Source: Synechococcus elongatus PCC 11801
Lineage (GTDB): Bacteria > Cyanobacteriota > Cyanobacteriia > Synechococcales > Synechococcaceae
DNA: 64,000 bases
Assembly (NCBI RefSeq): GCF_003846445.2
Contig: NZ_CP030139.2
Coordinates: 2,025,223-2,089,222 of the forward strand
Direction of reading: 5' to 3'
Both the position numbers and the translations under genes were made by a program. The notes under the pieces are model-generated. The model did not search any database, was not told where the DNA came from, and was given only the letters and a program-made list of their open reading frames with translations. Below, piece by piece: positions 1 to 64,000 of the stretch (positions within the stretch are counted from its first letter, which is position 1; each line of letters begins with the position of its first letter).

Positions 1-325
1 AGCCTGCGCTGGCTGCGATCTTCAGGATGCAGATTTGACAGGTGCTCACTTGATTGGTGCGGACCTGCGCAATGCGGATCTCAGCGGTGCCAACCTAACC
101 GAGGTCAACCTCGAAGGAGCTGATCTCACCGGTGCTGATTTAACGGGTGCCAACCTCAGTCAGGCTTATCTAACGAACGCAGTCTTTGCAGACGCAGATC
201 TCCGGAATGCCAACCTCAGCGGCGTCACCATGTATCACGCTGATGTCAGCGGGGCACAACTGTCGGGCATCAACCTTGCCGGTGCCACAATCGGTGGTAC
301 TGCTATCAACATCGGCGGCCAATAG
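1..325 (+). CDS. Pentapeptide-repeat protein, 5'-truncated by the window edge
   Basis: The reading frame is open from base 2 and continues off the left edge, so only the C-terminal part is seen. It is built from tandem A(D/N)LxG/xxA pentapeptides such as ADLTG, ANLSG and ADLRN, which normally fold into a right-handed quadrilateral beta-helix. The pentapeptides run almost to the end and stop in a short GTAINIGGQ tail. No catalytic domain is visible, and the family does not reveal a function. An ATG at base 35 is probably internal, because the repeat pattern is already present before it. Confidence 0.85.
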   Translation, partial: ACAGCDLQDADLTGAHLIGADLRNADLSGANLTEVNLEGADLTGADLTGANLSQAYLTNAVFADADLRNANLSGVTMYHADVSGAQLSGINLAGATIGGTAINIGGQ

Positions 326-393
326 CAATCGCGAGATCACATGTCCAGAATGGGGCAAGTGCCACAATTGCAGCTAAAGACTCGTCCTAGGCC

Positions 394-828
394 ATGGCCA
401 CGCTTGCCCCGCCCCGACAGCTCTTATTCAGGATCTTGCATGCTGATTCCAGTCAGTCAGCGCTGGTGGATCTCGTGATGGCTCGCGTGCAGTCCCTGGT
501 GCTCTCACTGCCCTACGAGTGGGCTGTCCTGACGGCCGAGGAACAAGAAGAACTCTACGCTGTCGCTTGGAGCTTGGTGGATTTCAACGGGGTCAATCTA
601 CTGACGCAGGCGCGATCGCAGCACCCAACACTGGTCGAAGCTCTGCAGTCCCTCGTGAATCTGATCGAAGACTTGAATGCTCCTTCGCCCGCACATCAGT
701 TATCCCGCTATCGCATCCGCCGGCCAATTTCAGAGGAGGACTGGGAGACTTGGGCGCCGTCAGCTACTGCACAGATCAATGAAGCGCAGTTGCAGCAACG
801 TCTAGCCAAATATGCCCAAAGTTTTTGA
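394..828 (+). CDS. Hypothetical protein, 144 aa
   Basis: I do not recognise the family. The product is soluble-looking, helical and acidic, with a central LTAEEQEELYAVAW stretch and a C-terminal KYAQSF. It overlaps the start of the next gene by 17 bases in another frame, which suggests co-transcription and translational coupling with the DUF4160 gene. GC content and HIP1 sites match the surrounding chromosome. The first ATG was taken as the start, and a later methionine near residue 29 is possible. Confidence 0.6.
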   Translation: MATLAPPRQLLFRILHADSSQSALVDLVMARVQSLVLSLPYEWAVLTAEEQEELYAVAWSLVDFNGVNLLTQARSQHPTLVEALQSLVNLIEDLNAPSPAHQLSRYRIRRPISEEDWETWAPSATAQINEAQLQQRLAKYAQSF

Positions 829-1060
829 GGAAGCTGGGATTGTTGCGCGGGTCTATCCGCAAGATCACTATCCTGCACATGTACATGTTGAAACGGGCAA
901 TCATACTGGCCGAATCTGTATTGATGGCACTGTTAGAGTGATCGGCAAGACTACACTAACGTCTCGAGAACTCAAAAAAGCTTTGGTGCTCGTTCAGCGT
1001 TATCAACAGCGCTGTCTGGCTGTTTGGGAGGCCATTCATGGAGAATCTTCGTCCCGTTGA
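812..1060 (+). CDS. DUF4160 domain protein
   Basis: The 82-residue protein has the family pattern: an N-terminal aromatic/acidic strand, then DHYPAHVHVE, then a basic C-terminal helix around RELKKALVLVQRY. DUF4160 proteins are small and usually paired with another small protein (often DUF2442), and some have been suggested to be toxin-antitoxin-like. Here the partner position is taken by the next gene, which overlaps by 23 bases. The function is unknown. The family call rests on the PAHVHV-type motif and the length. Confidence 0.75.
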   Translation: MPKVFEEAGIVARVYPQDHYPAHVHVETGNHTGRICIDGTVRVIGKTTLTSRELKKALVLVQRYQQRCLAVWEAIHGESSSR

Positions 1061-1265
1061 TCAGATGACAGATGCTGAATTGTTGGCAGAGCTAGGATTC
1101 TCTGAGGCAGAGTTTCAGCAGCAGTGGCTGGAGTCACAACTCCTCAACCTCTTACCTCTATCAGAAGAAGAGGCTTTTCGTTTGCATGCTTATTGCCAAG
1201 ACCATGGCCTAACAGTTCAAGAATTTATTCGACACGCGATCGCGGCTTCCCTATCAGCGGCTTAG
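1038..1265 (+). CDS. Small protein with RHH/CopG-like C-terminal helix
   Basis: The 75-residue acidic protein starts inside the DUF4160 gene, so the two are probably translated together. Its C-terminus (CQDHGLTVQEFIRHAIAASL) resembles the helix pair of antitoxin-type ribbon-helix-helix proteins, but no clear beta-strand with a basic DNA-contacting residue precedes it. The N-terminal half (MTDAELLAELGFSEAEFQQQW) is strongly acidic and helical. An antitoxin-like partner for DUF4160 is an inference from size, order and overlap only. Confidence 0.6.
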   Translation: MENLRPVDQMTDAELLAELGFSEAEFQQQWLESQLLNLLPLSEEEAFRLHAYCQDHGLTVQEFIRHAIAASLSAA

Positions 1266-1368
1266 CTGACGGATGTTGGACAGCCAACGTTGCAACCGAC
1301 AACTGCCTGGTTGAGCTGGATGCCACGATCGCCTCTCAGCTCGTGTGCCTAGCTCAGCTGCTAGTGAC

Positions 1369-1386
1369 GGGGTGATTGCTCACCCC
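1369..1386. other. Perfect hairpin between convergent genes
   Basis: Seven-base arms GGGGTGA and TCACCCC flank a TTGC loop. It lies between the small plus-strand operon and the converging carotenoid oxygenase gene. No clear T-run follows on either strand, so a terminator role is only possible. Confidence 0.35.
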
Positions 1387-1455
1387 TATCAACCACAAGC
1401 GTGAAGCCGCCAGTCAATCTATCGACAGCTGGACTCGTCCAAATTCAACAGAGAC

Positions 1456-2937
1456 TCAGTCTTCAGGGCCGAAATAGTGCGGCGTGAAGCAACCGTGCAA
1501 AGGGTAGGGAATGTGCTGCTTGAGGTTCAGCCGTGCCACCGGTTCCAGCGTTTGCGCGGCCAAAATCACCAGTGCGGAACGATGTTGGGCGGCATCGTAG
1601 ACCAAGCTCAAGACCCAGCCATCATCTTCTGCTTCGCCATTAGGACGCGGCACAAAGAGCGGTTCTCCGACAAAGCCACGCGGTGCGACCGTCCAGAGCT
1701 TGCGATCGCCGGTTTCCAGATCGATTTTCAGCAAGCTTTGCAGCGGTGCATTGCCCGTCGGAGCTGCTGCCGCGCCGATGTAGTAGTAGCGAGCGTCTTG
1801 CCCAACAGTACTGGGATGCTGAACCGGAAACTCACAGGTGCGGCTTTCAATCAGTTGCCGCTCAGCACGGGGTTGACCGGGGCGCAGTGTGAAGCGGAAC
1901 AGCTCACCGCGGGGATAGCTCTCAAAATCAACTTCCTTAAAGTTGCGATCGGGTTCCAGCATCGGAAATGAGTCGTAGCAGACCGAATCAACCACGATCG
2001 CGCCATCCGCCGTCTCAAAGGCATTGGCATGGTGGAAGACAAAGCAGGACTCCGCCTCAAAGGTCTGCATCGGCGCTTGGGGATCGCGCGGAATCACCAA
2101 AATCTGGGTGGACTTGTTGCGATCGCTGGCTAAGCATTGCCCAGCCGTCCGCTGTCCCAACAAGGCGGGCAGCGGATTAAAGCGAATCGGGTTCTGGAAA
2201 AAGATGGCGTAGTTGGGGGTCAGCGCAAAGTCGTGCAGGAAGGCAAAGCCCGGAATTACCCGCTCTTGCTGCTCGACGCAGCGGCCTGCCTCGTCAAATT
2301 CATAGAGCCGAATACGGCTGGAAGGACCGGTCTTGACAGCAAAGTTGACCAGTCGCCGTTGACTGCCCGTCCGCTCTGAACCGGGATCGATGCGGGGATG
2401 TGCTGAGAAAGGATCGCCATCGGCCAACAAACCATCCAAGCGATCGAGGCCAAAAGTTTCCATCGTCTGTGGATCGAGGCGGTGCGGTTCTGCCGCCTCC
2501 CACAGCGCCAGCAGGCGATCGCCCCAGTAGAGGATGTTGGTGTTGGCAATATTCTTGAGGCCAAGGTCAAAGATATTGGCCAGCCAGCCGCCCGGTTTTT
2601 GGGTGCCAAACACGCCACGATAGAGAATCTTGCCAGCCTTTTGCTCCGCCAGGAACCCTTCAGTGCGGACGTAGCGATTGCGGAAATAGGCGCGCCCTTG
2701 GCGAATGGCGATCGCGCTGATCATGCCGTCGCCATCAAAGGGATGGTGCAGACTTTGGCCGCCCACTTCCAGCAGGCCGGGGCCATTGCGGAAGACCGTG
2801 CCCTCTAGCTCAGCGGGAATCTCCCCTTCAATGTCATCAATCCAGTAGTCCCGTTCTTCAGTTTGGGACTCGTAACCCCGCAGCCAATCAGCGCGGCTGA
2901 AGGTCTCAGTCGTAGCAGAAGGAACAGTGGCAGTCAT
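1456..2937 (-). CDS. Carotenoid oxygenase (apocarotenoid cleavage family)
   Basis: This 493-residue protein belongs to the carotenoid cleavage dioxygenase/retinal pigment epithelium family, non-heme iron enzymes that split carotenoids or apocarotenoids at a double bond. The four iron-binding histidines can be picked out at about H180 (SAHPR), H235 (FLHDFA), H302/303 (FHHANAF) and H481 (PLHGCF), with spacing like Synechocystis ACO. HHPFDGDGM near residue 65 is also typical. No signal peptide is seen. The start codon overlaps the stop of the upstream transporter gene by four bases (ATGA), so the two are probably coupled. The exact substrate cannot be read from sequence. Confidence 0.93.
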   Translation of the reverse strand: MTATVPSATTETFSRADWLRGYESQTEERDYWIDDIEGEIPAELEGTVFRNGPGLLEVGGQSLHHPFDGDGMISAIAIRQGRAYFRNRYVRTEGFLAEQKAGKILYRGVFGTQKPGGWLANIFDLGLKNIANTNILYWGDRLLALWEAAEPHRLDPQTMETFGLDRLDGLLADGDPFSAHPRIDPGSERTGSQRRLVNFAVKTGPSSRIRLYEFDEAGRCVEQQERVIPGFAFLHDFALTPNYAIFFQNPIRFNPLPALLGQRTAGQCLASDRNKSTQILVIPRDPQAPMQTFEAESCFVFHHANAFETADGAIVVDSVCYDSFPMLEPDRNFKEVDFESYPRGELFRFTLRPGQPRAERQLIESRTCEFPVQHPSTVGQDARYYYIGAAAAPTGNAPLQSLLKIDLETGDRKLWTVAPRGFVGEPLFVPRPNGEAEDDGWVLSLVYDAAQHRSALVILAAQTLEPVARLNLKQHIPYPLHGCFTPHYFGPED

Positions 2938-4295
2938 TGGGTTACAACCAAGGGTTCAGGAGTAGCGGAGGCGATCGCGTCCGAAGGAGCCGTTTCGGCT
3001 TCCTCGGCGGGCAAGAGCCCCAGCAAGGGCAGCGGCAGCAGACTACTGAGGTTCGTCAGCAGCACCAACAGCCAAAGGCGATCGAATTGGCTTTCGGTGA
3101 CGCCCAGCCAATGGGTGAGCAGCGCTCCCAGCTCGACAGAGCCAAAGTGCGCCAGATTCAGCACCGACATCAGCAGGGCAAACAGCGTTGCTTCAATGCC
3201 ACTGGGACAAAGCCGCGCCGCCAAAATCAGCACCGGCATGAAGGAAAGCTGACCAGCCACCGTCAGGATCAAGCTGTCGCCAAGGCTGAACCACTGGTCG
3301 CTGATTCCCCAACTGCGATTGAGGTGCGTGACCAGAATCAGCGAGGTCAAGCCCAGCAACGTCGTCACCACGATCATCCAGCCGAAGATGCGACGCATCG
3401 GCACCCCCCGTAGGAAGCGCTGGAAAATCCAAACGCCCAGCAGCGAGGCCAAGTTTGTGACGAGTCGAACGCGACCCAGAAACTCTGGCTCAAAGTGCAG
3501 CTCGTTGGTCGAGAAGAAGAAGAAAGCAGAATCGGCACTAGGGGTGACTTGCCAGAGAAACAGAAAGAGCGTCGGCATCCAGATACGGCGCTGGCGCAGA
3601 GCTTGGCCAATTTGACCAACCTGCTCGCGAATCAGCGCTAGTCCCGGCTGAATCGTTTGGGGTACTTCGGCAATCCAGCCCGCGACCAGACAGACAATCA
3701 GCGGGAAAGTGGCCGTGATCAGAAACAGGGTGCGGGTCTCAAACAGTTGCAGCAAAAAGCCGCTGAGATAGGCTGTCACCAAGCCACCCAGTGCCGATAC
3801 GGCCCAAGTCAAGGACTGGAGCGAGCCGGATTCCGATCGCGATTCTTGGCGGGCTCGTTCAACAACGAGGGAATCGACAATCACATCACTGAGCGCGACC
3901 GACAACGAGCTGAGCGCGATCGCCAGCGTCGCCATTGCGGGGGAATGAACAACGGTGCCCAAGCCCAACCACGCAAGGCTGCCCAACAGGCCTGCAGCAA
4001 TCAGGTAAGGTCGCCGCCGATAGCCGCCCAAGGGAAAGCCATCGGAGAGCAAGCCAAAAGCCGGCTTGATCATCCAAGGCAGCGCTGCGATCCCCGTCAG
4101 GGCAGAAACCTGAGCGGGGCTGAGGCCGAGATCATCTTTGAGGAAAAAGCTGACAGCTAGCCGAGAGAGTCCGAGAATGCCCTGCACAAAGTAGACCAGC
4201 AGGATGGCGGCCAGTTCAGGACTGGGCTCTTGACCAAACAGCAACCGCTGCTGCCACGTGGGCTTGGCGACGGTACTGAGGGTCGAATCGGGCAT
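2934..4295 (-). CDS. BT1/folate-biopterin transporter family MFS protein
   Basis: The 453-residue integral membrane protein has about twelve hydrophobic segments. It shows features of the BT1 (folate/pteridine transporter) branch of the major facilitator superfamily: VYFVQGILGLSRLAVSFFLKDDLGLSPAQ at the N-terminus and LPWMIKPAFGLLSDGFPLGGYRRRPY at the first cytosolic loop (each quoted in part as a family signature). Plant and cyanobacterial members transport folates. Substrate here is inferred from the family only. It overlaps the carotenoid oxygenase gene by four bases and follows the NADH dehydrogenase gene after 59 bases. Confidence 0.85.
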   Translation of the reverse strand: MPDSTLSTVAKPTWQQRLLFGQEPSPELAAILLVYFVQGILGLSRLAVSFFLKDDLGLSPAQVSALTGIAALPWMIKPAFGLLSDGFPLGGYRRRPYLIAAGLLGSLAWLGLGTVVHSPAMATLAIALSSLSVALSDVIVDSLVVERARQESRSESGSLQSLTWAVSALGGLVTAYLSGFLLQLFETRTLFLITATFPLIVCLVAGWIAEVPQTIQPGLALIREQVGQIGQALRQRRIWMPTLFLFLWQVTPSADSAFFFFSTNELHFEPEFLGRVRLVTNLASLLGVWIFQRFLRGVPMRRIFGWMIVVTTLLGLTSLILVTHLNRSWGISDQWFSLGDSLILTVAGQLSFMPVLILAARLCPSGIEATLFALLMSVLNLAHFGSVELGALLTHWLGVTESQFDRLWLLVLLTNLSSLLPLPLLGLLPAEEAETAPSDAIASATPEPLVVTQ

Positions 4296-4354
4296 CGGCT
4301 CGACTGTAAAGAAATGTCAATCCTCAGTATAGCGATCGCCTTTCTCGAGCTGGG

Positions 4355-5782
4355 CTAGGGTGCAGGCGGTGCTGGTTGTGTTGGGCTGGGCTGCGGTTGC
4401 GGCGATCGCGGTTCGTTGAGCAGGCGGGTTGCCAAGAAGCCTCCGAGAATCGCCACTAGACCGACAATCGTGATCGCGATCGCTCGACTGATCCCGATTT
4501 CGCGCTTCTCCAAACTCTGAGTTTGTCCGCCGCTATGACGATGGAACAACTCCTCCGATAGCCAGTCCACCGTTGCTTTGAAGTTGTGAACGGGTGTCGG
4601 TAGTAGCTCCAAATAGGTCGCCTTTCGCAGTAATGCTCCCGGCTTGCCCGTGACGCGATAGCGGTTCAGCAAGTTGGCGACGGCGTTATCGATTCCCAAG
4701 CCCATCAACGTGCCGCGCAGACTGACTTTGGCTGGACTCAGGGCGTGATTATGGCTGAGTGCCAGCAGATTGTGGGCGATCGCTGCGCCCTGTTGATAGG
4801 CTACTTGCGCCAGTCCGGGTTGCGGCTGCTCTTTGACCACAGCGCAGTCACCCGCCGCAAACACCTCGGGATAGCCCAGGAGCTGCAAGGTCGGTGAAAC
4901 GTAAGGAACGCCATGGCGATTGCGATCGCTGGCGGGAATCTCTAGTTCTGCCAAGAGCGGATTGTTACTGACGCCCGCCGTCCAAATGACGGTGCTAGTC
5001 AGCTGCTGCGGTTCCGCTTCAGCTGCCGATCGATAGACCAATCCCTCTGCCGTGACGCCTTCGACAGCCACACCGAGCAGCAGCTCGATCGGGATCTGAC
5101 GCTGCTGCAGTTCCTCTAAAACCAGATCATGCAGGCTGGCGTTGGCGTCGCCTTTGAGAATTTCAGGACTGCGATTGACCAGCACCAGCCGGATTTCTTG
5201 ACGATCGCCTCCCAGACGCTCGTATTGCAGCGGCAACCAATCGGCCAAGAGCGCAACCATTTCAATGCCCGATGGCCCTGCGCCAACCACCGCGATCGTC
5301 AGGAGGTCTTGTCGCTGTTGGCGATCGCGGCTTTGACTCGCCTGCTGCAAGCGCTGGAGTAAGTGTTTCCCCAGCTTCAACACATCATCGCGATCGCGGA
5401 AAGCAAAGGCATGCTCTGCTGCCCCCAGCGTCCCAAAGTAGCCCTGTGTGGCCCCCAGCCCCAACACGAGGTGGCCGTAATTCAGTTGCCGACCTGTGGC
5501 CGTCGTCAGCGATCGCCCCTTGAGGTCAATTTGGCTGACAGAATCCTGCACAAACTCGACCTCGCTCCCTTGCAGGAGTTCTTCGTAGCGCGGCCAAACT
5601 TGCTCATCACTGAGTTCCCCACTGAGGAAGTCGAATAAGAGTGGCCGAAAGATGAAGCGATCCTTGGGATCGATCAAAATAATCGGCTCAGCATAGCGAC
5701 GATGACGCAAATGCAGTGCGCAGAATAGGCCAACAAAGCCGCCCCCAACAATGACCGTGGGTTTGGTCTCAGCAGAAGTCAT
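4355..5782 (-). CDS. Type II NAD(P)H dehydrogenase (NDH-2)
   Basis: The 475-residue flavoprotein has two Rossmann motifs, GGGFVGLFCALHL near residue 13 for FAD and VVGAGPSGIEM near residue 167 for NAD(P)H, plus FAAGDCAV near residue 310, which contacts FAD. NDH-2 enzymes pass electrons from NAD(P)H to quinone without pumping protons. A C-terminal hydrophobic helix (about residues 432-454) and a proline-rich tail suggest membrane anchoring, which is longer than in minimal members. It lies only three bases downstream of a DUF2231 gene in the oxidase gene run, consistent with a quinone-linked respiratory role. Confidence 0.88.
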   Translation of the reverse strand: MTSAETKPTVIVGGGFVGLFCALHLRHRRYAEPIILIDPKDRFIFRPLLFDFLSGELSDEQVWPRYEELLQGSEVEFVQDSVSQIDLKGRSLTTATGRQLNYGHLVLGLGATQGYFGTLGAAEHAFAFRDRDDVLKLGKHLLQRLQQASQSRDRQQRQDLLTIAVVGAGPSGIEMVALLADWLPLQYERLGGDRQEIRLVLVNRSPEILKGDANASLHDLVLEELQQRQIPIELLLGVAVEGVTAEGLVYRSAAEAEPQQLTSTVIWTAGVSNNPLLAELEIPASDRNRHGVPYVSPTLQLLGYPEVFAAGDCAVVKEQPQPGLAQVAYQQGAAIAHNLLALSHNHALSPAKVSLRGTLMGLGIDNAVANLLNRYRVTGKPGALLRKATYLELLPTPVHNFKATVDWLSEELFHRHSGGQTQSLEKREIGISRAIAITIVGLVAILGGFLATRLLNEPRSPQPQPSPTQPAPPAP

Positions 5783-5785
5783 TGG

Positions 5786-6700
5786 TTATCTCAGGGAGAG
5801 GAGAGCAGCTTGGAGGCGGTAGAGATGATCGGTACTCGCGGTCAACGGCAAGGGGCGATCGCCCAGCAACAGTTGATTGCCGGCGATCGCGAAATCATCC
5901 GCTGACCAATTGCGTTCATTCAGTTGTGTCAGGAGCGCGGCGCGATTCACACTGGCAGGCAGTGTCAGCACTTCCGCAACGCCGTAGTAGAGGCGATCGC
6001 CTTGAATTTCCCAGCGGGGTAGCGGGTAATTCGTGGTTGGTGTTGAAATCGCTTGCCCCACAGAACGGGCAGGGATCATCAGGGTTTGTAGTTCTGCGAC
6101 CGACTGTTGTTCGCTGATGTGGAGCGCTGCTGTATTGTGCAGGCCAAAGGTCCCGCCCAGTTGCGCCCCCATCTCGGCTTGGATACTGATAAAGCCCAGC
6201 ACGAGTAGAGACACCGCCACGTAGCGCAGACTGACTTGTGCCCGTTGGCGCGATCGCCAGCGATAGCGTTCCAGCCCGCGCCAGACAGTCAGCAACACAA
6301 TCATGAACAGCGAAAAAACGCCGCCCACTCCGTGCAGGTACATGGTTTCCAGCGCCGGTAAACCCCAAGGACTGACGGCTCCTGCTGGTGGTTCAGCTAG
6401 CAGCATCTCGAAAAAACCAAAGGCTACCGTGACGAAGGTGATCAGGGCAGCGGCCAACAAATTCCACCAGCCCAAGTCGTAGTAAGCCGAGCGATCGGGA
6501 TTGATCTTCAGCCCGTCATAGATGGGTCGTAGCAGACCATGACTGGTGGCGATCACATCAAAAATCAGCGCGATCGAGAACAGGCCGATGGTGAAGTGCA
6601 CTAAGTTGGGGTGCACTGGCAGCGTGTAGGGCAGACCATTCAGCCCCAAATCCAGCCCGCTACTCCAGTTGGGATTGGTTGCAAATAGGGACCAGATCAT
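5786..6700 (-). CDS. DUF2231 membrane protein, long form
   Basis: The 304-residue protein has a DUF2231-type membrane domain: an LPVHPNLVHFTIGLFSIALIFD helix (quoted in part) followed by further hydrophobic helices up to about residue 185. A soluble C-terminal domain of about 110 residues without recognisable motifs follows. LHNTAALHISEQQS lies between the two. DUF2231 proteins are often encoded beside c-type cytochromes and oxidases; their role is not established. Its start overlaps the stop of the next DUF2231 gene by one base, so translation is coupled. Confidence 0.8.
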   Translation of the reverse strand: MIWSLFATNPNWSSGLDLGLNGLPYTLPVHPNLVHFTIGLFSIALIFDVIATSHGLLRPIYDGLKINPDRSAYYDLGWWNLLAAALITFVTVAFGFFEMLLAEPPAGAVSPWGLPALETMYLHGVGGVFSLFMIVLLTVWRGLERYRWRSRQRAQVSLRYVAVSLLVLGFISIQAEMGAQLGGTFGLHNTAALHISEQQSVAELQTLMIPARSVGQAISTPTTNYPLPRWEIQGDRLYYGVAEVLTLPASVNRAALLTQLNERNWSADDFAIAGNQLLLGDRPLPLTASTDHLYRLQAALLSLR

Positions 6701-7233
6701 CAGCGCACCTCCCCAGTCAACTCAGGATTGACCGCAGTACTGAGTAGTCCAGCTCGGCCAGCGGTGGACACCGGCTCCACATGCAGCCCGTAGACCCAAT
6801 ACATCGTGGTACCCAGCAGGAATTGGTAGCAGACCAGCACGACCACGATCGCCTTAAACGCCAGCACACCTTTAGAAATGCGCGTGCGATCGCGCGATCG
6901 CTCAATGCCCTGCCAGAGTGCAAGATTCGGTAGCAAGAGCAGCAGCAACCAACCCACAGCAAGATGGCGATCGATTACCGGCTGAGCGGCTTGCGACGGC
7001 TGGGTGAGACCGATTTCAAACTGGCCGAAGAGGATGGCAAAGAAGATCGCGATCGCGGCTACCACCAGATTCCACCAGCCCGCATTCAGCAAGCTTTGGC
7101 GTTTGCTGATCAACCCGATCACCTCGAACAGGAACGAGATGATCACCATCGCAATCACGAAGTGCACCACGATCGCATGCAGCGGATCGGGGTAGGGCAA
7201 ATTCGCCCGATTCAACGGAAAGTCCAAAATCAA
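6700..7233 (-). CDS. DUF2231 membrane protein, short form
   Basis: The 177-residue protein has four predicted membrane helices with the DUF2231 pattern, including PLHAIVVHFVIAMVII and FAILFGQFEIGLTQP. The paired histidines in the first and later helices (HAIVVHF, DRHLAVGW) could bind heme or metal, but this is not shown. It is a shorter paralogue of the neighbouring 304-residue protein without the soluble tail. It starts one base after the stop of the cytochrome subunit gene, placing it in the oxidase operon. Confidence 0.8.
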   Translation of the reverse strand: MILDFPLNRANLPYPDPLHAIVVHFVIAMVIISFLFEVIGLISKRQSLLNAGWWNLVVAAIAIFFAILFGQFEIGLTQPSQAAQPVIDRHLAVGWLLLLLLPNLALWQGIERSRDRTRISKGVLAFKAIVVVLVCYQFLLGTTMYWVYGLHVEPVSTAGRAGLLSTAVNPELTGEVR

Positions 7234-7986
7234 TTACTCTCCAGCACGAGGGTCAGTCGGATTTTCAGCTTGCTGGCTGAGTTGCAGCGCTGGCGCTTCC
7301 ATATCGCGGAATTGACCGCTGCGCCAAGCCAAGAAGAAGGGCAAAACCACCGCCAGCCCAAACCAGACCAGCATCAGCACATTCACGGTGGTGACTTGCC
7401 GCGCTTCGGTCAGTCCATCGATCTGATCGATCGTTTCCTGCGTCAGGTTGGGGACATCCCGCAGGTATTCAAAGGTCCAGCGCTCAATCGGTCCGTCGTA
7501 GGTTTCCTTCCACAACCCGAGTGTCTGGAGATAAACGACGAGATCAGCGCGATCGCGATCGCTGAGGAAATCAAAGCTCGGCATCGTCGCATTGGCGAAT
7601 TGCAAGCGCGGATTCCGCAGCAGCACCGACAACTGGGCAGCACCTTCAGCTCCCAGATACTTGCGCCCAATGTTGGTGAGGTCGGGACCTTGACGTTCTG
7701 TCCCCATCAGGTGGGGCGCATCGTAGACATAGTCATTGGGCAGCGAGGGGCGCGTGCCATGTAGATAAGGTGCGTCGATCGTCAGCGGTCGAACTTGCTG
7801 GGTGTGGCAATAGAGGCACCCATTTTCGATGTAGACCTGACGGCCGCGCAGCGCCACTTCGCTGTAGGGCTGTAGCCCCGGGGACGGAACGGTATCACCA
7901 GCAATCCGGATCGATAGCTCGCTGATGATGAACACGCCCAGGCAGAGGATGAGCAACCCCGAGAGCAGAAAGGAGAGGCGTCTCAT
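7234..7986 (-). CDS. cbb3-type oxidase subunit II (CcoO-like monoheme cytochrome c)
   Basis: The 250-residue protein starts with one membrane helix, then has a CLYCH heme-c site at about residues 57-61 followed by TQQVRP, which is characteristic of CcoO. A probable axial methionine sits in ATMPSF near residue 127. A second hydrophobic helix lies near residue 205 (VLMLVWFGLAVVLPFFLAW), which is not in the minimal CcoO plan. The start overlaps the stop of the catalytic subunit gene by four bases. It would carry electrons into the subunit I binuclear centre. Confidence 0.88.
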   Translation of the reverse strand: MRRLSFLLSGLLILCLGVFIISELSIRIAGDTVPSPGLQPYSEVALRGRQVYIENGCLYCHTQQVRPLTIDAPYLHGTRPSLPNDYVYDAPHLMGTERQGPDLTNIGRKYLGAEGAAQLSVLLRNPRLQFANATMPSFDFLSDRDRADLVVYLQTLGLWKETYDGPIERWTFEYLRDVPNLTQETIDQIDGLTEARQVTTVNVLMLVWFGLAVVLPFFLAWRSGQFRDMEAPALQLSQQAENPTDPRAGE

Positions 7987-9434
7987 GCGTCTTCTCCCGG
8001 AACCAGCCAGACAGGTGATTCGATCGCAGCCACAGGTTCCAGTGCCGGCGATCGCCAGGCATAAATCAGGTTCCAGACCATGGCGAGCTGCCCGCCGATT
8101 AGGAACAAACCGCTATACATCCGCAGGTAGTAGTAGGGGTAGCGCAGCGCAACGGTTTCGCTAAAAGGCACTTGCTGGAACCAACCAACACCCTCAAAAA
8201 AAGCGGCTCCGTAGATCGGCAAGATGTAGAGGGCGCAGCCAATCACAAACATCCACCAGTGCAGTTTTTGCAGGACCGGGATCAAAGGACGTCGTAGACC
8301 GCGCTCCACCATTAGATAGAGCAAGGCGTTCAGGGCTGGCGTTGTAAAACCCAAAAAGGCAAGGTGGACGTGGGCGATCGTGTTGTCAGAGAAGTGCTGA
8401 ATGATGGTGAGTTCATGCCAGGCCAGCATGGCTCCCGAAGCCGAAGCCCAAAAGTAGACAAAAGCCGCCAGCACAGCGAAGCGCACCGCAATGCTTTCCC
8501 AAATGGCGCGCCACTGCCCCCAAATCGTTCCCCAGAGCGAAACTGTCGACAGGACGAAGGGCAGGGTCATACCAAAGGCCGCGAAGTAGCCCATCATCGT
8601 GATGAAGCGCGGCACCGGCCCATAGAGCAAGTGGTGGCCGCCATTCCAGATGTAGAAACCGGCAAAAGTCCAGAAACTCAGCGTGGCGACGCCGTGGGCA
8701 AACAGTTGGCGATTCAGCAGCCGCGGCACCACGTAATAGGCGATCGCCAGTCCTGCTCCAGTCATCACTGAACCAACGGCATTGTGGCCGTAGTACCAGT
8801 TGATCACCGCACCTTCCGCGCCTGCATTCCGACTCAGGTTGGCGGGAATGTAGATGAAGTCAAAGGCGATCGCGAACAGGAAAAAGTACCAGACGCTGAC
8901 AAACAATCCACTGACTCGCCGTTCAAACACGGTCAAGGCCAGACAAAGCGCCGTAAGGTTGACCGTAATCACCACCGCGAGGTTGATGCCACGCACCCAT
9001 TCCTCGTATTCGGCACCCTTTGTCCAACCCAAGCTGACGCTAACTAGGCCCAGCAGCACAGCAATGTGATATGCCCAGCCGCTCAAGGAAGCCAGTTCTC
9101 CCAAGATCAGCGATCGCTGACAGACACGAGGCAGGATGTAGAGCGCTGCACCAATTTCACCGCCGACAATCCAGCCAAACAGAATCGTGTTGACGTGTTC
9201 GGGACGGACGCGCCCAAAGCCAAGCGGTGCAGTTCCACCCAAGAAGTCGGGATAGGTCAGCTTAATGGCGGCGATCATGCCGAGGCACATGCCCAGAATC
9301 ATCCAGACCAGCGCACCTCCCAGCCAGACCCAAGCCGCATGATCGGGCTGAGATTCACTCAGCGTTGAACTGCCCGCCAGTCGTGCCAGCCAGGGGGGCA
9401 GGCGACGAAACCCCGTTGGGCTCGCGATAGTCAT
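7983..9434 (-). CDS. cbb3-type heme-copper oxidase subunit I (CcoN-like)
   Basis: The 483-residue protein has about twelve membrane helices. Ligand motifs of the C-family oxidases are present: RPEHVN (low-spin heme), YYGHNAVGS (copper-B histidine), GGHHLLYGP (copper-B pair) and AHVHLAFLG (heme ligands). It reduces O2 to water, probably in the cytoplasmic or thylakoid membrane. No CcoP or CcoQ gene is adjacent; instead two DUF2231 genes and an NDH-2 follow. Electron donor (quinol or cytochrome c) cannot be decided from sequence. Confidence 0.9.
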   Translation of the reverse strand: MTIASPTGFRRLPPWLARLAGSSTLSESQPDHAAWVWLGGALVWMILGMCLGMIAAIKLTYPDFLGGTAPLGFGRVRPEHVNTILFGWIVGGEIGAALYILPRVCQRSLILGELASLSGWAYHIAVLLGLVSVSLGWTKGAEYEEWVRGINLAVVITVNLTALCLALTVFERRVSGLFVSVWYFFLFAIAFDFIYIPANLSRNAGAEGAVINWYYGHNAVGSVMTGAGLAIAYYVVPRLLNRQLFAHGVATLSFWTFAGFYIWNGGHHLLYGPVPRFITMMGYFAAFGMTLPFVLSTVSLWGTIWGQWRAIWESIAVRFAVLAAFVYFWASASGAMLAWHELTIIQHFSDNTIAHVHLAFLGFTTPALNALLYLMVERGLRRPLIPVLQKLHWWMFVIGCALYILPIYGAAFFEGVGWFQQVPFSETVALRYPYYYLRMYSGLFLIGGQLAMVWNLIYAWRSPALEPVAAIESPVWLVPGEDA

Positions 9435-9566
9435 GCCAGGGGCTCAAAAAACTGCCCTCAGTATCCACAGGCAATTCTGATTCGGCAATTTCCTCTGAGG
9501 AAAGCTTAAGGTCTCCGCCCTGATCCAGACGGATCGCCAGCGATCGCTAGCCTTGCCAGCCATGCC

Positions 9567-10214
9567 TTACAGGCGATCGCGTTTAGCCTGCCAGAGCGAT
9601 CGCAACGGGATAAAGACGAGGGGTAGGCATAGACTGCTGATCACGGCTGAAGCCAAGCCGATATGGGCGAAGTCCCAGAGAATCCCGCGCAAAAAGTACA
9701 GCGGTTGAGCGACATAGCGGGGGTTAATGCCCACCTTTTGATCGGGCACTAGAGGGCGGTTGAGGTCGGCAATAATTCGCTGGGCAGTATTGCTGGCTTC
9801 GGGCGACCAGCTATTGGAATCGTGAAAGTGAATCAGGAATTGCAGCGCCGTCGTGGCTTCGATCAAAATAGCCAGGCCAAAACAGAGGCTGACTAACGCG
9901 ATCGGTTCCAAGCTAAACCAGCGGCGGCGGTAGCCAGCGGTGATCAGCCAACCCGCGATCGCTAGTCCCAGTGCATGGGTGGGATAGGGAGTACTGAGCG
10001 CATCGAGCAGCAATCCCAGCGTTACCCCCGCCACAATCCCCTGCCAGACGGCATGACCCGGTGCCCACGTAATCAACCAGAGCAGCACCCAGTGAGGCGC
10101 AATACCTGCCAGCTCCAAACCAGGGAGCCGAACTAGCATCAGCAAGGTTAGCCCCAGTGCCGATAAGCCAGTCGCCAGCCAAGGCGATCGCGCATCGTCA
10201 GCACTGAAGCTCAT
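9567..10214 (-). CDS. mreD: Rod shape-determining protein MreD
   Basis: The 215-residue, mostly hydrophobic protein fits MreD, a membrane component of the elongasome that guides peptidoglycan synthesis. Conserved features include LPGLELAGIAPHWVLLWLI and the LGLLLDALSTPYPTHALGLA segment (each part of a helix). The ATG at 10214 was chosen because it overlaps the mreC stop by four bases (ATGA). Gene order mreB-mreC-mreD is the usual one. An upstream in-frame extension inside mreC is unlikely to be used. Confidence 0.9.
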   Translation of the reverse strand: MSFSADDARSPWLATGLSALGLTLLMLVRLPGLELAGIAPHWVLLWLITWAPGHAVWQGIVAGVTLGLLLDALSTPYPTHALGLAIAGWLITAGYRRRWFSLEPIALVSLCFGLAILIEATTALQFLIHFHDSNSWSPEASNTAQRIIADLNRPLVPDQKVGINPRYVAQPLYFLRGILWDFAHIGLASAVISSLCLPLVFIPLRSLWQAKRDRL

Positions 10215-10960
10215 GGCGGGCTGGGTACCGATCGCTGAATCGTCAACCACTCTAGCTGCCCAATCGGAGCCGAGAGTTGCAAGACTGCCTCGGGGGCAGG
10301 TGTGGCTTGCAGATCAACTTTCTGAACTACCCCGACCGGCAAGCCAGCGGGGAAAAGTGTACTGGCGCTGGAGGTCACGGCGACGTCCCCCGGACGCACG
10401 ACGGGATCGCGATCGAAAAAGCGCACGGTGACTTGGTTGGTGCCTTGGCCGCGAATGTAGCCCTGACTGCGCGATCGGCTGATCATTACGCCGACGCCGC
10501 TGCTGGGATCGGTAATCAGCAGAACCCGGCTGGTGTTGGGGGAAACGCTAACGATGCGCCCCACTAGCCCTCCTGGACCACTCACGCTATCCCCCACTTG
10601 CACCCCAGCGCGGCTACCGCGTCCGAGAGTGACTTGCTGCCACCAGCTGTCGACACTGCGACCAATGATCGGGGCGAGAACGGTTCCCGGGGGCTGTTTG
10701 GGTTGCAGGGCGAGTTGTTGACGCAGAACTCGATTCTCGGCTTCGGCTTCTAGGAGTGCCTGTTCTAGACCCGACACCGTTGCCGACTGCACCCATTCCT
10801 GCTGCGTTGGCCCTGGATAAAAGGGGCGAGTGATCAAGGCATAGACCTCTGCCAACAGGGCACCTTGGGTTTGCCGCAAAATCCAAGCGACCCCAATCAG
10901 TCCCCCTGCGATCGCCACGCGGATCCCAAAGCGATTGAACCAACGCAGCACATCCGTCAT
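10211..10960 (-). CDS. mreC: Rod shape-determining protein MreC
   Basis: The 249-residue protein has a short cytoplasmic N-terminus, one membrane helix (about residues 12-30) and a periplasmic part. A coiled-coil segment (VSGLEQALLEAEAENRVLRQ, residues 63-82) is followed by the beta-rich MreC core with GRGSRAGVQVGDSV and GPGGLVGRI. It links MreB filaments to the wall-synthesis enzymes. It follows mreB by 24 bases and overlaps mreD, so the three form one operon. Confidence 0.92.
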   Translation of the reverse strand: MTDVLRWFNRFGIRVAIAGGLIGVAWILRQTQGALLAEVYALITRPFYPGPTQQEWVQSATVSGLEQALLEAEAENRVLRQQLALQPKQPPGTVLAPIIGRSVDSWWQQVTLGRGSRAGVQVGDSVSGPGGLVGRIVSVSPNTSRVLLITDPSSGVGVMISRSRSQGYIRGQGTNQVTVRFFDRDPVVRPGDVAVTSSASTLFPAGLPVGVVQKVDLQATPAPEAVLQLSAPIGQLEWLTIQRSVPSPP

Positions 10961-10984
10961 CGTGTTCTGCCGTCTCGTACCGCG

Positions 10985-12022
10985 CTAGGCACGGGAGCTA
11001 GCACTAAACACCCGCTCCAGACTCTTGAAGTTCTCGAGCACACGTCCCGTTCCCAAGACCACACAGCTGAGTGGGTCTGGTGCAATGTGGGTGATGATGC
11101 CCGTCTCATGGCTGATCAGCTCATCCAAGCCGCGCACCAAAGCGCCGCCGCCGGCAAGCACAATCCCGCGATCGACGATGTCTGCTGCCAATTCTGGCGG
11201 GGTTTTTTCGAGGGTACGTTTGACGGCTTCCACAATTACATTCAGCGGCTCCGCCATACTTTCGCGCACTTCCGCTGCTTTGATCGTGACGGTACGGGGC
11301 AGACCCGAGAGCAGGTGCAGACCCCGGACTTCCATGGTCGTCTCGTCAAATTCGTTGTCGGGGAACGCCGACCCGACCATAATTTTGATTTCCTCGGAGG
11401 TTCGCTCACCAATCACGAGGTTGTGGACTTTCTTGAGATACTGCGCGATCGCCTCACTCAGTTCATCGCCTGCGACTCGCACTGAATCGCTGAGGACAAT
11501 GCCCTGCAAGCTCATCACGGCGACTTCGGTAGTGCCACCGCCAATATCGACAATCATCGTCCCGGTCGGTTCTGCCACTGGCAGTCCTGCCCCGATCGCG
11601 GCTGCAACCGGCTCATCAATGAGATAGACTTCGCGGGCGCCTGCTTGGGTTGCAGCTTCCATCACTGCCCGTCGTTCCACCCCCGTGACGCCACTGGGAA
11701 TGCCAATCACGACGCGGGCAACCCCCGATCGCCCTTCCTGCACCCGCCGGATGAAATGCTTGAGCATCAGCTCAGCGGCATCAAAGTCAGCGATGACACC
11801 ATCCCGCAGGGGGCGCAGGGCTGCGACACTGCCGGGCGTACGCCCCAACATCAACTTGGCCTCAGAGCCGACCGCTAGGGGTTTCTTGAGGTTTTGGTCG
11901 ATCGCGACCACTGAAGGCTCTTGCAGAACGATTCCTTTACCGGAGACATAGACCAGTGTGTTGGCCGTCCCTAGGTCAATACCCATGTCGCGGGAGAGGG
12001 AGAAGCGCCGAAGAATACTCAC
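10985..12022 (-). CDS. mreB: Actin-like cell-shape protein MreB
   Basis: The 345-residue product has the actin-fold nucleotide-binding motifs: MGIDLGTANTLVYV (phosphate 1), VIGIPSGVTGVERRAV, IVDIGGGTTEVAVMS (phosphate 2) and GIVLAGGGALVRG (adenosine site). MreB polymerises at the inner membrane and directs lateral wall growth. The start is placed at a GTG at 12022, preceded by an AAGGCGG ribosome site about nine bases upstream. The longer ATG-initiated frame to 12100 adds 26 residues with no similarity to other MreB N-termini. Confidence 0.95.
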   Translation of the reverse strand: MSILRRFSLSRDMGIDLGTANTLVYVSGKGIVLQEPSVVAIDQNLKKPLAVGSEAKLMLGRTPGSVAALRPLRDGVIADFDAAELMLKHFIRRVQEGRSGVARVVIGIPSGVTGVERRAVMEAATQAGAREVYLIDEPVAAAIGAGLPVAEPTGTMIVDIGGGTTEVAVMSLQGIVLSDSVRVAGDELSEAIAQYLKKVHNLVIGERTSEEIKIMVGSAFPDNEFDETTMEVRGLHLLSGLPRTVTIKAAEVRESMAEPLNVIVEAVKRTLEKTPPELAADIVDRGIVLAGGGALVRGLDELISHETGIITHIAPDPLSCVVLGTGRVLENFKSLERVFSASSRA

Positions 12023-12214
12023 TGATAAATCCGCCTTGATGACGTGGCTGCGGTAATTAAGCTGAGTAGCAAGCCAGAAACGCAGTGGAGTGGCCTGCAA
12101 CGCCAGAGGATTCTATCGCCTCCTGCTAACTCAGTCTAGGCAGCGATTGGCTCGGCGGGTTGGGCGACAACTGCCAGAATGAAACTGAGCAACGCACGGG
12201 AGTTTGACTGCACG

Positions 12215-12577
12215 ATGAGCTTAAATGTTGTCAACTTGGTGGGGCGCGTGGGCCGCGACCCTGAGGCTCGCTACTTCGAGTCCGGCTCAGTAGTCTGTAA
12301 GTTTTCGCTGGCGGTCAATCGCCGCACCCGGAACGATGAACCCGACTGGTTCAACGTGGAGTTTTGGGGGCGTGAGGCACAAGTTGCGATCGACTATGTC
12401 AAAAAAGGCAGCCTGATCGGGATCAGTGGCGCCCTCAAAATCGAAAGCTGGACCGATCGCGATGGCAAGCAGCGAACCACTCCTGTGGTGAGGGGCAATC
12501 GTCTCGAACTGCTCGGCTCGCGCCGCGATCAGGAAGGTGGGATGGCACCTCGAGATCCCGATAGCGATTTGTTCTAG
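12215..12577 (+). CDS. ssb: Single-stranded DNA-binding protein
   Basis: The 120-residue protein has the SSB OB-fold sequence: NVVNLVGRVGRDPEARYF, FSLAVNRR, WFNVEFWGREAQ and the KKGSLIGISGALK strand. The acidic C-terminal tip (DPDSDLF) corresponds to the partner-binding tail. It protects single strands in replication, repair and recombination. The ATG at 12215 was preferred to one at 12179, because the protein then starts MSLNVVNLVG like other cyanobacterial SSBs. It is divergent from mreB with about 190 bases between. Confidence 0.92.
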   Translation: MSLNVVNLVGRVGRDPEARYFESGSVVCKFSLAVNRRTRNDEPDWFNVEFWGREAQVAIDYVKKGSLIGISGALKIESWTDRDGKQRTTPVVRGNRLELLGSRRDQEGGMAPRDPDSDLF

Positions 12578-12714
12578 GAACCAAGTCAAGCTGAATTCAA
12601 CAATCCGCAGTCTTACCCAGCCCGTGGTAGGACTGCTTTTTATCGCAAACAGCAGCTTGAAACAGGCATAAAACAGGCATCTTGAGGATGACCAATGGTG
12701 ACTGAGAGGGCTGC

Positions 12715-13146
12715 ATGATTCGTCTGGCCAACAATGACGATCTCCCAATTCTCGTCAACATCTGGCTTTCCGCTTCCCGCGAAGCGCACGCCTTCATTCC
12801 CGACGAGTTTTGGCTCTCTCAAGCCGAGGCCATGCGAGACCAGTACCTTCCCGGAGCCGAAACCTACGTGGTTTGTGATGCAGCTGGAACGCCTGTGGGC
12901 TTTCTGTCGCTTGTGGAGGATAGTCTGGCAGCCTTGTTCGTTGATCCAACGCATCAAGGCAAGGGTATCGGTAGCGCACTCCTCCGGCAGGCGCAGTCCC
13001 TGCGAAAGGGGCTGGGACTTTGTGTGTACGTGAACAACGATCGCGCGCAGAAATTCTATCGCCGACACGGCTTCAAGCCAGTTGAAGAGCGACTGGATGA
13101 GCGCACTGGGGAGCGTGAGTTGTTCATGCAGTGGTCAACCACCTGA
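12715..13146 (+). CDS. GNAT-family N-acetyltransferase
   Basis: The 143-residue protein has the GNAT fold: an N-terminal IRLANNDDLPILVNIW, the acetyl-CoA pyrophosphate loop HQGKGIGSALL near residue 82, and VYVNNDRAQKFYRRHGF near the C-terminus. It resembles small YjaB-type acetyltransferases. Substrate is unknown. An ATG start at 12715 follows a GAGAGGG sequence that can act as a ribosome site. Confidence 0.85.
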   Translation: MIRLANNDDLPILVNIWLSASREAHAFIPDEFWLSQAEAMRDQYLPGAETYVVCDAAGTPVGFLSLVEDSLAALFVDPTHQGKGIGSALLRQAQSLRKGLGLCVYVNNDRAQKFYRRHGFKPVEERLDERTGERELFMQWSTT

Positions 13147-13185
13147 TCCGCACAGGTGCGATCGCGCGATGAAAGACATGACTGG

Positions 13186-14634
13186 TTAGTCTTCAGGCTC
13201 TGCGGAATCTCGGCTGGGTGCGATTTCCAATCGACTCCCACAGCGGCGATTGGCCTCGTTGACTCGCCGTTGTAGAGCTGGCGGAATTTCCAAGAACGCA
13301 CTGGCATAGAGTCGCTCAAATTCGGCACTGAATCGATCCGCTAGGGTTGCATCCTCAATGACCAGAAAGGTTTCATCGTTGTTTTCGTTTGCCGCTGCAC
13401 TCCAGTTGTGGGATCCGGTCAGCACACGCTGGCGATCGATCACGGCGAACTTGTGATGCAGCGTATCGCCCGGCGCCAAACGCGGCACTCCGGCAGTTCC
13501 CAGTGGTGTTGCCCAAGGGCGATTGTTAGGCTCAACACGACAGTCGCGATCGGGTAGCGTTAGGCCGAACGCATCCAGCAGTTCGCTGTAGGGCCGATAG
13601 GCAAAGCCAGGGTCAATCAGCAAGCGAATCTGGGTGCCTTGCTGCGATCGCGCTTCCAAAACATCCGCGATCGCCTGCTCGGAAAAAACAAAGAGCGCCA
13701 GATCAACCTGCTGTTGAGCTTGCGTGAGGTAACGAGCGATCGTGCCATTGGTGCTCTGCTCCCAAGGCAATCGCAGGCTGGAGGGCGAAAACTGCACCAG
13801 GACACGGGTCTGACCTACGCGCACTGATTGCGGCGATCGCGGCGGCTTCGCCCGGCCAAACAGACTGTCGGGCAAGTTACCGGGGCCATCTCCCCACATA
13901 AGGTCAAATTCTGTTTGGAAGGTAGCGGCGATCGCAGGGCTGCGGAACCAGAGCAGATGATTAGCATTGCCTCGGCTGGCCAGTCGACCCGGATCGCCAA
14001 AGAAATCACTGGCTGTCCAGTTGGCTGAACCGGTGACGACCCATTGGCGATCGATGATCGCAAACTTGTGGTGCATGAGGCCGCTACCTTTGCTGCCATC
14101 AGCGGTGTCATCTAGGATCGGCACCCCAGCACGCTCAAGGATGACGACAGCATCTCCCGTGGCAATTTCAGCTGGACTGAGCTGGCCATCTCGATTGCGA
14201 TCGGCCAGTTGCCGGTAGTTCTCCAGTCGTTGCCGATCGCGATCGCTCATCGGGGCAGAGAGGCGCTGACTCCAGGGCTGGCGATATTGGTTTTCCAAAA
14301 TGACGCGAACCGGGATGCCCGCCTGGTGTTTTTGGGCCAAGACCGTTGCCAGTCGAGGAAGCTGGATTTCCTGAACCGCAACATCGATTGAAGTTGTTGC
14401 TTGTTCCAAGCTGGCAAGGAGTCGCCCTTCCAGGTCATCTCCCTCGCGATCGCGCCCTAAGCCGTCGGTAAATCGCTGGTCTGGATCGTGATTAAAAGCA
14501 ACCTGTAGAGGCGCATTGGCATCCCAACGAGTGGAGCCACCGCCAGCAACGGGGAGAATCTGCGCGAGCGGCGCTTGGCAGGCGGTGAGCAGTCCCAGTA
14601 GAAAAGCGATCACTCCAGGCTTCATCTTGAGCAT
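13186..14634 (-). CDS. Phospholipase D-like lipoprotein
   Basis: The 482-residue protein begins with a lipoprotein signal peptide ending LLGLLTAC, so it is probably anchored outside the cytoplasmic membrane. It has two HKD catalytic motifs, MHHKFAIIDRQWVVTGSANW near residue 190 and LHHKFAVIDRQRVLTGSHNW near residue 405, each followed by conserved acidic residues. Two HKD motifs define the phospholipase D/nuclease superfamily. A DRNRDGQLSPAE segment at about residues 143-154 resembles an EF-hand-like calcium loop. Whether lipid or nucleic acid is the substrate is not evident. Confidence 0.88.
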   Translation of the reverse strand: MLKMKPGVIAFLLGLLTACQAPLAQILPVAGGGSTRWDANAPLQVAFNHDPDQRFTDGLGRDREGDDLEGRLLASLEQATTSIDVAVQEIQLPRLATVLAQKHQAGIPVRVILENQYRQPWSQRLSAPMSDRDRQRLENYRQLADRNRDGQLSPAEIATGDAVVILERAGVPILDDTADGSKGSGLMHHKFAIIDRQWVVTGSANWTASDFFGDPGRLASRGNANHLLWFRSPAIAATFQTEFDLMWGDGPGNLPDSLFGRAKPPRSPQSVRVGQTRVLVQFSPSSLRLPWEQSTNGTIARYLTQAQQQVDLALFVFSEQAIADVLEARSQQGTQIRLLIDPGFAYRPYSELLDAFGLTLPDRDCRVEPNNRPWATPLGTAGVPRLAPGDTLHHKFAVIDRQRVLTGSHNWSAAANENNDETFLVIEDATLADRFSAEFERLYASAFLEIPPALQRRVNEANRRCGSRLEIAPSRDSAEPED

Positions 14635-14786
14635 CTGGCAACTCTCTTCAATAGGACGGGATCTCGCTGCAAACTCAGTCAGATTTAAGCCCAGCTTCAG
14701 CTCTGGGGTGGGCGATCGCTGCGCTGGATACAGTTCTCGGTTGCTGATTCCGACTAGAACTCAACCATGCATCGCGTCTTGGCTCC

Positions 14787-15875
14787 ATGACGGCTGGCTC
14801 ACCCCGGCGATCGCTCCCGCCATCCCTGCGCAAGGTGTTGATTGGGGGACTGTTTTTTGTCGCGACCCAAGCGATCGCCATCTTGGGCTACTGGTTAGCG
14901 GGCTGGAGTTTGATGGATGCGATCTATATGGTCGTCATCACGATTTTTGGGGTGGGCTATGGCGAAGTGCGCCCGATCAATACCCCTGAGCTGCGAGTCT
15001 TCACGATCTTCGTCATCCTGGCGGGCACTTCCTCAGCGGTGTATCTGATCGGCGGCTTGGCGCAGCTGGTGACGGAAGGCGAAATTCGACGCGCTTTGGG
15101 CGTGCGACGCATGACTCGAGAGATTCGAAACCTGAAACAGCACGTGATTATCTGCGGCTTTGGTCGAATTGGCCAAATTCTAGTTCGCAAGATTGCGGAT
15201 GCTAATCTGCCGATGATCATTATCGATAGTGATGAATCTCGAGTCCGACAAGCAGAAGAGCAAGGCTTTTTAGCATTGCGGGGCAGTGCGACAGATGAAA
15301 CAGTTCTACTAGATGCGGGTATTGAACAGGCACTGACTTTAGCAACTGCTTTACCTGATGATGCTGCCAATGTTTTTATTACGCTGACAGCTCGAGGACT
15401 CAATCCTAACTTGACCATCATTGCACGGGGAGAGTTGCCCGCCACTGAGAAGAAGCTATTGCAGGCTGGAGCCGATCGCGTCATTTTGCCTGCGACGATC
15501 GGCGCATTACGGATGGCCTATTTAATTACTAATCCAGCTTCATCGAGTCTATTGGAGAGTAGTGATAGTCACCAAACGCTCAATGAATTATTGGGTGAAT
15601 TGGATATCCAAATGGATGAGCTGGCGATCGCCCCCCAATCGCCACTGATTGGCCATCGCTTAGGGTCAGTTGAAGTCAGCGGCAAGGGGGCTTTCATTAT
15701 CGTGGCGCTACGGCGATCTACCGGCGAGATGATCCTGCGGCCTGGTTCAGATCTGTTTTTGCATGCTGGCGACACGTTGATTGTCATGGGGCACAGTGGC
15801 GATCTACCCCGCTTTGCCAAACACTACGCCCTTCAGCGCCAAGTGCAGTATCGAGGCGTGCGTCAGCGTCCCTAG
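14787..15875 (+). CDS. Potassium channel with RCK (TrkA-N/TrkA-C) domains
   Basis: The 362-residue protein has two membrane helices around a pore loop with a GVGYGE filter near residue 55. A TrkA-N Rossmann domain follows (HVIICGFGRIGQILVRK, from about residue 115), and then a TrkA-C domain ending near VMGHSGDLPRF. This two-helix channel plus RCK plan is typical of MthK/Kch channels gated by cytoplasmic ligands. NAD or nucleotide binding is suggested by GFGRIG. It is transcribed alone, divergent from the phospholipase D-like gene. Confidence 0.92.
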   Translation: MTAGSPRRSLPPSLRKVLIGGLFFVATQAIAILGYWLAGWSLMDAIYMVVITIFGVGYGEVRPINTPELRVFTIFVILAGTSSAVYLIGGLAQLVTEGEIRRALGVRRMTREIRNLKQHVIICGFGRIGQILVRKIADANLPMIIIDSDESRVRQAEEQGFLALRGSATDETVLLDAGIEQALTLATALPDDAANVFITLTARGLNPNLTIIARGELPATEKKLLQAGADRVILPATIGALRMAYLITNPASSSLLESSDSHQTLNELLGELDIQMDELAIAPQSPLIGHRLGSVEVSGKGAFIIVALRRSTGEMILRPGSDLFLHAGDTLIVMGHSGDLPRFAKHYALQRQVQYRGVRQRP

Positions 15876-16000
15876 CCCTTGTTGCTGAGGTGAAGGTTGA
15901 TCCCTGAGTCAGACGGAGTCAGATGTCTTAAGACAAGCAGGATCTCTCTGGAGTGTGCGCAACAGTACTCCTAGAGTGGAAACGGCGAAGAGGACTTGCC

Positions 16001-16648
16001 ATGTTGATCAATTTGGGACAGCGGCTCGAAAATTTGCGGACGCTGCTCGGTTTCCTAAAAGCAGCCCGTGCCGAAAGTCTCGATCGCGTGTTGGCGATCG
16101 CCGATTCTCTCAATAAAACGGAAATCGCAGCTCAGAGTCGGGCTTGGATGCTTTCGCATCCGGCAGTGGCTCAACTCGCTGAGGAACACTACGCACCAGC
16201 TCGCCCCTCTCTTGAAGCGCTCAACCAACTACCGACGGGGACGCTCGGGCAGGCCTATGCCTCGCTCTTGCTCAGTCAAAATCTCTCCCCCGATGACTTG
16301 CAGCCCGCAAAGCCAGCTACCAATGCGGATGAATACATCATTGAGCGACTGCGGGTCACCCATGACATCACCCACGTGATCACAGGCTTTGGCACTGATC
16401 CGGCCAGTGAGCTAGGGCTGCAAGCTTTCAATTTGCGCCAAAACCGATCGCCTCTTGCGGTGTTGCTGATTGCTGGTGGTCTGCTGAAAACAATCAAGGA
16501 AGGACGCGATCCAGCCCCCATTCTTAAAGAGGTGGCTCGTGGACTGGAACTAGCTGACAAGGCGGATTTATTGGTGTCGCAGCGCTGGGAAGATCACTGG
16601 GATTGGACGCTAGATCAGTGGCGACAAAAATTGGGAATTGTGCTCTGA
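16001..16648 (+). CDS. Coq4-family protein
   Basis: The 215-residue protein has the Coq4 signature THDITHVITGFGTDPASE, containing the HDxxHx(11)E metal-binding pattern, near residue 125. Coq4 in eukaryotes and proteobacteria acts in ubiquinone synthesis, recently as an oxidative decarboxylase. Cyanobacteria make plastoquinone, so the substrate here must differ or the protein has another role. The ATG at 16001 was chosen because it follows an AGAGGA ribosome site; a start at 15953 would add 16 unlikely residues. Confidence 0.85.
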   Translation: MLINLGQRLENLRTLLGFLKAARAESLDRVLAIADSLNKTEIAAQSRAWMLSHPAVAQLAEEHYAPARPSLEALNQLPTGTLGQAYASLLLSQNLSPDDLQPAKPATNADEYIIERLRVTHDITHVITGFGTDPASELGLQAFNLRQNRSPLAVLLIAGGLLKTIKEGRDPAPILKEVARGLELADKADLLVSQRWEDHWDWTLDQWRQKLGIVL

Positions 16649-16694
16649 TAAACCCAATAGAGCCAAGGACTGAACTGATTTTTTGTTCTTGGCT

Positions 16695-17732
16695 CTAGAC
16701 TGCATTAACTGCATAAAAATACAGCAATACTGAAAGAAGGTTAACAATAATAGTCTCGCAAACATCAGATAGAGTGAACTGACTAGACTCAGACCTGATC
16801 TCATTGGAAATATCGAGATGATGACTTGTAAAGTTTCTTGTTAGAGCCAAGCAGAAACATTGCTTGACTACTAAATCTTCAGTTGACTGAAAGATAGAAT
16901 CTAATTTATCAAGAAACTCCTGAATACCTTGAGCTCTATTTTTCCCTTTAAGGCTAGAGTTATTAAACCTAAAGCCCCTAATAGACAAATTGAACTCAAG
17001 TAATTTAAAAAGACTCCCTCCCTCTGAACCATTCGGATAGTTGGTTAAGTATTTCTTTCTAAGGAGTGCTTCTATTAGAATACACAAGTCTCTTAGTAGC
17101 ATGTACATCTTGACTTGAGTGTACTTATTCCTCTTGAAGCGGTTAAATTTTAAGTTTTCACAAATAGAGAACATTGCCACTTCGAGAAGCAGCCTGTGTT
17201 CTAAATCAAAATATCTCAGCAATCTTTCGATAAATATTTTGTCTACTTTGGAGCTTAATTCAGCTGCTTCTATTGTGTTTAAGTTAATAAATAAAGGAAA
17301 AATATATTGATTCTCAAACTGTTTCCATAAGTCTGACTCTATAATCCCATGAGGATTTCTGCTGAAAGCCTTGTCTTCTTCAGATGCCCAGAGAAGATGA
17401 GCAATTCCTTGATCAAAATTCTTGCCAATAATCTGAGCAATTCCCAAGTTTGCATAGACCATTCCCTTGTTGAAAGTTTTGCCACTTTCAGATTCAAAGG
17501 CTTCAATTTCTTGGATTAGCCTATCAAAGTACTCTTCAGCCTTTTGATATAAGTTTGCATAGGTGAGCAAGTAATTGCCGATTTGTATGGGTCCTTGAAT
17601 ATAAGCATCCTTTTCCTCATAGGGGAGGGTTGGATCAAAACTAGGAAAAGTTTCAAGGTTGCGTCTAAGAGCAGAGATTCCATTACTTATAATGCAATCC
17701 AAGTTTTGACCATAAACTTTGATTTCTATCAT
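16695..17732 (-). CDS. AT-rich orphan with TPR-like N-terminus and HEPN-like motif
   Basis: I do not recognise this 345-residue protein. The N-terminal half (about 45-130) is helical and TPR-like (IGNYLLTYANLYQKAEEYFD, KGMVYANLGIAQIIGKNFDQ). The C-terminal half contains ALTRNFTSHHLD near residue 306, where R-x4-H matches the R(x4-6)H motif of HEPN RNases. Its DNA is clearly richer in A and T than the neighbours and holds no GCGATCGC octamer, so recent transfer is likely. It sits between convergent coq4 and antiporter genes. A defence or toxin function is only an inference. Confidence 0.7.
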   Translation of the reverse strand: MIEIKVYGQNLDCIISNGISALRRNLETFPSFDPTLPYEEKDAYIQGPIQIGNYLLTYANLYQKAEEYFDRLIQEIEAFESESGKTFNKGMVYANLGIAQIIGKNFDQGIAHLLWASEEDKAFSRNPHGIIESDLWKQFENQYIFPLFINLNTIEAAELSSKVDKIFIERLLRYFDLEHRLLLEVAMFSICENLKFNRFKRNKYTQVKMYMLLRDLCILIEALLRKKYLTNYPNGSEGGSLFKLLEFNLSIRGFRFNNSSLKGKNRAQGIQEFLDKLDSIFQSTEDLVVKQCFCLALTRNFTSHHLDISNEIRSESSQFTLSDVCETIIVNLLSVLLYFYAVNAV

Positions 17733-17761
17733 CTCTGCTTCGATGTTTTTCAGGATTGGTT

Positions 17762-18979
17762 CTAAGAGAGGAGCTTTGCTACCTCATTAGACTTTGGATG
17801 GAGTTGTAGTTGTTGAGCAAAGCGATCGGTCAGCAATGGCCCAATCAATACAGTTACTAGAACAAGGGCAATGATGCTGTCGAACACCGCTGGCGAAATT
17901 AATTGTGCTTTCAAGCCTGCTTGTGCCGCAGCCAGAGTCGCAGCAACCTGCGGCAACGATAGTGACCACATCAGGCGTACTTCTTCCCAGCGGTAGCCTT
18001 CCCGCTGCTTGACGGCGAATGCTGCAAGGAACTTGCTACCAAACAGACCGCCAATAATTGCAATGGTCAAACTGGTGGCAGTAGTCAGGGTTTGCCAAAA
18101 GGCAACGGGATTGAGCAACAGGCCGATGTCGATAAAGAAGCAAGGCAAGAAAAACACCTTGCCAAAAAAGTCGACCTTTTCGCGGACGGGCTCATCCTGT
18201 AGGGTTTCGTTGACGGCCAGTCCCGCCAAGAAGGCACCGATGATCATGTCGAGCTGGATGGTCTGCGCCCCCAAGGAGACCAAGAGCAAGACCAGAAAAA
18301 TAAAGAGGAACTGATTGCGCTCATTGGCACGGGCACGTTGGAAAAACCAGCGACTCAGGGGCTTAACGCCATAGAGCACCAAGGCAATGAACACCGAGAA
18401 GATCAATAAATCCCGCGCGATCGCAGTGATGCCCCCATCTCCCGACTGCACCGCCAGACAAACGGCCAGCACCAGAAGCGCCCCAATGTCCGTAAAGATG
18501 GTGGCCCCCAAGGTCGCTGCCACAGCTCGCTGACGCAGCAGGCCGTAGTGCTCCACAATCGGCAGTGTCAGGAGGGTGTGGGAGGCCAGCAACGATCCAA
18601 TTAAAAAGGCGCTGTTGAGGTTAAAGCCAAACCCGAGGCCAATCAGGAGGCCAACGCTGAGCGGGATGGCAAAGGTGGCGAGGCCAAACCGCAGGGAGCG
18701 ATCGCGGGCAGCCTGAAACTGACTGAGGTCAATTTCTAACCCCGCCAGAAACATCAGGTAGAGTTTGCCAACCCCTGCCAGAAGCGCCACGGTGTCCGCT
18801 TTGGGTTCCAGAATGTTGAAGACGCTAGGACCCAGCAAGACTCCCGCCAAAATCAGCCCCAGTAATTCAGGCAGCTTGAGCGCGCGAAATACCGGTGGCA
18901 AAAATAACGCTGCCATTAACAGCAGCGTCATGGCAGGCAAGGGAGCCTGAATCGGAACAGCGATCGCTGCAAGCAGCAT
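17762..18979 (-). CDS. Cation/proton antiporter, CPA2 (KefB-like) family
   Basis: The 405-residue membrane protein has about twelve helices with CPA2 features: LPELLGLILAGVLLGPSVFN, the FLAGLEIDLSQF segment and the MIIGAFLAGLAVNE helix. No C-terminal TrkA-N domain is present. The ATG at 18979 follows a strong GAGGAGG site. It lies 32 bases downstream of cupB in the same direction, so it is probably expressed with the NDH-1 CO2-uptake genes. That suggests removal or exchange of protons or cations linked to CO2 hydration, which is inference. Confidence 0.87.
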   Translation of the reverse strand: MLLAAIAVPIQAPLPAMTLLLMAALFLPPVFRALKLPELLGLILAGVLLGPSVFNILEPKADTVALLAGVGKLYLMFLAGLEIDLSQFQAARDRSLRFGLATFAIPLSVGLLIGLGFGFNLNSAFLIGSLLASHTLLTLPIVEHYGLLRQRAVAATLGATIFTDIGALLVLAVCLAVQSGDGGITAIARDLLIFSVFIALVLYGVKPLSRWFFQRARANERNQFLFIFLVLLLVSLGAQTIQLDMIIGAFLAGLAVNETLQDEPVREKVDFFGKVFFLPCFFIDIGLLLNPVAFWQTLTTATSLTIAIIGGLFGSKFLAAFAVKQREGYRWEEVRLMWSLSLPQVAATLAAAQAGLKAQLISPAVFDSIIALVLVTVLIGPLLTDRFAQQLQLHPKSNEVAKLLS

Positions 18980-19011
18980 GGGCGCCTCCTCGCCAAACGG
19001 CGAATTAAGCG

Positions 19012-20151
19012 TTAGCAAAAGGCATTGACGCGACTGAGCCGAGTGGTGCTAATGCGATCGAGCCAAGGACCCAGAAATTGGCGATTGGCAGCCTGTTGCT
19101 CTGGGACATCCGTAGTCAAAGGATAGGGAGCCAATCCTAATAAGGCACCGGTTGTGACACAGAACATCGATTTTTGAAAGCTTTCGCAAATCTTGACGCG
19201 CACATCGCGGCTACCCCGCGTACGGTTCGCGTAGAACTGCTTCAGTTCCTCGGGCAGGTAGTGCACCATGTCCTGCATCAACTGCGTTGGAGGAATCCCT
19301 GCCCCCCCAATCGGCAAGGGATCGGCAAACAGCGCCCCATAGGCAAATTGATTTTGCTCGTCGGGGATTTGATGAGCTTGGGCGTTATAGGACACCGTGC
19401 CAGGGAAGGGCGTGCCGCGGAAGAACACAGCTTCCACGTAGGGAATAGCGGTATCTGCAAGGAAGGTCAGACCCGCCGAAGCTGGCAGAATGTCGTAGCG
19501 ATCGCCGTGAATCTCGACGCTGTAGGTAATCGGAATTGCAGCCGCTGCCACCAACCCGTCGCGGACATGGGTTGCCACGTCAGGAATTTGCCGGATTTCC
19601 CCTGCTGCATAGCGAGCGGCAAGACTAGCGAACATATCGCTCATCACCCGCCAGAACTGACCCAAAGCGCTGTAGTAGGCCGACTGACGAATCAATTCTG
19701 GCCAAAAGTCAGGGAAGACCTGATGCAGTCCCAGCATCACAGGGTTAGAGCGCCAGCGAGCCCGAATCGCGCGATCGGCCAATTGCCGAAATTCTGGGCC
19801 ATCAAGAAAGGCATCTAGCCCGCCGCCACCATGCCAAAACATGGCTTTCATACAGTATTCGGCGTACTCAAAATTGATGCGATCGTGGACCCAGTGTTGC
19901 CAGAGTTTAGCCGGTGTCACTTGCCCGTTGAAGTACTTAAAGAACGGGAACAGCACCAAAAACTCATTCTCGGCGATATAGCAAAGATTGCGAGAGTAGG
20001 CATCCAGCACCACCCCGTAACTGTCAAGAATGTGCACCACCTCCAGCAGATTGTCGGGCGTATCGAGCAGTAGTGCTCCGCCAGCCTCTAAGCGCTCCAG
20101 AACGGCATTGGCGGGGTTGGGCGGCAAAGGCCGAGCGGTGGTTGCAGACAT
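19012..20151 (-). CDS. cupB: CO2 hydration protein CupB (ChpX)
   Basis: The 379-residue protein matches the CupA/CupB family, the subunit that gives NDH-1 complexes vectorial carbonic anhydrase activity. HWVHDR at 86-91 provides a histidine and an arginine five residues apart, like the zinc-site pair known in CupA. It directly follows an ndhF gene without an ndhD between, which fits the constitutive NdhF4/CupB (NDH-1MS') type rather than the inducible ndhF3-ndhD3-cupA operon. An AAGGAGA ribosome site precedes the ATG. The protein faces the cytoplasm on thylakoid NDH-1. Confidence 0.92.
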   Translation of the reverse strand: MSATTARPLPPNPANAVLERLEAGGALLLDTPDNLLEVVHILDSYGVVLDAYSRNLCYIAENEFLVLFPFFKYFNGQVTPAKLWQHWVHDRINFEYAEYCMKAMFWHGGGGLDAFLDGPEFRQLADRAIRARWRSNPVMLGLHQVFPDFWPELIRQSAYYSALGQFWRVMSDMFASLAARYAAGEIRQIPDVATHVRDGLVAAAAIPITYSVEIHGDRYDILPASAGLTFLADTAIPYVEAVFFRGTPFPGTVSYNAQAHQIPDEQNQFAYGALFADPLPIGGAGIPPTQLMQDMVHYLPEELKQFYANRTRGSRDVRVKICESFQKSMFCVTTGALLGLAPYPLTTDVPEQQAANRQFLGPWLDRISTTRLSRVNAFC

Positions 20152-20181
20152 GCCAATGTCTCCTTGCAGGTCAGGGGTGAA

Positions 20182-22089
20182 CTAGAGAGTCGGGGGTGTA
20201 CCAGTGTGTTGGATCAGCGTCTGGATTTCCTGCCACAGATCGCCCAGTCCAAAGGTCAGGACCAGCAGGGTCGCTAGGCCAATCAGAATCGTGATCACAT
20301 AAAACTGAGACTGTCCTGAGGCGCTATAGCGCAGGCTTTGGCCGCTGATCAGGGCAACAAAACCGACAGCATTAACCAGTCCATCGACAATGTAGCGATC
20401 GATCCAAGAGACGGTGCGCGAACCCAAACTCACAAGGGCCACAACCGTCAGACGGTAGACGCGATCGATGTAGAAGTCGTAAGCCAACAGGTCTTGAACC
20501 GGATTGAGTTTGCCGCGGATGTCGCCAACGGGAGGGCAGGGGATCTGAAAACCAATCCAGAAGCCAATCCCACCACTCGCTGCAATCAGTGGCATGGCGT
20601 AGTGGTTCAGCCAAGTACCGTCAGCCAGCAACGGTGCCGCCCAAGTGACCAAGAGCTGCCATTGCTGCAGGAGCAACGGGAGACTTAGCACCACAATTAC
20701 CAAGGAGACAATCGGAACCGCCATCGGCCAAGGAACCTCGGGCGCCCGACGTGTCTTGGCGTGGGGCTGACCCAAGAAAACCCAGTTAAAAATCCGGGCA
20801 AAGTTAATCGCAGTCAGCAAGTTGACAAAGATCAACAGCAGCGGCAGCCAGACGGGAGCTTCCCAAAAGCCATTGACCCAGCGGCGGAAGGTCCAGAAGT
20901 TACCCAGAGGCAGGCAAGCTACCAGCCCCAACGACCCCACGATAAAGGCGATCGTGGTGGCAGGCATCCGCGACCAGAGCCCCCCCATTTCCCGCATATC
21001 TTGGTTGCTGGTCGTGGCAATGATCGAGCCAACGCTCATGAATTGCAGCGCTTTAGCTACTGCATGGCAGAAGAGCAGCAGCAGCGCAACGTCGACCGCT
21101 TGCTGACCAACCGCAATGAACACGAGGCCAAGAAACGCACTGGTTGAGTGGGAGAGGGCACGCTTGAAATCGATTTGCGCGATCGCCACCAAGGACCCGC
21201 CGATCGCCGTCAGAATCCCGATCGCAATCAGCACATTGGAAACAACGGGCGACAGCGTGACAACGGGTTGCAGCTTGATCAGGATGTAGGCTCCGGCTGC
21301 GACCACAACGGAATTCCGCATGATCGAAGCTGGGTTTGGCCCCTCCATCGCTTCATCGAGCCAGAGGTGCAGCGGAAACTGGGCGCATTTACCAATCGGC
21401 CCTGCAATCAAAGCCAAGCCCAGCAATGTTGCTTGCAGAGGCGGCAAGGAAGCCGTCTCCGACCACCGCTCCAGTTCAGAAAAGGTCAGACCGGTGCCAT
21501 AGCTGGAAAGAGCAACAACGCCCATCAGCAAAAACACATCGCCAACCCGCTTGGTCAGGAAGGCATCGCGGGCAGCTGTCACCACGAGGGGTTGGGCGTA
21601 CCAAAAGCCGACCAAGAGATAGGTCGACAGGGTTAACAGCTCCAGTAGGCCGTAGCTAAGAAAGAGCGAATCACTGATCGCAATGCCACTGATCGCCGCT
21701 TCAAAAAAGCCCATCAGCGCAAAGAAGCGAGCGAGGGACCAGTCCCGTTCGAGATAGCCCAGGGCAAAGAGTTGGGCCAAGCAGCTCAGCCCCGTGACTA
21801 ACTCCATTGCCCCAAGACTGAGGGGAGAAATATCGATAGTAAAAGTCAGGTCGAGGTCGGCAGCCTGTAGCCAATGCCAAGCCAACTCGAGTGGTTCTTG
21901 GTTCCAGCTGGTGCGGAAAGCGATACCGCCGTGGATCAACGCGATGATCGTCAGTAGAAAGTTGAAGTAGGCGGCAGGCCGCGGGCCAGTGCGACGGACA
22001 ATCCCCAAGGACCAAGGCAGCGTCAGCAAGGCCCCAATCAGTCCGTAGAAGGGAATAAACCAACTCGTTTGGAGTAGGAAGTCCGTCAT
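20182..22089 (-). CDS. ndhF4: NDH-1 subunit NdhF4 (CO2-uptake type)
   Basis: The 635-residue protein is a Nuo L/NdhF-type proton-pumping subunit. Typical antiporter-like segments are LWLDEAMEGPNPASIMRNSVVVAAGAYI, quoted in part, and DFKRALSHSTSAFLGL, which carries the key lysine and histidine. In NDH-1MS' it pairs with NdhD4 and CupB to drive CO2 conversion to bicarbonate. Start at 22089 (MTDFLLQTSW) was preferred to an upstream in-frame methionine. No ndhD gene is adjacent; it must be elsewhere. The type-4 assignment rests on adjacency to cupB. Confidence 0.9.
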   Translation of the reverse strand: MTDFLLQTSWFIPFYGLIGALLTLPWSLGIVRRTGPRPAAYFNFLLTIIALIHGGIAFRTSWNQEPLELAWHWLQAADLDLTFTIDISPLSLGAMELVTGLSCLAQLFALGYLERDWSLARFFALMGFFEAAISGIAISDSLFLSYGLLELLTLSTYLLVGFWYAQPLVVTAARDAFLTKRVGDVFLLMGVVALSSYGTGLTFSELERWSETASLPPLQATLLGLALIAGPIGKCAQFPLHLWLDEAMEGPNPASIMRNSVVVAAGAYILIKLQPVVTLSPVVSNVLIAIGILTAIGGSLVAIAQIDFKRALSHSTSAFLGLVFIAVGQQAVDVALLLLFCHAVAKALQFMSVGSIIATTSNQDMREMGGLWSRMPATTIAFIVGSLGLVACLPLGNFWTFRRWVNGFWEAPVWLPLLLIFVNLLTAINFARIFNWVFLGQPHAKTRRAPEVPWPMAVPIVSLVIVVLSLPLLLQQWQLLVTWAAPLLADGTWLNHYAMPLIAASGGIGFWIGFQIPCPPVGDIRGKLNPVQDLLAYDFYIDRVYRLTVVALVSLGSRTVSWIDRYIVDGLVNAVGFVALISGQSLRYSASGQSQFYVITILIGLATLLVLTFGLGDLWQEIQTLIQHTGTPPTL

Positions 22090-22411
22090 GCTGCAGCGGC
22101 GAGGAGGAAAGAGAACGACACGGAGGTGATTCGAAACCGGAGCGGCGATCGCGGAAGAAGAGCCGCAGTACAAGTGCCGAATAGACGTGCCTAACTGCAC
22201 TGCCGACAAGGCAGCCCAGAAATTTCCCTTACCTTAGCAGAGCGATCCGAAGCGCTGATCCCTTGGGATCAAGATGGTTACAATTCCAGCCCTTCATGGC
22301 TTGCAAAGTCTTTCAGTCGTTGCAAAAGACGACAGCTAGCCACAATGCACTTGTCATTATCCGAGATCGGAGGGTATCCAACTCAGGGGCGATCGCCCGC
22401 GCAAGCGGCAG
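22090..22411. promoter_or_regulatory. Spacer upstream of ndhF4, with an inverted repeat
   Basis: This 322-base region separates ispE from the ndhF4 start and has no convincing gene. It should hold the ndhF4 promoter. At 22256-22271 there is a perfect inverted repeat, TGATCCC-TT-GGGATCA, about 167 bases upstream of the start codon. No recognised regulator consensus was matched. Confidence 0.4.
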
Positions 22412-23347
22412 CTATACCTCGGTTTGAATGCCGTGGCTAACAGTTGTGGTAGCCCATAGTTTGAGGTCGGGATCAGCGATCGCTTCCCGGACCTGTTCAA
22501 CCGCTGCTTGAGCAGCTGCAGGACTTTCAGCAATCCCAAAGACGCTGGGACCAGAACCGGACATTTGGGCGGCGAGGATACCGGCACAGTCGCCCAGAAC
22601 AGCTCGCAGTTGCGCCACTTGGGGGTATTCCGGCAAGACCACAGCTTCGAGATCGTTGCGGAGATGCTGGGCGATCGCAACTGGATCACCAGCACTCATC
22701 GCTTGCAGGAGTGGACCGGCATGCAGGGCTTGCAGGCGATCGCGGCGTGCGGATTCAGTTTGTAGATAGCGATCGCCAAACTGCTCGCGGTAGCGACCGT
22801 AAGCCCAGGGTGTTGAAACGGACAGGCTTTCAAACTTGGCCAACACAATCGGCAACTCAGGCAGAGGCGGCAAGGGCGTCAACTGTTCGCCGCGACCCGT
22901 ACAAAGCTGGGTGGCACCCGCAATGCAGAAGGGCATATCCGAGCCGAGTTCTGCTGCGATCGCCTCTAGTTCGGGCTGAGTCAGTCCCAGATGACTAAAA
23001 AGATCGAGCCCTACCAGCGCGGCTGCTCCGTCGGTCGAGCCACCAGCTAGCCCCGCTCCGATCGGGATCCGCTTCTCCAGAAAAAATTCAACCCCACCGA
23101 GTTGCGGAAACGATCGCTGCAACCGCTGCGCAGCTTTGAGGATCAGATTGCGCTCATCCACTTCCAAGTCAGCGCGATCGCAGCTGAGCTGAAACCCATG
23201 CCCCGATCGCGGCCGTAGGTGAAGACGATCGCCCAAGGTAATGCTCTGCATCACCATCGCTAGCTCATGGAAACCGTCAGGGCGATCGCCCAAAATTTCC
23301 AAATAGAGATTGATTTTGGCTGGAGCTACCAGCGTCAGAGTCTTCAT
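22412..23347 (-). CDS. ispE: 4-diphosphocytidyl-2-C-methyl-D-erythritol kinase
   Basis: The 311-residue GHMP kinase phosphorylates CDP-methylerythritol in the MEP isoprenoid pathway. It has the N-terminal [22 protein letters not shown] motif, quoted here as its family signature, and the ATP-binding loop [17 protein letters not shown] near residue 96. A C-terminal [12 protein letters not shown] motif is also present. The start overlaps the rsmA stop by four bases. With dxs elsewhere in the window, this is the second MEP gene present. Confidence 0.95.
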
Positions 23348-24183
23348 GCGAGGGGATCAACGGCGCTGTCTGTAGGATCGCCCAGATCGGTACAGAGGCC
23401 AATCCACTGATCAATGCTCAGGGTTTCGGCTCGGGCCTCGGGCGCAATCTGATGAGCGGCAAACGCTGCTTCAATTTGCTCGCTGCTGTAGAGCGACTTG
23501 AGGTTATTGCGAAGCATTTTGCGCTTGGCACTGAAGCCTTGGTTGAGCAGTTTTTCCAGTCGAGCTGGATTGCCACAGACCTGCGGCCAAGGTCGTGGCT
23601 TCAGGCAAATGACCGTGGATTGAACCTTGGGCGGTGGTGAGAAGCTCTTGGGTGGCACGGCGCAGACCCGCTCACAGTCGGCCAGATACTGCACCCGCAC
23701 CGACAGTGCACCGTAGGCGCGTTGACCCGGAGTGGCACAGAGGCGATCGGCGACTTCTTGCTGCACCAGCAGGACAAGGCGTTCAAAGGCCGGTTGTCGG
23801 GGCTTAGCGATCGTGCCCAGCAACGACTGCAGAATCGGGCCCGTGATGTTGTAAGGAATGTTGGCAACAACCTTAGTGGGGTTGGCAAAGCGCGGCTGAT
23901 CGGCGATCGCAGCGGCCCAATCGAGCTGCAAGAAGTCACCTTCCAACAGGCAAAAGTTTTCGGCCTCACCAAAGCGCCGTTGCAACTGACCGATCAGGTC
24001 GCGATCGAGTTCAACTGCGACTAATCCATCGACTGCGGCGAGTAACCGTTGGGTCAGTGCCCCCCGCCCAGGGCCAATTTCCAAAACGCGATCGCCCGGC
24101 TGAAACTCAGCGGCCGCCACAATGCGATCGAGGATGGCTTCGCTGCGGAGCCAATGTTGACCAAAGCGTTTGCGAGCAGGCAT
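23344..24183 (-). CDS. rsmA: 16S rRNA dimethyladenosine transferase
   Basis: The 279-residue methyltransferase (also ksgA) dimethylates two adjacent adenines near the 3' end of 16S rRNA. It begins with RKRFGQHWL, has the SAM-binding motif [16 protein letters not shown] near residue 33, and the catalytic [10 protein letters not shown] near residue 109. The C-terminal [12 protein letters not shown] helix is typical. Length is standard, and the gene is coupled to ispE through an ATGA overlap. Confidence 0.95.
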
Positions 24184-24209
24184 GGATCAGGAGTGAATCA
24201 GCCGCAATC

Positions 24210-24638
24210 CTACCAGCCTGACTCGACGGCGCTAAAGGCATCGGGCAGATAGCACCAGAGTTCCAGATAGCCTTGCCCCCAAGCGGCGACCTTGACAGCA
24301 TCGGCTGAGGGTTCGCGCCGATAGCGAACCAGCGCAACATCAAAGCGACAAGCAGCGGCTGCATCATCCCCTAGGCTGGCGAGATAGCAAGCAGCAGCCC
24401 GACTGAGGCAGCGTTGTTTAGCCAGGCCGATCGCCAGTAACCCGGACTGATCCCAGCCAGTCTGTCGTCGGGTTTTGACCTCAATGAAGCGTAAAGCCGA
24501 CTCTTCTTGAGCGACCAAGTCGAGTTCGCCCCAGCGACAATGCCAGCGTTCCGCCAGAACCTCCACCCGCCGATCGCGGCACCAAGCAGCGACTAATGCC
24601 TCACCTGCGCGATCGAGTGGAAGATCAATGACCTGCAT
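24210..24638 (-). CDS. YraN family (UPF0102) protein
   Basis: The 142-residue protein fits the YraN family, which has a PD-(D/E)XK nuclease-like fold of unproven function. The family core is visible as CRWGELDLVAQEESALRFIEVKTR, quoted in part, with the acidic/lysine residues D-x-E-V-K in place. It lies just upstream of rsmA in the same direction with a 26-base gap. It diverges from the pentapeptide gene. Confidence 0.85.
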   Translation of the reverse strand: MQVIDLPLDRAGEALVAAWCRDRRVEVLAERWHCRWGELDLVAQEESALRFIEVKTRRQTGWDQSGLLAIGLAKQRCLSRAAACYLASLGDDAAAACRFDVALVRYRREPSADAVKVAAWGQGYLELWCYLPDAFSAVESGW

Positions 24639-24691
24639 CGGGTCTGCCCTCCGTGCCGTTAGGCTGGAACTATTGCAGCGTTCTGCTCAGA

Positions 24692-25204
24692 ATGCCCGTG
24701 ATTTTGTCCTTGCACACGCTCTGGCGACACTGTTGTCGCAGCCTACTCCTCATCGCGATCGCTGGTCTCGCCTGGAGTTGGATTGCCCCACCCGCGATCG
24801 CCCTCGATTTCACTAAGGAAATCCTGATTGAGTCCGATTTTTCCAATCGCGATCTCAGCGACGCCAACTTTACGAAAGCGAATCTGCGCAGTAGTGACTT
24901 TAGCAACTCGGTGCTAGTTGGGGTTCGTTTTTATGGTGCGAACTTGGAAAGTGTTGATCTGCATGGTGCGAACCTGAGTAACACAATTCTTGACCAAGCA
25001 CGGATGACCAACACAGACTTGACAGACGCCATTTTGGAAGGGGCATATGCTTTCAATACCCTCTTCCAAGGTGCCAAGATTACCGGTGCGGATTTCACCG
25101 ATGTCTTGATGCGAGAAGATGCACAAAACCTGCTCTGTCAGGTAGCAAAAGGTATCAACTCCAAGACAGGGCGAGCGACCCGTGAGACTTTGGACTGCCC
25201 TTAG
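24692..25204 (+). CDS. Exported pentapeptide-repeat protein (probably lumenal)
   Basis: The 170-residue protein begins with basic residues and a hydrophobic signal segment ending PPAIA-LD, so it is probably exported to the thylakoid lumen or periplasm. About fourteen pentapeptides follow (DLSDANFTKANLRSSDF in part), and the C-terminus has CQVAKGINSKTGRATRETLDC, with two cysteines that could form a disulfide. This arrangement is common in cyanobacterial lumenal pentapeptide proteins. The start at 24692 is preferred, with a GTG at 24653 also possible. Confidence 0.8.
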   Translation: MPVILSLHTLWRHCCRSLLLIAIAGLAWSWIAPPAIALDFTKEILIESDFSNRDLSDANFTKANLRSSDFSNSVLVGVRFYGANLESVDLHGANLSNTILDQARMTNTDLTDAILEGAYAFNTLFQGAKITGADFTDVLMREDAQNLLCQVAKGINSKTGRATRETLDCP

Positions 25205-25231
25205 TGAACTTGGTGACAAAATCTTCAAGAT

Positions 25232-25260
25232 AAAAGCCTTCTCACATTGAGAAGGCTTTT
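25232..25260. terminator. Bidirectional terminator
   Basis: Twelve-base arms (AAAAGCCTTCTC and GAGAAGGCTTTT) flank a five-base loop. The A/T runs on both sides allow termination of the plus-strand pentapeptide gene and of the converging minus-strand DUF4214 gene. Confidence 0.88.
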
Positions 25261-25286
25261 ATAAGCAAAAAATTCCTAGTAATTAA

Positions 25287-27221
25287 CTAAACGATGAAAT
25301 CAAAATTAGCTGCCGTTAGATTGATGCTACTTGTTGAGAAACCATCTAGCTGAGCTAGGGTAACTTGGTCAGATGTGCTGCCAAAATTGCCGTCTGCATC
25401 GTAAAGGAAAGAACCGCTACTCAAGTCGAAGGCAAAGCGTACATTGTTGAAATTCGCATTATTCAGATTATTGCGAATGTCAACCAAAATCGTATTGGCA
25501 GTATTGATGGCGCTTGTCACACTGCTGGTAATTGGATCCGAAGTGGGTAATGGAGCACCAATAAAGCCAGAACTTTGAATTGCAAGGATATCCTGGGTAC
25601 GAAATAACTGTACGAGGTCACCACTTCTTGCCAGACTCGTAAAAATGAGCTTGTCCGTAGCAGTGTCATTACCAAAATTGACAATAGTTGATCCTCCAAA
25701 ACTGGTGAGTGTGTCGCTCCCTATTGTTCCGTCAAGGAAAGGTGCTTTCCCCTGGCCGACAATTTTGGCGACATTTAGTGCCTCAGTGGTTGATGCACCC
25801 GCCTCGAGAGTAGAGAAGATGCCATTTTGTCCAAACTCAGGATTGTAAGGAGTGTTAGACAAAATCAAACTATCTGTGTAGGCATTTGCTAGGGCAACCT
25901 TCTGAGTCAAAATTGCTGCATCACTTCCGATCGCTCCATCTAGAATTTGAGTGACAATTTCTCCTACTCGCCCTTGAATTGGAGAATTTCGGAGTTCTTT
26001 AAAACGCTGTAGGAAGAAACTAGCGCCTACTGGATCAACGTCTCGATTAAAAACATTTCGAAAAACGCTATTTATGAAGGATGCAATTGCCTCATCAGAA
26101 GCAGCATTAGGATTAGCTAAAATAGGGTATAAAGCTTGAGCTTCAGGTAGATTTGCAAAATCACGGCTTGCTCGACCAATATCTGAGCTAGTAATTAAAC
26201 GACTAACCCAGAACTGTTGCCCGCCAGCATCAGCAGCTCGATTGTAGTAGCCAATGTAAAGTCGTTGGGCTTGGATTGATGCCTGATCAGGGTTGGGCTT
26301 GCCAGAGAGTGGTGTCAGTCCATTACGCCATGCACCTAGCTGACTATCTGTAGCAGCTAACTCTGCAACTAAGTCCTGATAGTCACGAAAGTCTAGGCTT
26401 GTGCCCGGGTTGCCTGTGCCTGGGTTACCTGTGCCTGGGTTACCTGTGCCTGGGTTACCTGTGCCTGGGTTACCTGTGCCTGGGTTACCTGTGCCTGGGT
26501 TACCTGTGCCTGGGTTACCTGTGCCTGGGTTACCTGTGCCCGGGTTGCCTGTGCCCGGGTTGCCTGTGCCCGGGTTGCCTGTGCCTGGGTTGCCTGTGCC
26601 TGGGTTGCCTGTGCCTGGGTTGCCTGTGCCCGGGTTACCTGTGCCCGGGTTGCCTGTGCCTGGGTTACCTGTGCCCGGGTTACCTGTGCCTGGGTTGCCT
26701 GTGCCTGGGTTGCCTGTGCCCGGGGTACTTGTTCCTGGGGAGAGTACGCCACCAACTACACCGAGGACATCAGGGACAACACCAGTATTTGGGTTACCGT
26801 CTAGAGCACCGTTAACTGTACCTGTGACTGTATTAACGACACCGGGTAGGAGACCGTTGCCAGTATTTGGGTTGCCTGTGCCCGGGGTACTTGTTCCTGG
26901 GGAGAGTACGCCACCAACTACACCGAGGACATCAGGGACAACACCAGTATTTGGGTTACCGTCTAGAGCACCGTTAACTGTACCTGTGACTGTATTAACG
27001 ACACCGGGTAGGAGACCGTTGCCAGTATTTGGGTTGCCTGTGCCCGGGGTACTTGTTCCTGGGGAGAGTACGCCACCAACTACACCGAGGACATCAGGGA
27101 CAACACCAGTATTTGGGTTACCGTCTAGAGCACCGTTAACTGTACCTGTGACTGTATTAACGACACCGGGTAAGAGACCGTTGCGACCTGAACCGCCTGT
27201 AACAGTGTTTAGCAAACTCAT
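25287..27221 (-). CDS. Repeat-rich DUF4214 surface protein
   Basis: The 644-residue protein has three parts. Residues about 13-175 hold three 54-residue repeats (starting NGLLPGVVNTVTGTVNGALD). About 100 residues of GNPGT pentads follow. A C-terminal DUF4214 region has RLYIGYYNRAADAGGQQFW near 310 and NVFNRDVDPVGASFFLQRF near 385, and ends in beta-rich sequence (GQGKAPFLDGTIGSDTLTSFGGSTIVNFG, in part) like secreted calcium-binding repeat proteins. No classic signal peptide is present, as in type I-secreted proteins. AAGGA precedes the ATG. The region lacks GCGATCGC sites. Confidence 0.8.
   Translation of the reverse strand: MSLLNTVTGGSGRNGLLPGVVNTVTGTVNGALDGNPNTGVVPDVLGVVGGVLSPGTSTPGTGNPNTGNGLLPGVVNTVTGTVNGALDGNPNTGVVPDVLGVVGGVLSPGTSTPGTGNPNTGNGLLPGVVNTVTGTVNGALDGNPNTGVVPDVLGVVGGVLSPGTSTPGTGNPGTGNPGTGNPGTGNPGTGNPGTGNPGTGNPGTGNPGTGNPGTGNPGTGNPGTGNPGTGNPGTGNPGTGNPGTGNPGTGNPGTGNPGTGNPGTGNPGTGNPGTSLDFRDYQDLVAELAATDSQLGAWRNGLTPLSGKPNPDQASIQAQRLYIGYYNRAADAGGQQFWVSRLITSSDIGRASRDFANLPEAQALYPILANPNAASDEAIASFINSVFRNVFNRDVDPVGASFFLQRFKELRNSPIQGRVGEIVTQILDGAIGSDAAILTQKVALANAYTDSLILSNTPYNPEFGQNGIFSTLEAGASTTEALNVAKIVGQGKAPFLDGTIGSDTLTSFGGSTIVNFGNDTATDKLIFTSLARSGDLVQLFRTQDILAIQSSGFIGAPLPTSDPITSSVTSAINTANTILVDIRNNLNNANFNNVRFAFDLSSGSFLYDADGNFGSTSDQVTLAQLDGFSTSSINLTAANFDFIV
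26401..26715. repeat. Tandem repeat, 21 x 15 bp
   Basis: Twenty-one contiguous copies of a 15-base unit (plus strand GTGCCTGGGTTACCT, with T/C and A/G variants at two sites) encode the GNPGT pentads of the DUF4214 protein. The copies are in frame, so copy-number change would lengthen or shorten the linker without a frameshift. Confidence 0.95.
26716..27201. repeat. Tandem repeat, 3 x 162 bp
   Basis: Three nearly identical 162-base units encode three 54-residue repeats at the N-terminus of the DUF4214 protein. The landmark GGGGTACTTGTTCCTGG recurs at 162-base spacing. Near-identity at the DNA level indicates recent duplication or ongoing gene conversion. Repeat edges are approximate. Confidence 0.9.
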
Positions 27222-27660
27222 GAGTTAGTCCTTCTAACCTACGGAAAGTTGAGCCTTTGGTAGGAATACGGACAACTGAGTTGAATGGATGCATTTTATC
27301 TAGACCTGAAAAGTCATAAGTTGTGTAGTAGGGTCATGGTCAGTATCTCCTAGGCTACGACAGTTAATCGCTCCAAAAGAGATACGTTCATCCTGGTTCA
27401 GTGGATGCATGTAATCCCAATCCCAAGCTTGTGAATGATTGACCGATTGAAGACTGGGAGAGCCAGAACTCATCAGGACTAGTTGTGGCAGCTATTACCT
27501 TAATCGGGACAGTGCTAATACAGGGAGAGTGTGTTGTAGTGAAGGCGACAAGAGTGGTACGCCACTTGCTTGAAAGAATCAGTGGTCTATGGCGTTAATT
27601 GCCCTAAGTTAATTGAGAAAAACTATTGCTCTAGATACCTAGATACTTAAATAAGGCGCA
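27222..27660. other. AT-rich spacer upstream of the DUF4214 gene
   Basis: About 440 bases without a gene. It must hold the promoter of the minus-strand DUF4214 gene. GGATGCAT occurs twice (near 27284 and 27405) in loosely similar contexts. I see no open frame with a ribosome site and no RNA gene. Confidence 0.4.
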
Positions 27661-27692
27661 CAAAAGTGGGGAGATGGCATTGCCACCTCCCC
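27661..27692 (-). terminator. Terminator of psbK
   Basis: A stem of GGGGAG/CTCCCC extended by TGGCA/TGCCA through one mismatch ends 28 bases after the psbK stop. On the minus strand it is followed by ACTTTTGTG, consistent with a Rho-independent terminator. Confidence 0.7.
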
Positions 27693-27719
27693 GATCGCAT
27701 GAAGCTTGTGTGTTGAGTC

Positions 27720-27857
27720 TTAGCGGAAGCCGACTGCTGCTTGCCAAACGAAGGCGAGCAAGAGGAAGAACACCGGAATCACGGGCAGAACATCCACCAA
27801 GGGATCGAAGAGTTGGTAGGCTTCCGGCAGTTTTGCCAAGAGCAATGCAGCTTCCAT
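27720..27857 (-). CDS. psbK: Photosystem II protein K
   Basis: The 45-residue product has a short leader and the mature PsbK sequence ([20 protein letters not shown] then a single membrane helix ending [10 protein letters not shown]). PsbK is a small core subunit near CP43 that stabilises photosystem II. The ATG at 27857 was chosen because AAGGGAG lies just upstream and the length matches the family; the longer frame to 28118 is spurious. It is downstream of tgt in the same direction. Confidence 0.95.
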
Positions 27858-27910
27858 TGTGGGACTCCCTTCTCTGAACGCAGGACTCGACTCAGTTGTT
27901 TTGAATGCTA

Positions 27911-29823
<1,913 letters not shown>

Positions 29824-29849
<26 letters not shown>

Positions 29850-31050
29850 TCCAGACTGGTACCGTCAGAACAAAAGCAGCTCCGGTTGCGGGCAAATCCG
29901 GCTGATACTGAGCTGCAGGGCTATAGCAACGCAACTCACCGCCCACAGACTGACTGAGATCACGGGCGATCGCTAGACCCAAGCCACTCCCCGGAATCGA
30001 GCCATTGCTTTGAACACCGCGAAAGTTGCGATCGAAGAGATACGGTAAGTCTTCCGCCGGAATCTGGGGGCCGTCATCCCATATGCAAAAGGCGATCGCG
30101 GTTCCACCAATGGCAGCCCAATTCAGACCGACCCGACCCGCCACTGGCGTGTATTTGCAGGCATTTTCCAACAGATTACCGAGTACTTCCAGAAGAGTGC
30201 TGGCTGGAGCCAACACCGGTGGCACTGATTGCCAATCTTGGACTTCAAAATCCAGCCCTTTTTCCTGAGCGAGCGCAACCGTCCGTTCGATTAACAGCGG
30301 CAGATACTCCGCCACTTCAGTAGGAATCTGAGTCGCTGCAGCATTCAATAACAGTGGGTTAGCACTGGGTAGCGTTGCGGCTGGGGCAGCTGAGGATGGA
30401 TGACTGAGGAGAGCTAATAGATCGGACAAGCGATCGCTCTCGCGCAGCAAACTTGCTGCCAGTTGATGATTACGTTCCTCCGGCTGCATCCGGCGCAGCA
30501 AGAGTTTGGCAAAGGTACGCAGTGCAGTTAAAGGATTTTTAATTTGGTGTAGCAGGATTTCCATCCGATCCTGTTCCTGCAACTGCCAATAGTCACGATG
30601 CTGGAGTTGCTGTTGCAGTAATTGATTTTTCTGATCGAGCGATCGTCCCAAGGCAAGGGTGTCGGCAATCTGTTCGAGCTGCAGGGCTTCAGACTCCGTC
30701 CAGTCGCGATCGTCGCGACGCGTCACTAATAGCCCCAGCACTTGCTCCCCTTGGCGCAATGGAATCCAACGCTGATAAGACAGTTCGCCTGCCTCCGAAG
30801 ACCGCATGAACTGATCGATGGGGGGCACAAGCTTGGTTGCGGCCGTTGGTTCGCGACTGTCTCGCGCTGGCACCAGCGAAGGCTGAGCCGTAACAGGATA
30901 AAGCGCGATCGGCACCAACATCGTTGCCGAATCTTGAGCCTGGGGATCGACCAGGTAGACCGCACTCAAACTTGCACCGAGCGCATGGCTCAGCAATTCA
31001 AGCTGCGCTTGGCAAAGCCGCGAAAATTCGACCCCGGTTGTCATGCACAA
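29824..31050 (-). CDS. GAF-domain sensor histidine kinase, Hik2/CSK-like
   Basis: The 408-residue kinase has an N-terminal GAF-like domain (about 15-150), a linker coiled coil, a HisKA domain with the phospho-acceptor in LHQIKNPLTALRTFAKLLL near residue 188, and a HATPase domain with LLENACKYTPVAG (N box), DDGPQIPAEDL (G1) and GSGLGLAIARDL (G2). The H-box and domain order resemble Hik2 of Synechocystis and chloroplast sensor kinase, which link redox or salt state to photosynthetic gene expression. No membrane helix is seen. No response regulator is adjacent. Confidence 0.85.
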
Positions 31051-31335
31051 TCCCCATCAATCTAAGACGGAGCTGTGCCAAGCCTAACGCGAGCCTTCGG
31101 CCTCAGCCTAGTGAGTCCAAGACAACTGAAAAGCTGAATGGGCGAGCGATCCCCACAGAGTTGCACAAAAATGACAGAACTGATACGGACTGTAACGCTC
31201 TGCTTGTGCGACCCCAGCACTATCTATATGATGGAAGTTAATTTTGTATTGACAATTACAGAGCGTTCAGTCTTTTTTGGACTGCCTAGGGCTCTGGGTA
31301 ACGTGCAAGATCGGCCGAACCGAGGGGGTAAAGTC

Positions 31336-31665
31336 GTGGCGAGAAGACGGAAACGGAAAAGTCGGCGGCGTCTAGAAGGACGTAAAATTCTCGACTTGGT
31401 GCCTCAATATAGCATCGACAGTGGTGACGACAAGCCCGTCACAGCCGCCCGCAACTTTATCCACTCTGAAAAAATTGCGCCGCCGGCTTTGCTTCTTGTC
31501 AAGCGGAACGAGCACACTACCGATCGCTACTTCTGGGCCGAGAAAGGCCTGTTTGGCGCTCAGTATGTGGAAGAGAACCATTTCTTGTTCCCAAGTCTGC
31601 GGGCTCTTCTCGAAGAGGAAGAAGAGTACGAAGACGAAGAAGAGCCGATGCTCGCAACCTGCTAG
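31336..31665 (+). CDS. DUF3155 family protein
   Basis: The 109-residue cyanobacterial protein starts with a very basic segment (RRRKRKSRRRLEGRK) and ends with an acidic run (EEEEEYEDEEEPMLA). The core PQYSIDSGDDKPVTAARNFI and RYFWAEKGLFGAQYVEENHF matches DUF3155. The GTG at 31336, preceded by GAGGGGG, is the most probable start; the in-frame ATG at 31138 adds 66 residues that do not look coded. The function is unknown. Confidence 0.85.
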   Translation: MARRRKRKSRRRLEGRKILDLVPQYSIDSGDDKPVTAARNFIHSEKIAPPALLLVKRNEHTTDRYFWAEKGLFGAQYVEENHFLFPSLRALLEEEEEYEDEEEPMLATC

Positions 31666-31764
31666 CTCAACAACCAAAGGCTGTAGCAGAACAGTTGTTC
31701 TCCAAAGCGTAGGGATCTTTAGTGATTTCTACGCTTTTTGTTTAGCTAATTCAGGATTACATCC

Positions 31765-32397
31765 TTAAGGCTCAGTAACGTGGGGCGGCAGTTGTTGATT
31801 CAAAAAGTCGCGCAGTGCCGCGATCGCAGGGCGATCGATCCAGTGGCCACTTTGAGTGGGTAAAAGCTGACTCTGGCAGCCTGCGGCTTGGAGCCGTCGG
31901 TGGATTTCTTCGCTGGCTTCAAACGGCACCACTGGATCGATCGTGCCGTGAGTTACAAACGCTGTCAGTGACTGGGTGTCAGGCCACCTCAAGGTCGGAT
32001 GCCAATAGCCACTACAGACCATCAGTCCTTTTACGGGCAAGCGTGCACCCATCTCCAGGGTCATGGCAGCGCCTTGAGAAAAGCCAAGCAGCAAGGTTTT
32101 TGAGAGCGGTTGTCCATTCTGATCAGGCAGTGCTTGCAGCCAGTCTTGGAGCGCGGCGATCGCTTCGGGTAACCCCGGCCAATCTGTTTGCATGAGGTCG
32201 TACCACATCCGACCGGCCTCTGTTCCTGGACAGGGTAGCGGCGCTTCCACTGACCAAAGATCAAGGTCGGGCCGAGCAAATTCGGCATCCAAGCCCAAAA
32301 GATCCTCTGCATTCGCCCCGAAGCCATGCAGCAACACCACTTGTCCAGCGACAGGCGCAATCGCTGGACGATGGCGAGCAGTGAGCGTCATGGTCAT
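31765..32397 (-). CDS. Alpha/beta hydrolase, phospholipase/carboxylesterase type
   Basis: The 210-residue serine hydrolase has the nucleophile elbow LGFSQGAAM near residue 106, an aspartate in HGTIDPVVPFE and the histidine in SGHWIDRPA. An N-terminal VVLLHGFGANAEDLLGLD forms the oxyanion loop. It resembles small carboxylesterases/lysophospholipases of the YpfH type. No signal peptide is visible, so it is probably cytosolic. It is a single-gene unit. Confidence 0.88.
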   Translation of the reverse strand: MTMTLTARHRPAIAPVAGQVVLLHGFGANAEDLLGLDAEFARPDLDLWSVEAPLPCPGTEAGRMWYDLMQTDWPGLPEAIAALQDWLQALPDQNGQPLSKTLLLGFSQGAAMTLEMGARLPVKGLMVCSGYWHPTLRWPDTQSLTAFVTHGTIDPVVPFEASEEIHRRLQAAGCQSQLLPTQSGHWIDRPAIAALRDFLNQQLPPHVTEP

Positions 32398-32789
32398 TCC
32401 TTGGCTTCCAGTCAGGTTTCGCTATTCTCGCAAGCCGAACGCTGAGCTGCAGTGCAGGTATTGGTAATGAAGTTGCGCAGTCTCTTATAAGGAAGAGCCT
32501 CCAGCGATCGCTGGAGGCCGAAAAACAGCTTCTCCTGCTTTCGGGTGGGTGGAGAAGTCTGAGCTATTTGCAGTCTGGCTGAGGATTCCTTGGAAGATCC
32601 AGATTCTTCAACGAAATGTGAGATTGGCAAAAGCAGGGACTTTCTTGCCCATGAAGGAATGCTCAGAGCGCGATCGCTGCTCTTCAATCCTCACCTTTAA
32701 AACTTTTCAAGCGACTCGCCAACCGAAGGAACAGCCAAGCGATCGCGGCCTGCGTCACAATGGCGGGTAGTTGAACCTTCCGAGATGGC
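32398..32789. other. Spacer with a HIP1-centred palindrome
   Basis: About 390 bases between the divergent esterase and nfu genes with no convincing frame. It holds a perfect 22-base palindrome at 32497-32518 with GCCTCCA arms around a central HIP1 core, and HIP1-type GCGATCGC sites near 32670 and 32740. Promoters for both genes should lie here, but none is obvious. Confidence 0.4.
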
Positions 32790-33035
32790 ATGGCTACAGA
32801 GACTTTGGCGCTGACGCCTGAAAACGTAGAAACCGTATTGGATGAGCTGCGCCCCTACTTGATTGCTGATGGTGGCAACGTCGAACTCGTTGAGTTGGAT
32901 GGCCCGATCGTCAAGCTGCGCCTAAATGGCGCTTGTGGTTCTTGCCCCAGCTCGACCATGACTCTGCGCATGGGCATTGAGCGCAAGCTGCGCGAAGCGA
33001 TTCCTGAAATTTCTGAAGTCGAACAAGTCTTCTAG
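32790..33035 (+). CDS. NifU-like C-terminal domain (Nfu) iron-sulfur scaffold
   Basis: The 81-residue protein is a free-standing Nfu domain with the cluster-binding motif [18 protein letters not shown] around residue 50. In cyanobacteria the single Nfu protein assembles and donates [4Fe-4S] clusters, for example to photosystem I. The start ATG gives the family N-terminus [17 protein letters not shown]. Length and motif are standard. Confidence 0.93.
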
Positions 33036-33082
33036 GGTCTCCCCAATTCAGTCGAGCACCGTCGCCCCAGTATGCTGAGTGA

Positions 33083-34408
<1,326 letters not shown>

Positions 34409-34453
34409 AGCGCCGGTGCCAGAATAGAGCGGTTGACCCTTGAAGGATTGCGC

Positions 34454-35548
34454 ATGTCGGTTTTGGCTGCGATCGCTGTCTTAGCGCTGCTGATTGTCGT
34501 GCATGAAGCCGGTCACTTTTTGGCGGCGCGCTGGCAAGGCATCTATGCCAACCGCTTTTCGATCGGTTTTGGCCCTGTCCTGCTGCGCTATCAGGGCAAA
34601 GAAACGGAATATGCCTTGCGCGCGTTTCCTTTGGGTGGCTACGTCGGCTTTCCCGATGATGATCCCGACAGCACAATCGACCCGCGCGATCCCAACTTGA
34701 TGCGCAACCGGCCAGTCCTCGATCGCGCCATTGTGATCAGTGCTGGGGTCATCGCCAACCTGATCTTCGCGTTCGTAATCTTGGTGACACAGGTCGCGAT
34801 TGTGGGCATTCCCCAATCGCTGCAGCCCCAGCCCGGCATCGTCGTGCCACAGGTGATGGGGGAGAAAACACCAGCCGCGATCGCAGGCTTGCAAGCGGGC
34901 GACGTGATCACAGCCAGCAGCGGACAAGCCCTCGGCAGCGGTGAAACCACCGTCAAAGATTTCATCCAAATCATCAAGACCAGCCCTGAGCAGACGATTC
35001 CGATCACGGTGAAGCGGAATGGGACGGAGCTGCAACTGACGCTGGTACCTGAGCGCAGCCCTGAAGGTCAGGGTCGCATTGGCGTGCAACTGGCACCCAA
35101 TGGCCAAATTAACTACCGGCGACCCAATGGCCCCGGCGAAGTGCTACGGCTTGCTTCTCAGCAATTTGAAGAAATTGTCCGCCGCACCATTCAAGGTTTT
35201 GGTCAATTGGTGACCAACTTCCAAGAGACAGCGGGTCAAGTTTCGGGCCCCGTCAAAATCGTGGAATGGGGAGCCAACATTGCGGCGAGTGATTCCGGCA
35301 ACCTCTTCTTCTTTGCAGCCTTGATCAGCGTCAACCTCGCTGTGATCAACATCCTGCCGCTGCCAGCACTGGATGGTGGCCAACTGTTCTTCCTGTTGAT
35401 TGAAGCGCTGCGCGGTCGCCCCCTGCCCCAGAAGTTGCAAGAAGGCGTGATGCAAACGGGTCTGATGCTGCTCTTGGGGCTGGGCATCGTCCTGATTGTG
35501 CGTGACACGACGCAACTAGCTTGGGTTCAACAGTTCTTGCAACAGTGA
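34454..35548 (+). CDS. rseP: Site-2 protease RseP (M50 metalloprotease)
   Basis: The 364-residue membrane protease has the zinc motif HEAGHFLAARW near residue 17, a PDZ domain (about 115-205, with AIAGLQAGDVITASSG) and the second active-site motif LPALDGGQLFF near residue 305. It cuts membrane-embedded anti-sigma factors or other substrates. The ATG at 34454 is preceded by GAAGGA; the TTG-initiated longer frame is unlikely. The 3' end overlaps nth. Confidence 0.93.
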   Translation: MSVLAAIAVLALLIVVHEAGHFLAARWQGIYANRFSIGFGPVLLRYQGKETEYALRAFPLGGYVGFPDDDPDSTIDPRDPNLMRNRPVLDRAIVISAGVIANLIFAFVILVTQVAIVGIPQSLQPQPGIVVPQVMGEKTPAAIAGLQAGDVITASSGQALGSGETTVKDFIQIIKTSPEQTIPITVKRNGTELQLTLVPERSPEGQGRIGVQLAPNGQINYRRPNGPGEVLRLASQQFEEIVRRTIQGFGQLVTNFQETAGQVSGPVKIVEWGANIAASDSGNLFFFAALISVNLAVINILPLPALDGGQLFFLLIEALRGRPLPQKLQEGVMQTGLMLLLGLGIVLIVRDTTQLAWVQQFLQQ

Positions 35549-36246
35549 CCTCAACTCCTCCCAGACTCTCCAAAAAGCAGCGGGCGCTGGCTGTTCTGGC
35601 TGAGCTGAAACAGCTCTATCCTGAAGCGCCCTGCTCGTTGGACTTTGAAACGCCGCTGCAACTGTTGGTAGCGACGGTTCTTTCAGCGCAATGCACCGAT
35701 GCCCGCGTCAACGTGGTGACGCCAGCCCTGTTTGCTCGCTTCCCCGATGCACCGGCCTTTGCGGCAGCAGATGTGCGCGAGATTGAGGAACTGATTCGTT
35801 CCACCGGCTTCTATCGCAACAAAGCCAAGAACATTCATGCGGCCTGCCGGCGGATTGTCGAAGTCTATGACGGAGAAGTGCCGCGATCGATGCCTGAGTT
35901 GCTGACCCTCGCAGGCGTAGCACGCAAAACTGCCAACGTTGTCCTTGCCCATGCCTTTGGAATTAACGCTGGCGTCACCGTCGATACCCACGTCAAACGG
36001 CTGGCGAATCGCCTCGGCTTCACAACCCATGACGATCCGGTCAAGATCGAGCAGGACTTGATGAAGTTGCTGCCCCAGCCCGACTGGGAGAACTGGTCGA
36101 TTCGGCTGGTCTACCATGGTCGTGCCGTCTGTGATGCCCGCAAGCCTGCCTGCGATCGCTGTACCCTAGCGCTTCACTGCACCACCTTCAAGCGATCGCA
36201 GCGGACGGGTAGAAAGGCCTCTGGTATTATGGAGAATGCTGTCTAA
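35545..36246 (+). CDS. nth: Endonuclease III
   Basis: The 233-residue base-excision repair glycosylase/lyase removes oxidised pyrimidines. The helix-hairpin-helix LAGVARKTANVVLAHAFG carries the catalytic lysine, and VDTHVKRLANRLGF supplies the aspartate. Four cysteines near the C-terminus (VCDARKPACDRCTLALHC) bind a [4Fe-4S] cluster. The GTG at 35545 overlaps the rseP stop (GTGA), the best start; a TTG at 35521 would add eight residues. Confidence 0.93.
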   Translation: MTSTPPRLSKKQRALAVLAELKQLYPEAPCSLDFETPLQLLVATVLSAQCTDARVNVVTPALFARFPDAPAFAAADVREIEELIRSTGFYRNKAKNIHAACRRIVEVYDGEVPRSMPELLTLAGVARKTANVVLAHAFGINAGVTVDTHVKRLANRLGFTTHDDPVKIEQDLMKLLPQPDWENWSIRLVYHGRAVCDARKPACDRCTLALHCTTFKRSQRTGRKASGIMENAV

Positions 36247-36275
36247 ATTCCTGAGCATCTTTTTAAGGCAAGCTA

Positions 36276-36578
36276 ATGGCGAAAAAAGCGATGGTCGAGC
36301 GCGACCGCAAGCGCAAGAAACTAGTCGAGAAATACGCGGCCAAGCGTGAAGCGTTGAAAGCCCAATTCGAGGCTGCTACCACCCAGTCGGAACGTCTGGA
36401 GCTGCACCGCAAGCTACAACAGTTGCCGCGTAACAGCGCTCCCACTCGCGTGCGCAACCGTTGCTGGGCAACCGGTCGTCCCCGTGGCTACTACCGTGAT
36501 TTCGGCCTGTGCCGCAACGTCCTGCGGGAGATGGCTCACCAAGGACTTCTGCCGGGCGTCGTGAAGTCGAGCTGGTAG
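36276..36578 (+). CDS. rpsN: 30S ribosomal protein S14
   Basis: The 100-residue basic protein has the S14 sequence, with [15 protein letters not shown] at the N-terminus and [22 protein letters not shown] at the C-terminus, quoted in part. It is the C-minus long form without the CxxC zinc site. It lies 29 bases after nth, with an AAGGCAA ribosome site, and is followed by a strong terminator. Confidence 0.97.
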
Positions 36579-36613
36579 ACAGCCGCGATCGCTCAATTCA
36601 AGTCTTAAAGTCA

Positions 36614-36641
36614 AAAGGGAGCCCACTGGGCTCCCTTTTTG
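36614..36641 (+). terminator. Rho-independent terminator of rpsN
   Basis: GGGAGCCC and GGGCTCCC arms with a three-base loop are followed by TTTTT. It lies 36 bases past the rpsN stop and before the ABC permease gene. Confidence 0.92.
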
Positions 36642-36658
36642 TTGGGATGCAGGATCTT

Positions 36659-37714
36659 ATGGCTGCCAAGCGATCGCGATTTGCCGGCTCCCTAACCCGC
36701 TGGGGTCTGACAATTTTGCTCCTGCTCTACCTCGGTGCCTTGGGTGCTAACTGGATCGCACCCTACGATCCCTATGCCTCGCAGGCCGATGCGGCATTGC
36801 TTCCCCCCAGTCAAATTTATTGGCGCGATCGCCAAGGCCAATGGATTGGACCCCATGTCTATCCAGTCCGCCAAGGCCCAATCGATCTCAAAACAGGGCA
36901 GCGCGAACTCATCACGAACTGGAACGCACCCTCACCGCTGCGGCTGTGGGTGGTGGGCGACTCCTACCAATTGCTGGGCTGGAAGGGCGATCGCCATCTA
37001 TTCGGCACCAATGGCCCTGGCAAGCTGTATCTACTCGGAACTGACGATCAAGGTCGCGACCAGTTTAGTCGACTTCTCTATGGCAGTCGCATCAGCCTGA
37101 GTGTGGGGCTAGTCGGGGTACTGCTCACATTTCCCCTCGGTGTTTTGGTTGGCGGCATTGCGGGCTATTGGGGCGGCTGGGTCGATGCAGCGATCATGCG
37201 GCTGGTGGAAGTCCTGATGACCATTCCCAGTCTCTATCTCCTGGTGGCGCTGGCAGCCGTCTTGCCGCCAGGATTAAGTAGTGCCCAGCGCTTTTTGCTG
37301 ATTGTGGCGATCACTTCATTGGTCAACTGGGCAGGGTTGGCGCGGGTGATTCGCGGACAAGTGCTCTCGCTACGCGAACGGGAGTACGTCCAGGCTGCAC
37401 AAGTGATGGGGGGCAGCAAGCTCTATCTACTGGTTCGCCATGTACTGCCGCAGACGCTGACCTACGTGATCATTGCCGCGACACTGGCGGTTCCGAGTTT
37501 TATCGTGGCGGAATCGGTGTTGAGTCTCGTCGGCTTGGGGATTCAGCAGCCCGATCCGTCTTGGGGCAACATGCTCTCGCTGGCAACCAATGCATCAATG
37601 CTGCTGCTTAATCCTTGGCTGATTTGGCCGCCTGCGGTTCTGATTGTGGTGGTGGTGTTGGCTTTCAACTTAGTGGGCGATGGTTTGCGCGATCGCCTTG
37701 ACCCCCATCAGTAA
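36659..37714 (+). CDS. DppC/OppC-type ABC transporter permease
   Basis: The 351-residue membrane protein has six predicted helices and the EAA loop VQAAQVMGGSKLYLLVRHVLPQT used to contact the ATPase (quoted in part). The large hydrophilic insert between helix one and two (about 35-130) contains WIAPYDPYASQADAALLPP and FGTNGPGKLYLLGTDDQGRD, typical of dipeptide/oligopeptide permeases. No DppB, ATPase or binding protein gene is adjacent, so it works with components encoded elsewhere. The start may be 36647 instead. Confidence 0.9.
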   Translation: MAAKRSRFAGSLTRWGLTILLLLYLGALGANWIAPYDPYASQADAALLPPSQIYWRDRQGQWIGPHVYPVRQGPIDLKTGQRELITNWNAPSPLRLWVVGDSYQLLGWKGDRHLFGTNGPGKLYLLGTDDQGRDQFSRLLYGSRISLSVGLVGVLLTFPLGVLVGGIAGYWGGWVDAAIMRLVEVLMTIPSLYLLVALAAVLPPGLSSAQRFLLIVAITSLVNWAGLARVIRGQVLSLREREYVQAAQVMGGSKLYLLVRHVLPQTLTYVIIAATLAVPSFIVAESVLSLVGLGIQQPDPSWGNMLSLATNASMLLLNPWLIWPPAVLIVVVVLAFNLVGDGLRDRLDPHQ

Positions 37715-38042
37715 TACGGAGTGGCTTGCCCCTTTATCCCAGCCATCTGTCACGACTAAGACAGTTGTATAACTGGCCTATTTTCTGCATTGATTGAGTC
37801 GTTATTTTCAGCCGGTTTTTAGACTGTCACAAGTGTTGCTAAAGCTAAAATTTTTGATTTTGTGGCTTCTATTCTAATTTTTAAAATTCCTAAAAGTCCT
37901 GTCTCAATAAGGATTTTGTGTTTTGGTTGGTCAAGACTAAAAGTTTTATTTGTTTCTTTATTTCTGCCGGCGATCGCCGGAACATTCGATCTGCGATCGC
38001 GTCCCAAGGAGCATTCCTGTTGTCATCAATTGCTCCTGCACT
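37715..38042. other. AT-rich intergenic region
   Basis: About 330 bases with no supported gene. A small inverted repeat (CAGTT-GTAT-AACTG, 37762-37775) is present. The promoter of the secreted-protein gene at 38043 probably lies in its AT-rich second half. Confidence 0.4.
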
Positions 38043-38726
38043 ATGACTTTTGCACGGACTTGTGGACTCGCACTTGCTGCCTGTTTAGCTGGTGGTACCC
38101 TGCTCGAAGTACAGCTACAGCCTGCGGCTGCAGGACCCGGCAAGGGTTGGGATCGCTGCGATCGCCCCGGCCAAGGGAATCGTCGTGCCTGCCTTGAGCG
38201 CTGGGATCGCTCCGAACGGTTTGACCGTCGCCGCATTCCCATTCCCGTCGTCGATCGACGCTTTCTGCGATCCGGGAGTCGCATGAACTTGTTCTTCCCT
38301 GGCCGCGATCGCATTGTGCTGCGGCGAGGCGAAGTATTGCCCCTCGAAGGTCGCTTAGCGCGCGATATCTTCGACAACCGCGGTCGGATTCTGATCCCCC
38401 GCAATAGCCGGATTGTTGGCCAACTGCGTCCTGATGGCCGTGGTCTGCGCTTTGTTAGCGATCGCCTGATCTTGCCCAACGGCGGGATTTTTCCGATGCG
38501 GGCTCACTCTGGCTTGATCTTTAGCGAACCGTCCTTTGGTCGGCCTGACCTCAGCACCGTTCTGATTACCGGCGCAGCGCGAACCCTCTTAAACAATTTG
38601 CCTGGCTACAACGGCGCCATCGATCGCAGCTTTGACGATGCACTGCGGGGTGGCAATTCCCAAATCATCGTTCTCGATTCCAGCGATCTCGACTTAGAGC
38701 TGCTGTCCGATCTGACCTTCCGCTAA
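38043..38726 (+). CDS. Secreted protein, paralogue of the next gene's C-terminal domain
   Basis: The 227-residue protein starts with a signal peptide (CGLALAACLAGGTLL, then a probable QPAAA cleavage site). A basic region follows, then a beta-rich domain with EVLPLEGRLARDI, ILIPRNSRIVGQLRP and LILPNGGIFPM. The IPRxSxIxGxLRP motif recurs in the next gene, so the two share a domain. ATG at 38043 was chosen for the signal peptide. The function is unknown. Confidence 0.78.
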   Translation: MTFARTCGLALAACLAGGTLLEVQLQPAAAGPGKGWDRCDRPGQGNRRACLERWDRSERFDRRRIPIPVVDRRFLRSGSRMNLFFPGRDRIVLRRGEVLPLEGRLARDIFDNRGRILIPRNSRIVGQLRPDGRGLRFVSDRLILPNGGIFPMRAHSGLIFSEPSFGRPDLSTVLITGAARTLLNNLPGYNGAIDRSFDDALRGGNSQIIVLDSSDLDLELLSDLTFR

Positions 38727-38767
38727 CCTTCCTACCTTTCACTTCTCCCTTCACTGGAGCATTTCTC

Positions 38768-40009
38768 ATGTCTCAAGCATTAAAAGCCGGTTTTGCCTCC
38801 CTCCTCTTCATCGGTAGCAGTGGTAGTGCACTCGCCCTGACCTTGAGTCCTGCTGCCTGGGCACAATCGAGCCGCTTTACGGATGTCTCTGCTGGTTATT
38901 GGGCACAGCCCTTTGTGGAAGCCTTAGCCAGTCGTGGCGTGATCAGTGGTTTCCCTGATGGCAGCTTCCGACCCAATGAACCTGTCAGTCGGGCTCAGTT
39001 TGCAGCCATGTTGGACAAGGCTTTCACCGTCAGTAGCCAACGATCGCCCCAAAATTTCAGCGATGTCCCGGGTAACTACTGGGCCCGCACTGCGATCGAC
39101 TCTGCCTACAGTCGCGGTTTTATGAGTGGCTATACGGGCAACCGCTTTCAACCGGAGCAGAGCATTCCCAGGGTTCAAGCCTTGGTCTCGCTCGGCTCTG
39201 GCCTGAACTTGACACCGCGTTCGGACATTAACAGCACCCTCAGCGTTTTTGCGGATAGCAGCTCGATTCCTGACTATGCCCGCGATCGCGTGGCTGCGGT
39301 GACTGAGCGTAACCTCGTGGTCAACTATCCAGACCCACAGTTCCTCAATCCCAATCGTTCGGCTACTCGTGCAGAGGTGGCGGCCTTCCTCTACCAGTCG
39401 CTAGCCAACAATGGCCAAGTGGCTCAGGTTAACTCGCCCTACATTGTCGGTCAGAACACGATTCCGGTCATTCCCAGCTCAAACGCTGCCTTACCCCCGG
39501 GCAGCCTGATTCCGGTTCGCTACGATGCCGCGGAGCGGGTACTTCTTGCGCCGGGGGAAACGGTTCCGATCACCCTGACGGTGTCTCAAGACCTGACGCG
39601 ATCGGGCAGTCTTGTCATTCCCCGCGGGAGTCAGATCAATGGGGAACTGCGGCCAGCGAATCTGGGCAACCAACCTGGAACGCAATTTGTCGCTCGGACG
39701 CTTGTGCTGCCAAATGGGCAGACCCGCTCTCTCAACGCCCGCTCCGAAATTATTACGGATGTGGAAACAGTGCAGCGGGGCGCAAACCTCGGGAATATTC
39801 TCACGGGCACTGCGGTGGGGGCTGCCGCTGCTGCGGTGATCAGTGGCTTGACGGGCGATCGCCGGATTGATGTGCTGGAAGTCCTTGGAGGCGCGGGACT
39901 CGGCGGTTTACTCAGTGGCTTGTTGGTCAAAAATAATGTCGATCTCTTGGTTGTTGATCCCAATCGCGACTTAGCCTTGACCCTCGATAGCGAGTTTGCG
40001 GCGCGCTAA
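38768..40009 (+). CDS. SLH-domain exported protein
   Basis: The 413-residue protein has a signal peptide ending AAWAQS, then three S-layer homology modules (about 36-205: FTDVSAGYWAQPFVEALASRG, GYTGNRFQPEQSIPRVQAL, NLVVNYPDPQFLNPNRSAT in part). These anchor it to the cell wall or outer membrane. The C-terminal domain repeats the IPRGSQINGELRP and TLVLPNGQTRSL motifs seen in the preceding gene. A glycine/alanine-rich segment (about 340-385) could be a membrane or flexible region. It lies 41 bases after its paralogue, probably in one operon. Confidence 0.88.
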   Translation: MSQALKAGFASLLFIGSSGSALALTLSPAAWAQSSRFTDVSAGYWAQPFVEALASRGVISGFPDGSFRPNEPVSRAQFAAMLDKAFTVSSQRSPQNFSDVPGNYWARTAIDSAYSRGFMSGYTGNRFQPEQSIPRVQALVSLGSGLNLTPRSDINSTLSVFADSSSIPDYARDRVAAVTERNLVVNYPDPQFLNPNRSATRAEVAAFLYQSLANNGQVAQVNSPYIVGQNTIPVIPSSNAALPPGSLIPVRYDAAERVLLAPGETVPITLTVSQDLTRSGSLVIPRGSQINGELRPANLGNQPGTQFVARTLVLPNGQTRSLNARSEIITDVETVQRGANLGNILTGTAVGAAAAAVISGLTGDRRIDVLEVLGGAGLGGLLSGLLVKNNVDLLVVDPNRDLALTLDSEFAAR

Positions 40010-40030
40010 GCAACCCTACACTCATCGATG

Positions 40031-40068
40031 AAAAAAGCGATCGCTCCATCAATAGGGCGATCGCTTTT
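40031..40068 (+). terminator. Terminator built from two HIP1 sites
   Basis: AAAAAAGCGATCGC and GCGATCGCTTTT form a stem with a twelve-base loop, followed by T-rich sequence. It lies just past the SLH gene and its arms are two HIP1 octamers. Confidence 0.8.
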
Positions 40069-40102
40069 GTGTGACTGCTGCCAGCCAAGGATCTGTAAAC
40101 AG

Positions 40103-40140
40103 AAAACAAATCGCCCGCCCCCACTGGAAGCGGACGATTT
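40103..40140 (-). terminator. Terminator of amt1
   Basis: On the minus strand AAATCGTCCGC pairs imperfectly with GGGCGATTT and is followed by GTTTTCTG. It lies 26 bases past the amt1 stop. Confidence 0.65.
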
Positions 40141-40166
40141 CGCTGATTGACAGCGCAGGAAAGAAC

Positions 40167-41660
40167 TTATTCCGAAATGCTGCTCAGAGCGTTAGAAGCA
40201 TCTTTGGCAAAGCCCGAGTAAGCTTCCATGCCATGCTCGCCAATATCCAAGCCTTGCAGCTCTTCTTCGGGCGAAACCCGCAGACCCAATAGGGCCTTAA
40301 GGATACTCCAGATAATGACGCTACCGACAACTGTCCAAACACCGTAGGAAACAATCCCCAGGATCTGTGAGCCTAGCTGGGCAAAGCCATGGCCATAGAA
40401 AAGGCCTTTTTGGAGGTTGAACAAGCCAACTGCCAAGGTGCCCCAGACACCGCAGACTAGGTGGACAGAGCAAGCACCGACCGGGTCATCAATTTTGAGG
40501 TTTTCGAAGGTATAGACGGAGAAGACAACGAGAACCCCAGCAATTGCACCAGCGATGAAAGAACCGCCCATGCCAAAGCCATCACAGCCTGCGGTGACAC
40601 CGACTAAACCAGCCAAGATGCCGTTAATCACCATCGACAGGTCCGGTTTGCCCGAAGTTGCCCAAGAAGTGATCGTGGCTGTAATACCACCAGCCGCACC
40701 ACCTAGCGTTGTTGTGACAGCAACATAGGGAACAGCGGTGTTGAAAGCCAAGACTGAACCGCCGTTAAAGCCGTACCAGCCGATCCAGAGAATCAATGCA
40801 CCCAAGGTTGCGATCGCAAGGTTATGACCCGGCAGAGCACCCGGACGACCATCTTGGAATTTGCCCATCCGAGGACCGAGGATGATGGCACCGACCAAGG
40901 CAGCCCAACCACCCACTGAGTGAACGACGGTAGAACCTGCAAAGTCGAGGAACCCGGCTTTATTCAGCCAGCCAGAACCTACGTTCCACTGCCACGAGCC
41001 GGAAATCGGGTAGATGATCGCGGTCAGAATCAAGCTGAAGATAATGAAGTCAACAAACTTGATCCGTTCTGCAACAGCACCAGACACAATCGTCGCGGCG
41101 GTGCCAGCAAATGCGGCTTGGAACAGAAAGTCTAGTGAGGGGATAAGACCATCGTTTTTGATCGTCTCAGCCGACACTGTGGAATCAAAGAAAAGACCGA
41201 GCGGGCCACCTTTTCCGAAGTACAGGAAGCCATCAATCACAGGACTGCCGTACATCAGCGAGTAGCCGATGATCCAGTAAGCCGTTGCTGCCAAGGTGAA
41301 AACAATCAGGTTTTTCGCCAAGACGTTAACAGCATTTTTTTGGCGGCAAAGACCGGTCTCAACCATGGCGAAGCCGGCGTTCATGAAGATCACCAACACA
41401 GTGGAGATCATCAGCCAGAGGTTATTGACCAGAAACTGAGCACTGGGGACTGGCTCGGCCGCATCTTGAGCGTTAGCGGCGACGCCCCAAAGAACCGCAA
41501 TGACCGTCGCCAAGGGGACACAGGCCAGCCAGAGCTTGGACCCTTGAAAACGGTTAACTAGGCGTAGAAAGCCACTTTGAAAGTCAGGAACAGCAGTGGA
41601 GGCCCACGCCCATCCCTTCGGTTTTCGCCCGCCAAACGCAGGCGCCACACCTCGAGGCAT
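40167..41660 (-). CDS. amt1: Ammonium transporter Amt1
   Basis: The 497-residue membrane protein of the Amt/Rh family has about eleven helices. Signature segments are [45 protein letters not shown] and [14 protein letters not shown], quoted in part; the histidine of the twin-His pore sits in VVHSVGGW. A signal-like N-terminus ends near ANAQDAAEP. The ATG at 41660 follows AAGGAG at proper spacing. An NtcA-like site upstream suggests activation on nitrogen limitation. Confidence 0.95.
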
Positions 41661-41799
41661 TTGGAACAACTCCTTTGACAGCACGTCAATCTAGCAAAGG
41701 CAAAGGATGACTCAACAGATGGCTCCCTGTACTGGAGCAACAAGCTGTCTAGCATCCTTAGAGGTCTCTGTAAGCATTCAGCGAGACTCAAGGTTGTTT

Positions 41800-41815
41800 T
41801 GTAATCGATGTAACA
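41800..41815 (-). promoter_or_regulatory. Probable NtcA-binding site upstream of amt1
   Basis: On the minus strand the sequence reads TGTTACATCGATTACA, one mismatch from the NtcA consensus GTA-N8-TAC within TGTA-N8-TACA. It lies about 140 bases before the amt1 start. NtcA is the cyanobacterial nitrogen-control activator, and amt1 is a known target in other species. No perfect -10 box was identified. Confidence 0.6.
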
Positions 41816-41930
41816 GTTCGCCCTAAGGGTCTCGAATCAGGTATTTAGAATAATTATGGTTTCAATAGAAAAAACAAAGGGTTAAGTGCGATCCCCCTTG
41901 AGGGCTCTTGATATAGCGGCTTTGAGCATC

Positions 41931-42494
41931 CTAGTGGCGACCCTCAGTCTGTTCGAGGTAGGACTCCACACCGATCGCACTTAGGCGGGCTTGCTTGTCC
42001 TGCACCATTTGCTCCAAGGTCTGGCGATAGTCTTGCACGGCTTGTAGTAGATCAGGATTGTGACTGGCGAGCATTTGGACAGCTAAAAGCCCGGCATTGG
42101 TGGCATTGCCGATCGCAACCGTTGCGACCGGAATCCCAGCAGGCATCTGCACGATTGAGTAGAGCGAGTCCACACCCTGCAGGGTTCGGGTCTGAACCGG
42201 AACTCCAATGACAGGCAGGGGAGTCAGCGCCGCGACCATTCCCGGCAGATGCGCAGCGCCACCGGCTCCCGCAATGATCACTTTCAAGCCGCGTTGATGA
42301 GCCGTTTGGGCATACTCGACCATTCGGAGAGGAGTGCGGTGGGCTGAGACAATTTCAACCTCGTGGGCAATGTCAAATTGCTGGCAAATGGCGATCGCGG
42401 CCTGCATGGTGGGCAAATCGGAATCGCTGCCCATGATGATGCCGACAGCAGGCTGAGAAGATGCAGCGGGTGAAGCAGGAACAGAAGAGGTCAT
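41931..42494 (-). CDS. purE: 5-(carboxyamino)imidazole ribonucleotide mutase
   Basis: The 187-residue protein is PurE class I, which moves the carboxyl group to make CAIR in purine synthesis. [26 protein letters not shown] and [25 protein letters not shown] are its core motifs, quoted in part. The ATG at 42494 gives the usual start ([12 protein letters not shown]); the longer frame is spurious. It is divergent from nagA. Confidence 0.94.
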
Positions 42495-42560
42495 GGTCAC
42501 TGGCGTAAGATTGGGGCGATCGACCGCAATTGCTAGGTCGACCGTTTGTGCAGATCGACG

Positions 42561-43775
42561 ATGACCGCTGCTCCTACCCTGCTGACGAATATTCGCGTTC
42601 CGGGCTGTGCAGAGGTTCAGCGCCTTTGGCTTGATGCTGCCGGTATTGTGCAGTCGATTGAGCCGATGTCGCAAACCTTCGATCGCCTGCCGCCGCCACA
42701 ACTGCGGATGATTGATTTGCAGGGCGACTGGCTATCTTTGGGCGGTGTCGATCTTCAGATCAATGGTGCTTTGGGGTTAGCTTTTCCCGATGTGCAAGCC
42801 AACGATCGCGATCGCCTTGTAGCGATTTGTCGCTTGCTCTGGGAACAGGGCGTCGATGCCTTTACGCCGACCTTAGTGACAAGTTCGATCGCGCAGTTAC
42901 GGCAGGCCATTGAGGCAATCGCGGACTTCATGGCACAGCCCTTGCAACCGCGCCACGCCAAGGTTTTGGGGTTGCATCTAGAGGGGCCTTGCCTCGCAGA
43001 ATCGAAGCGTGGGGCTCACCCGCAGGAGTATTTGCAACCGCTAACTGTCGAAGTCCTCTCGGAGATCTGTGGCGATCGCTTGGCGCAGATTCGAATTGTC
43101 ACCCTCGCGCCGGAACTCGACCCCACGGGAGAAGCGATCGCTTGGTTACGCCAGCAGGGTGTGATTGTCAGCTTGGGGCACACCCAAGCCACAGCAGAGC
43201 AAGCACAAGCGGCATTTGAGCAGGGTGCCACGATGGTGACCCACGCCTTCAACGCCATGCCGCCGTTGCATCACCGTCAGCCGGGACTCTTGGGTGCAGC
43301 ACTGACCACAGATACCGTTGCTGCCGGGGTGATTGCCGATGGTCAGCACATCGACCCGATCATGCTGAAGCTCCTGTTGCGGGCTGGTGAGGGCGATCGC
43401 CGCCTATTTCTCGTCAGTGATGCCCTAGCTCCCTTGGGGTTGCCCGATGGTCGCTATCCCTGGGATGAACGCCAGATTACGGTGACTGATGGCACCTGTC
43501 GACTGGATGATGGCACCTTGGCGGGTACAACCCTGCAGCTACTGGCAGGCGTTCAGAACCTGGTGCGTTGGCAAATTTGCACACCAGAAACCGCGATCGC
43601 GTTAGCGACCCTAGCGCCCCTGCGCGCCTTAGGGGTCGATTGGTCGGATCCGCGTCTGCTCTACTTGTCTCGCCCCGTCTGTCAGCTGCTGCGCTGGCAC
43701 CAGGCCGAAACGGGTGAACTAACTTGGCAGCGGCTGTGCGAAAACGACGAATTACCTACGCCTGCGTCGATCTAG
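42561..43775 (+). CDS. nagA: N-acetylglucosamine-6-phosphate deacetylase
   Basis: The 404-residue amidohydrolase removes acetate from GlcNAc-6-phosphate in amino-sugar recycling. [18 protein letters not shown] holds the metal glutamate, and [19 protein letters not shown] plus [15 protein letters not shown] complete the active site. The ATG at 42561 starts a normal-length protein. It is divergent from purE, with 66 bases between the two starts. Confidence 0.93.
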
Positions 43776-43820
43776 GCCGGTCGGAATATTAGAATCGTCT
43801 GCGAAGATGCCGCCCTTGCC

Positions 43821-44513
43821 ATGACAGCCCTCGACGACAAGACTATCGTTCGTGACTATTTCAACGCCACGGGCTTCGATCGCTGGAGCCGCATCTACGG
43901 CGATGGCGAGGTCAACTTCGTTCAAAAAAACATCCGCATCGGCCATCAGCGCACCGTTGATACGGTCCTCGCTTGGTTTGAAGCCGACGGCAATGTGAGC
44001 GATCGCAGTTTTTGTGATGCAGGCTGCGGGGTAGGGAGCTTGAGCTTGCCCTTGGCAGCGCGCGGTGCCAAGTCTGTGTTTGCTAGTGACATCTCGGCCA
44101 AGATGGTCGAGGAAGCGCGCGATCGCGCCAGCCAAAGCCTAGGCGACGCTAGCAACCTGCGGCTGGAAGTTTCGGATTTAGCTTCTCTCACAGGTCGTTA
44201 CGACACAGTCATCTGTCTCGATGTTCTGATTCACTACCCCGAAACGGAAGCCGCTGAGATGCTCAGCCATCTGTGTAGCCTGGCGGAACAACGGGTTTTG
44301 GTCAGCTTCGCGCCGAAATCACCCGTCTTGAATGTGCTGAAGCGCATCGGACAGTTCTTCCCCGGTGCCAGCAAAACCACGCGGGCTTACCAACACAGCG
44401 AAACCGCGATCGCAGCAGCCCTTGCAGCCAATGGCTTCCAAGTGCAACGCCGCGCCTTCAATAAAGCGCCGTTCTATTTCTCGCTGCTGCTCGAAGCCGT
44501 TCGTACAGCATAG
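43821..44513 (+). CDS. chlM: Magnesium-protoporphyrin IX methyltransferase
   Basis: The 230-residue SAM-dependent enzyme methylates Mg-protoporphyrin IX in chlorophyll synthesis. The SAM motif FCDAGCGVGSLSLPLAARG lies near residue 75. The C-terminus APFYFSLLLEAVRTA is typical. A diverged copy of this last stretch recurs at 47309-47416, downstream of sbtB. Length and start are standard. Confidence 0.95.
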   Translation: MTALDDKTIVRDYFNATGFDRWSRIYGDGEVNFVQKNIRIGHQRTVDTVLAWFEADGNVSDRSFCDAGCGVGSLSLPLAARGAKSVFASDISAKMVEEARDRASQSLGDASNLRLEVSDLASLTGRYDTVICLDVLIHYPETEAAEMLSHLCSLAEQRVLVSFAPKSPVLNVLKRIGQFFPGASKTTRAYQHSETAIAAALAANGFQVQRRAFNKAPFYFSLLLEAVRTA

Positions 44514-44683
44514 TGCGGTAGCTCAGGCGAGGTTTCCTGATCCGGCGATCAGTCCAAGAATTTCTGGTTAGCTGCGATCGCAGCGATGCATGCTTTTTCC
44601 TAGCTCCCTGCTCGGCATGGGCGAGAAGATTCGCCATTGCTGTAGTTCTTCTGTGACCCTTGTGGGAGCTGGAGGCTCCAATT

Positions 44684-44717
44684 AAAAAATCCGCCCTCGA
44701 ATTCACGAAGGCGGATT
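44684..44717 (-). terminator. Terminator of sbtA
   Basis: AATCCGCC and GGCGGATT form an eight-base stem with a 14-base loop. On the minus strand it is followed by TTTTTAAT. It lies about 95 bases after the sbtA stop; the 297-base interval between chlM and sbtA holds no other gene. Confidence 0.85.
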
Positions 44718-44810
44718 GCTGCAGTGAGACCAGCAAGTTGCTGGGAATCGACAGACCTAAGGAGAGGAGTTGGCCTGCCATCAGTGCGGCAGACCATACA
44801 CCATCTCGAA

Positions 44811-45938
44811 TTAGCCGCCGATAGTTTGAGCAAGCCCAAGGAAGAGCGGGATACACAACCCGATTGCAACGGGTGTCCCGATTGCAGTCGAAGCACCGAT
44901 ATAGGCAGAGGGGTTAGCGGAGGGAATACCAGCGCGCAAAGTCGGGGGGCCTGAGATGTCTGAGCTAGAAGCCGCGATAACGGCTAGAACCACGACACCG
45001 CCCATACTGAAGCCCGTAGCGTAGTGGGCAATCATGCCGAGACCGAAGGCAATGAACCCGTGCACAATCGGAGCGATTATGCTGTAGACGACGTACCACT
45101 GAGCTACTTTGCGCAGTTCACCAATCCGTGACCAAGCCTCCATCCCCATGACCAGCATCAAGATGGAAAGCAGGCCGCGGAAGAGGGGATCGTAGAAGTT
45201 TTCGTAGACACTTTCCGGTCGAGCGAAAAGACCCAGTGCTACGCCGAGCAACATTGCTGAGAGGGCAGGACCTTGGAGGCTTTCTTCCACGATCGGCCAG
45301 ATCTTGACTCGGTTATTGCCAGACCCTTGCTGCTTGCTGAAATACTCTTGCCGGCTGGTGGGGTAATCTGACTGATCCGAGTAATCGCCTGCTGCAACAG
45401 GTTGTTTGCTGAAAGACTCCTGCGCCACGGCATAGGTTGCTTCTTTGCGTTTTTTCTTATTGAGATAAATATTGGCGACCACAATCGCAGTCACGAGCGC
45501 AGGAATATCCATGAAAGGATAAAGTGCGCCAGCCCACGCTTCATAGGGAATTTTTTGCTCTTCAAGGAGTGTCAGTGCCGCAGCCATCGTCGAGCCACTG
45601 ACAGCACCAAATAGCCCTCCTGTCGCGATCGCATCGACCGTTTTGACTTTTGGAAGTCTGGCCAAGGTGTAGCGGGCGATGAAGACGATGAGAATGCCAA
45701 CTGCCACAGAAAATATGGCAGGCAATATCATCTCTGTCAGGTTGGAATTGCGGATAGCTATGCCACCAGTCAGACCGATTTTGATCAGCAGCATGAAGAC
45801 GATGATCTTACAGATCGACTCCGGAATTTGCAGCTGGCTACCCAGGGCAGCAATGACCATCCCACCAATCAGAAAACTGAGTGTTGGCGACTGCAGCTGC
45901 TTAACGAAGTCCATCAAAAAATTGGACAGAAAATCCAC
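44811..45938 (-). CDS. sbtA: Sodium-dependent bicarbonate transporter SbtA
   Basis: The 375-residue membrane protein matches SbtA, a high-affinity HCO3-/Na+ symporter of the carbon-concentrating mechanism. Family features are FVKQLQSPTLSFLIGGMVIA and LLIKIGLTGGIAIRNSNL in the first helices, a large cytosolic loop (about 165-215) and SSSDISGPPTLRAGIPSANPSAYIG near the end, quoted in part. It starts with GTG after AGGAGG. It is divergent from sbtB, unlike tandem sbtAB operons such as in Synechocystis. Confidence 0.96.
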   Translation of the reverse strand: MDFLSNFLMDFVKQLQSPTLSFLIGGMVIAALGSQLQIPESICKIIVFMLLIKIGLTGGIAIRNSNLTEMILPAIFSVAVGILIVFIARYTLARLPKVKTVDAIATGGLFGAVSGSTMAAALTLLEEQKIPYEAWAGALYPFMDIPALVTAIVVANIYLNKKKRKEATYAVAQESFSKQPVAAGDYSDQSDYPTSRQEYFSKQQGSGNNRVKIWPIVEESLQGPALSAMLLGVALGLFARPESVYENFYDPLFRGLLSILMLVMGMEAWSRIGELRKVAQWYVVYSIIAPIVHGFIAFGLGMIAHYATGFSMGGVVVLAVIAASSSDISGPPTLRAGIPSANPSAYIGASTAIGTPVAIGLCIPLFLGLAQTIGG

Positions 45939-47055
<1,117 letters not shown>

Positions 47056-47059
47056 GGCG

Positions 47060-47103
47060 AAGCCCCCGCTCAATGCCCAAAATGTGCCTCAGTGCAGGGG
47101 CTT
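47060..47103 (+). terminator. Possible terminator after sbtB
   Basis: AAGCCCC and GGGGCTT arms are separated by a 30-base loop and followed by TGG. The long loop makes this a weak candidate. Confidence 0.4.
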
Positions 47104-47308
47104 TGGTGGAGTGTTGTAGGGGCGGTGGGGTGAGGGTAGGTTTGTGCAGTCATTAGACTATGTGTTGTTGGAGCGCACCTCCCTCACCGGTATCGCCCGT
47201 GTTCTGTGGCTTTGAGAAAGTGCCTGTGTGAGATGGGAAATGATGCTATCCCTCTAACGACAGGATCAGCAAAGATAGCGATCGCTCGACCGTGATCACA
47301 CTAGATCC

Positions 47309-47416
47309 GCGATCGCTGCTGCGTTAGCGGCCAATGGTTTCCAAGTTCAGCGCCGTGCTTTCAATAAAGCTCCGTTCTATTTCTCGCTTCTGCTGGAAGC
47401 CGTTCGGACTGCTTAA
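47309..47416 (+). pseudogene. Relic of a second chlM 3' end
   Basis: These 108 bases encode the last 35 residues of ChlM (AIAAALAANGFQVQRRAFNK onward) and a stop. Compared with chlM 44406-44513 there are 18 base differences, all synonymous or in the stop codon, so the peptide is identical. Similarity ends at the codon before and after this block. No start or upstream chlM sequence exists here, so it is not expressed as ChlM. It marks a recombination edge with a diverged relative. Confidence 0.93.
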
Positions 47417-47492
47417 TCTGTTGTGTTCTCAAGAAAGTAAATTCAAAGGCTGACAGAAGCCAGTGATTTTTGCATTCACAGACTCATCACTA

Positions 47493-49448
47493 CTAAGACA
47501 AATTAAAAAATCGTTTGAGCTTTCCAAAGAATGAAGAGTCTCTCGCTGGCTCTGTAATTCTAGGTTGCACAAGATTTTTGTTTGCTTGCGCTCGTGCTTG
47601 CGCCTGAGCTCGAACTTTGGCCAATTCAGCTAATTCAGCAAAACGTTTTTGTTCTTGCAGACAGCTTTCACTGCAATAGTGGCAGTTAGAACATGGACAA
47701 ATGAGCTTCTGACAAACAGGACAAGTATGGTGTTCTCCCAAAATTAGGGGACTAAATCCGCATTTACCTTTCCTGTCAACTTTTCCGCCGCAATACGCAA
47801 GTAACGTGGTCCAAGGATCATTACTACTTTTTCTCGCCTGCAATAAACCATTACCAGAGAAGTGAAAGCTGGTGAAACTGCTTAGCCTGATTGAGTCTTT
47901 ATGCTCCCACAGAGTAGTTAAGGTTTCACATAAATCTTTGACTGTATTTAGAGGATCATAAATCCATAATGGATGAGTAGAATCCTTAGATGGATAAATT
48001 ATTTTTGAATAATCTCTAGGTGAAAAATTAGTCGTATTAGATCTTGCCATCAATAAAAAGTGCTTCAGTATTGATAAGTAAAGATATGGCAAAGATATTC
48101 TAGGGTTTGGGCTTGAATATAATATTTCAACAAAGCTTTCAAGCCAAATAGGCTTTGCATCTTCCCAGCTTTTAGGGATAGGATTTTTGGAAGCAATGCA
48201 TACTGCAAAATAATTTAAATACAATGCCTTAGTTAATTCACGGTAGGAGAATGTATCAAATCTGAAATTCTTTCTAATCTCGCATATTGCCTCTAACTGA
48301 TTTTTATAAAATTTGTCATTATAGTCAAACAGCCAAGGTGGTAAATATTCCTCACAATCCTGATAACGATTAAAAGTTAGATAAAAATAGCTGTCTTCAA
48401 AAATATCTTTGAGATGCTTGATTAATGACTTTTGCGTTTCTCCGAGAATGATGGGATTTTTTACGTAAAATGATGTTTGTCCATCATTGATACTTTGCAA
48501 TGTCAGATAAGGTGACAAAACACCTACTATAGTGACATCACTACCATTATTATTCTTAAATTTCTTGACATAGAATTCTGAGTAAGTGCTAGAATTTACT
48601 GACCGTCTTGCATTTTTTACATCAATCAATATTGTGTTGTCTAGGCGTATATCAGCAATCATCCATGCAGTACTTTGATTAGTAATCTGATGGATTGCAA
48701 GATCCTCAACGGAGTAACCTTGGCCCTTATAAAATCTACTCACTAACTTCTCAGCGCCTCTAGCTGAGATCATTTGTGCTTTCCAGTAGTCATTTGAACT
48801 TCTATCACCGCACCATAATTCAGTTAACTCCTCATCGAGTTCACTGAGAGAATATAGATCCTGCCAATGAATAGACAGATGCTGATCAGGATAAATAGAC
48901 TTGTTTAGCTTTAACAAAGCAGAAGCTCTAGACCGTATTGAGTCCTTTCCCTGAATTGTGTTTATAACTTTAGCTTGCTTTTCTTTTTCAAGATTTTGGT
49001 ATTCTGATGTTTTTGAAGATTGACTCGAGTATTTGGCAATTTCTAGAATAAAACTCTGATTAAAAGTTTTCCCTAAAAGGGGTGTTATTTCGTAAACTCT
49101 TTGTAAGTCTAGACTCTTGATATGATGAGCTAAGATTTTAGCAGCTTCTGTATTTCCTTTTTTCTTGGCGTAGATAGAAACTAACTGCAAAACTTGTGCT
49201 ATTTCATGGCTTTTAAGATCTGAAAAATTCAAAGCTAATTTTGTTGTGAGGTGCACTAATGAATAGATAGGCAAATCCAAGGTGGATTTTATATTTATTG
49301 TTTTCATGTCCACTGCTAATTGATAACCATATTCAAATTTTTCTACTATTAATTGGTAATCATATTTAAATTTCTCGTCATTGCTTGTGTCTTTTTTGAT
49401 GATAATACCTACTGCAAAAGCATACTTATTTTCTTTGATATTTGCCAT
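47493..49448 (-). CDS. AT-rich PD-(D/E)XK-like protein with zinc cluster
   Basis: I do not recognise this 651-residue protein. Helical N-terminal regions are followed by RGAEKLVSRFYKGQGYSVED (about 230-249) and AWMIADIRLDNTILIDVKNA; E233, D266, D276 and K278 fit a PD-(D/E)XK nuclease core. Near residues 553-596 there are about ten cysteines (CPVCQKLICPCSNCHYCSESC and two before it), a probable zinc site, then a basic coiled tail. DNA is AT-rich without HIP1 sites, unlike its neighbours. The ATG at 49448 avoids overlap with the HNH gene. Confidence 0.65.
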   Translation of the reverse strand: MANIKENKYAFAVGIIIKKDTSNDEKFKYDYQLIVEKFEYGYQLAVDMKTINIKSTLDLPIYSLVHLTTKLALNFSDLKSHEIAQVLQLVSIYAKKKGNTEAAKILAHHIKSLDLQRVYEITPLLGKTFNQSFILEIAKYSSQSSKTSEYQNLEKEKQAKVINTIQGKDSIRSRASALLKLNKSIYPDQHLSIHWQDLYSLSELDEELTELWCGDRSSNDYWKAQMISARGAEKLVSRFYKGQGYSVEDLAIHQITNQSTAWMIADIRLDNTILIDVKNARRSVNSSTYSEFYVKKFKNNNGSDVTIVGVLSPYLTLQSINDGQTSFYVKNPIILGETQKSLIKHLKDIFEDSYFYLTFNRYQDCEEYLPPWLFDYNDKFYKNQLEAICEIRKNFRFDTFSYRELTKALYLNYFAVCIASKNPIPKSWEDAKPIWLESFVEILYSSPNPRISLPYLYLSILKHFLLMARSNTTNFSPRDYSKIIYPSKDSTHPLWIYDPLNTVKDLCETLTTLWEHKDSIRLSSFTSFHFSGNGLLQARKSSNDPWTTLLAYCGGKVDRKGKCGFSPLILGEHHTCPVCQKLICPCSNCHYCSESCLQEQKRFAELAELAKVRAQAQARAQANKNLVQPRITEPARDSSFFGKLKRFFNLS

Positions 49449-49600
49449 TTTGAATAAGTCGATTTTTGAGTATTTTGTGGTTGAAATTGAATTTTTATTT
49501 GGCGGCACTCCAATAGTAACAATAATTACTGTTAAGCAAAATATTTTTACTAAGTTTTTAGATTGAGGTTGATTTTTTTGTTTGATAATGTACTTCAAGC

Positions 49601-49897
49601 CTAACGCTGGCGATGATTGGGGGGATCGTAGAAATCGGGTGGATGGCGTCGCACCCACTTGAGAAAACGCTGCACTTCCGGATGCGATCGCAGGCGATCG
49701 GGGGTGTTGTAGAACAGCGCTAGCTCCTGTTCACTGAACAGCGAATGAATTTTGCGATGGCAGATTTGATGGACATACAGCCATTCCTTACCGCCATGAC
49801 TGCGGGGTAAAAAGTGATGGCGATCGACAAAGCGATCCTTCCATAGGGGGCGATCGCAGAGGGGGCAAGGACCGAGGTCTTGGGGTGCTGCGGGCAT
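49601..49897 (-). CDS. Small HNH endonuclease
   Basis: The 98-residue protein has CPLCDRPL, then DRHHFLPRSHGGKEW and ICHRKIHSLF, which form an HNH metal site with a zinc-binding cysteine pair. Small stand-alone HNH proteins of this size are common in cyanobacteria, and their role is unclear. GC content and HIP1 sites match the core genome. It follows the TIGR03943 gene after 14 bases, so it may belong to that operon. Confidence 0.88.
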   Translation of the reverse strand: MPAAPQDLGPCPLCDRPLWKDRFVDRHHFLPRSHGGKEWLYVHQICHRKIHSLFSEQELALFYNTPDRLRSHPEVQRFLKWVRRHPPDFYDPPNHRQR

Positions 49898-49911
49898 CGG
49901 GCGATTGTGAT

Positions 49912-50667
49912 TTAGCTGTCGTAGGGATTACTCGGGGGATTAATGGGCTCGATCTGCCTTGCTGCAATCACCACTTGTTTCTTGCCAGCTACCGTCTCAG
50001 CTTGCATGACACCCTGAACAGAAAGCCATTGATCAACTGGGTAGGCCTGGCGATCGCCAGCAGGTAAACGCACTGGCAGCCCCAACGGATAGGCATCCGC
50101 TGCACAGCAGGTCAAGGTAAAGCGAGCAATCAATAAATAGTTATTGGGGAGCTCGGCCGGATGCATGGCAAAGCCTGTGACATTGACGCGCTGGCCCACA
50201 TAAGCCGATGGCTCTGGGTAGACGTTGAGGGTGCGTACCCAGTCCGTAATCGTCCGCTCCTCTGGTCGTTGGCTATTCCGAAAAGCCTGCGGCCGACTGC
50301 GGCTGTAGCCAGTCAAGTCGTCAAGATTAAGGTCGCGAGCTAGGTCGTTGGCAAACACCCGCGGGGGAATTAAAAAGCCCGCGATCGCCACCAGCAGCAG
50401 CAAGCCGATACTCAAGCGACGGGGTAACAGGGCGGAATGGAGTGCTGGCGTTGGACTGCGATCGTGTTTGAGTTGCCAGCCTCGGGCGATCGCCATGCCC
50501 AGAAAAGCGATCGCGGTAAAGACTGTCAAGGCTTGATAGGCCGGATGAATCAGCAGGTTGAGATCGCCCCGCAGCCAGTAGACCAGTAGCAGCAATCCCC
50601 AAGCCACGAGCGCGAGGCAGTCGAGCCAAGGCAGCAGAGTCGGTGAGGTGAGGCGACGCAGAATCAT
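49912..50667 (-). CDS. TIGR03943/DUF1980 membrane protein
   Basis: The 251-residue protein has three to four N-terminal helices and a C-terminal extracytoplasmic domain (about 120-250) with VRTLNVYPEPSAYVGQRVNVTGF and TCCAADAYPLGLPVRLP. This is the TIGR03943 family, almost always paired with a DUF318 permease. The CC pair could bind metal. It overlaps in operon order with the permease gene upstream (10-base gap). Substrate is unknown. Confidence 0.87.
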   Translation of the reverse strand: MILRRLTSPTLLPWLDCLALVAWGLLLLVYWLRGDLNLLIHPAYQALTVFTAIAFLGMAIARGWQLKHDRSPTPALHSALLPRRLSIGLLLLVAIAGFLIPPRVFANDLARDLNLDDLTGYSRSRPQAFRNSQRPEERTITDWVRTLNVYPEPSAYVGQRVNVTGFAMHPAELPNNYLLIARFTLTCCAADAYPLGLPVRLPAGDRQAYPVDQWLSVQGVMQAETVAGKKQVVIAARQIEPINPPSNPYDS

Positions 50668-50677
50668 GCAGTCAGGC

Positions 50678-51682
50678 TCAGTTCAAATAGAAGTTGACGG
50701 CCAGGCAAAGCAAAAAGGTTAGCAAGGTCGTGAGGAAGAACAGATAGGTCACTGCCCGCGGCCGGAACACCGTCAGCAGCATCCCCAACCCCTTGAGGTC
50801 GACCATAGGGCCTAGTACCAAAAAGGCCAGCAGTGCCCCGCTGGTAAAGCTACTGGCAAAAGCCAGCGCAAAAAAGGCATCGACGGTGGAACAGATAGAG
50901 ACGACCGTCCCTAGGACCAACATCGCGACCACAGAGGTCACGGGGCCTTGCCCAAGACCCAAAATCAGCTCGCGCGGAGCAAAAGTTTGAATCAAGGCTG
51001 CGACGGCACTGCCCAGTACCAAAACGCCACCCAGATCCCGAAGTTCCTGCAAGGTGTTGTCGAGGGCTAGGCCCAATTTGGGCCAAAAGCCTGCAGGTAG
51101 CGCTAGGTCACTGGCGATCGATTGCTCCAAGGCGATCGCGGCGGCTGGCTGATTGCCCTGACCTAAGAAGAATGTGCCTCGTTGCAGCAGCGCGGGTTTT
51201 TCGATAGTGGTCTGTCTGGTGGCTTCCAAGAGGGCCGCTGTGCGACGCTGCAGGATTGGACGGAGGTCTTTCTGGGCGCTAAACACCCAGCCGACCAGAG
51301 TCGCAATGATCATCGTGAACACCACTCGCAGCACGACGATTTCAGGTTGATCACGAAAAGCAACCCAAGTCGACCAAATCACAATCGGATTGATCACAGG
51401 AGCTGCCAGCAGAAAGCCCATCGCTACCGCCGGTGGTGCACCCTGCAGAATGAGGCGGCGGGTGACGGGAACGTTTCCACATTCACAGGCAGGAAACAAG
51501 AATCCAACTAAGCTGCCTGCAAAGGCTCCCCCCAAGGGATTTTTAGGCAAAATCCGCAATAGGGCTTTTTCGTTGGTAAAGCAGAGCAGCAGACTGGACA
51601 GCAATACCCCCAATAGCAAGAAGGGTAAGGCCTCTACCAACAAACTGAGGAACAGGGTAAAGGCGTTGTAAAGACGGGTCAT
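50678..51682 (-). CDS. DUF318/ArsP_1-type permease
   Basis: The 334-residue protein has about eight helices. LPFLLLGVLLSSLLL and FLFPACECGNVPVTRRLI near the N-terminus and MLVLGTVVSICSTVDAFFALAFAS near the C-terminus define the permease family often called YraQ or ArsP_1. The conserved ECGNVP cysteine is present. A cation or organoarsenical function is inferred only from family. It is the first gene of an operon with TIGR03943 and probably the HNH gene. Confidence 0.88.
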   Translation of the reverse strand: MTRLYNAFTLFLSLLVEALPFLLLGVLLSSLLLCFTNEKALLRILPKNPLGGAFAGSLVGFLFPACECGNVPVTRRLILQGAPPAVAMGFLLAAPVINPIVIWSTWVAFRDQPEIVVLRVVFTMIIATLVGWVFSAQKDLRPILQRRTAALLEATRQTTIEKPALLQRGTFFLGQGNQPAAAIALEQSIASDLALPAGFWPKLGLALDNTLQELRDLGGVLVLGSAVAALIQTFAPRELILGLGQGPVTSVVAMLVLGTVVSICSTVDAFFALAFASSFTSGALLAFLVLGPMVDLKGLGMLLTVFRPRAVTYLFFLTTLLTFLLCLAVNFYLN

Positions 51683-51752
51683 TGCTAGGAGGAGCAGATT
51701 GCCGCTATTCTATCGGCTCACCCTGCTTTGCTACGATTTGGGGTGTTTGCTT

Positions 51753-51826
51753 GGGGCTGTAGCTCAGCTGGATAGAGCAAGCGCCTCCTAAGCGCTAGGC
51801 CGCGCGTTCAAATCGCGCCAGTCCCG
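51753..51826 (+). tRNA. tRNA-Arg (anticodon CCU)
   Basis: The 74-base sequence folds as a cloverleaf: acceptor GGGGCTG/CAGTCCC with one G-U pair, D stem GCTC/GAGC, anticodon stem AGCGC/GCGCT with loop CTCCTAA, T stem GCGCG/CGCGC with loop TTCAAAT, and discriminator G. The anticodon is CCU, reading AGG. No CCA is encoded. It ends 31 bases before the recombinase-like gene. Confidence 0.95.
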
Positions 51827-51857
51827 TTTCACCACTCAGCGACCTGTGCTCCCCTAC

Positions 51858-53066
51858 TTAGACTGGTGCGGTCAAGAAAGCTGAAAGATCCTCTGTATCG
51901 GTGGCAGTCCAGCGGTGACTGGGGCGATCGCCGTTGAGATTACTGAGCGGATCGGAAGCGGCATCGTGAATCAGGACTTTATTGATAAAGGTCTGCTCGT
52001 CCATGACTTTATGGGTGGCTTCCCGCCAGCGTTGGAAGGCGATCTGGGCATACCAAATTCGCCCGTCGATCGGTGCCAAGCTGCCCAGTTGGAACCCTTG
52101 CCGAAGCACAGGCCGTAGACAGGGCAAATACTGCTGAATGCTGGATTCCATGCCGGGATAGGCTTGCTGCCTCAGTAAGTCCAAATGAATTCTGGGGCTG
52201 TACCAAGCGGCAAGTGCTGTCAGTTCTGCTAGGACTTTGACATGGGCTTGAGCAATGAGCTGCGGATTGCCCAACGGTCGGATTTTAAAGGTCTTGGCCT
52301 GTGGATCGTTGCCTTGGTGCATGCCATGAATCAGCAGACAGCCATCATCGCTGGGTTGGAACCGAGCATCGCGCAACACTTCGAGGAAAGGACGCCGTCC
52401 AGTCAGAATCACGATCGCGATCGCGGCATCATAGGCCAACTGAAGCCTCGGCACCATCGTCATCACGGGATTCAGTGCTTGCGGATCGGCACTGCTGGAA
52501 CTCGTGTAGTGCGGAATGCGCAAGGAGGCTGCCGTCAGTCGAGGTGATTGATGGGTCAGAAACTCTTGCAATGTAGAAATTGCTTGACCCAGCAGTAATT
52601 GACAAACAGAGGGGGGCAGGGGAATGCGTGCTTGTTGGTCTGCGAGCGAGCTAACGTCCTGCGTCAGTTGAGGATTCGTTCGTACAACATCTCGTGCAGT
52701 TCCCAGCGATTGCACATAGGTAGTTAGCCATGTACAGGGTTCATCCCCGATGGGAATGCGATCGACATTCTGATGGGGTGTCAGTTGCTCCCAATCACCA
52801 GAACGATTGAGTTCTAGGCTGCTGGGGCGCCACATCCAGCCGCGAGCTGCCAATTCATGCCGCACCTGATTGCGAAGGGTGCTTTGGTAGCGCTTTAACG
52901 TGGACTCGTCGGTCTTATTTTCAATCCAGCTTTTGACGATGCTTTCACAGTATTGACAAGCGCGTTTCTTCGCACTGACATCGCGATGGTTCCAATACTG
53001 CTCCCAGCCATCACAAATTGTGCTGACAATGGTCTCAAATTGTTCTTGGAGTGGCTGATCATCCAT
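51858..53066 (-). CDS. Recombinase/telomere-resolvase-like protein lacking a C-terminal tyrosine
   Basis: The 402-residue protein has AIAIVILTGRRPFLEVL near residue 222-238, then AKTFKIRPL, GRIWYAQIAFQRW and VLIHDAASD, an order and spacing like the R-K-R-H catalytic residues of tyrosine recombinases and protelomerases (residues R224, K258/K261, R336, H367). No tyrosine occurs after Y339, where the nucleophile would be expected. The N-terminal half is helical. It lies next to a tRNA gene and points toward it. Identification is tentative. The ATG at 53066 was preferred to a GTG at 53108. Confidence 0.5.
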   Translation of the reverse strand: MDDQPLQEQFETIVSTICDGWEQYWNHRDVSAKKRACQYCESIVKSWIENKTDESTLKRYQSTLRNQVRHELAARGWMWRPSSLELNRSGDWEQLTPHQNVDRIPIGDEPCTWLTTYVQSLGTARDVVRTNPQLTQDVSSLADQQARIPLPPSVCQLLLGQAISTLQEFLTHQSPRLTAASLRIPHYTSSSSADPQALNPVMTMVPRLQLAYDAAIAIVILTGRRPFLEVLRDARFQPSDDGCLLIHGMHQGNDPQAKTFKIRPLGNPQLIAQAHVKVLAELTALAAWYSPRIHLDLLRQQAYPGMESSIQQYLPCLRPVLRQGFQLGSLAPIDGRIWYAQIAFQRWREATHKVMDEQTFINKVLIHDAASDPLSNLNGDRPSHRWTATDTEDLSAFLTAPV

Positions 53067-53264
53067 TGTTAATCGATCGCAATGTCCCTGTCCCAGCAAG
53101 GAATACACAAGGTTGATGAGCCCATGACAGGCCTAGGCACCGTCCCAGCCCAGTCTGTCTATGCGCTGCTGAGTGGCTAATCACTCCTTGTAATAAGCCC
53201 GAGTCTATGGATTAGCTGAGCTCTTAAGCAATACTTCTGATTGTTGGACGTGATCGAACGGGGC

Positions 53265-53960
53265 TCAAGCTTCTAGCAAGGCATAGCGCCCATAGAGGGC
53301 TGCTGGTGCTTGCAGTCGCCAAGCCCAGAGCTGATCGCCGAAGGAAAAGTGCCACCATTCGTTGGGATGGCGCACAAACCCAGCCGCTGTCATCACCTGA
53401 TTCAGTAATTCGCGGTTCTGATGAGCAATGGGCGATCGCCCCAAAAAGTAGTCGGGATAGGAGCGATCGCTCGGCTCATCAATCGGAGAGCCCATATCCA
53501 GCTCCTGTCCATCTGTAGCCACGATCGTCAGATCAACCGCTGCGCCAGTGCTGTGGGGCGGTGGTTGCTTGGGGTCTTCATTCGGCGCAGCCCAGAAGGT
53601 AAAGACTTGCTCATTGACCGCCGCTAACATGGCTGGATCAACATTTTCCTCAGTCAATCCTTGGTCAGCCAGCAGTTGTTGCCGCGTGTGGTCGACCATA
53701 AACTGCTGCACACTCAGTGGTCGGTAAGCATCAAAAATTTGGAGCTGATAGCCGGGCTTGAGCAGTGAGAGTTGGGCTTGGGCACGCAGCAAGCGACCGA
53801 GGACAGAAGTGCGCAGCCAAAAGGGCGATCGCTCGGCATAGTCAGCACCGAGTACTGCATAGGGATGAGGGTTGATCAGAGCAAAGCGATCGCCCGGAAT
53901 CGGCAGCAACGGCTCACGGTTTTCTTCGATCGCAATCTTCAGCCAAGGCTTAGGCGACAT
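53265..53960 (-). CDS. D-alanyl-D-alanine dipeptidase (VanX/M15 family)
   Basis: The 231-residue zinc peptidase has the M15D motifs HSTGAAVDLTIV (zinc histidine and aspartate) and NEWWHFSFGD (catalytic glutamate and histidine), and the FDAYRPLSVQQF segment. These enzymes hydrolyse D-Ala-D-Ala; non-resistance homologues recycle wall peptides. No signal peptide is seen. Its start overlaps the end of the geranylgeranyl reductase-like gene by eleven bases. Confidence 0.87.
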   Translation of the reverse strand: MSPKPWLKIAIEENREPLLPIPGDRFALINPHPYAVLGADYAERSPFWLRTSVLGRLLRAQAQLSLLKPGYQLQIFDAYRPLSVQQFMVDHTRQQLLADQGLTEENVDPAMLAAVNEQVFTFWAAPNEDPKQPPPHSTGAAVDLTIVATDGQELDMGSPIDEPSDRSYPDYFLGRSPIAHQNRELLNQVMTAAGFVRHPNEWWHFSFGDQLWAWRLQAPAALYGRYALLEA

Positions 53961-55203
53961 GGGCAGACCTCCGCCAGCGCTGCCAGCGCAGTCGTAGCCG
54001 TGTCATCACCGAAAGCCACAGAAAGCGCCCGAGTCGTCGACCTAAGCGCTGGAAGCGATAGTCGAACAGAATCGCCATCAAGTCATCCGTCGGCAAAGCA
54101 CGGCACCAGCGGACGATGCGATCGATTTTGGCGTCGGAATCCTGCAGATACTTCTTCATGCCCAGTCGTAGGCTGAGCGTCCAAAGGCGATCGAAGCGGC
54201 GACGAATTTGCCGCTCGTAGCTGGAAAAATCAGCAACTGTCCCGTGCAACCAAGCCTCAATCACTTGAGCAGCGCGATCGGCACTTTCCATGCCATGGCG
54301 AATGCCTTCACCACCCAGAAAATTGATGGCTGACACCGCATCCCCGATCGCCAAAATCGAGCCTTGCACATGGCGATCGCGGCGATCGCCGCTGTAGTCA
54401 ATCGCGGCTCCATGCACATCAATCGACCGATAGTCCGGACATTGCACCTGTTCTGTCAGCAGCAAGTCAATGTAGTGCCGCAGCGACTGGTCGGGTTCAA
54501 GAAAACGGTGCGCTCCCTGAAACCAACAAGCTCCAACTTTTAGTCGTCCCGCTTGCATAGGGAAAATCCAGCTATAACCCTTGGGCAACCAATGATGGCC
54601 AAGGTAGAAATGCAAGGCATCATCAAAGCGCTGATAGACGGCATCCGGCACTTCAATCAGGTACTCAATACCCACGCCCCGCAGGTAGTCTGGCTGCGAC
54701 TCCAAGGGTTGATAGATGACCTTTCGGGCGGATCCGGTTGCATCGACAACAGCACGACAAGTCACCCAGCGATCACTGCCTGTTGAACGATCGCGAAACC
54801 GCAGCTGCCAACGTCCATCAGCTAGCTGCTCGCGGTCGCGGTATTGCCAGCCCAGCCGCACAGTTCCACCATGTGCAACCGTCTCTTCTGCAAGAAACTG
54901 GCGCAGGGCAGCGAAATCTAGGACAACCCCCAAGGGGCGATCGCCTTTCCAAGTGTGATCCTCTTGGGTGGTCACGACTCGCAGTTTCGACCAAGCCCGA
55001 CCAACGACGCGATCGGGCAGATGAAAGCGATCGAGGGTTTCGAGGGGCGTGCCACCACTGGAAAAGTCGTGATCTGTCCAGTCTTTGATCTGGTCGACGA
55101 GCAAGACACTCCGTCCTGCTTTCGCTAGCTGACGGGCACATTGCCCACCCGCAGGCCCAGCACCAACCACAACGATGTCAAACGCCTCAGTTGCTTCGGT
55201 CAC
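53950..55203 (-). CDS. Geranylgeranyl reductase family FAD protein
   Basis: The 417-residue flavoprotein begins with FDIVVVGAGPAGGQCARQLAKAG (Rossmann fold), has the GGR-type MQAGRLKVGACWF and AIGDAVSAINFLGGEGIRHGM FAD segment near residue 270 (in part). Members reduce isoprenoid chains (ChlP) or halogenate or oxidise other substrates, and the true ChlP is usually a different sequence. It follows dxs after eleven bases, which suits an isoprenoid role. The GTG at 55203 is used; a TTG at 55218 overlaps the dxs stop. Confidence 0.8.
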   Translation of the reverse strand: MTEATEAFDIVVVGAGPAGGQCARQLAKAGRSVLLVDQIKDWTDHDFSSGGTPLETLDRFHLPDRVVGRAWSKLRVVTTQEDHTWKGDRPLGVVLDFAALRQFLAEETVAHGGTVRLGWQYRDREQLADGRWQLRFRDRSTGSDRWVTCRAVVDATGSARKVIYQPLESQPDYLRGVGIEYLIEVPDAVYQRFDDALHFYLGHHWLPKGYSWIFPMQAGRLKVGACWFQGAHRFLEPDQSLRHYIDLLLTEQVQCPDYRSIDVHGAAIDYSGDRRDRHVQGSILAIGDAVSAINFLGGEGIRHGMESADRAAQVIEAWLHGTVADFSSYERQIRRRFDRLWTLSLRLGMKKYLQDSDAKIDRIVRWCRALPTDDLMAILFDYRFQRLGRRLGRFLWLSVMTRLRLRWQRWRRSAHVA

Positions 55204-55214
55204 GATCGCACCAC

Positions 55215-57125
55215 TCAAGCCGAGGCTGCACCAATCCGCTGACGGCTGCCAAATTTTTCGAGGATGCGATCGGCCATCTGACGCGGTGTCAGACCCAGCT
55301 CCTGCTTGGATTCATCGGGGCTGGCATGTTCCACGAGCAGGTCAGGAACGCCGATGGTCATCACCGGCACTTGCACGTCATGCGCTTGCAAGGACTCCAT
55401 AATCGCAGAGCCAAAGCCACCGGGTAGGCAGCCTTCTTCAAAGGTGACGACTTTGCCAATTTGGCGCGCCAGCGGCACAATCAGCTCCTCATCCAAGGGC
55501 TTCGCAAAACGGGCATTGATCACCGTGGCCGAAATGCCGTGTTCGTTCAGCAGTTCTGCTGTTTGCATCGCCGGATAGACCATCGAGCCATAGGCCAGCA
55601 GCAGCAGATCATCGCCTTGGCGCAGCTGTTCAGCTTTGCCAATCGGCAATGACTCCCAACCTTCTTCCGGCAGGGGTACACCGACACCGTTGCCGCGCGG
55701 GAAGCGCATGGCGATCGGGCCGTCATGCTCAATGCCCGTCACCAGCATCCGCTGTAGTTCGGCCTCATCCTTCGGTGCCATCAGCACCATGTTGGGAATT
55801 AGCCGCAGGTAGGCAATGTCATACATGCCTTGGTGAGTTGGGCCATCCGCGCCAACAATCCCCGCGCGATCGAGGCAGAAGAAGACCGGCAGCTTTTGAA
55901 TGCAAACGTCGTGAATGACTTGGTCAAACGCCCGCTGCAAGAAGGTCGAGTAAATCGCTACGACCGGCCGCATGCCGTCGCAGGCCATCCCAGCGGCCAG
56001 CACCACAGCATGTTGCTCGGCAATGCCGACATCGATGTATTGCTTCGGTAGCGCCTTCTGGAGAATGTCCAGGCCAGTACCCGTCGCCATCGCAGCCGTA
56101 ATCCCGACAATGCGGCGATCGGTCTTGGCCAGTGTGGTCAGGGTTTGGCCAAACACCTTGGAGTAGCTCGGCGGCTTCGGTTTCGAGGCAGGCTTTGCTT
56201 TGCCAGTGGCGAGATCGAAGGGATTCTGAGCGTGGTAGCCGACCTGATCTTCCTCGGCGTAGGGATAGCCCTTGCCTTTGGTCGTAGCAACGTGAACCAG
56301 TACTGGCCCCACATGCTTGTGGGCTTCGCGGAAGGTGGCAATCAGCTCTTCGAGATTGTGACCATCCACCGGCCCCATGTAGGTGAAGCCGAGTTCTTCA
56401 AAGACCGCCCCAATCTTGCTGTAGGAAAGGCGTTTCATCCCTTCCTTGACCGGCTCAAAGCCCTGGGTAATCGCGCCGCCAACGAAGGGAATTTGCTGCA
56501 TCCCTTGAGTCAGGCCATCGGTGAGCAATTGCATCGGCTCACTAACGCGAATCTTATTCAAATAACGGGAGAGTGCGCCCACGTTGGGCGAGATCGACAT
56601 GTCGTTGTCGTTCAGCACGACCAACAGCCGCGTTTTGGGCAGGTGCCCCGCATGGTTGATCGCCTCCAGTGCCATGCCACCGGTGAGCGAACCATCACCA
56701 ATCACGGCGACACATCTATAGTCTTCACCTTGGGCATCCCGCGCCAAAGCCATCCCAAGGGCCGCAGAAATACTGGTGGAGGCGTGACCGGCACCAAAAT
56801 GATCGAAGCGGTTTTCTGTGCGCTTCAGGTAGCCCGCAATGCCGTCTTTTTGGCGCAGCGTGTGGAAGTCGTGATAGCGCCCCGTCAGCAATTTGTGGGG
56901 GTAAGCTTGGTGGCCAACGTCCCAAACTACCTTGTCTCGATCGAGATCTAGCGTCTGGTAAAGCGCCAGAGTCAGTTCCACAACACCTAAGCCCGGCCCG
57001 AGGTGTCCACCCGTTGCTGCAACCGTCTGCAGGTGCTTCTCACGAATCTGGTGGCCGATTTGCTCGAGCTGAGCGATCGACAACCCATGAAGCTGGTTGG
57101 GGTGGGTAATTTCGCTGAGATGCAT
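55215..57125 (-). CDS. dxs: 1-deoxy-D-xylulose-5-phosphate synthase
   Basis: The 636-residue thiamin diphosphate enzyme makes DXP, the first step of the MEP pathway. [20 protein letters not shown] (thiamin/metal site) lies near residue 150 and [15 protein letters not shown], with the catalytic glutamate, near residue 365. The C-terminal domain is complete. The ATG at 57125 gives [10 protein letters not shown], the usual start. It heads the minus-strand dxs, reductase, dipeptidase run. Confidence 0.96.
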
Positions 57126-57283
57126 CAGACGTCCTCCGGTGGCAGCCAAGACGCGCAACCTTCATTCACTGTAGAGGATGGCCTTCCCCAAACGGTCGCT
57201 GTTGCTGCGATCGCAACAACTGAATGCTAAAACTTGCGAAGAATCCGCTGCTGGCTGCAGTACCTGTTGTGAGGCCGTCACCC

Positions 57284-57823
57284 ATGTCCCGCTTGTCTGT
57301 CCCCTTCGCTGCGATCGCGTTCTCTGGCCTAGCTGGACTGGGTCTTTCGGTGCCTGCAGCTCAAGCTTCTAGCTTTGCCGACTGCGCTGCCACTTTGACT
57401 GGGCTGGGTTTGTCCGCTTCCGTAGCGGCTACGACCTGTGCCCAAGCGCAGTTTCCGACCGACCTTTCTAGTTGCACCGATCGCCTCACCAGCAGCTTGA
57501 AACTATCGGCAGCCGACAGCTTGGCGGCTTGCCGCAGTGTCCGTAAACCCTTGGCAGTTGCCAGCTGCGCCGAGCGACTGCAGGACGCTGGTGGTGCAAC
57601 CCCAGCCCTGATTGCCGATGGCTGCCGACTCAGCTTGTTGCCCGATCGCTATGCCGACTGTGTGTTGGGCTTGGGGGATAGCCTGACGCTCACCCGTGAT
57701 GAGCTGCTGCGAGTCTGCGCCAACAACGGTGATGTCCCCCGCCGCATCTATCCCAACTTCACCACCTTGGGCGAAACCCAACGAGAAAGCCTGCCGGCGG
57801 TCTCACCCGCCCCTCGCCCTTAA
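57284..57823 (+). CDS. Exported cysteine-rich repeat protein
   Basis: The 179-residue protein has a signal peptide ending VPAAQA-SS. The mature part has about four repeats of roughly 30 residues, each with C-x3-L near the start and a second cysteine about 15 residues later (CAATLTGLGL, CTDRLTSSLKL, CAERLQDAGG, CVLGLGDSLTL). Paired cysteines could form disulfides in the periplasm or lumen. I do not recognise the family. A start at 57224 is also possible. Confidence 0.75.
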   Translation: MSRLSVPFAAIAFSGLAGLGLSVPAAQASSFADCAATLTGLGLSASVAATTCAQAQFPTDLSSCTDRLTSSLKLSAADSLAACRSVRKPLAVASCAERLQDAGGATPALIADGCRLSLLPDRYADCVLGLGDSLTLTRDELLRVCANNGDVPRRIYPNFTTLGETQRESLPAVSPAPRP

Positions 57824-57898
57824 GATTGCTCACCTGCATTGATCCCTTCGTTGCTGCTTGTCTCCGCCTACACTCGGGAGAGAAGCAGCAATTTTTTT

Positions 57899-59527
57899 AT
57901 GACTCGGCCAGCCTCTGCCGCGATCGCGGTCTACGACACGACCCTGCGCGATGGCGCCCAGCGAGAGGGCTTGTCGCTGTCGCTAGAAGACAAGCTGCGA
58001 ATTGCTCACTGCCTCGATCGCCTCGGGGTGAAGTTCATTGAGGGCGGCTGGCCTGGGGCTAATCCGAAGGACGTGCAGTTTTTCTGGGAGTTGCAACAGC
58101 GACCGCTTCAGCAAGCGGAGGTTATCGCTTTCTGCTCTACCCGTCGCCCCAATCAGGTTGCGGAAGAGGATGAGCTGCTCAAAGCCCTGCTAGCAGCGGG
58201 CACGACTTGGGTAACAATCTTTGGCAAGTCGTGGGATCTGCATGTTGTCGAAGGACTGAAAACCAGCCTGGATGAGAACCTGGCGATGATCAGCGACAGC
58301 ATCGCCTACCTACGGCGCTGCGATCGCCATGTCATTTACGACGCTGAACATTGGTTTGATGGCTACTTGGCGAATCCTGACTATGCGCTGCAAACCTTAG
58401 GAGCAGCCGTTGAAGCTGGAGCAGAGTGGATCGTCCTCTGCGACACCAATGGCGGCTGTCTTCCCCACCAGATCAGTGAAATTGTGGCGGCGGTACTCGA
58501 TCGCTTCCCGATGCTGGCGCCCGATCGCGACGGCCCTCAACTGGGCATCCACACCCACAATGATTCCGAGACTGCTGTGGCCAATGCGATCGCAGCAGTT
58601 CAAGCGGGCGCTCGCATGGTGCACGGCACAATCAATGGCTACGGCGAACGCTGCGGCAATGCCAATCTCTGTTCGGTCATTCCCAACCTGCAGCTTAAGC
58701 TCGGCTACGACTGCGTTTCGACTGAGCAACTAACGCAGTTGACGGCAACCAGCCGCTTAGTCAGCGAGATCGTCAATCTCGCACCAGATGATCACGCCGC
58801 CTACGTTGGTCAGTCGGCCTTCGCCCACAAGGGCGGCATCCACGTCAGCGCGGTGGAGCGCAACCCCCTCACTTATGAACACATTCGCCCCGAGCAAGTT
58901 GGGAACCTGCGCCGCATCGTTATTTCTGAGCAATCCGGACTCAGCAATGTCCTCGCCAAAGCCCGTAGTTTCGGGCTGGATCTGCAGCGCAACGATCCGG
59001 CCTGTCGCGATCTGCTGGCTCGCCTCAAAGACCTCGAGAGCCAGGGCTACCAGTTTGAAGCAGCGGAGGCCAGCTTTGATCTGCTGATGCGGGAAGCGAC
59101 GGGCGATCGCCCGCACTTTTTTGACCTCAAGGATTTCCACGTCCATTGCAGCAAGCAGCGGCAGGAGCTGAATGCTTTGGCGACGGTCAAAGTTGCCGTC
59201 GCAGGTCGCGACATTTTGGAATCGGCCGAGGGCAATGGCCCCGTTTCTGCGCTAGATGCGGCTCTGCGCAAGGCGATCGGCAGCTTCTATCCTGCCGTGA
59301 TGCAATTCCACCTTTCGGACTATAAGGTGCGGATTTTGGATGGGGCGGCAGGCACTTCGGCTAAAACCCGCGTCTTAGTCGAGTCGAGTAATGGATCGCA
59401 GCGCTGGTCGACTGTTGGCGTCTCGGGCAACATCATCGAAGCCTCCTATCAAGCCGTCGTGGAAGGCATCGAATACGGCCTGCTCTTACAACAGCAAGCG
59501 CCCCTGCAGGCAGTCGAAAAGCCCTAG
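57899..59527 (+). CDS. cimA: Citramalate synthase
   Basis: The 542-residue protein is a HMGL-like synthase with YDTTLRDGAQREGLSLS at the N-terminus, IHTHNDSETAVANAIAAVQAG and a C-terminal LeuA dimerisation domain (from about residue 395). Among alpha-isopropylmalate synthase relatives it groups with citramalate synthases, which condense pyruvate and acetyl-CoA for isoleucine. This assignment rests on overall pattern. The ATG at 57899 avoids a non-homologous leader. Confidence 0.87.
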   Translation: MTRPASAAIAVYDTTLRDGAQREGLSLSLEDKLRIAHCLDRLGVKFIEGGWPGANPKDVQFFWELQQRPLQQAEVIAFCSTRRPNQVAEEDELLKALLAAGTTWVTIFGKSWDLHVVEGLKTSLDENLAMISDSIAYLRRCDRHVIYDAEHWFDGYLANPDYALQTLGAAVEAGAEWIVLCDTNGGCLPHQISEIVAAVLDRFPMLAPDRDGPQLGIHTHNDSETAVANAIAAVQAGARMVHGTINGYGERCGNANLCSVIPNLQLKLGYDCVSTEQLTQLTATSRLVSEIVNLAPDDHAAYVGQSAFAHKGGIHVSAVERNPLTYEHIRPEQVGNLRRIVISEQSGLSNVLAKARSFGLDLQRNDPACRDLLARLKDLESQGYQFEAAEASFDLLMREATGDRPHFFDLKDFHVHCSKQRQELNALATVKVAVAGRDILESAEGNGPVSALDAALRKAIGSFYPAVMQFHLSDYKVRILDGAAGTSAKTRVLVESSNGSQRWSTVGVSGNIIEASYQAVVEGIEYGLLLQQQAPLQAVEKP

Positions 59528-59557
59528 AATCCAGAGACTCGCTGTCCTTGCCTGCCC

Positions 59558-60406
59558 ATGTCCGCCGTTGTTCTCGATTCGGTCTCCAAACAATTTGGCG
59601 ATCGCACCGTCGTTAATCAGCTTTCGTTTGCGATCGCGCCGGGAGAATCATTTGGACTGCTAGGGCCGAACGGTGCGGGCAAATCGACCACGATTCGCAT
59701 GATTACAACGCTGACTCGGCCGAGTCAGGGTCAAATCACGATCGCCGGCTACGATGTGCAGCGCGATCGCGATCGGGTGCGATCACAAATCGGCGTTGTG
59801 CTGCAGCAAGTCAGCGTCAAGAACGACTTCACCGTCTGGGAAAACCTGGAATATCACGGGCGGCTCCACCACATTCCCGATCGCGAGCGGCAGGAACGAA
59901 TCGATCGCTGGCTGGACTATGTGGAGCTGAGCGATCGCCGCAACGATCGCGTTCAAACGCTTTCAGGGGGTATGAAGCGCCGCTTGCAGATCGCTCGGGC
60001 ACTATTGCATGAGCCCTCGATTCTGCTCTTGGATGAGCCGACGGTTGGCCTTGACCCGCAGACCCGTCGCCGCATCTGGGAAATTATTCGCGACCTCAAC
60101 CGTCAGGGCATGACTGTCCTGTTGACCACGCACTACATGGAGGAAGTCGAATCCCTCTGCGATCGCATTGGCATTTTGGATGGCGGTCAGCTCATCGCGC
60201 TGGGGACACTGGCGGAGTTGCGACGGCAACATGGCGAAGGGCTGGTCGTGAAACAGAAAGGCGATCGCTGGGACTATCACTTCTTCCCCACCGAAGCAGA
60301 AGCCGAGCATTTCCTCGAGGCCCAAGTCGACAAAACTGGCTTGATGGTGCGTCCCTCCAACCTCGAAGATATTTTTGTGGAACTGACAGGTCGCAGTCTC
60401 GATTGA
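59558..60406 (+). CDS. ABC transporter ATP-binding protein
   Basis: The 282-residue ATPase has Walker A GPNGAGKSTTI near residue 36, the signature LSGGMKRRLQIARAL, Walker B ILLLDEPTVGLD and the H-loop TTHYMEE. It resembles the drug/daunorubicin-type exporter ATPases, whose C-terminus (about 220-282) is longer than the core. No membrane partner is adjacent, so its permease is elsewhere. It overlaps closely with scpB (13-base gap). Confidence 0.9.
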   Translation: MSAVVLDSVSKQFGDRTVVNQLSFAIAPGESFGLLGPNGAGKSTTIRMITTLTRPSQGQITIAGYDVQRDRDRVRSQIGVVLQQVSVKNDFTVWENLEYHGRLHHIPDRERQERIDRWLDYVELSDRRNDRVQTLSGGMKRRLQIARALLHEPSILLLDEPTVGLDPQTRRRIWEIIRDLNRQGMTVLLTTHYMEEVESLCDRIGILDGGQLIALGTLAELRRQHGEGLVVKQKGDRWDYHFFPTEAEAEHFLEAQVDKTGLMVRPSNLEDIFVELTGRSLD

Positions 60407-60419
60407 TTCAGGAGGTCTG

Positions 60420-60980
60420 ATGGCGGTTTCTCTGGCGGCTCGGATTGAAGCCATCCTCTACCTCAAGGGTCAGCCCCTCAGCTTGGCCACGATCGCCGAG
60501 CATGCCAAATGCGATCGCGATGCCGCTGCGGATGCGCTGCTGCAACTGATGGATGACTATGCCCATCGCGACAGTGCGCTGGAGCTGCTAGAAGATGAGC
60601 GGGGCTTCTGTCTGCAGTTGCGCCCCGCCTTGCAGGAACTGGTTCATGAACTACTGCCGGTTGATCTCAGCACGGGTAGTTTGCGAACACTGGCTGCGAT
60701 CGCCCTCAAAGGCCGCATTGCTCAGACTGATCTAGTGGACCTGCGCGGTTCAGGCGCCTATCAGCAGGTGCAAGAACTGGTGGAACAGGGCTTTGTCCAA
60801 AAGCGGCGCCAATCCAATGGCCGCTCCTACTGGCTGGAAGTCACGGAAAAGTTTCATCAATATTTTCAAACTGAGGGCACCAATTTAGAAGCGCTGATTC
60901 CGGCGCGATCGCAGCCCACTGATGAAGTAATTGCCGAAAGTACTGACGATCCTGACCGAGAAGTTGAGTCACGAACCTGA
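60420..60980 (+). CDS. scpB: Segregation and condensation protein B
   Basis: The 186-residue protein matches ScpB, part of the SMC-ScpA-ScpB condensin. Two winged-helix domains are suggested by ARIEAILYLKGQPLSLATIAE and RGSGAYQQVQELVEQGFVQKRRQSNGRSYWLEV, quoted in part. An acidic C-terminal tail (DEVIAESTDDPDREVE) follows. The gene starts 13 bases after the ABC ATPase, with AGGAGG in the spacer. Confidence 0.92.
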   Translation: MAVSLAARIEAILYLKGQPLSLATIAEHAKCDRDAAADALLQLMDDYAHRDSALELLEDERGFCLQLRPALQELVHELLPVDLSTGSLRTLAAIALKGRIAQTDLVDLRGSGAYQQVQELVEQGFVQKRRQSNGRSYWLEVTEKFHQYFQTEGTNLEALIPARSQPTDEVIAESTDDPDREVESRT

Positions 60981-61065
60981 CAAGTTCTGATAACCGAACT
61001 GGGATCCAAACCCACGATTGGGAGGGAGATGCGATAGAGTTTGTTTACGTTTCTGAACTGCCGTA

Positions 61066-61443
61066 ATGGTCTTTGGTTCTGACTTTTTCCACAGCGACAC
61101 AGAAACCCTTAAGGGCAATGCGCTGTTGCAGTACCTTCAGCACCAGTCACCAGAGGTGATGGCGCGGGTAGCAAAGTCGGCGACTTCGGATATTCAAGAA
61201 ATCATTCAACAAAATGTTCAAGGCTTGCTAGGAATGTTGCCTAGCGAAGGCTTTAACGTTCAAATTGCTACGAGTCGAGAAAACCTCGCAGGGCTATTGG
61301 CTTCAGCCATGATGACCGGCTACTTCCTGCGTCAAATGGAGCAGCGAATGGAACTGGATGTTAGCCTCCTAGGGCCAACCGTTTTCGGTATTCAACCCCC
61401 GACAGCTGATGACTCTGAAGACGAGCTGCTGGACGATCTTTAA
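61066..61443 (+). CDS. DUF760 family protein
   Basis: The 125-residue protein has the DUF760 core: LLQYLQHQSPEVMARVAKSAT, IIQQNVQGLLGMLPSEGFNVQI and SRENLAGLLASAMMTGYFLRQMEQRMEL, quoted in part. The acidic C-terminal DDSEDELLDDL is also usual. The family is found in cyanobacteria and plastids and has no established function. A bidirectional terminator follows. Confidence 0.88.
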   Translation: MVFGSDFFHSDTETLKGNALLQYLQHQSPEVMARVAKSATSDIQEIIQQNVQGLLGMLPSEGFNVQIATSRENLAGLLASAMMTGYFLRQMEQRMELDVSLLGPTVFGIQPPTADDSEDELLDDL

Positions 61444-61493
61444 TCAACCGTATCGCAGCTACTCCCTTACTTTTCAATTAATTTCCAAACGAC

Positions 61494-61521
61494 AAAAAGC
61501 GCCTCAATTGAGGCGCTTTTT
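61494..61521. terminator. Bidirectional terminator between DUF760 gene and psbA
   Basis: AAAAAGCGCCTC and GAGGCGCTTTTT form a long perfect stem around AATT. It can stop the plus-strand DUF760 transcript and the converging psbA transcript. Confidence 0.93.
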
Positions 61522-61551
61522 GTTATCTAGACACTCTGGAATTCGGTGGTA

Positions 61552-62634
61552 TTAACCGTGAATAGCCGGAGCCGTCAGAGCCACAGGTGCTTCAGCACCC
61601 GAAGCTAAGTCCAGCGGGAAGTTGTGAGCATTGCGCTCGTGCATCACTTCCATACCCAGGTTGGCGCGGTTCAGCACGTCTGCCCAGGTATTAATGACTT
61701 TGCCTTGGCTATCCAAGACCGATTGGTTGAAGTTGAAGCCGTTCAGGTTGAACGCCATGGTGCTGATGCCCATGGAGGTAAACCAGATGCCCACAACCGG
61801 CCATGCACCCAAGAAGAAGTGCAGCGAGCGGCTGTTGTTGAATGAAGCATATTGGAAGATCAAGCGACCGAAGTAACCGTGGGCTGCCACGATGTTGTAG
61901 GTCTCTTCTTCTTGGCCGAATTTGTAGCCATAGTTTTGGCTTTCGGTTTCAGTGGTTTCCCGCACCAGTGAGCTGGTCACGAGCGAACCGTGCATTGCCG
62001 AAAATAGCGAGCCACCGAACACGCCGGCAACGCCGAGCATGTGGAAGGGGTGCATCAAGATGTTGTGCTCAGCTTGGAACACGAACATGAAGTTGAAGGT
62101 GCCGCTGATACCCAAAGGCATGCCGTCCGAAAACGAACCTTGGCCGATCGGGTAGATCAGGAAGACAGCGAAAGCAGCCGAGAGGGGAGCGCTGTAGGCA
62201 ACACAGATCCAGGGGCGCATACCAAGGCGGTACGACAGTTCCCATTGACGACCCATGTAGCAGCTGATACCCAGCAAGAAGTGGAACACTACGAGCTGGT
62301 AAGGGCCACCGTTGTAGAGCCACTCGTCGAGGCTAGCGGCTTCCCAAATCGGATAAAAATGCAGGCCGATGGCGTTGCTGGAAGGAACAACTGCGCCGGA
62401 GATGATGTTGTTGCCATACATGAGGGAGCCGGCAACAGGCTCGCGGATGCCGTCGATGTCGACGGGAGGTGCTGCGATGAACGCAACGATGAAGCAGATG
62501 GTGGCGGTCAGCAGGGTGGGGATCATCAACACGCCGAACCAGCCCACATAGAGGCGGTTGTCGGTGCTGGTCACCCAGTCACAAAACCGATCCCAAACGC
62601 TTTCGCGACGTTGCTCGCGAAGAATGCTGGTCAT
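61552..62634 (-). CDS. psbA: Photosystem II D1 protein, form D1:1
   Basis: The 360-residue D1 protein has all expected features: five helices, Y161/H190 region, HNFPLDLA and the 16-residue C-terminal extension after A344. Residue 130 is glutamine, which marks the low-light D1:1 form encoded by psbAI in S. elongatus; the high-light D1:2 form has glutamate. D1 carries the primary charge-separation cofactors and part of the manganese cluster. It converges on the DUF760 gene. Confidence 0.97.
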
Positions 62635-62889
62635 ATCGATCTTTGGGTAAAGGTCAAGAGCTTTGTTAAAAACTCTTGCTTTTTAGGCTAGGGGAAGAAC
62701 TCCTAAAAAGGTGTAAAAAAGCCTTAATTTTTGATTGAGTAAATGCTCGTTTCATGTAACAAAAACTTTGTAAATTTATGTAATACTGAGGGCGATCGCC
62801 AGTGGGTCCTGTTTTTAGGAGAGTCAGATCTGCTGTCTACACTGGAATAGAAGACGCTAACTCTAGCTGAGCGTAGGAGCGACACCCCT
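62635..62889 (-). promoter_or_regulatory. psbA leader and promoter region
   Basis: A possible hairpin (CAAGAG...CTCTTG, 62655-62678) lies 20 bases before the psbA start in the untranslated leader. The AT-rich stretch at about 62690-62790 should contain the promoter, including a TTTACA element on the minus strand. The region also carries the promoter of the divergent small gene. Confidence 0.55.
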
Positions 62890-63108
62890 ATGGCGACCGA
62901 TAAAGTGATTTGGGTGAACGAGCAATTCGATCCTGCGGGAATCCTCTATTCCTGCATCGCTACCTGTGACGAACAGCAGGCCCGTGACTGCCACGAGTCC
63001 TTTGAACGGAATCTGACACCAGAGCAGCGAGCCAATGGCTGGCGAGCTCAGCTACGGACCGTCGCTTCTTGGGATGAAGTGCCCGCTTCCTCACTCAAGC
63101 TCAGCTAG
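62890..63108 (+). CDS. Small conserved hypothetical protein, 72 aa
   Basis: The protein is acidic and soluble, with IWVNEQFDPAGILYSCIATCDEQQARDCHESF, quoted in part, containing three cysteines. I do not recognise the family. It is divergent from psbA and preceded by GTAGGAG, a good ribosome site. A hairpin at 63152-63180 follows. Confidence 0.7.
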   Translation: MATDKVIWVNEQFDPAGILYSCIATCDEQQARDCHESFERNLTPEQRANGWRAQLRTVASWDEVPASSLKLS

Positions 63109-63151
63109 GGTGCGATCGCGAGTTGCTAGGTCGTCTCCGTTGTACTTAAGA

Positions 63152-63180
63152 GGGGAAGGACAGAGGCAACATCCTTCCCC
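63152..63180 (+). terminator. Terminator-like hairpin after the 72-aa gene
   Basis: GGGGAAGGA and TCCTTCCCC form a nine-base stem with an 11-base loop. It lies between the converging 72-aa gene and the partial repeat-domain gene. No strong T-run follows. Confidence 0.6.
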
Positions 63181-63202
63181 GAAGTCTTAGGATTGAGTCC
63201 CG

Positions 63203-64000
63203 TTATTGCTGACGCAGCACGATTTCGGCGTCCCGTGTTTGTCCATTTAGGCTGGCGCTGGCTCGCACAACGTAGCGGGTACTGCTAGTCACAACGACTG
63301 GCCGTCTGACCTGTACGGAGAAGTTGCCATCCCGATCAGCAATCACCTCCCGATCGACCAAGGTAGTTCCACCGACATCGATCAGTCCTCCCAAGACGGC
63401 TGTGCTAGCCCGAACTTGAACGCGGACACGGGCATTAGGTTGGGTGCGCCCTGTCAGCGTAAAGCCTTGAGTGGTGATGCGCTCGCCATCTTGATGGCTG
63501 GTAAACACGGGCGTCAGGTCAGCGATTGATCCAGCATTGTCATAGTCGAGCCGAGTCACGCGACCGTTGCGCAGATTGACCTGACAATCGAACTGAAAAG
63601 GTTGCGTTTCGCGCCCTGCCACGGCCTCACCCCGCAGCCCTTCTGCCGCATTGGAGATGAAGTAGGACTGCAGACTATTGCGATCGATTTGGACACGTTG
63701 CCCAATGCGATCCCGCAGTGCTATTTGACAGGCTTGAAGAACGGCAGGGCTTATATCCGTTGGATTGTTGGCCGACAAGTAGTTATAGGTGAGGCGATTG
63801 ACCCGACCTGTGCGGGTGTTGACTTGACAGTCAAATTCAAAAGGACGGAAGTTCCCTGCGCGATCGAGCGTGCCTTCCCCCCGTAGTCCCTGTTCAGCAT
63901 TGGAGATGAAATAAGGGCGAAAAGTATCGCTACTGAGCTGAACGCGCTGCCCAATGCGATCGGCGAGGGCATCCTGGCAACGACGCCGGACATTGTCATT
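63203..64000 (-). CDS. Protein with tandem repeat domain, truncated at the window edge
   Basis: The frame stays open to base 64000 on the minus strand, so the N-terminus is missing. Two copies of an about 80-residue unit are seen, each containing DRIGQRVQ, YFISNA, GLRGE, QFDCQV or EFDCQV, and GRV. A C-terminal beta-sandwich-like region (about 100 residues) resembles extracellular Ig-like or filament repeats (TLTGRTQPNARVRVQVRAST in part). One cysteine pair per unit may form a disulfide. The function is unknown. Confidence 0.75.
   Translation of the reverse strand, partial: NDNVRRRCQDALADRIGQRVQLSSDTFRPYFISNAEQGLRGEGTLDRAGNFRPFEFDCQVNTRTGRVNRLTYNYLSANNPTDISPAVLQACQIALRDRIGQRVQIDRNSLQSYFISNAAEGLRGEAVAGRETQPFQFDCQVNLRNGRVTRLDYDNAGSIADLTPVFTSHQDGERITTQGFTLTGRTQPNARVRVQVRASTAVLGGLIDVGGTTLVDREVIADRDGNFSVQVRRPVVVTSSTRYVVRASASLNGQTRDAEIVLRQQ

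Follow-up and report, generated by a model that had tools for sequence, protein, structure and literature searches.

A predicted PD-(D/E)XK-zinc protein of Synechococcus elongatus PCC 11801 belongs to a candidate family of modular phage-defence proteins

Beside the sbtA-sbtB genes of Synechococcus elongatus PCC 11801 lies an open reading frame that an earlier note, made from the DNA alone, could not place in any family and proposed as a new defence or nucleic-acid-processing protein. What does this gene encode, and what can its relatives tell us about its role? We analysed the whole 64-kb stretch of DNA in which it lies (the window), together with homologues from other genomes and plasmids. 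The gene occupies 47493..49448 on the minus strand and encodes a protein of 651 aa plus stop (P0001), with an ATG start at 49448 and zero internal stops. The ORF call and an alignment of 21 members identify it as part of a family with a predicted PD-(D/E)XK core and an eight-cysteine cluster. A 721-aa version starting at an in-frame GTG at 49658 was rejected, since it would run into the HNH gene and the 70 residues gained have no family counterpart. The earlier description of the DNA as AT-rich and lacking HIP1 octamers was borne out, with a GC content of 0.349 for the ORF vs 0.547 for the window, and 0 HIP1 sites vs 149. The HIP1-free gap around the gene, 2375 bp, is the second longest in the window. 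Low GC and HIP1 scarcity support a recent acquisition of the gene, as judged from its composition, and are no support for a function.

The gene does adjoin a recombination relic, as had been noted. Downstream of it, 47307..47428 (about 120 bp, no strand assigned) is a duplicated 3' end of a bchM-like gene, about 84% identical to 44404-44512 at the 3' end of that gene, as blastn searches of the window and of the sister genome showed. The other border is an HNH-like ORF (49601..49897, minus strand), which is conserved in the sister species at L089:8731-9036. The sister species has neither the P0001 gene nor the paralog described below. Since its bchM-HNH interval (L089:7386-8424) contains the remains of a CoiA-type nuclease, spread over two overlapping frames, and not the P0001 gene, this interval is, on the comparison of the two genomes, an accessory-gene insertion hotspot.

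Three further observations concern the surroundings of the gene. The two copies of the bchM-like 3' end flank the sbtA-sbtB pair (window 44404-47428), which is missing from the same place in the sister species; this suggests that the pair was inserted by duplication or recombination. On the other side, a 416-aa protein encoded at 51858-53108 (minus strand) matches the Pfam ResT/TelK telomere-resolvase catalytic domain above cut-off (3.2e-7); its gene adjoins tRNA-Arg(cct) at 51752-51827 and is also present in the sister species (L089:11041-12249). To our knowledge, a protelomerase-like protein is unusual for a cyanobacterium. Going by the sbtA/sbtB numbering, the PCC 7942 locus tag of the P0001 gene is presumably Synpcc7942_1477, and a literature search found no paper naming this presumed tag.

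P0001 has zero Pfam, NCBIfam or PADLOC matches at E<=1, in agreement with the failure of the earlier note to place it in a family, and a PHROGs search returned weak unknown families only. Its own genome carries a paralog of 42% identity, and one relative is present in genome G096. Homologues were found at 17 genome loci, in cyanobacteria, Pseudomonas, Sulfuricurvum and Sulfurimonas, and on five plasmids, from Synechocystis, Variovorax, Microvirga, Sinorhizobium and Roseomonas. A family profile matched 11 of 386 sampled genomes (further cyanobacterial ones), a few of them over the cold-shock part only. A phage origin of P0001 was rejected, as neither a tblastn search of 50,697 phage records nor a search of viral contigs gave a family homologue. 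The distribution of the family is thus patchy, with plasmid copies. One of these, on a plasmid of Synechocystis sp. B12 (L024:9785-11163), has a broken frame, is annotated as two hypothetical proteins and lies near DUF1156 and DUF3883 genes.

The family alignment comprises 21 diverse members, from cyanobacteria, alpha-, beta- and gammaproteobacteria and Campylobacterota, with identities to P0001 from 42% down to about 20%. It contains 26 invariant columns, which include E233, D266, D276, K278 and eight cysteines, as well as W212, D249, Q254, W262, N279 and K298. Of the columns in which the other 20 members are invariant, P0001 keeps 26/26, and of the near-invariant ones 48/49.

A restriction-type nuclease core had been read from the order of E233, D266 and a DxK motif at 276-278. 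The loose pattern E..D..(D/E)xK arises in 76% of shuffled P0001 sequences, so the pattern alone is no evidence and the claim rests on conservation. All four residues are present at those positions and are invariant in the 21 members. The codon of the helix A glutamate E233, within 'RGAEKLV', lies at 48750..48752, that of D266, the predicted metal-binding aspartate of 'ADI', at 48651..48653, and the D276-V277-K278 codons of the DxK motif, within 'IDVKN', at 48615..48623, all on the minus strand. The same E, D and DxK residues are also present in both retron-linked members described below. The core as a whole is predicted to span residues 220-350 (48399..48791, minus strand) from these residues, an AlphaFold2 (AF2) model, Foldseek and the NOV_C profile.

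The AF2 model of P0001, built with 17 homologues, has a mean pLDDT of 73.9, and of 85-95 across most of the core. It predicts a helix at 220-242, which carries E233, and strands at 247-249, 267-269, 273-281, 306-312 and 333-338, with D266 at the edge of strand 267-269 and the DxK in strand 273-281. The resulting order, alpha-beta-beta-beta-(283-292)-beta-alpha-beta, agrees with the alpha-beta-beta-beta-alpha-beta core of PD-(D/E)XK domains except in the helix B region 283-292, which is of low confidence. When the undivided model was compared with solved structures using Foldseek, the best PDB neighbours were PD-(D/E)XK enzymes, namely influenza PA-N endonuclease, NhoI, Eco15I and HincII, with weak E values of 0.3-1.8 and low TM scores; a sequence search of the core against solved structures gave no match. 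The modelled topology and these weak neighbours lend support, short of proof, to the restriction-type core that had been proposed. Neither a model devoid of a nuclease fold nor unconserved acidic residues, the outcomes that the earlier note had set against its own reading, was found.

Profile-profile comparison places the family nearest to NOV_C/DUF3883 (PF13020), a domain of defence helicases such as HmaA, with D266 corresponding to the aspartate of 'GYDI' and DVK to EVK. The hhalign score of 26.1 was reached by 0/150 column shuffles, which averaged 11.0 (sd 2.2). The motif order of NOV_C is in register with that of our family, and both occur in defence operons. Unlike NOV_C/DUF3883, the family has GAE and DVKN signatures, an invariant Q254, W262 and K298 and the eight-cysteine cluster, and lacks a helicase; no member of the 21 matched the PF13020 model at E<=1. 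The Mrr family (Mrr_cat, PF04471) was also considered and rejected, with no Pfam match and an hhalign score equalled by 4/150 shuffles. As judged by these profiles, the family is distantly related to PD-(D/E)XK domains of the NOV_C type but is defined separately and lies outside the Pfam family.

Towards the C-terminus, about ten cysteines at 553-596 and a basic coiled tail had been described. The cluster is real: P0001 has nine cysteines in this region, eight of which are invariant in the 21 members, with C586 variable. In P0001 the invariant ones follow the pattern C553-x9-C563-x12-C576-x2-C579-x4-C584-x4-C589-x2-C592-x3-C596 (47661..47792, minus strand); each of the eight is present in 21/21 members, and in 0/5000 shuffles of P0001 did at least 8 cysteines fall within 44 residues. 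Relatives gave weak Pfam matches to zf-C2HC5 and DUF2116 'treble clef' over this region, and its comparison with solved structures returned weak zinc-finger-like matches only. The cluster is predicted to bind two zinc ions. The basic tail at residues 597-651 (47496..47660, minus strand) is a predicted helix, as had been said, but is not conserved across the family. What is common to the members is the pairing of a predicted PD-(D/E)XK core with an invariant eight-cysteine cluster.

The N-terminus sets P0001 apart from its relatives. Residues 1-180 (48909..49448, minus strand) are unique and mostly helical in the AF2 model, with low pLDDT at 1-53, helices at 61-182 and partial disorder; they have no credible relative, giving chance-level matches only among 377 genomes. 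This region replaces a cold-shock and WDIAP helical module. Full-length relatives begin with one or two cold-shock domains, marked by the motif 'WFGGxNxKxxxxNxxGFI'; helical repeats come next, and after these the nuclease, a second helical stretch and the cluster of cysteines. The Pfam CSD model matched 8/21 members (best 1.4e-6), and a Foldseek search with the model of a Pseudomonas member returned the cold-shock domains of human UNR and YBX2 with probability 1.00. Weak matches to retron cold-shock models were also obtained, to PADLOC CSD_V in 5/21 members and to NCBIfam NF038236 (retron Se72 effector) in 4/21 (4.2e-5, 2.4e-4). P0001 was unmatched by either model, and the retron-linked members at L052 and L053 were unmatched by PADLOC CSD_V. 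The paralog in the same genome (L005:7724-10300; G000:C1:2226.7-2229.3 kb) has intact nuclease and zinc parts and retains the cold-shock start, with an in-frame TAA inside the cold-shock domain.

Other proteins carry the same parts in different combinations. The member in G096 (L006:8903-11767) ends in a fused SSB domain (8.8e-20). The gene next to it (L006:7938-8759) encodes a DUF3800 protein that matches PADLOC DUF3800_VII (retron type VII, 6.7e-21), with no RT nearby. A protein of G398 joins this cold-shock/helical front end to DarT (4.4e-43; L054:6214-7455); its gene is preceded by a UvrD/SLFN-type helicase and followed by a macro-domain gene (L054:5455-6210), apparently a sensor-bearing variant of DarTG. 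The likeness to DarTG lies in this joining of the front end to DarT beside a macro-domain gene; the DarT effector is an ADP-ribosyltransferase, whereas that of our family is a predicted nuclease. A 554-aa protein of G190 (L055:5933-7597) shares the cold-shock front end and also has helical repeats and, at its C-terminus, zinc-ribbon-like cysteines, without the nuclease core. Since the same front end is joined to DarT in one case and to a zinc-ribbon-like part in the other, these fusions support a sensor/effector arrangement, of which P0001 would carry the effector half.

It might be argued that the nuclease fold is catalytically dead and that these proteins are nucleic-acid-binding regulators or toxin neutralisers. 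The best structural support is indeed for binding modules (cold-shock domain, zinc cluster, SSB), and defence proteins such as CoCoNuTs often contain dead PD-(D/E)XK domains (PMC11090510). The E, D, D and K residues of our family are, however, invariant across three bacterial phyla. Dead nucleases usually lose these residues, and we regard this explanation as very improbable.

A link to a known type of system came from retrons, which are recognised by a conserved msr, a variable msd and conserved a1/a2 repeats. Two members are the third gene of retron loci that hold a retron RT, an HEPN-like protein and the family member, together with an msr-msd region with a1/a2. In G496 (L052) the RT matches PADLOC RT-Protease_XI (1.5e-140), and ahead of it inverted repeats of 16 nt (94%) at 4941-4956/5071-5086, with 114 nt between them, bound an msr-msd region whose RNA fold has a z-score of -7.0. 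A 244-aa protein between the RT and the family member has an HEPN-like RDAASH motif, read by eye and without a Pfam match, and the family member starts 24 bp past its gene. Rfam gave only a chance match below threshold for the retron region, whose RNA was identified instead through its inverted repeat and conserved msr.

The second genome, G456, belongs to the same genus. Its RT is 74% identical to that of G496 and its msr almost identical, whereas the msd has diverged; the a1/a2 pair is perfect over 12 nt. Its HEPN-like gene is homologous to that of G496 (E 5e-13) and sits with the effector on a separate contig end from the RT. The two contig ends (L139 on contig C109; L053 on contig C1) carry inverted copies of the same ~95-bp sequence; the locus was apparently split between the RT and the HEPN-like gene by an insertion element, and we infer adjacency of RT and effector from this arrangement. 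Both loci thus contain the expected parts of a retron, namely an RT, an msr-msd region bounded by a1/a2 and a predicted effector gene. Most family members have no RT nearby, and no RVT_1 protein was found in the genome of the window.

Some known retron effectors (CSD_V of type V; NF038236 of retron Se72) also have an N-terminal cold-shock domain. Unlike these, our family adds a predicted PD-(D/E)XK core and a zinc cluster, and an HEPN-like protein is present; the family-linked RT groups with the PADLOC I-C/XI/XII models and not with V. A second comparison is with the CoCoNuT type IV restriction systems, in which cold-shock domains occur together with PD-(D/E)xK nucleases, zinc ribbons and HEAT-like repeats (PMC11090510). 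Our family resembles them in having cold-shock, PD-(D/E)xK, zinc and helical-repeat parts, all in one polypeptide; unlike CoCoNuT it is without the McrB GTPase and McrC DUF2357. An McrB domain was found in no member of the 21 and none was recognised in the window flanks.

Elsewhere, members were found next to established defence genes. The member at L051 sits between HmaA (6e-199) and HmaB (2e-149)/HmaC (2e-136), and that of the Sinorhizobium plasmid lies directly upstream of GajA (1e-227)/GajB (2e-176). Hma as known consists of HmaABC and Gabija of GajAB; members thus occur inside the one or directly upstream of the other, yet are not a catalogued component of either. Hma components are absent at the window, and none were recognised at the other loci examined besides L051. 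The member at L007 adjoins PDC-S19 (2e-149). On the Roseomonas plasmid, genes for a C5 methyltransferase, Vsr, HNH and HEPN proteins lie near the family gene, and on the Microvirga plasmid it adjoins genes of a Dnd-associated methyltransferase and of the FtsK/HerA type. In most cases the family gene is solitary among housekeeping genes, without a universal partner. Such an operon partner was looked for and rejected, the RT, DUF3800, macro-domain and PDC-S19 neighbours each occurring in at most one or two loci. The earlier proposal of a new defence protein gains from the Hma, Gabija, PDC-S19 and two retron contexts of relatives, which are individual loci in a family most of whose members are solitary. 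Since most relatives carry predicted nucleic-acid-sensing domains and several have defence genes around them, the family probably represents a little-studied part of bacterial immunity.

These proteins could instead be mobile-element or DNA-repair nucleases, selfish or restriction-like, whose presence in defence islands reflects shared mobile DNA. The plasmid-borne members, the insertion hotspot that holds the P0001 gene, the HNH ORF beside it and the CoiA-type relic that fills the sister-species interval would all suit this explanation, and the SSB fusion is also compatible with repair. It accounts poorly, however, for members that come third in the retron cassettes of two genomes, with 24 bp to the neighbouring gene where the cassette is intact, for a member inside an Hma operon, for a cold-shock front end held in common with a DarT toxin fusion, and for the lack of homologues in phages or viral contigs. 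We consider it quite unlikely.

Our preferred explanation, which we hold as fairly probable on the strength of these comparisons, is that P0001 is the effector nuclease of a modular, nucleic-acid-triggered phage-defence family, and that the window copy is an accessory version without the sensor. The cold-shock/helical front end would recognise RNA or single-stranded DNA, for example phage nucleic acid. Retron complexes are known to keep their effector inactive until infection (PMC12548924); an alternative trigger would be retron msDNA that sequesters the family protein until that moment. The zinc cluster may aid DNA/RNA binding or assembly. Once triggered, the Mg2+-dependent PD-(D/E)XK core would cut phage or host nucleic acid, and this cleavage would halt the infection, probably as abortive infection.

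The S. elongatus copy would be a horizontally acquired accessory gene in the bchM-HNH hotspot, with its catalytic and zinc parts under constraint and its cold-shock sensor swapped for an unrelated N-terminus. Because the window copy has no sensor and the genome no RT, it would represent a variant that works alone and responds to another trigger, or else a system that is losing its control module. A further explanation is that the P0001 gene is a decaying, non-functional remnant of a family that is active elsewhere. P0001 is without the cold-shock sensor, its N-terminus is of low confidence and has no relatives, an in-frame TAA interrupts the paralog, and no RT was found in the genome; together, the sensor-less P0001, the broken paralog and the lack of RVT_1 mean that the S. 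elongatus copies may be remnants. Against decay stand 651 open codons at 35% GC, with all 26 invariant and 48 of 49 near-invariant residues in place. That all invariant residues are kept favours a functional P0001 but is no proof of it, and we think a remnant rather unlikely.

For the family as a whole we tentatively propose, with slightly less than even confidence, an uncatalogued modular immune family in which a cold-shock/helical sensor is combined with interchangeable killers (a PD-(D/E)XK-zinc nuclease, DarT and others). Its members would form a one-gene defence, or else serve as effector in a candidate undescribed retron subtype, made up of an RT, an HEPN-like protein and a CSD-nuclease-zinc protein.

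An ORF beside a model carbon-uptake locus that could formerly not be placed now belongs to a family with a testable role, and provides a candidate defence gene for a genetically tractable cyanobacterium. The family ties the cold-shock domains of type V retrons and CoCoNuTs to a predicted PD-(D/E)XK-zinc nuclease. For direct tests there are now two full sets of retron components (an RT, an msr-msd, an HEPN-like protein and an effector), of which one is contiguous. If it is true that the cold-shock front end triggers the nuclease and DarT alike, the same sensing mechanism would be open to study in several systems.

Follow-up and report, generated by a model that had tools for sequence, protein, structure and literature searches.

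What kind of protein is encoded by the recombinase-like gene that lies beside a tRNA gene in the chromosome of Synechococcus elongatus PCC 11801, and what could such a protein be maintained for if it possesses no tyrosine nucleophile? We addressed this question by analysis of the gene and its context within a stretch of 64,000 nucleotides (hereafter, the window), and by comparison with the ortholog from a second species and with known telomere resolvases.

Gene structure and genomic context

The span originally delineated, 51753-53066, joins two genes, one for the resolvase-like protein and one for tRNA-Arg(CCU). The open reading frame at 51858-53066 of the minus strand is intact, its ATG start is backed by the ortholog, and the gene is present in a single copy in its own genome. 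The features discussed below are the following.

51858-53066, minus strand: gene for a tyrosine-less telomere-resolvase-like protein of 402 aa, stop codon included (open reading frame, PF16684 match, ortholog)
52437-53066, minus strand: N-terminal part, residues 1-210 (sequence comparisons)
51951-52436, minus strand: ResT/TelK-type catalytic domain, residues 211-372 (Pfam PF16684, hhalign, predicted fold match to TelA/TelK/ResT)
51861-51950, minus strand: C-terminal tail, residues 373-402, in which the nucleophilic tyrosine and the C-terminal extensions of the relatives are missing
51752-51827, plus strand: tRNA-Arg(CCU), convergent neighbor; the search for a repeat of its 3' end speaks against an attachment site

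The position of the gene beside tRNA-Arg(CCU), already recognized in the preliminary description, is accurate, with 30 bp separating the end of the tRNA from the 3' end of the resolvase-like gene. One flank of the locus encodes an ArsP-type permease and a DUF1980 protein, and the other a D-Ala-D-Ala dipeptidase, an FAD oxidoreductase and dxs; the gene order and the position of the tRNA are the same in the genome of the ortholog (G001). Allowing for as many as 2 mismatches, the genome contains a single copy of the tRNA 3' end, which argues that the tRNA is not an attachment site. Among the eight neighboring open reading frames, Pfam detected no Tn7-type transposition genes, and no PADLOC defense model matched at the locus. 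The synteny with the genome of the ortholog breaks at a GC-poor segment of the window, 47493-49897, that contains a 721-aa open reading frame and a 98-aa, by eye HNH-like, open reading frame, both with no Pfam matches.

Between positions 49001 and 56000 of the window, the only inverted repeat with arms of at least 10 is built of GCGATCGC and falls inside the range of the shuffles; thus, no telomere-like palindrome or inverted repeat beyond chance was found in this segment. The possibility that the locus represents a telomere fused at the chromosome terminus was rejected because the gene is located about 0.26 Mb (0.42 Mb for the ortholog) from dnaN, which we take as the marker of the origin, far from the opposite pole of the 2.7 Mb chromosome. 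The GC skew of the window shows no clear switch. The chromosome appears to be of the ordinary circular type, as is presumed for the genus.

Affinity with telomere resolvases

The sole Pfam match above the cut-off in the 402-aa protein is PF16684, the catalytic domain of the telomere resolvases ResT and TelK (residues 212-370, 30.2 bits against the curated cut-off of 27), and there is no other integrase-type Pfam match. The ortholog matches the same family at 33.0 bits, and so does the named S. elongatus control. Against a profile of the family built without the S. elongatus sequences, the protein scores 26.5 bits, compared with 5.7 bits for the best of the 1,001 scored shuffles (2,000 were made); of the 448 reading frames of at least 60 aa in the window, none but this one passed the profile, the next having an E-value of 2.7. 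Profile-profile comparison with hhalign aligns residues 212-371 to the family with 92% probability, and PHROG 5272, a family annotated as unknown function, aligns to the same stretch as PF16684 (E 1.5e-5). The NCBIfam search of the protein returned nothing, no profile of a tRNA-targeted integrase family was matched in the Pfam, NCBIfam or PHROGs results, and sequence searches of the PDB with the single protein and with the two-sequence profile yielded no match. The affinity is confined to the catalytic domain: when residues 1-205 were compared with the N-terminal parts of 96 members of the family, no homology was detectable (two-sequence search, E 0.06; hhalign probability 0.7%). This N-terminal part includes a CxxC motif (C37 and C40; residues 37-40, window 52947-52958) that is identical in both species and could bind a metal. 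Judging by these sequence comparisons, the protein belongs to the telomere-resolvase family by descent.

Structure prediction is consistent with this assignment. The full-length AlphaFold model was unusable (pLDDT 45). Residues 190-402 were therefore modeled separately, with viral protelomerases supplied as the alignment; the mean pLDDT of this model is a modest 61, and much of its core reaches 72-82. Foldseek retrieved ResT first and TelK next for this model (E 3e-4 and 5e-4), and VIA-align gave Z-scores of 7.9-8.2 for TelA, TelK and ResT; the next scores were 5.8, for an integrase, and 5.0, for XerH, on a scale where Z-scores below 8 can be background. Given that an alignment of resolvases was supplied to the predictor and that the Z-scores lie around this limit, the fold match is supportive rather than independent proof; the predicted catalytic domain resembles the resolvase-type fold best. 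In BFVD, the viral structure that matches the model best is Q4A292 (E 0.004), which contains a ResT/TelK domain and comes from Emiliania huxleyi virus 86. The early suggestion of a telomere-resolvase relative is thus borne out by the PF16684 match, the residue columns considered below and the predicted fold.

Active-site residues

The active site of TelA is described as consisting of Arg255, Lys286, Tyr363, Arg366, His394 and Tyr405, with Arg255 coordinating the scissile phosphate (PMC3558466). The R255A entry of TelA in the PDB alignment corresponds to the second arginine of the TGRR motif, and positions were mapped through TelN (R275, K300, K380, R383, H416 and Y425). The corresponding codons, all on the minus strand of the window, are as follows.

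52392-52394, minus strand: R225, equivalent to TelA Arg255 and TelN R275; kept
52314-52316, minus strand: Q251, at the position of the catalytic lysine (TelA Lys286, TelN K300); lost
52068-52070, minus strand: I333, at the position of TelA Tyr363, mostly His or Lys in the relatives; lost
52059-52061, minus strand: R336, equivalent to TelA Arg366 and TelN R383; kept
52050-52052, minus strand: Y339, the last tyrosine of the protein, at Arg+3, where most relatives also have Tyr; not the nucleophile
51966-51968, minus strand: H367, equivalent to TelA His394 and TelN H416; kept

Of the four recombinase-like residues (R, K, R and H) initially perceived in the sequence, three hold, as R225, R336 and H367 align with the catalytic arginines and histidine of telomere resolvases, but the lysine column is occupied by Q251 in both species. 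The lysine originally meant could be K258 or K261; both belong to the same predicted beta hairpin as Q251, and either could substitute for the lost lysine. The claim that no tyrosine follows residue 339 is correct for the protein and the ortholog alike: the nucleophilic tyrosine, which is located after the histidine in the relatives checked, is absent from both, and the two species have identical states (R-Q-I-R-H-none) at all these positions. To judge by the residues tested, the protein does not qualify as a functioning telomere resolvase.

These losses are atypical of the family. Among the other full cyanobacterial domains, both arginines are present in 58 of 58, the lysine in 57 and the tyrosine in 57; none of these four residues is missing from any of the 37 distinct viral or phage domains. 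The 58 distinct cyanobacterial domains come from the loci of the best matches, up to 30 for each search, and four plasmid records rather than from every match, and the count omits the degenerate second domain of L010 and one fragment cut by the end of a locus. The sole cyanobacterial domain without an aligned tyrosine, L015, has a tyrosine adjoining the column and so may be misaligned. The absence of the tyrosine is therefore unusual for the family and common to both species. In L010/L019 (genome G018), residues 402-530 of the open reading frame form a second, degenerate catalytic domain that follows an active one and has no aligned Tyr, His or Lys; it appears to be a second kind of dead resolvase domain.

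Phyletic distribution and selection

The gene is present in both available genomes of the order, and in the set of relatives 2 of 39 genomes match, both of the same genus. In a search of 386 genomes of the phylum with the two-sequence profile, the only confident match was to the genome of origin, G001 not being among the matches listed; two partial matches at E 0.006 (63 and 111 residues, one with two stop codons) were taken as chance, as were four phage records from tblastn (E 0.8, a short stretch). Scans of viral sequences and genome collections revealed no close relatives, and tblastn against plasmids gave no match. Among the genomes searched, the tyrosine-less relative thus seems restricted to one small order. 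The initial alternatives of an unrelated fold or an unrelated family conserved in all cyanobacteria are not supported, as fold similarity was found and the gene does not represent a family of that kind. The PF16684 domain family as a whole is represented in 94 of 378 genomes of the class, with members on plasmids too; three of the four plasmid records examined are recorded as linear, and the fourth as circular, with about 1 kb between the end of the gene and that of the sequence. In the phylogenetic tree, the S. elongatus protein forms a long branch (2.76 changes per site) whose nearest relatives are unplaced; it joins L015 with 83/90 support, a join of long branches.

The protein and its ortholog are 72.9% identical over a gapless alignment, and the two genes occupy the same place next to the same tRNA. 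The estimates of dN and dS are 0.168 and 1.42 (NG86) or 0.179 and 1.11 (YN00), with a dN/dS of about 0.12-0.16 that is approximate because dS is near saturation. The conservation evidence comes from two species; the integrity of the reading frame across this near-saturating synonymous divergence indicates that the gene is maintained by selection. The proteins encoded by the five flanking genes compared are 86-98% identical versus 73% here, so the protein evolves faster than its neighbors and the constraint is moderate. The segment around the first arginine (residues 215-240) is identical at 24 of 26 positions, and that around the second arginine (residues 329-356) at 25 of 28, against 73% overall, with position-shuffle frequencies of 0.012 and 0.027, respectively. 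Two of the three longest identical runs surround the catalytic arginines; the longest, 22 residues at positions 108-129, is in the N-terminal half. Seven tyrosines, at positions 24, 39, 60, 117, 212, 313 and 339, are common to both species.

Possible functions

The interpretation that we favor, with a probability of roughly 0.7, is that the protein is a catalytically dead, domesticated descendant of a telomere resolvase that is kept by selection as a non-cutting DNA-binding factor. The gene would have been inherited with the chromosome in a small cyanobacterial order and retained by selection. The cleavage chemistry of this family is not expected to proceed without the nucleophile and the lysine. 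From this chemistry we infer that, devoid of the tyrosine nucleophile, of the lysine that acts as general acid and of an equivalent of TelA Tyr363, the protein would neither cut nor rejoin DNA. Conservation of the arginines and the histidine of the pocket suggests DNA binding at this site: the retained residues would form the pocket that holds the scissile phosphate in TelA, and double-stranded DNA would still be clasped there, with the N-terminal half adding specificity or partners. Of the notion, raised at the outset, of a domesticated or inactive recombinase, inactivity is suggested by the missing residues, and the term domesticated is used because the gene persists under selection.

A bolder proposal, which we regard as tentative and somewhat against the odds, is that the domesticated resolvase acts on a circular chromosome as a DNA-gripping or annealing factor, a natural counterpart of the laboratory mutant TelA Y405F; such a factor could serve, for instance, natural transformation, repair or the handling of the chromosome. 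The TelA Y405F mutant is reported to lose telomere resolution while annealing as the wild type, and the N-terminal domain of TelA to anneal by itself (PMC7861564); TnsF is described as an inactivated tyrosine recombinase that serves as a DNA target selector (PMC10293859). These precedents render a non-cutting role plausible. The apparent lack of kinship between the N-terminal part and those of resolvases favors gripping of double-stranded DNA over annealing.

Accordingly, it seems unlikely, albeit worth considering, that the protein is a separation-of-function resolvase that lost resolution and kept a tyrosine-independent, N-terminal annealing of single-stranded DNA for repair, recombination or natural transformation. 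Such a role would accord with the behavior of TelA Y405F, with the sufficiency of the TelA N-terminal domain and with the placement of the longest identical run in the N-terminal half, but residues 1-205 have no detectable homology to the corresponding parts of the 96 family members, two of the three longest identical runs coincide with the catalytic arginines, and the catalytic domain of TelA is not the annealer. The chances are poor that the gene has no function and is decaying after the loss of a linear replicon to which it belonged. In favor are the loss of half the active-site positions, the long branch and an evolution faster than in the neighbors; on the other side, the gene is intact in both species across a dS of about 1.4 with a low dN/dS, the two species share the same losses, and the segments with the arginines rank among the best conserved. 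That the protein is still an active strand transferase, using another residue or a tyrosine from another subunit, is very improbable even though R225, R336 and H367 are kept, seven tyrosines are shared and Flp donates its tyrosine in trans, because the positions of the lysine and of TelA Tyr363 are lost too, the genome encodes no second PF16684 protein as a donor, and the tyrosine follows the histidine in the relatives checked. Finally, the idea that a mobile element inserted at tRNA-Arg(CCU) and left a defunct integrase gene, prompted by the proximity of the gene end to the tRNA in both species, is largely refuted by the unduplicated tRNA 3' end, by PF16684 being the only integrase-type match and by the syntenic host genes shared on both sides.

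Among the papers listed in the literature searches, none deals with this gene or describes a resolvase that has no tyrosine, and a search by presumed locus tags of the PCC 7942 counterpart found none either. Telomere resolvases have a second activity, the cellular role of which is presented as an open question (PMC7861564). A maintained family member that presumably cannot resolve telomeres offers a clean way to ask what else the family does. The genus includes a genetically tractable laboratory cyanobacterium. Persistence of the gene further suggests that the family is able to survive when the linear replicon with which it presumably came is gone.

Comparison with known systems

The S. elongatus protein shares with TelA of Agrobacterium, TelK and TelN of the phages phiKO2 and N15, and ResT of Borrelia the catalytic-domain profile, the predicted fold, and the two arginines and histidine. 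It differs from these enzymes in having no nucleophilic tyrosine, Gln in place of the lysine, and Ile at the position of TelA Tyr363; moreover, there is no palindrome at the locus, and neither the N-terminal nor the C-terminal domains of resolvases are recognizable.

Resolvase genes of other cyanobacteria are found in a different setting. In four genomes chosen for mirror-paired resolvase genes, the two genes of each pair lie on either side of the center of a palindrome that is perfect over arms ranging from 3.1 to at least 9.5 kb. Read-through of a hairpin telomere during assembly would be expected to produce this arrangement; nothing similar exists at the S. elongatus locus. In L024, at 6111-12269 (about 2110111-2116269 of G018:C1), two head-to-head copies of an open reading frame for a 902-aa telomere resolvase, with the catalytic residues all present, are carried by an inverted repeat that is perfect over arms of 3,079 bp around a center of 1 nt, within a single contig of 4,681,111 bp. 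The arrangement has the appearance of a linear chromosome whose two hairpin telomeres, identical in sequence, were fused when the assembly was wrongly closed into a circle. The mirror-paired genes of L130 (G461:C1), L132 (G584:C72) and L133 (G443:C54) lie in perfect palindromes whose arms measure, in the stretches covered, at least 9,478 bp (L130), 4,196 bp (L132) and at least 7,259 bp (L133); these palindromes probably reflect read-through of hairpin telomeres. The single contig of L131 (G025:C1), 5,458,034 bp in length, has a resolvase gene about 8 kb short of its end, and the stretch covered contains no inverted repeats; this contig is possibly another linear chromosome.

Within the phylum, a close comparison is with the plasmid-encoded proteins annotated as protelomerase family proteins (for example, on NC_020051, NZ_AP014641 and NZ_CP046707, all recorded as linear), which contain the same catalytic domain. 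These proteins have the full catalytic set, whereas the S. elongatus protein is chromosomal, shorter and highly divergent. By mode of action, an analogy may be drawn with TnsF of Tn6022, in which a recombinase fold without the tyrosine is reported to be kept for DNA recognition (PMC10293859). TnsF is Xer-like and resides in a Tn7-type transposon; the S. elongatus protein, in contrast, has a resolvase-type domain and is encoded among host genes with no transposition genes in the eight neighboring open reading frames.
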